From Anaerolineae bacterium (GTDB lineage: Bacteria; Chloroflexota; Anaerolineae; JAAYZQ01): a DNA stretch of 6,187 nt. Position numbers and translations under genes: made by a program. Where the stretch lies: positions 1 through 6,187 of the forward strand of contig JAFGIA010000366.1 in assembly GCA_016929795.1 (NCBI GenBank). Direction: 5' to 3'. Shown here piece after piece: positions 1 through 6,187 of this stretch (its first letter is position 1; every line of letters begins with the position of its first letter). The notes beneath the pieces were generated by a model that had not been told where the DNA came from, made no database searches, and saw only the letters and a program-made list of their open reading frames with translations.

Positions 1-1
1 G

Positions 2-373
2 CCCCACCCTCAGGGTGGACGGGCGTTATGCTGCTATGCTTGCAACCAGGGCACACCTGCCGCCTCGGTGGTTGGCCAAATGCTTGCATTGTCGTGGAAT
101 GATGTCTATCGCTGCATTTCAATTATAGCCAAACCCTGGACGAAAGTCAATACCCGGTTGTGCGACATTTTTCCCCTCGTGGCGATCTATTTCGTCAACA
201 CGAGTGCGCAAACGATCAAGTGGGAGATGCGGGTGCCGCCTCCCGTGGGAGGCACTGCCGAGACGGTACGCGGGTTCGGCCAGGCAACCATCCGCGTCGC
301 CGGTGCCGGGCAGTTTGTTGTCCAGGTGGTCGTTGGGCAAGACGCCGCACAGCCCACAGAGATCCGTGTGTGA
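2..373 (+). CDS. Possible 3' end of a gene running in from the left edge, or a gene remnant
   Basis: The frame is open from the left edge to a TGA at 371-373, giving about 123 residues. I do not recognise the product. The last 65 residues or so (from about position 179) look protein-like: alternating hydrophobic residues as in a beta-sandwich (VAIYFVNTSAQTIKWEM, then ATIRVAGAGQFVVQVVV). The first half is rich in Cys and Trp and reads poorly as protein. Internal starts exist (GTG at 68, GTG at 179), but neither has a clear ribosome binding site. It would converge with the beta-helix lipoprotein gene. It may be the C-terminus of a secreted or surface protein whose body lies outside the window, a decayed fragment, or a chance open frame. 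Confidence 0.3.
   Translation, partial: PHPQGGRALCCYACNQGTPAASVVGQMLALSWNDVYRCISIIAKPWTKVNTRLCDIFPLVAIYFVNTSAQTIKWEMRVPPPVGGTAETVRGFGQATIRVAGAGQFVVQVVVGQDAAQPTEIRV
4..18. repeat. Short perfect inverted repeat (hairpin)
   Basis: CCACCCT at 4-10 and AGGGTGG at 12-18 are perfect reverse complements around one central base. As RNA the loop would open to 3-5 bases. No T-tract follows, so it is not an obvious terminator. It lies at the window edge, so whether it belongs to a longer repeat cannot be seen. Confidence 0.4.
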
Positions 374-384
374 GATTGAGTGTA

Positions 385-429
385 CGACGGTTCAGTTTCC
401 GTCGCCGCGCACCCCGGCGCGATAGCGCC
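385..429. terminator. Two small hairpins between convergent reading frames
   Basis: CGACGG (385-390) pairs with CCGTCG (399-404) across an 8-base loop, starting 11 bases after the TGA at 371-373. GGCGC (416-420) pairs with GCGCC (425-429) around a GATA tetraloop. Both lie between the plus-strand frame ending at 373 and the minus-strand lipoprotein gene ending at 507, where a bidirectional terminator would be expected. Neither is followed by a T-run. The nearest T-rich tract on the minus strand (about 480-500, right after the lipoprotein stop) has no stem before it. The terminator role is inferred from position only. Confidence 0.25.
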
Positions 430-506
430 TCCGGCTTTCCAAATCACACACACCGCTGTCCGGCACGAGCTATGACAAAAATGGACGGCAAAAACAAAAA
501 GTCGGG

Positions 507-1730
507 CTACTCTGGCTGGACCTCAAAGGCGCCGATATCACAAGGCGCGCTGCGGGGCAAGCCCCGCTGGTCGGTGGCGAGGGGACAGGCGTCGGCCGGC
601 AGGAGATCTTGAGCCGGGCTCCGGGCTGATAAGGCGTGCGTCTGCGTTGCGCCTCCATTGTCGCCGAGGGGCAACAATTCCGGATCACCGCGATAGGCCG
701 CATCGCAGCTTCCATCTCCAACCCAGTTGTTCTGGTTTGCACCAATCGTCGCAGCATCGCCCAGGTGGCAATCCGCCACGGGGTACGATTCTCTTTGCGC
801 CACATTGCCGGCGATGAGCGTGTTGGTATAGCTCAATCGCCCGCGGATCACCGGATTGCGCGGCTCGCGCTTGAGGACATAGATGCCGCCGCCGCTCTTG
901 GCGACGTTGCTGCTAATCGTGGCCTGGGTGAAATCACCCACGCCGTTGAGAAAGACCCCACCACCGTCCTGGTTTGTCCTGTTGCCGCTGATCGTGCTGT
1001 TCACCAGGACCAGGGTCGCCTGGCACGCGATGTGCAGGCCGCCCCCACGCCCTGTCGCCTGGTTGTCGCTCACAGTGCTGCCGATCAGGGTGGTCGTGCC
1101 TATCAGGCTCTTGATGCCCCCTCCGGTGTCGCACTCGTATTCCCGGTCGTGCCCGCCCCGCGCACTGTTGTGGCTGACCGTGCTGTTGATCAGAGTGAGA
1201 TCGCCAGTCGTGTGGATACCGCCGCCGGCACTGGCACTGTTGGCTGTGATAACACACTCCTCCAGGCGCAGCGTGCCTTCGTTGAGGATCCCGCCCCCCG
1301 ACTCGGGCCTGGTGTGCGGGTTTCCGTGACGGATGGTGAGTGCCCGCAGGGTGACAGTGACGCCGGCGGGAATGGTGAACACGCGCTCGGTGGCCGTCTC
1401 GGGTTGGGCATGGGCCTGCACGATGGTCTGCACCGCGCCCGGCGCCTGACCCTGGATGGTGAGGCTTTTGTGAACGTGGATGCCCGCCTCGATGTGCACC
1501 GGATCCAGCAAGGCGATCAGGGCCAGCGGAGCGGTATCCGGGGCATCGATGGCGGCCTGAAGCGTGGCATAGTCGCAGCCGGCGGCGCACACGGTGAGAT
1601 CCGGCACGGACGTGACGATGGGGATAGGGGCAGCCGTGGGAGTCGGCTCCCCACAAGCGATCAGCAGCAGGAGCAGCAATGCCGCGATACCCAGGAGCCC
1701 GATGCCACGTTTGAAAGATAGTTCGGTCAT
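507..1730 (-). CDS. Lipoprotein with right-handed parallel beta-helix and choice-of-anchor Q C-terminus
   Basis: 407 residues if begun at the ATG at 1728-1730, which has GGAGG eight bases upstream. A GTG at 1743-1745 would add five residues but is itself part of that ribosome binding site, so I reject it. Residues 1-26 are a lipoprotein signal: Lys-Arg, a Leu-rich core, then the lipobox LIAC with Cys26 as lipidation site, followed by a Pro/Thr/Ala linker. Residues of about 55-310 form a pectate-lyase-like beta-helix, shown by six GGG turns (145, 169, 203, 229, 256, 280) spaced 24-34 residues apart and by repeated NSTVS-N / NSTIS-N rungs. Residues of about 325-407 match the choice-of-anchor Q pattern: DNGGATQTHAL, SPAQD, TDQRG and DIGAFE. 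It is predicted to be anchored on the outer face of the membrane. Such helices often bind or cleave polysaccharide, but I see no catalytic signature. It lies downstream of the STAND gene on the same strand. No convincing promoter is visible; a weak TATATG lies near 1759-1764. Confidence 0.88.
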   Translation of the reverse strand: MTELSFKRGIGLLGIAALLLLLLIACGEPTPTAAPIPIVTSVPDLTVCAAGCDYATLQAAIDAPDTAPLALIALLDPVHIEAGIHVHKSLTIQGQAPGAVQTIVQAHAQPETATERVFTIPAGVTVTLRALTIRHGNPHTRPESGGGILNEGTLRLEECVITANSASAGGGIHTTGDLTLINSTVSHNSARGGHDREYECDTGGGIKSLIGTTTLIGSTVSDNQATGRGGGLHIACQATLVLVNSTISGNRTNQDGGGVFLNGVGDFTQATISSNVAKSGGGIYVLKREPRNPVIRGRLSYTNTLIAGNVAQRESYPVADCHLGDAATIGANQNNWVGDGSCDAAYRGDPELLPLGDNGGATQTHALSARSPAQDLLPADACPLATDQRGLPRSAPCDIGAFEVQPE

Positions 1731-1772
1731 CAACTCTGCCTCCACTTGTTTACGATCCCATATACCGGGCGC

Positions 1773-1894
1773 TCAGTGCGTTCATCCCCTTCAGTGTTTC
1801 AGTGATTCAACGCACCACCCGCTTTGTATCACTGAGGCACTGAGGGGTAATGAGGACACTGATCAGTGCCCTCACTCACGTCAGTGCCTCAGTG
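1773..1894. repeat. Cluster of nine TCAGTG/CACTGA hexamers in nested inverted repeats
   Basis: TCAGTG occurs at 1773, 1791, 1799, 1863, 1881 and 1889, and its complement CACTGA at 1830, 1838 and 1857. Three pairs (1791/1799, 1830/1838, 1881/1889) have exactly 8-base spacing. The 16-mer at 1828-1843 is the perfect reverse complement of 1881-1896. Between them lies the 12-base palindrome CACTGATCAGTG (1857-1868), extended by TGAGG/CCTCA arms (1851-1855, 1870-1874) with one mismatch. The doublet at 1791-1808 is a direct copy of 1881-1898 with two changes (TT for CC). The cluster fills the gap between the STAND gene stop (1966) and the lipoprotein start (1730). It could be a dispersed repeat, a transcript-stabilising or attenuating structure, or an operator array. 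No T-run follows it. Confidence 0.8.
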
Positions 1895-1965
1895 ATTCGC
1901 TCCCCCCAGACCCCCCTCAGAAGTCAGCAGCCCGAACACAGAAGCCAGCACGCCAGGAACCAGAA

Positions 1966-4900
1966 CTAGAGAGAAGACGTGGACGACCACCCCAACCGCA
2001 CCCCATCGTAAGTGCGGCGATAGTACGGCAAGTTGACGTCGCGGTAGGCGGAGCGCGCCCCAACGGTACCGCTGAACCACGAGCCGCCCCGCAGCACGCG
2101 GTTGCCAGTCCCTTCCAGGACCTCCCGGCCATCCCCGGCCCTGTACGGGTAGGGCACGTACAAGTTGCAGCACCACTCCTGCACGTTGCCGGCCATGTCG
2201 GCGCAGCCGTAGGGGCTGTCGCCTTGAGGCGAGTACTTGCCCACCGGCGTCGTGCCCCTGCTGTCCGACTCCTTCGTGTTGCACTTCTTCTTGTCGAACT
2301 CGTCGCCCCACGGGTAGCGGCGGGCGTCCGTCCCGCGCGCCGCTTTCTCCCACTGCGCCTCGCTCAAGAGCATCTTGCCCGCCCAGCGCGCGCAGGCCAG
2401 CGACTCGTACCAGCAGATCTCGACCATCGGATGGTCATGCTGGCGCGCGTCGCCCCGTTCGGGTTGTTCCCTCTGCCGCCACTGCCAGCCGGCCTCGGTC
2501 CACAGCGCCCGCGATTCCCATCCACCGCCGGCCAGGAACGCGGCCCACTGGGCCACCGTCACCGGGTAGCGGTCGATCCAGAAGGCGTCCAGCCATACCT
2601 CGTGTACCGAGCCTTGGTCACTGCTTTCCGTGCTACCCATGGTAAACGGCCCGGCCGGCACCAGCACCATGCCCGGCGGCGTCCAACGCGCCAGCACCTC
2701 CATCGCCTCGGGCAGGGCCATGCCTCCCAGGGCCGCCACCGCCCGCCGCTGGCGCGGGGTGGCCAGATTCAGGATCGTGCGCCGAACCTCGCATCGCTTG
2801 CCCAGGTGATCTACCCAGATGACCGGCGCGTTGCCGAAATCGGCCTCCACCACACCGGTCAGTCTGCGAACCACTGCTGGAGAGGCCAGGTTCACCCAAC
2901 CAGAAACAGCGCGCTCGGCCTGTTTGGGGTCGCCGGCCTCCAGCCCCGCCAGCAATTCCTCTTCCACTTTGCCCACGACGGCCGGCGCCCGGTCGCGCCA
3001 GTAGGGCACCTCTGCCCCTGCCGCCAGCGCCGAGCGGAAGAGGAGCTCGATTTCGTCATCATCCAGCGCCAACTGCTCACAGCACGACTGTACCAGTTCC
3101 AGTTTACCCCGTTCCAACAGGTGCCCAAACTTTCCCCAGTCGCCCATCGCCCGGCGCAGCATATCTCTGATATCCAGGACCCGCAGCTCCTCGTCGCTCA
3201 CCCACGCCCACACCTTCTCCACCATCACCTCGTGCGCCAGCTCGTAGCGCCCGCCCTCCGCCGCCTCCTCGCCGAACTTGCGCACCACGCGCCGGCCCCG
3301 TAGATAGGCCAGCAGCCGATCCAGCTCCGCCTCGCCCAGCCCCACCCGCGCCACCAGGTCGCCGCGCGCGATCTCTTGCCCGCTCACCGCCGCCTTGGTC
3401 TGCTGTGCCGTCACCATGCTCTTCAGCACCGCCCGCGCCGCCTGCTGCTGCGCCGCGTCGGGCAGGTCGGCCAGCACCTCGTCCAGGTAGCCGGCCAGGA
3501 TCTCGCGCGTACCGCCCAGCGCCCCGTACCGCGCCAGCGTCAGTCCCGCCCCCTGCTTGTCCCGCTCGTCCCACATCCCCTGTTCCACCGCGTCGCGGTA
3601 GAGCCGGTAGAGCACGATCTGCAGGTTGGCCGGCTCCAGCCCCTGGTCCTCGAGGTCAGCGATCAGCCGCTCGCGCAGCGCCTCTTCCACCCTCAGCCCG
3701 AACGCCTCGGCCGGTTTCAGGATGGCCAGCAGCGCCTTCTCCCGCGTCAGGTTCTCCAACCGGAAGCGGTGGCGAAAGACGTCCTGGGGCAGAACCTCGC
3801 TCATCTCGTCCAGCGCCCCCAGGTAATCATCCCGCAAGCTCAGCACAAAGCGTACGTCCAGACGCCTCCCCTCGCCCTCTGGGAGAGGGGCCGGGGGTGA
3901 GGGTGAGGGCCTCCCCAGGCAGTCCGCCATCTCCCGGGCAAAGGCGGTCCGCACCGCCTCCCCCTGGCGCACGAAAAACTCTTCGAACTGGTCGAGCACG
4001 ACCACCAGCCGCCCTGCCGGCGGAAGCGCCTCGGCCAGCACGTCGACCAGGCGACGGCCTCGGTCGCGGTATGACAACTGCCCGGCTCCCTCCAGCCCGC
4101 GCACAGCGGCCTTGACCTCGCTCGCCGGCTCGCCCAACATGCGCGCGTAGGCCACCCGGTAGTCCTGTGCCTCCAGCGCCGGCAGCACGCGCGCCAGCAG
4201 CAGCGACGTCTTGCCCGTGCCGCTGCGGCCGTAGAACACGGTCAGCTTGTGGGCCAGGACGGTGCTCTGCAGCAGCTCGGCCTCCAGATCGCGCCCGAAA
4301 AAGATCGCGGCGTCGTCGCGCTCGTAATAGTCGAGAAACTTGTACGGCTCGGGCGGCAGTGCCTCGCGCTCCTTCTCGACCACGTGCAGGCGGATCGACT
4401 GCTTCAATTGGATCAAGAAGGAGAGAGGAGCGGCGTCGATCAGCTCGACCTTGTCCTGCCAGCGCTTCACGAGCAGGGGGTCGGGCCGGGGCTGGACGGC
4501 GTAGGCGCGGCGCTGGTAGCGGGCGATGGGGCCGGTGATCTCGCGGTACAGGTCCAAAAAGTGCCGGTCGTGGAGCCCATAGCCGACAAAGAGCAGCGTC
4601 TTTTGGGCGAAATAACCCTGCAGGATCACCTTCAGCACGGGCGACAGGCGGCCGAACAGGTCCACCGCGTCGTCTTCGGTCAGCACCAGCCTGTCGCGCT
4701 GGCCGATCGTCCCGTGCAGGCGGATGAGCTGCACGTGCTCGTCGTCGCCAAAGGGCAGGTCGGTGTCGCGCACGACCGAGTTGTAGCGCCGGCCCGCCTG
4801 CTGCAAGGCGGATTCTAGCCGGTCGTCGTAGGCGGTCGTGACCATCACCTGCACCGGCAGCTCGGCCAGCGCGCGATAGACCGGCTGCACCGGGTGTGTG

Positions 4901-5214
4901 GGATAGTGCTTCTCAACAAAACGCTGCACCTGATCCAGCAGGCGGTGCCGGCCGAACTCGCCATCGTATAGCTGTGCCGCCTTGGTCAAGGGTACCTCGC
5001 AGGTGTCTGGGCACAGGCAGCGCGGGGCCTTGCCGTCGGTCACTGCCAGCCCCTTGCACAATCCACAATACGCGCCGCAGGCATCCACCAATGCCGAGGC
5101 GAGTCTGGCGCTCTGCGAGCCTGCTTCATCCAGCGCATCGCCGACGAACAGCACGCAGTCGCGGTGATTCAGGCGCTCGATCAGCTCCGAGGGTAGGTGC
5201 GGTTTGTCGGCCAT
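1966..5214 (-). CDS. SIR2-like / nSTAND1 NTPase / FGE-fold protein, NLR-like conflict (defence) candidate
   Basis: 1082 residues, start ATG at 5212-5214 preceded by GGGAGGAG. Domains in order: (1) SIR2-like, about 16-275, with VLFVGDA (21-27), VTTAYD (125-130), LHG (166-168) and LLFVGYGLHDRHF (207-219), plus a six-cysteine cluster at 46-72; (2) nSTAND1-type P-loop NTPase, about 292-560, with Walker A GRSGTGKT (329-336), Walker B VVVLDQFEEFF (404-414) and LSLRDDYL (458-465); (3) winged-helix-like region, about 565-672, ending in YELAHEVMVEKVWAW; (4) helical linker, about 676-845; (5) FGE-sulfatase/C-type-lectin fold, about 848-1076, with FTMGS, PVTVAQW, PWGDEF, DMAGNVQEW and RGGSW. Known family logic: SIR2 domains often deplete NAD in anti-phage defence, STAND modules switch by nucleotide-driven oligomerisation, and the C-terminal domain senses a target. 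Defence here is inferred, not shown. The FGE domain lacks both catalytic cysteines (Ser1048 and Ala1053 instead), so formylglycine synthesis is unlikely. A palindromic repeat adds about 13 residues in the NTPase. Signalling or developmental control is an alternative role. Confidence 0.92.
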   Translation of the reverse strand: MADKPHLPSELIERLNHRDCVLFVGDALDEAGSQSARLASALVDACGAYCGLCKGLAVTDGKAPRCLCPDTCEVPLTKAAQLYDGEFGRHRLLDQVQRFVEKHYPTHPVQPVYRALAELPVQVMVTTAYDDRLESALQQAGRRYNSVVRDTDLPFGDDEHVQLIRLHGTIGQRDRLVLTEDDAVDLFGRLSPVLKVILQGYFAQKTLLFVGYGLHDRHFLDLYREITGPIARYQRRAYAVQPRPDPLLVKRWQDKVELIDAAPLSFLIQLKQSIRLHVVEKEREALPPEPYKFLDYYERDDAAIFFGRDLEAELLQSTVLAHKLTVFYGRSGTGKTSLLLARVLPALEAQDYRVAYARMLGEPASEVKAAVRGLEGAGQLSYRDRGRRLVDVLAEALPPAGRLVVVLDQFEEFFVRQGEAVRTAFAREMADCLGRPSPSPPAPLPEGEGRRLDVRFVLSLRDDYLGALDEMSEVLPQDVFRHRFRLENLTREKALLAILKPAEAFGLRVEEALRERLIADLEDQGLEPANLQIVLYRLYRDAVEQGMWDERDKQGAGLTLARYGALGGTREILAGYLDEVLADLPDAAQQQAARAVLKSMVTAQQTKAAVSGQEIARGDLVARVGLGEAELDRLLAYLRGRRVVRKFGEEAAEGGRYELAHEVMVEKVWAWVSDEELRVLDIRDMLRRAMGDWGKFGHLLERGKLELVQSCCEQLALDDDEIELLFRSALAAGAEVPYWRDRAPAVVGKVEEELLAGLEAGDPKQAERAVSGWVNLASPAVVRRLTGVVEADFGNAPVIWVDHLGKRCEVRRTILNLATPRQRRAVAALGGMALPEAMEVLARWTPPGMVLVPAGPFTMGSTESSDQGSVHEVWLDAFWIDRYPVTVAQWAAFLAGGGWESRALWTEAGWQWRQREQPERGDARQHDHPMVEICWYESLACARWAGKMLLSEAQWEKAARGTDARRYPWGDEFDKKKCNTKESDSRGTTPVGKYSPQGDSPYGCADMAGNVQEWCCNLYVPYPYRAGDGREVLEGTGNRVLRGGSWFSGTVGARSAYRDVNLPYYRRTYDGVRLGWSSTSSL
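1993..2094 (-). other. Candidate DGR-type variable region in the C-terminal FGE domain
   Basis: Residues 1041-1074 of the STAND protein. The scaffold LRGGSW, RSA, R, P, R, G-RL matches the invariant frame of C-type-lectin/FGE variable regions in diversity-generating retroelements. The positions usually varied read TTC AGC GGT ACC GTT, then TAC, then GAC GTC AAC, then TAC TAT, then CGC ACT TAC GAT. All 15 end in C or T and are reachable from AAC or AAT by changing only the first two bases, as adenine-directed mutagenesis would give. The residues are mixed (F, S, G, T, V, Y, D, N, R), as in a binding surface. In this GC-rich gene third-position C is common anyway, so the codon pattern alone is weak. 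No template repeat or reverse transcriptase lies in the window; they would have to be elsewhere, or the region is a non-diversifying relative. Confidence 0.4.
3866..3909. repeat. Palindromic GC-rich dispersed repeat inserted in frame in the NTPase domain
   Basis: CCCCTC (3868-3873) pairs with GAGGGG (3885-3890), and inside it CCC (3875-3877) pairs with GGG (3881-3883) around a TCT loop, with one G/A mismatch. A G-rich tail with two TGAGGG units follows (3898-3909). On the coding strand it reads SPSPPAPLPEGEG (residues 437-449 of the STAND protein), a low-complexity Pro/Glu/Gly tract of a kind I recognise from short interspersed palindromic repeats common in Chloroflexota, Planctomycetota and Myxococcota genomes. 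It sits between the helix after Walker B and the strand DVRFVLSLR, where a surface loop is expected, so the fold is probably kept. Family identity is from memory; the hairpin and in-frame position are seen directly. Confidence 0.7.
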
Positions 5215-5217
5215 GGA

Positions 5218-5225
5218 CTCCTCCC
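5218..5225 (-). promoter_or_regulatory. Ribosome binding site of the STAND gene
   Basis: On the minus strand this reads GGGAGGAG, a near-complete anti-16S match, with GGAGG five bases before the ATG at 5212-5214. It fixes the start of the SIR2-STAND-FGE protein and predicts efficient translation once the leader is read through. Confidence 0.8.
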
Positions 5226-5235
5226 TGTGAACGAA

Positions 5236-5264
5236 AGGCCACGCCGGTTTGCGCCGGGTGGCCT
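5236..5264 (-). promoter_or_regulatory. Terminator-like hairpin in the STAND gene leader (possible attenuator)
   Basis: AGGCCAC (5236-5242) pairs with GTGGCCT (5258-5264), continued by CCGG (5244-5247) with CCGG (5254-5257) and one bulged base at 5243: 11 base pairs with a 6-base loop. On the minus-strand transcript the stem ends in TTTCGTT and lies just 10 bases before the ribosome binding site. It could work as a weak intrinsic terminator or block ribosome access. The U-tract is interrupted, so termination would be inefficient. The structure is seen; the function is inferred. Confidence 0.4.
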
Positions 5265-5309
5265 GGTTGTGATATACTGTCTGTGCTGGGGTGCGCCCGG
5301 TGCACCTTG

Positions 5310-5343
5310 GCCGAAGCCTCGGCGGGGGTCAGCCGCGCGAGGC
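5310..5343 (-). promoter_or_regulatory. Mutually exclusive hairpins early in the STAND gene leader
   Basis: Stem A: GCCTCGGCGG (5316-5325) pairs with CCGC (5333-5336) plus CGAGGC (5338-5343), 10 base pairs with one bulge and a 7-base loop. Stem B: GCCGA (5310-5314) pairs with TCGGC (5319-5323) around AGCC. The two share 5316-5323 and cannot form together. They lie just after the predicted start site near 5354. Alternative stems before a terminator-like hairpin suggest attenuation, but GC-rich sequence makes chance pairings common. Confidence 0.3.
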
Positions 5344-5360
5344 ATTTTTCTGCCGGCCTC

Positions 5361-5389
5361 ATTATACCACCAGGTCGTTACCGTGCCAA
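5361..5389 (-). promoter_or_regulatory. Strong sigma-70-like promoter for the STAND gene
   Basis: Read on the minus strand: -35 TTGGCA (5389-5384, five of six consensus bases), a 17-base spacer, and -10 TATAAT (5366-5361, perfect). Transcription would begin near 5354, leaving a leader of about 140 bases before the ATG at 5214. This is the best promoter match in the window and suggests constitutive initiation, so any control would lie in the leader or at protein level. Confidence 0.7.
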
Positions 5390-5424
5390 GTTGACTGTTC
5401 CTGTTACAACGGGAGCGATTGGCC

Positions 5425-5434
5425 GATCCGGATC
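5425..5434. promoter_or_regulatory. GATCCGGATC palindrome between the divergent promoters
   Basis: A perfect 10-base palindrome, loosely extended by GCCGA/TCGGC arms with one-base offset (5422-5439). Its centre lies about 40 bases from the STAND promoter -35 and about 45 from the other -10, so a regulator bound here could act on both. This is positional reasoning only; a palindrome of this length is not rare in GC-rich DNA. Confidence 0.2.
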
Positions 5435-5474
5435 TCGGCGGAGCGCGGGATTTTTGGTTCCGGCCGCTTGCGGT

Positions 5475-5480
5475 TATAAT
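5475..5480 (+). promoter_or_regulatory. Consensus -10 element for the 104-residue gene
   Basis: A perfect TATAAT, placing the start site near 5487 and giving a leader of about 60 bases. The -35 is poor (TTTTGG at 5452-5457 with 17-base spacing, or TTGGTT at 5454-5459 with 15), so an activator may be needed, or the promoter is weak. Confidence 0.5.
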
Positions 5481-5549
5481 GTCCTTGAGCCACCGGGGTG
5501 CAGGAGCGCAACCGGGCGCTGAACCTGGAAAAGGTTTGCAGGAGATAGG

Positions 5550-5864
5550 ATGAGCCCCAAGAGAAGGAATAGGAAAAGAAGCAAGGGATCCTCTCGACCG
5601 AGAGGTCCCAGGCCCGGCCTGCGGATGAAAGGGGGCGTGCTCTTTGATCCGCAGATGGGGGGCTTTGTCGTCATCGTCCACACCTGGGACAACATTGCGT
5701 GTCAGGGCGAGCCCGAAGAGTGGCGCCATCCTCAAGTGTTCCCCACCGAAGACGCCGCCATGGAGTATTACAAGGCCAACATCCGTCCTGCCTTGAAGCA
5801 GATGATGGCCGACACGGCCCAGGAGCCCGGCCTCTCTTTCCTGTACCGTGAATTGGAGGAATAG
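5550..5864 (+). CDS. Small protein of unknown function with basic N-terminal tail
   Basis: 104 residues; ATG at 5550 with AGGAG five bases upstream and a consensus -10 about 70 bases before it. I do not recognise a family. Residues 1-26 are a strongly basic, Ser/Gly/Pro-rich tail (many Arg and Lys), likely disordered and able to touch nucleic acid. Residues of about 28-68 look like beta structure (GGVLFDPQMGGFVVIVHTWDN, then HPQVFPTEDAA). Residues of about 69-104 are helical and end in acidic residues. There is no signal peptide, membrane segment or catalytic motif. It diverges from the STAND gene and converges with the response-regulator gene, with only 35 bases between stops. The TATAAT, ribosome binding site and codon use support a real gene. 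A larger minus-strand frame across this region lacks such support. Confidence 0.75.
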   Translation: MSPKRRNRKRSKGSSRPRGPRPGLRMKGGVLFDPQMGGFVVIVHTWDNIACQGEPEEWRHPQVFPTEDAAMEYYKANIRPALKQMMADTAQEPGLSFLYRELEE

Positions 5865-5866
5865 CT

Positions 5867-5900
5867 GGGGCACAAGAGGAGCCCCGATTGCGCAGTTTTT
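5867..5900 (+). terminator. Weak terminator-like hairpin between convergent genes
   Basis: GGGGC (5867-5871) pairs with GCCCC (5881-5885) across a 9-base loop, two bases after the TAG stop (5862-5864) of the 104-residue gene. A run of five T follows at 5896-5900, but ten bases after the stem, which is too far for a classic intrinsic terminator. Confidence 0.3.
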
Positions 5901-6187
5901 CAGTCCAGCTTGACCAAGCCCCGGCTGACGGCGATGGCGATGAGATGATTCCTGTTTTTGGCTTCCAGGCGCCGCGAAGCGCCTTTTATGTGCCACCTGA
6001 TTGTTTGTACGGACACGTCGAGCAACCGCGCGATCTCCTGATCTGGGATGCCACGGGCAATTAAGGTCAAGATTTCGTGCTGTCGCTCTGTCAGCGTTGC
6101 GGTAGGGATTTCCACCGGTTTCAATAAATGATCGATCCGCCTGAGCAGTTCTGACAGGTCGAAGGGGCGGGTGACCAGATCGCCGGC
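5900..6187 (-). CDS. Response regulator, LuxR-type HTH, 5'-truncated by the window edge
   Basis: The frame is open from the right edge to a TGA at 5900-5902, showing the last 95 residues. The first 20 or so (AGDLVTRPFDLSELLRRIDHL) are the end of a receiver domain: the loop carrying the conserved Lys-Pro pair, here Arg-Pro, then the last helix. After a short linker comes a LuxR-type DNA-binding domain: LTERQHEILTLIARG, the HTH DQEIARLLDVSVQTIRWHIKGASRRL, then a final helix with NRNHLIAIAVSRGLV. A TTG at 6122-6124 could act as an internal start, but the receiver sequence upstream in the same frame shows the gene begins outside. It would be a DNA-binding partner of a histidine kinase, activated by Asp phosphorylation. 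The phospho-acceptor Asp is not in view. Target genes are unknown. The receiver-HTH linker is shorter than in NarL-type proteins. Confidence 0.88.
   Translation of the reverse strand, partial: AGDLVTRPFDLSELLRRIDHLLKPVEIPTATLTERQHEILTLIARGIPDQEIARLLDVSVQTIRWHIKGASRRLEAKNRNHLIAIAVSRGLVKLD

Follow-up and report, generated by a model that had tools for sequence, protein, structure and literature searches.

The DNA analysed here, a stretch of 6,187 nucleotides from an Anaerolineae bacterium that we call the window, carries a main gene predicted to encode a fusion of SIR2_2, nSTAND1 and FGE-sulfatase domains, with a candidate variable region for a diversity-generating retroelement (DGR) at its C-terminus (Table 1). 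The earlier note on this DNA had placed such a region at positions 1993-2094. These coordinates proved to be right, since on the minus strand they correspond to residues 1041-1074 of the 1082-aa ORF, and the scaffold is present as RGGSW, ARSAYR, P, R and GVRLG. As judged from the architecture alone, the order SIR2_2, nSTAND1, FGE has the layout of STAND conflict or defence proteins, with an N-terminal effector, a central STAND NTPase and a C-terminal sensor. The variable columns, between residues 1047 and 1070, lie at the C-terminal end of the PF03781 match (846-1074), as in DGR-target domains. An AlphaFold model of the protein had a mean pLDDT of 79.8 and values below 50 across residues 1040-1067, so that it was uninformative on the variable face. 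No reverse transcriptase was found among the window ORFs looked at, and the window contained neither a tRNA nor an Rfam match at the gathering score. Elsewhere in the window, a 412-aa ORF (507-1745, minus strand) showed a lipoprotein-like N-terminus by eye and a match to a Chlamydia PMP repeat, while a LuxR/GerE-type regulator (5900-6187, minus strand) was truncated at the window end.

Table 1. Features of the main gene and its downstream region, in window coordinates.
Feature	Position	Strand	Remark
Main gene: 1082-aa ORF, SIR2_2 + nSTAND1 + FGE-sulfatase fusion	1966..5214	minus	Putative DGR variable protein
SIR2_2 domain, residues 123-247 (Pfam stretch)	4474..4848	minus	
nSTAND1 NTPase domain, residues 290-695	3130..4347	minus	
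FGE-sulfatase domain (PF03781), residues 846-1074	1993..2679	minus	Pfam
Residues 1039-1075: variable region (predicted) and its conserved scaffold	1990..2100	minus	Column entropy, codons, relatives
Region spanned by the 16 hypervariable codons (residues 1047-1052, 1059-1062, 1064-1065, 1067-1070)	2005..2076	minus	
Flank 3' of the stop codon, with YTCTG repeats and then a double G-run (GGGGGGTCTGGGGGG; GGGGGG-TCT-GGGGGG)	1902..1965	minus	
Perfect 16-bp inverted repeat with inner hairpin/palindrome, just downstream of the flank	1828..1896	minus	

The SIR2-like region matched ThsA, KomC and DSR1/DSR2 in PADLOC and in a PDB sequence search, mostly within about residues 76-249. By sequence match the window protein resembles these SIR2 NADase defence proteins at its N-terminus; it differs from them in having nSTAND1 in the middle and FGE at the C-terminus. 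Both an Asn and a His have catalytic roles in SIR2 enzymes. In the alignment with KomC and ThsA, His167 (LHG) is retained, while the Asn of the KomC motif TTNYD is replaced by Ala128 (TTAYDD, window 4831-4833), so that only one residue of the NADase pair is present. A crude search pattern, a few of whose hits were out of register, located a TTNYD-type motif in 82 of 120 rows of the homologue alignment, 19 of them with Asn; P0023-type homologues retain TNYD. The SIR2-like effector of the window protein may be inactive or repurposed.

In order to define the variable positions from the data, we used a full-length protein search that returned 764 homologues, of which 120 were listed, the window's own protein included. 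Usable C-termini were present in 104 of these rows and 90 of them were non-redundant (<80% identity, window included). Columns with an entropy above 3 bits in the 90 sequences were considered hypervariable. Sixteen such columns were found between residues 1047 and 1070, interleaved with the conserved scaffold columns (RGG, AR, R, P, G-R). The residues K, E, Q, M and W, which NNY codons cannot encode, made up a mean of about 9% in the 16 columns; for the 15 columns exceeding the same threshold upstream of residue 1040 the figure was 31%. The exceptions were columns 1050 (46%), 1067 (21%), 1051 (18%) and 1068 (12%); at column 1050, Glu or Gln was frequently encoded by the templates described below.

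Pairwise comparisons gave the same picture. P0022, which has the closest FGE domain among the matches listed, shares with the window protein 146 of 190 upstream residues and 14 of 16 scaffold residues, against 4 of the 16 variable ones (protein level). Of eleven relatives selected, all but P0116 fit the spacing of the region; the FGE domains of these ten are 65-77% identical to that of the window upstream and match it at 0-4 of the 16 variable positions. Similarly, P0070, which is 41% identical overall and has the tail GVRLG-x-SSTSSL in common with the window protein, agrees with it at 20 of 21 scaffold positions and at 2 of 16 variable ones, and P0085 and P0089 are 92% identical upstream and identical at 21 of 21 scaffold positions, against 25% at the variable positions. 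The earlier note had named close homologues varying evenly over the FGE domain as evidence against its reading; examined here, the differences concentrate in the predicted columns. We consider this column variability the strong part of the case. A clade of nine nSTAND1-FGE proteins (P0066, P0069 and P0076-P0082) behaved differently, the pairs listed agreeing at 81-100% of their variable positions, which indicates that some family members are not diversified and that family membership alone is no proof of diversification. The 90%-identity cluster of the window protein has one member, on one contig.

As controls we used 19 EgtB-like sequences from actinobacterial loci, a label that we chose for the resemblance of their ends to the EgtB chain 4x8b. 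Their mean entropy was 0.64 in the same columns and 0.71 at residues 846-1040, while 50 random samples of 19 sequences from the window family gave 2.96 and 1.15, respectively. This comparison bears on the reading of the domain as a catalytic FGE/EgtB-type enzyme with a C-terminus that is merely poorly conserved. The best matches of the window FGE domain in the PDB sequence search are indeed enzymes (CalU17, EgtB and FGE), but the same columns are conserved in the EgtB-like homologues and the domain is fused to nSTAND1 and to a SIR2-like module, and we regard this reading as almost certainly wrong.

At the codon level, the earlier note had claimed that all 15 variable codons end in C or T and can derive from AAC/AAT. 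This was true for 14 of the 16 codons defined by the data; the exceptions were residues 1052 (GGG) and 1062 (TTG), which cannot be derived from AAC/AAT, and a count of 15 is obtained only by dropping these two and adding TAC at residue 1057. Against a gene-wide NNY rate of 45%, 14 of 16 has a binomial p of 5e-4, and when the pattern was slid along the gene, 3 of 1000 placements reached this count. Nevertheless, a count of 14 was also reached in 41 of 91 other FGE genes, and among the EgtB-like controls the mean was 10.6 and the highest value 14. The rates of difference to foreign templates at A and non-A positions were likewise similar in the window (0.70 and 0.35) and in the EgtB-like controls (0.74 and 0.40). 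Both measures were dropped as evidence, and because the NNY pattern does not discriminate the window gene from related FGE genes, the DGR case was not built on codons. The pattern is a real one, compatible with DGR action, but on its own it is weak. The likeness of window and controls in both measures speaks for a pocket of FGE/EgtB-like type that binds a ligand and is under ordinary positive selection or under relaxed constraint, without any retroelement. Against this stand the interdigitation of the variable columns with a near-invariant scaffold, their low K/E/Q/M/W content, the conservation of the same columns in the controls and the adenine-only pairing with a template in a homologue of the same architecture (see below), which together make such an explanation very improbable.

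For the sequence downstream of the stop codon, we defined a flank motif post hoc, which requires a double G-run within 140 nt and three or more YTCTG within 90 nt. The motif was present in the window, in four of the seven template-matched targets recovered (eight were sought) and in none of the 19 EgtB-like controls. Among other loci it occurred in 20 of 103 FGE genes, template-matched ones included, and in 22 of 30,614 tiles. Regarding the template-matched targets that missed it, only 78 nt of flank were available for L118, L088 had two YTCTG and the double G-run, and L143 had neither. A plain count of CTG in the 3' flank, made before this motif was defined, gave no separation (3.52 per 90 nt in FGE genes and 3.53 in controls). 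In two other loci, L090 and L191, a C-rich arm comes after the G-runs; directly after those of the window gene there is none. Its place is taken by the perfect inverted repeat, the sequence of which differs from the C-rich arm and of which a 14-base exact piece was found in 0 of 310 loci. Folded as single-stranded DNA, the 1800-1965 region was predicted to be stable (z -3.28). Retrohoming can be affected by DNA structures located 3' of the variable region.

Genomes of relatives provided pairs of templates and targets. From eleven genomes supplied, five of which yielded none, we made 29 template-target comparisons. In eight of them, from six genomes, 85-100% of the mismatches fell at template adenines, and five of these six genomes lie behind loci named Chloroflexi, Anaerolineales or Anaerolineae. 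One pair shared the architecture of the window protein, namely that of the P0087 gene (L118), which encodes a SIR2_2, nSTAND1 and FGE fusion in G009 (Anaerolineales bacterium E26_bin7, locus L015): all 14 mismatches over 79 bases were at template adenines. The template is an AAY-rich repeat on another contig (L163/L215), and an IGNLTSQ-bearing reverse transcriptase (L093) is likewise encoded in G009. Both L118 and its template have CAG at the position of Arg1042, which is near-invariant in the homologue alignment. Compared with the P0087 gene, the template (L215, G009:C448) contains an inserted stretch of about 20 nt, which could reflect either a damaged template or an assembly variant. A second target of the same genome, L132, had 12 of 13 mismatches at template A, while the gene of P0030 (L110), with 12 of 17, did not fit the template, so that a further template is likely in G009. 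The remaining adenine-specific comparisons were L013 (15/15, G008), L143 (15/15, G002), L007 (14/16, G004), L088 (19/20 with three gap positions, G015) and, in G534, L270 (14/15) and L274 (17/20). Target, reverse transcriptase and template occur together in the L007 and L013 loci. The other 21 comparisons were not adenine-specific (for example 17/37 for L247 and 11/34 for L048), one of them being template against template, and a template therefore does not serve every FGE gene. Reverse transcriptases with IGNLTSQ or VGNLTSQ, motifs that we take to be a hallmark of DGR enzymes, were found in 7 of 16 genomes of one set and 5 of 16 of another, and across all loci we counted 30 template-like sequences in which 9 or more of the 16 codons were AAN. 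In L113 (G021), a template was observed about 200 bases from an FGE target. The FGE part of the window gene had 32 matches in G009 and 37 in G534, pieces of one gene being counted apart, which suggests that both genomes may hold large receptor repertoires.

We then consider the template of the window gene itself. No near-copy of the variable region was present among the repeats shown for the window, and none of the template-like sequences compared fitted the gene, all having at least 14% non-A mismatches. The nearest were L281, with 17 non-A mismatches in 107 bases, and L101, with 9 in 63, which indicates that neither is its template. An order-level protein search matched 3 of 400 genomes, G001 included; the order of G009 comprised two genomes. 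At the class level, a DNA search gave scaffold or flank matches in 13 of 396 genomes, none of them the template of the window gene, and a protein search matched 19 of 396, the best being G534 with 65% identity on a contig that ends before the end of the FGE. A query with a reverted template matched in 50 of 298 genomes, and the loci fetched contained many templates, none of which fitted the window. Two candidates per genome were scored in each of the two class-level searches and in the reverted-template search. Positions 1880-2130 of the window had no match in phage records, and a scan of viral contigs with the window protein confirmed no relative. A separate scan of genome contigs, run with two generic patterns, retained 80 relatives out of 571, the majority matching in the FGE part only.

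The absence of a fitting template among the sequences compared would also agree with the window gene being a former target, its region once shaped by a DGR or acquired by transfer, with template or reverse transcriptase lost and the region now fixed. The clade with nearly fixed variable positions in the wider family, the G-runs without a directly following C-rich second arm as in L090 and L191, and the insertion in a relative's template (L215) point the same way. However, the window ORF, its scaffold and its YTCTG/double-G flank are intact, and the ten relatives with similar upstream FGE sequences differ from it at 12-16 of the 16 positions; we regard a former target as unlikely. Rather, the hypervariable columns, the adenine-only pair of P0087 and the flank motif together indicate that the window gene is most probably a DGR target. 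The variable-region reading of the earlier note is thus sustained by evidence from relatives (the P0087 pair, column hypervariability, DGR-type reverse transcriptases and AAY-rich templates) and by a target-like 3' flank in the window, while none of the template-like sequences compared fits the gene. Our best explanation, which we hold with high but not full confidence on sequence comparisons, is that residues ~1039-1075 form a DGR-target variable region rewritten from an AAC/AAT-rich template in a SIR2-nSTAND1-FGE receptor, the template and reverse transcriptase most probably being located elsewhere than the window.

For the mechanism, we infer an active template for the window gene itself, in which most of the variable codons would read AAC/AAT. 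A DGR reverse transcriptase that mutates adenines would copy the template-repeat RNA, and the mutated cDNA would replace the 3' end of the window gene by retrohoming, for which the conserved scaffold and the flank would provide the homology. The outcome would be varied side chains on the FGE domain, a C-type-lectin-like fold that would act as the sensor of the receptor. Ligand binding would drive the nSTAND1 domain, which in turn would activate the N-terminal SIR2-like domain, and the window protein would thereby have a sensing, immune-receptor role.

Similar sensors have been described. Among the sequence matches of the window FGE (residues 946-1051) was a weak one (E 7e-4) to Treponema denticola variable protein 1 (TvpA, PDB 2y3c), presumably an FGE-type DGR variable protein that is free-standing and not a STAND fusion. 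Fusions of STAND NTPases, nSTAND1 included, to FGS domains often have DGR components nearby or elsewhere in the genome, according to passages of Kaur 2021 (PMC8195603), and passages of Dore 2024 (PMC10907252) treat DGR-diversified nSTAND1/NACHT-CLec targets as putative antigen sensors. As far as these passages go, such proteins combine, like the window protein, nSTAND1 (or NACHT) with a C-terminal FGE/CLec variable region, are proposed to sense invaders and are served by a DGR that lies either beside the target or at another place in the genome. Their other domains, for example EADs, TIR, DRHyd, calcineurin, peptidases, kinases and FHA, differ from the SIR2_2 of the window. The term SIR2 is absent from the main text of Dore 2024 (PMC10907252) and occurs once in Kaur 2021 (PMC8195603), for another system; a literature search for antiviral STAND with SIR2 and Avs5 found no paper. 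In the VMAP ternary systems, passages of Kaur 2020 (PMC7159879) report DGR-linked FGS domains with the template sometimes elsewhere in the genome. They share with the window a C-terminal FGS on a conflict protein, there DGR-diversified, but a Pfam scan of four window proteins gave neither a vWA nor a MoxR match. Remote targets would be missed by the DGR survey of Roux 2021, as part of that text indicates (PMC8144416). On the portions of this literature cited here, DGR-diversified nSTAND1-FGE sensors are already known, the SIR2-type N-terminus is a variation and the window protein is a probable member. It would add such an N-terminus to the sensors apparently diversified by DGRs.

A wider proposal, which we put forward tentatively and consider rather doubtful, is that Anaerolineae DGRs act in trans, a few templates diversifying a dispersed FGE repertoire as in G009 and G534, SIR2-like/nSTAND1 proteins included. 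This would resemble somatic hypermutation with varied N-terminal outputs, one of which, the SIR2-like domain without Asn, would be a NAD-ligand switch and not an NADase. G009 and G534 are genomes in which a comparison of templates, reverse transcriptases and numerous dispersed FGE genes is feasible. The question bears on the purpose of DGRs in cellular (non-phage) hosts, namely whether a small number of templates acts in trans to rewrite a large set of immune-like sensors. In G001 (L001, contig G001:C24), two nearby paralogues of the protein were seen, the match to one of them containing an in-frame TGA.
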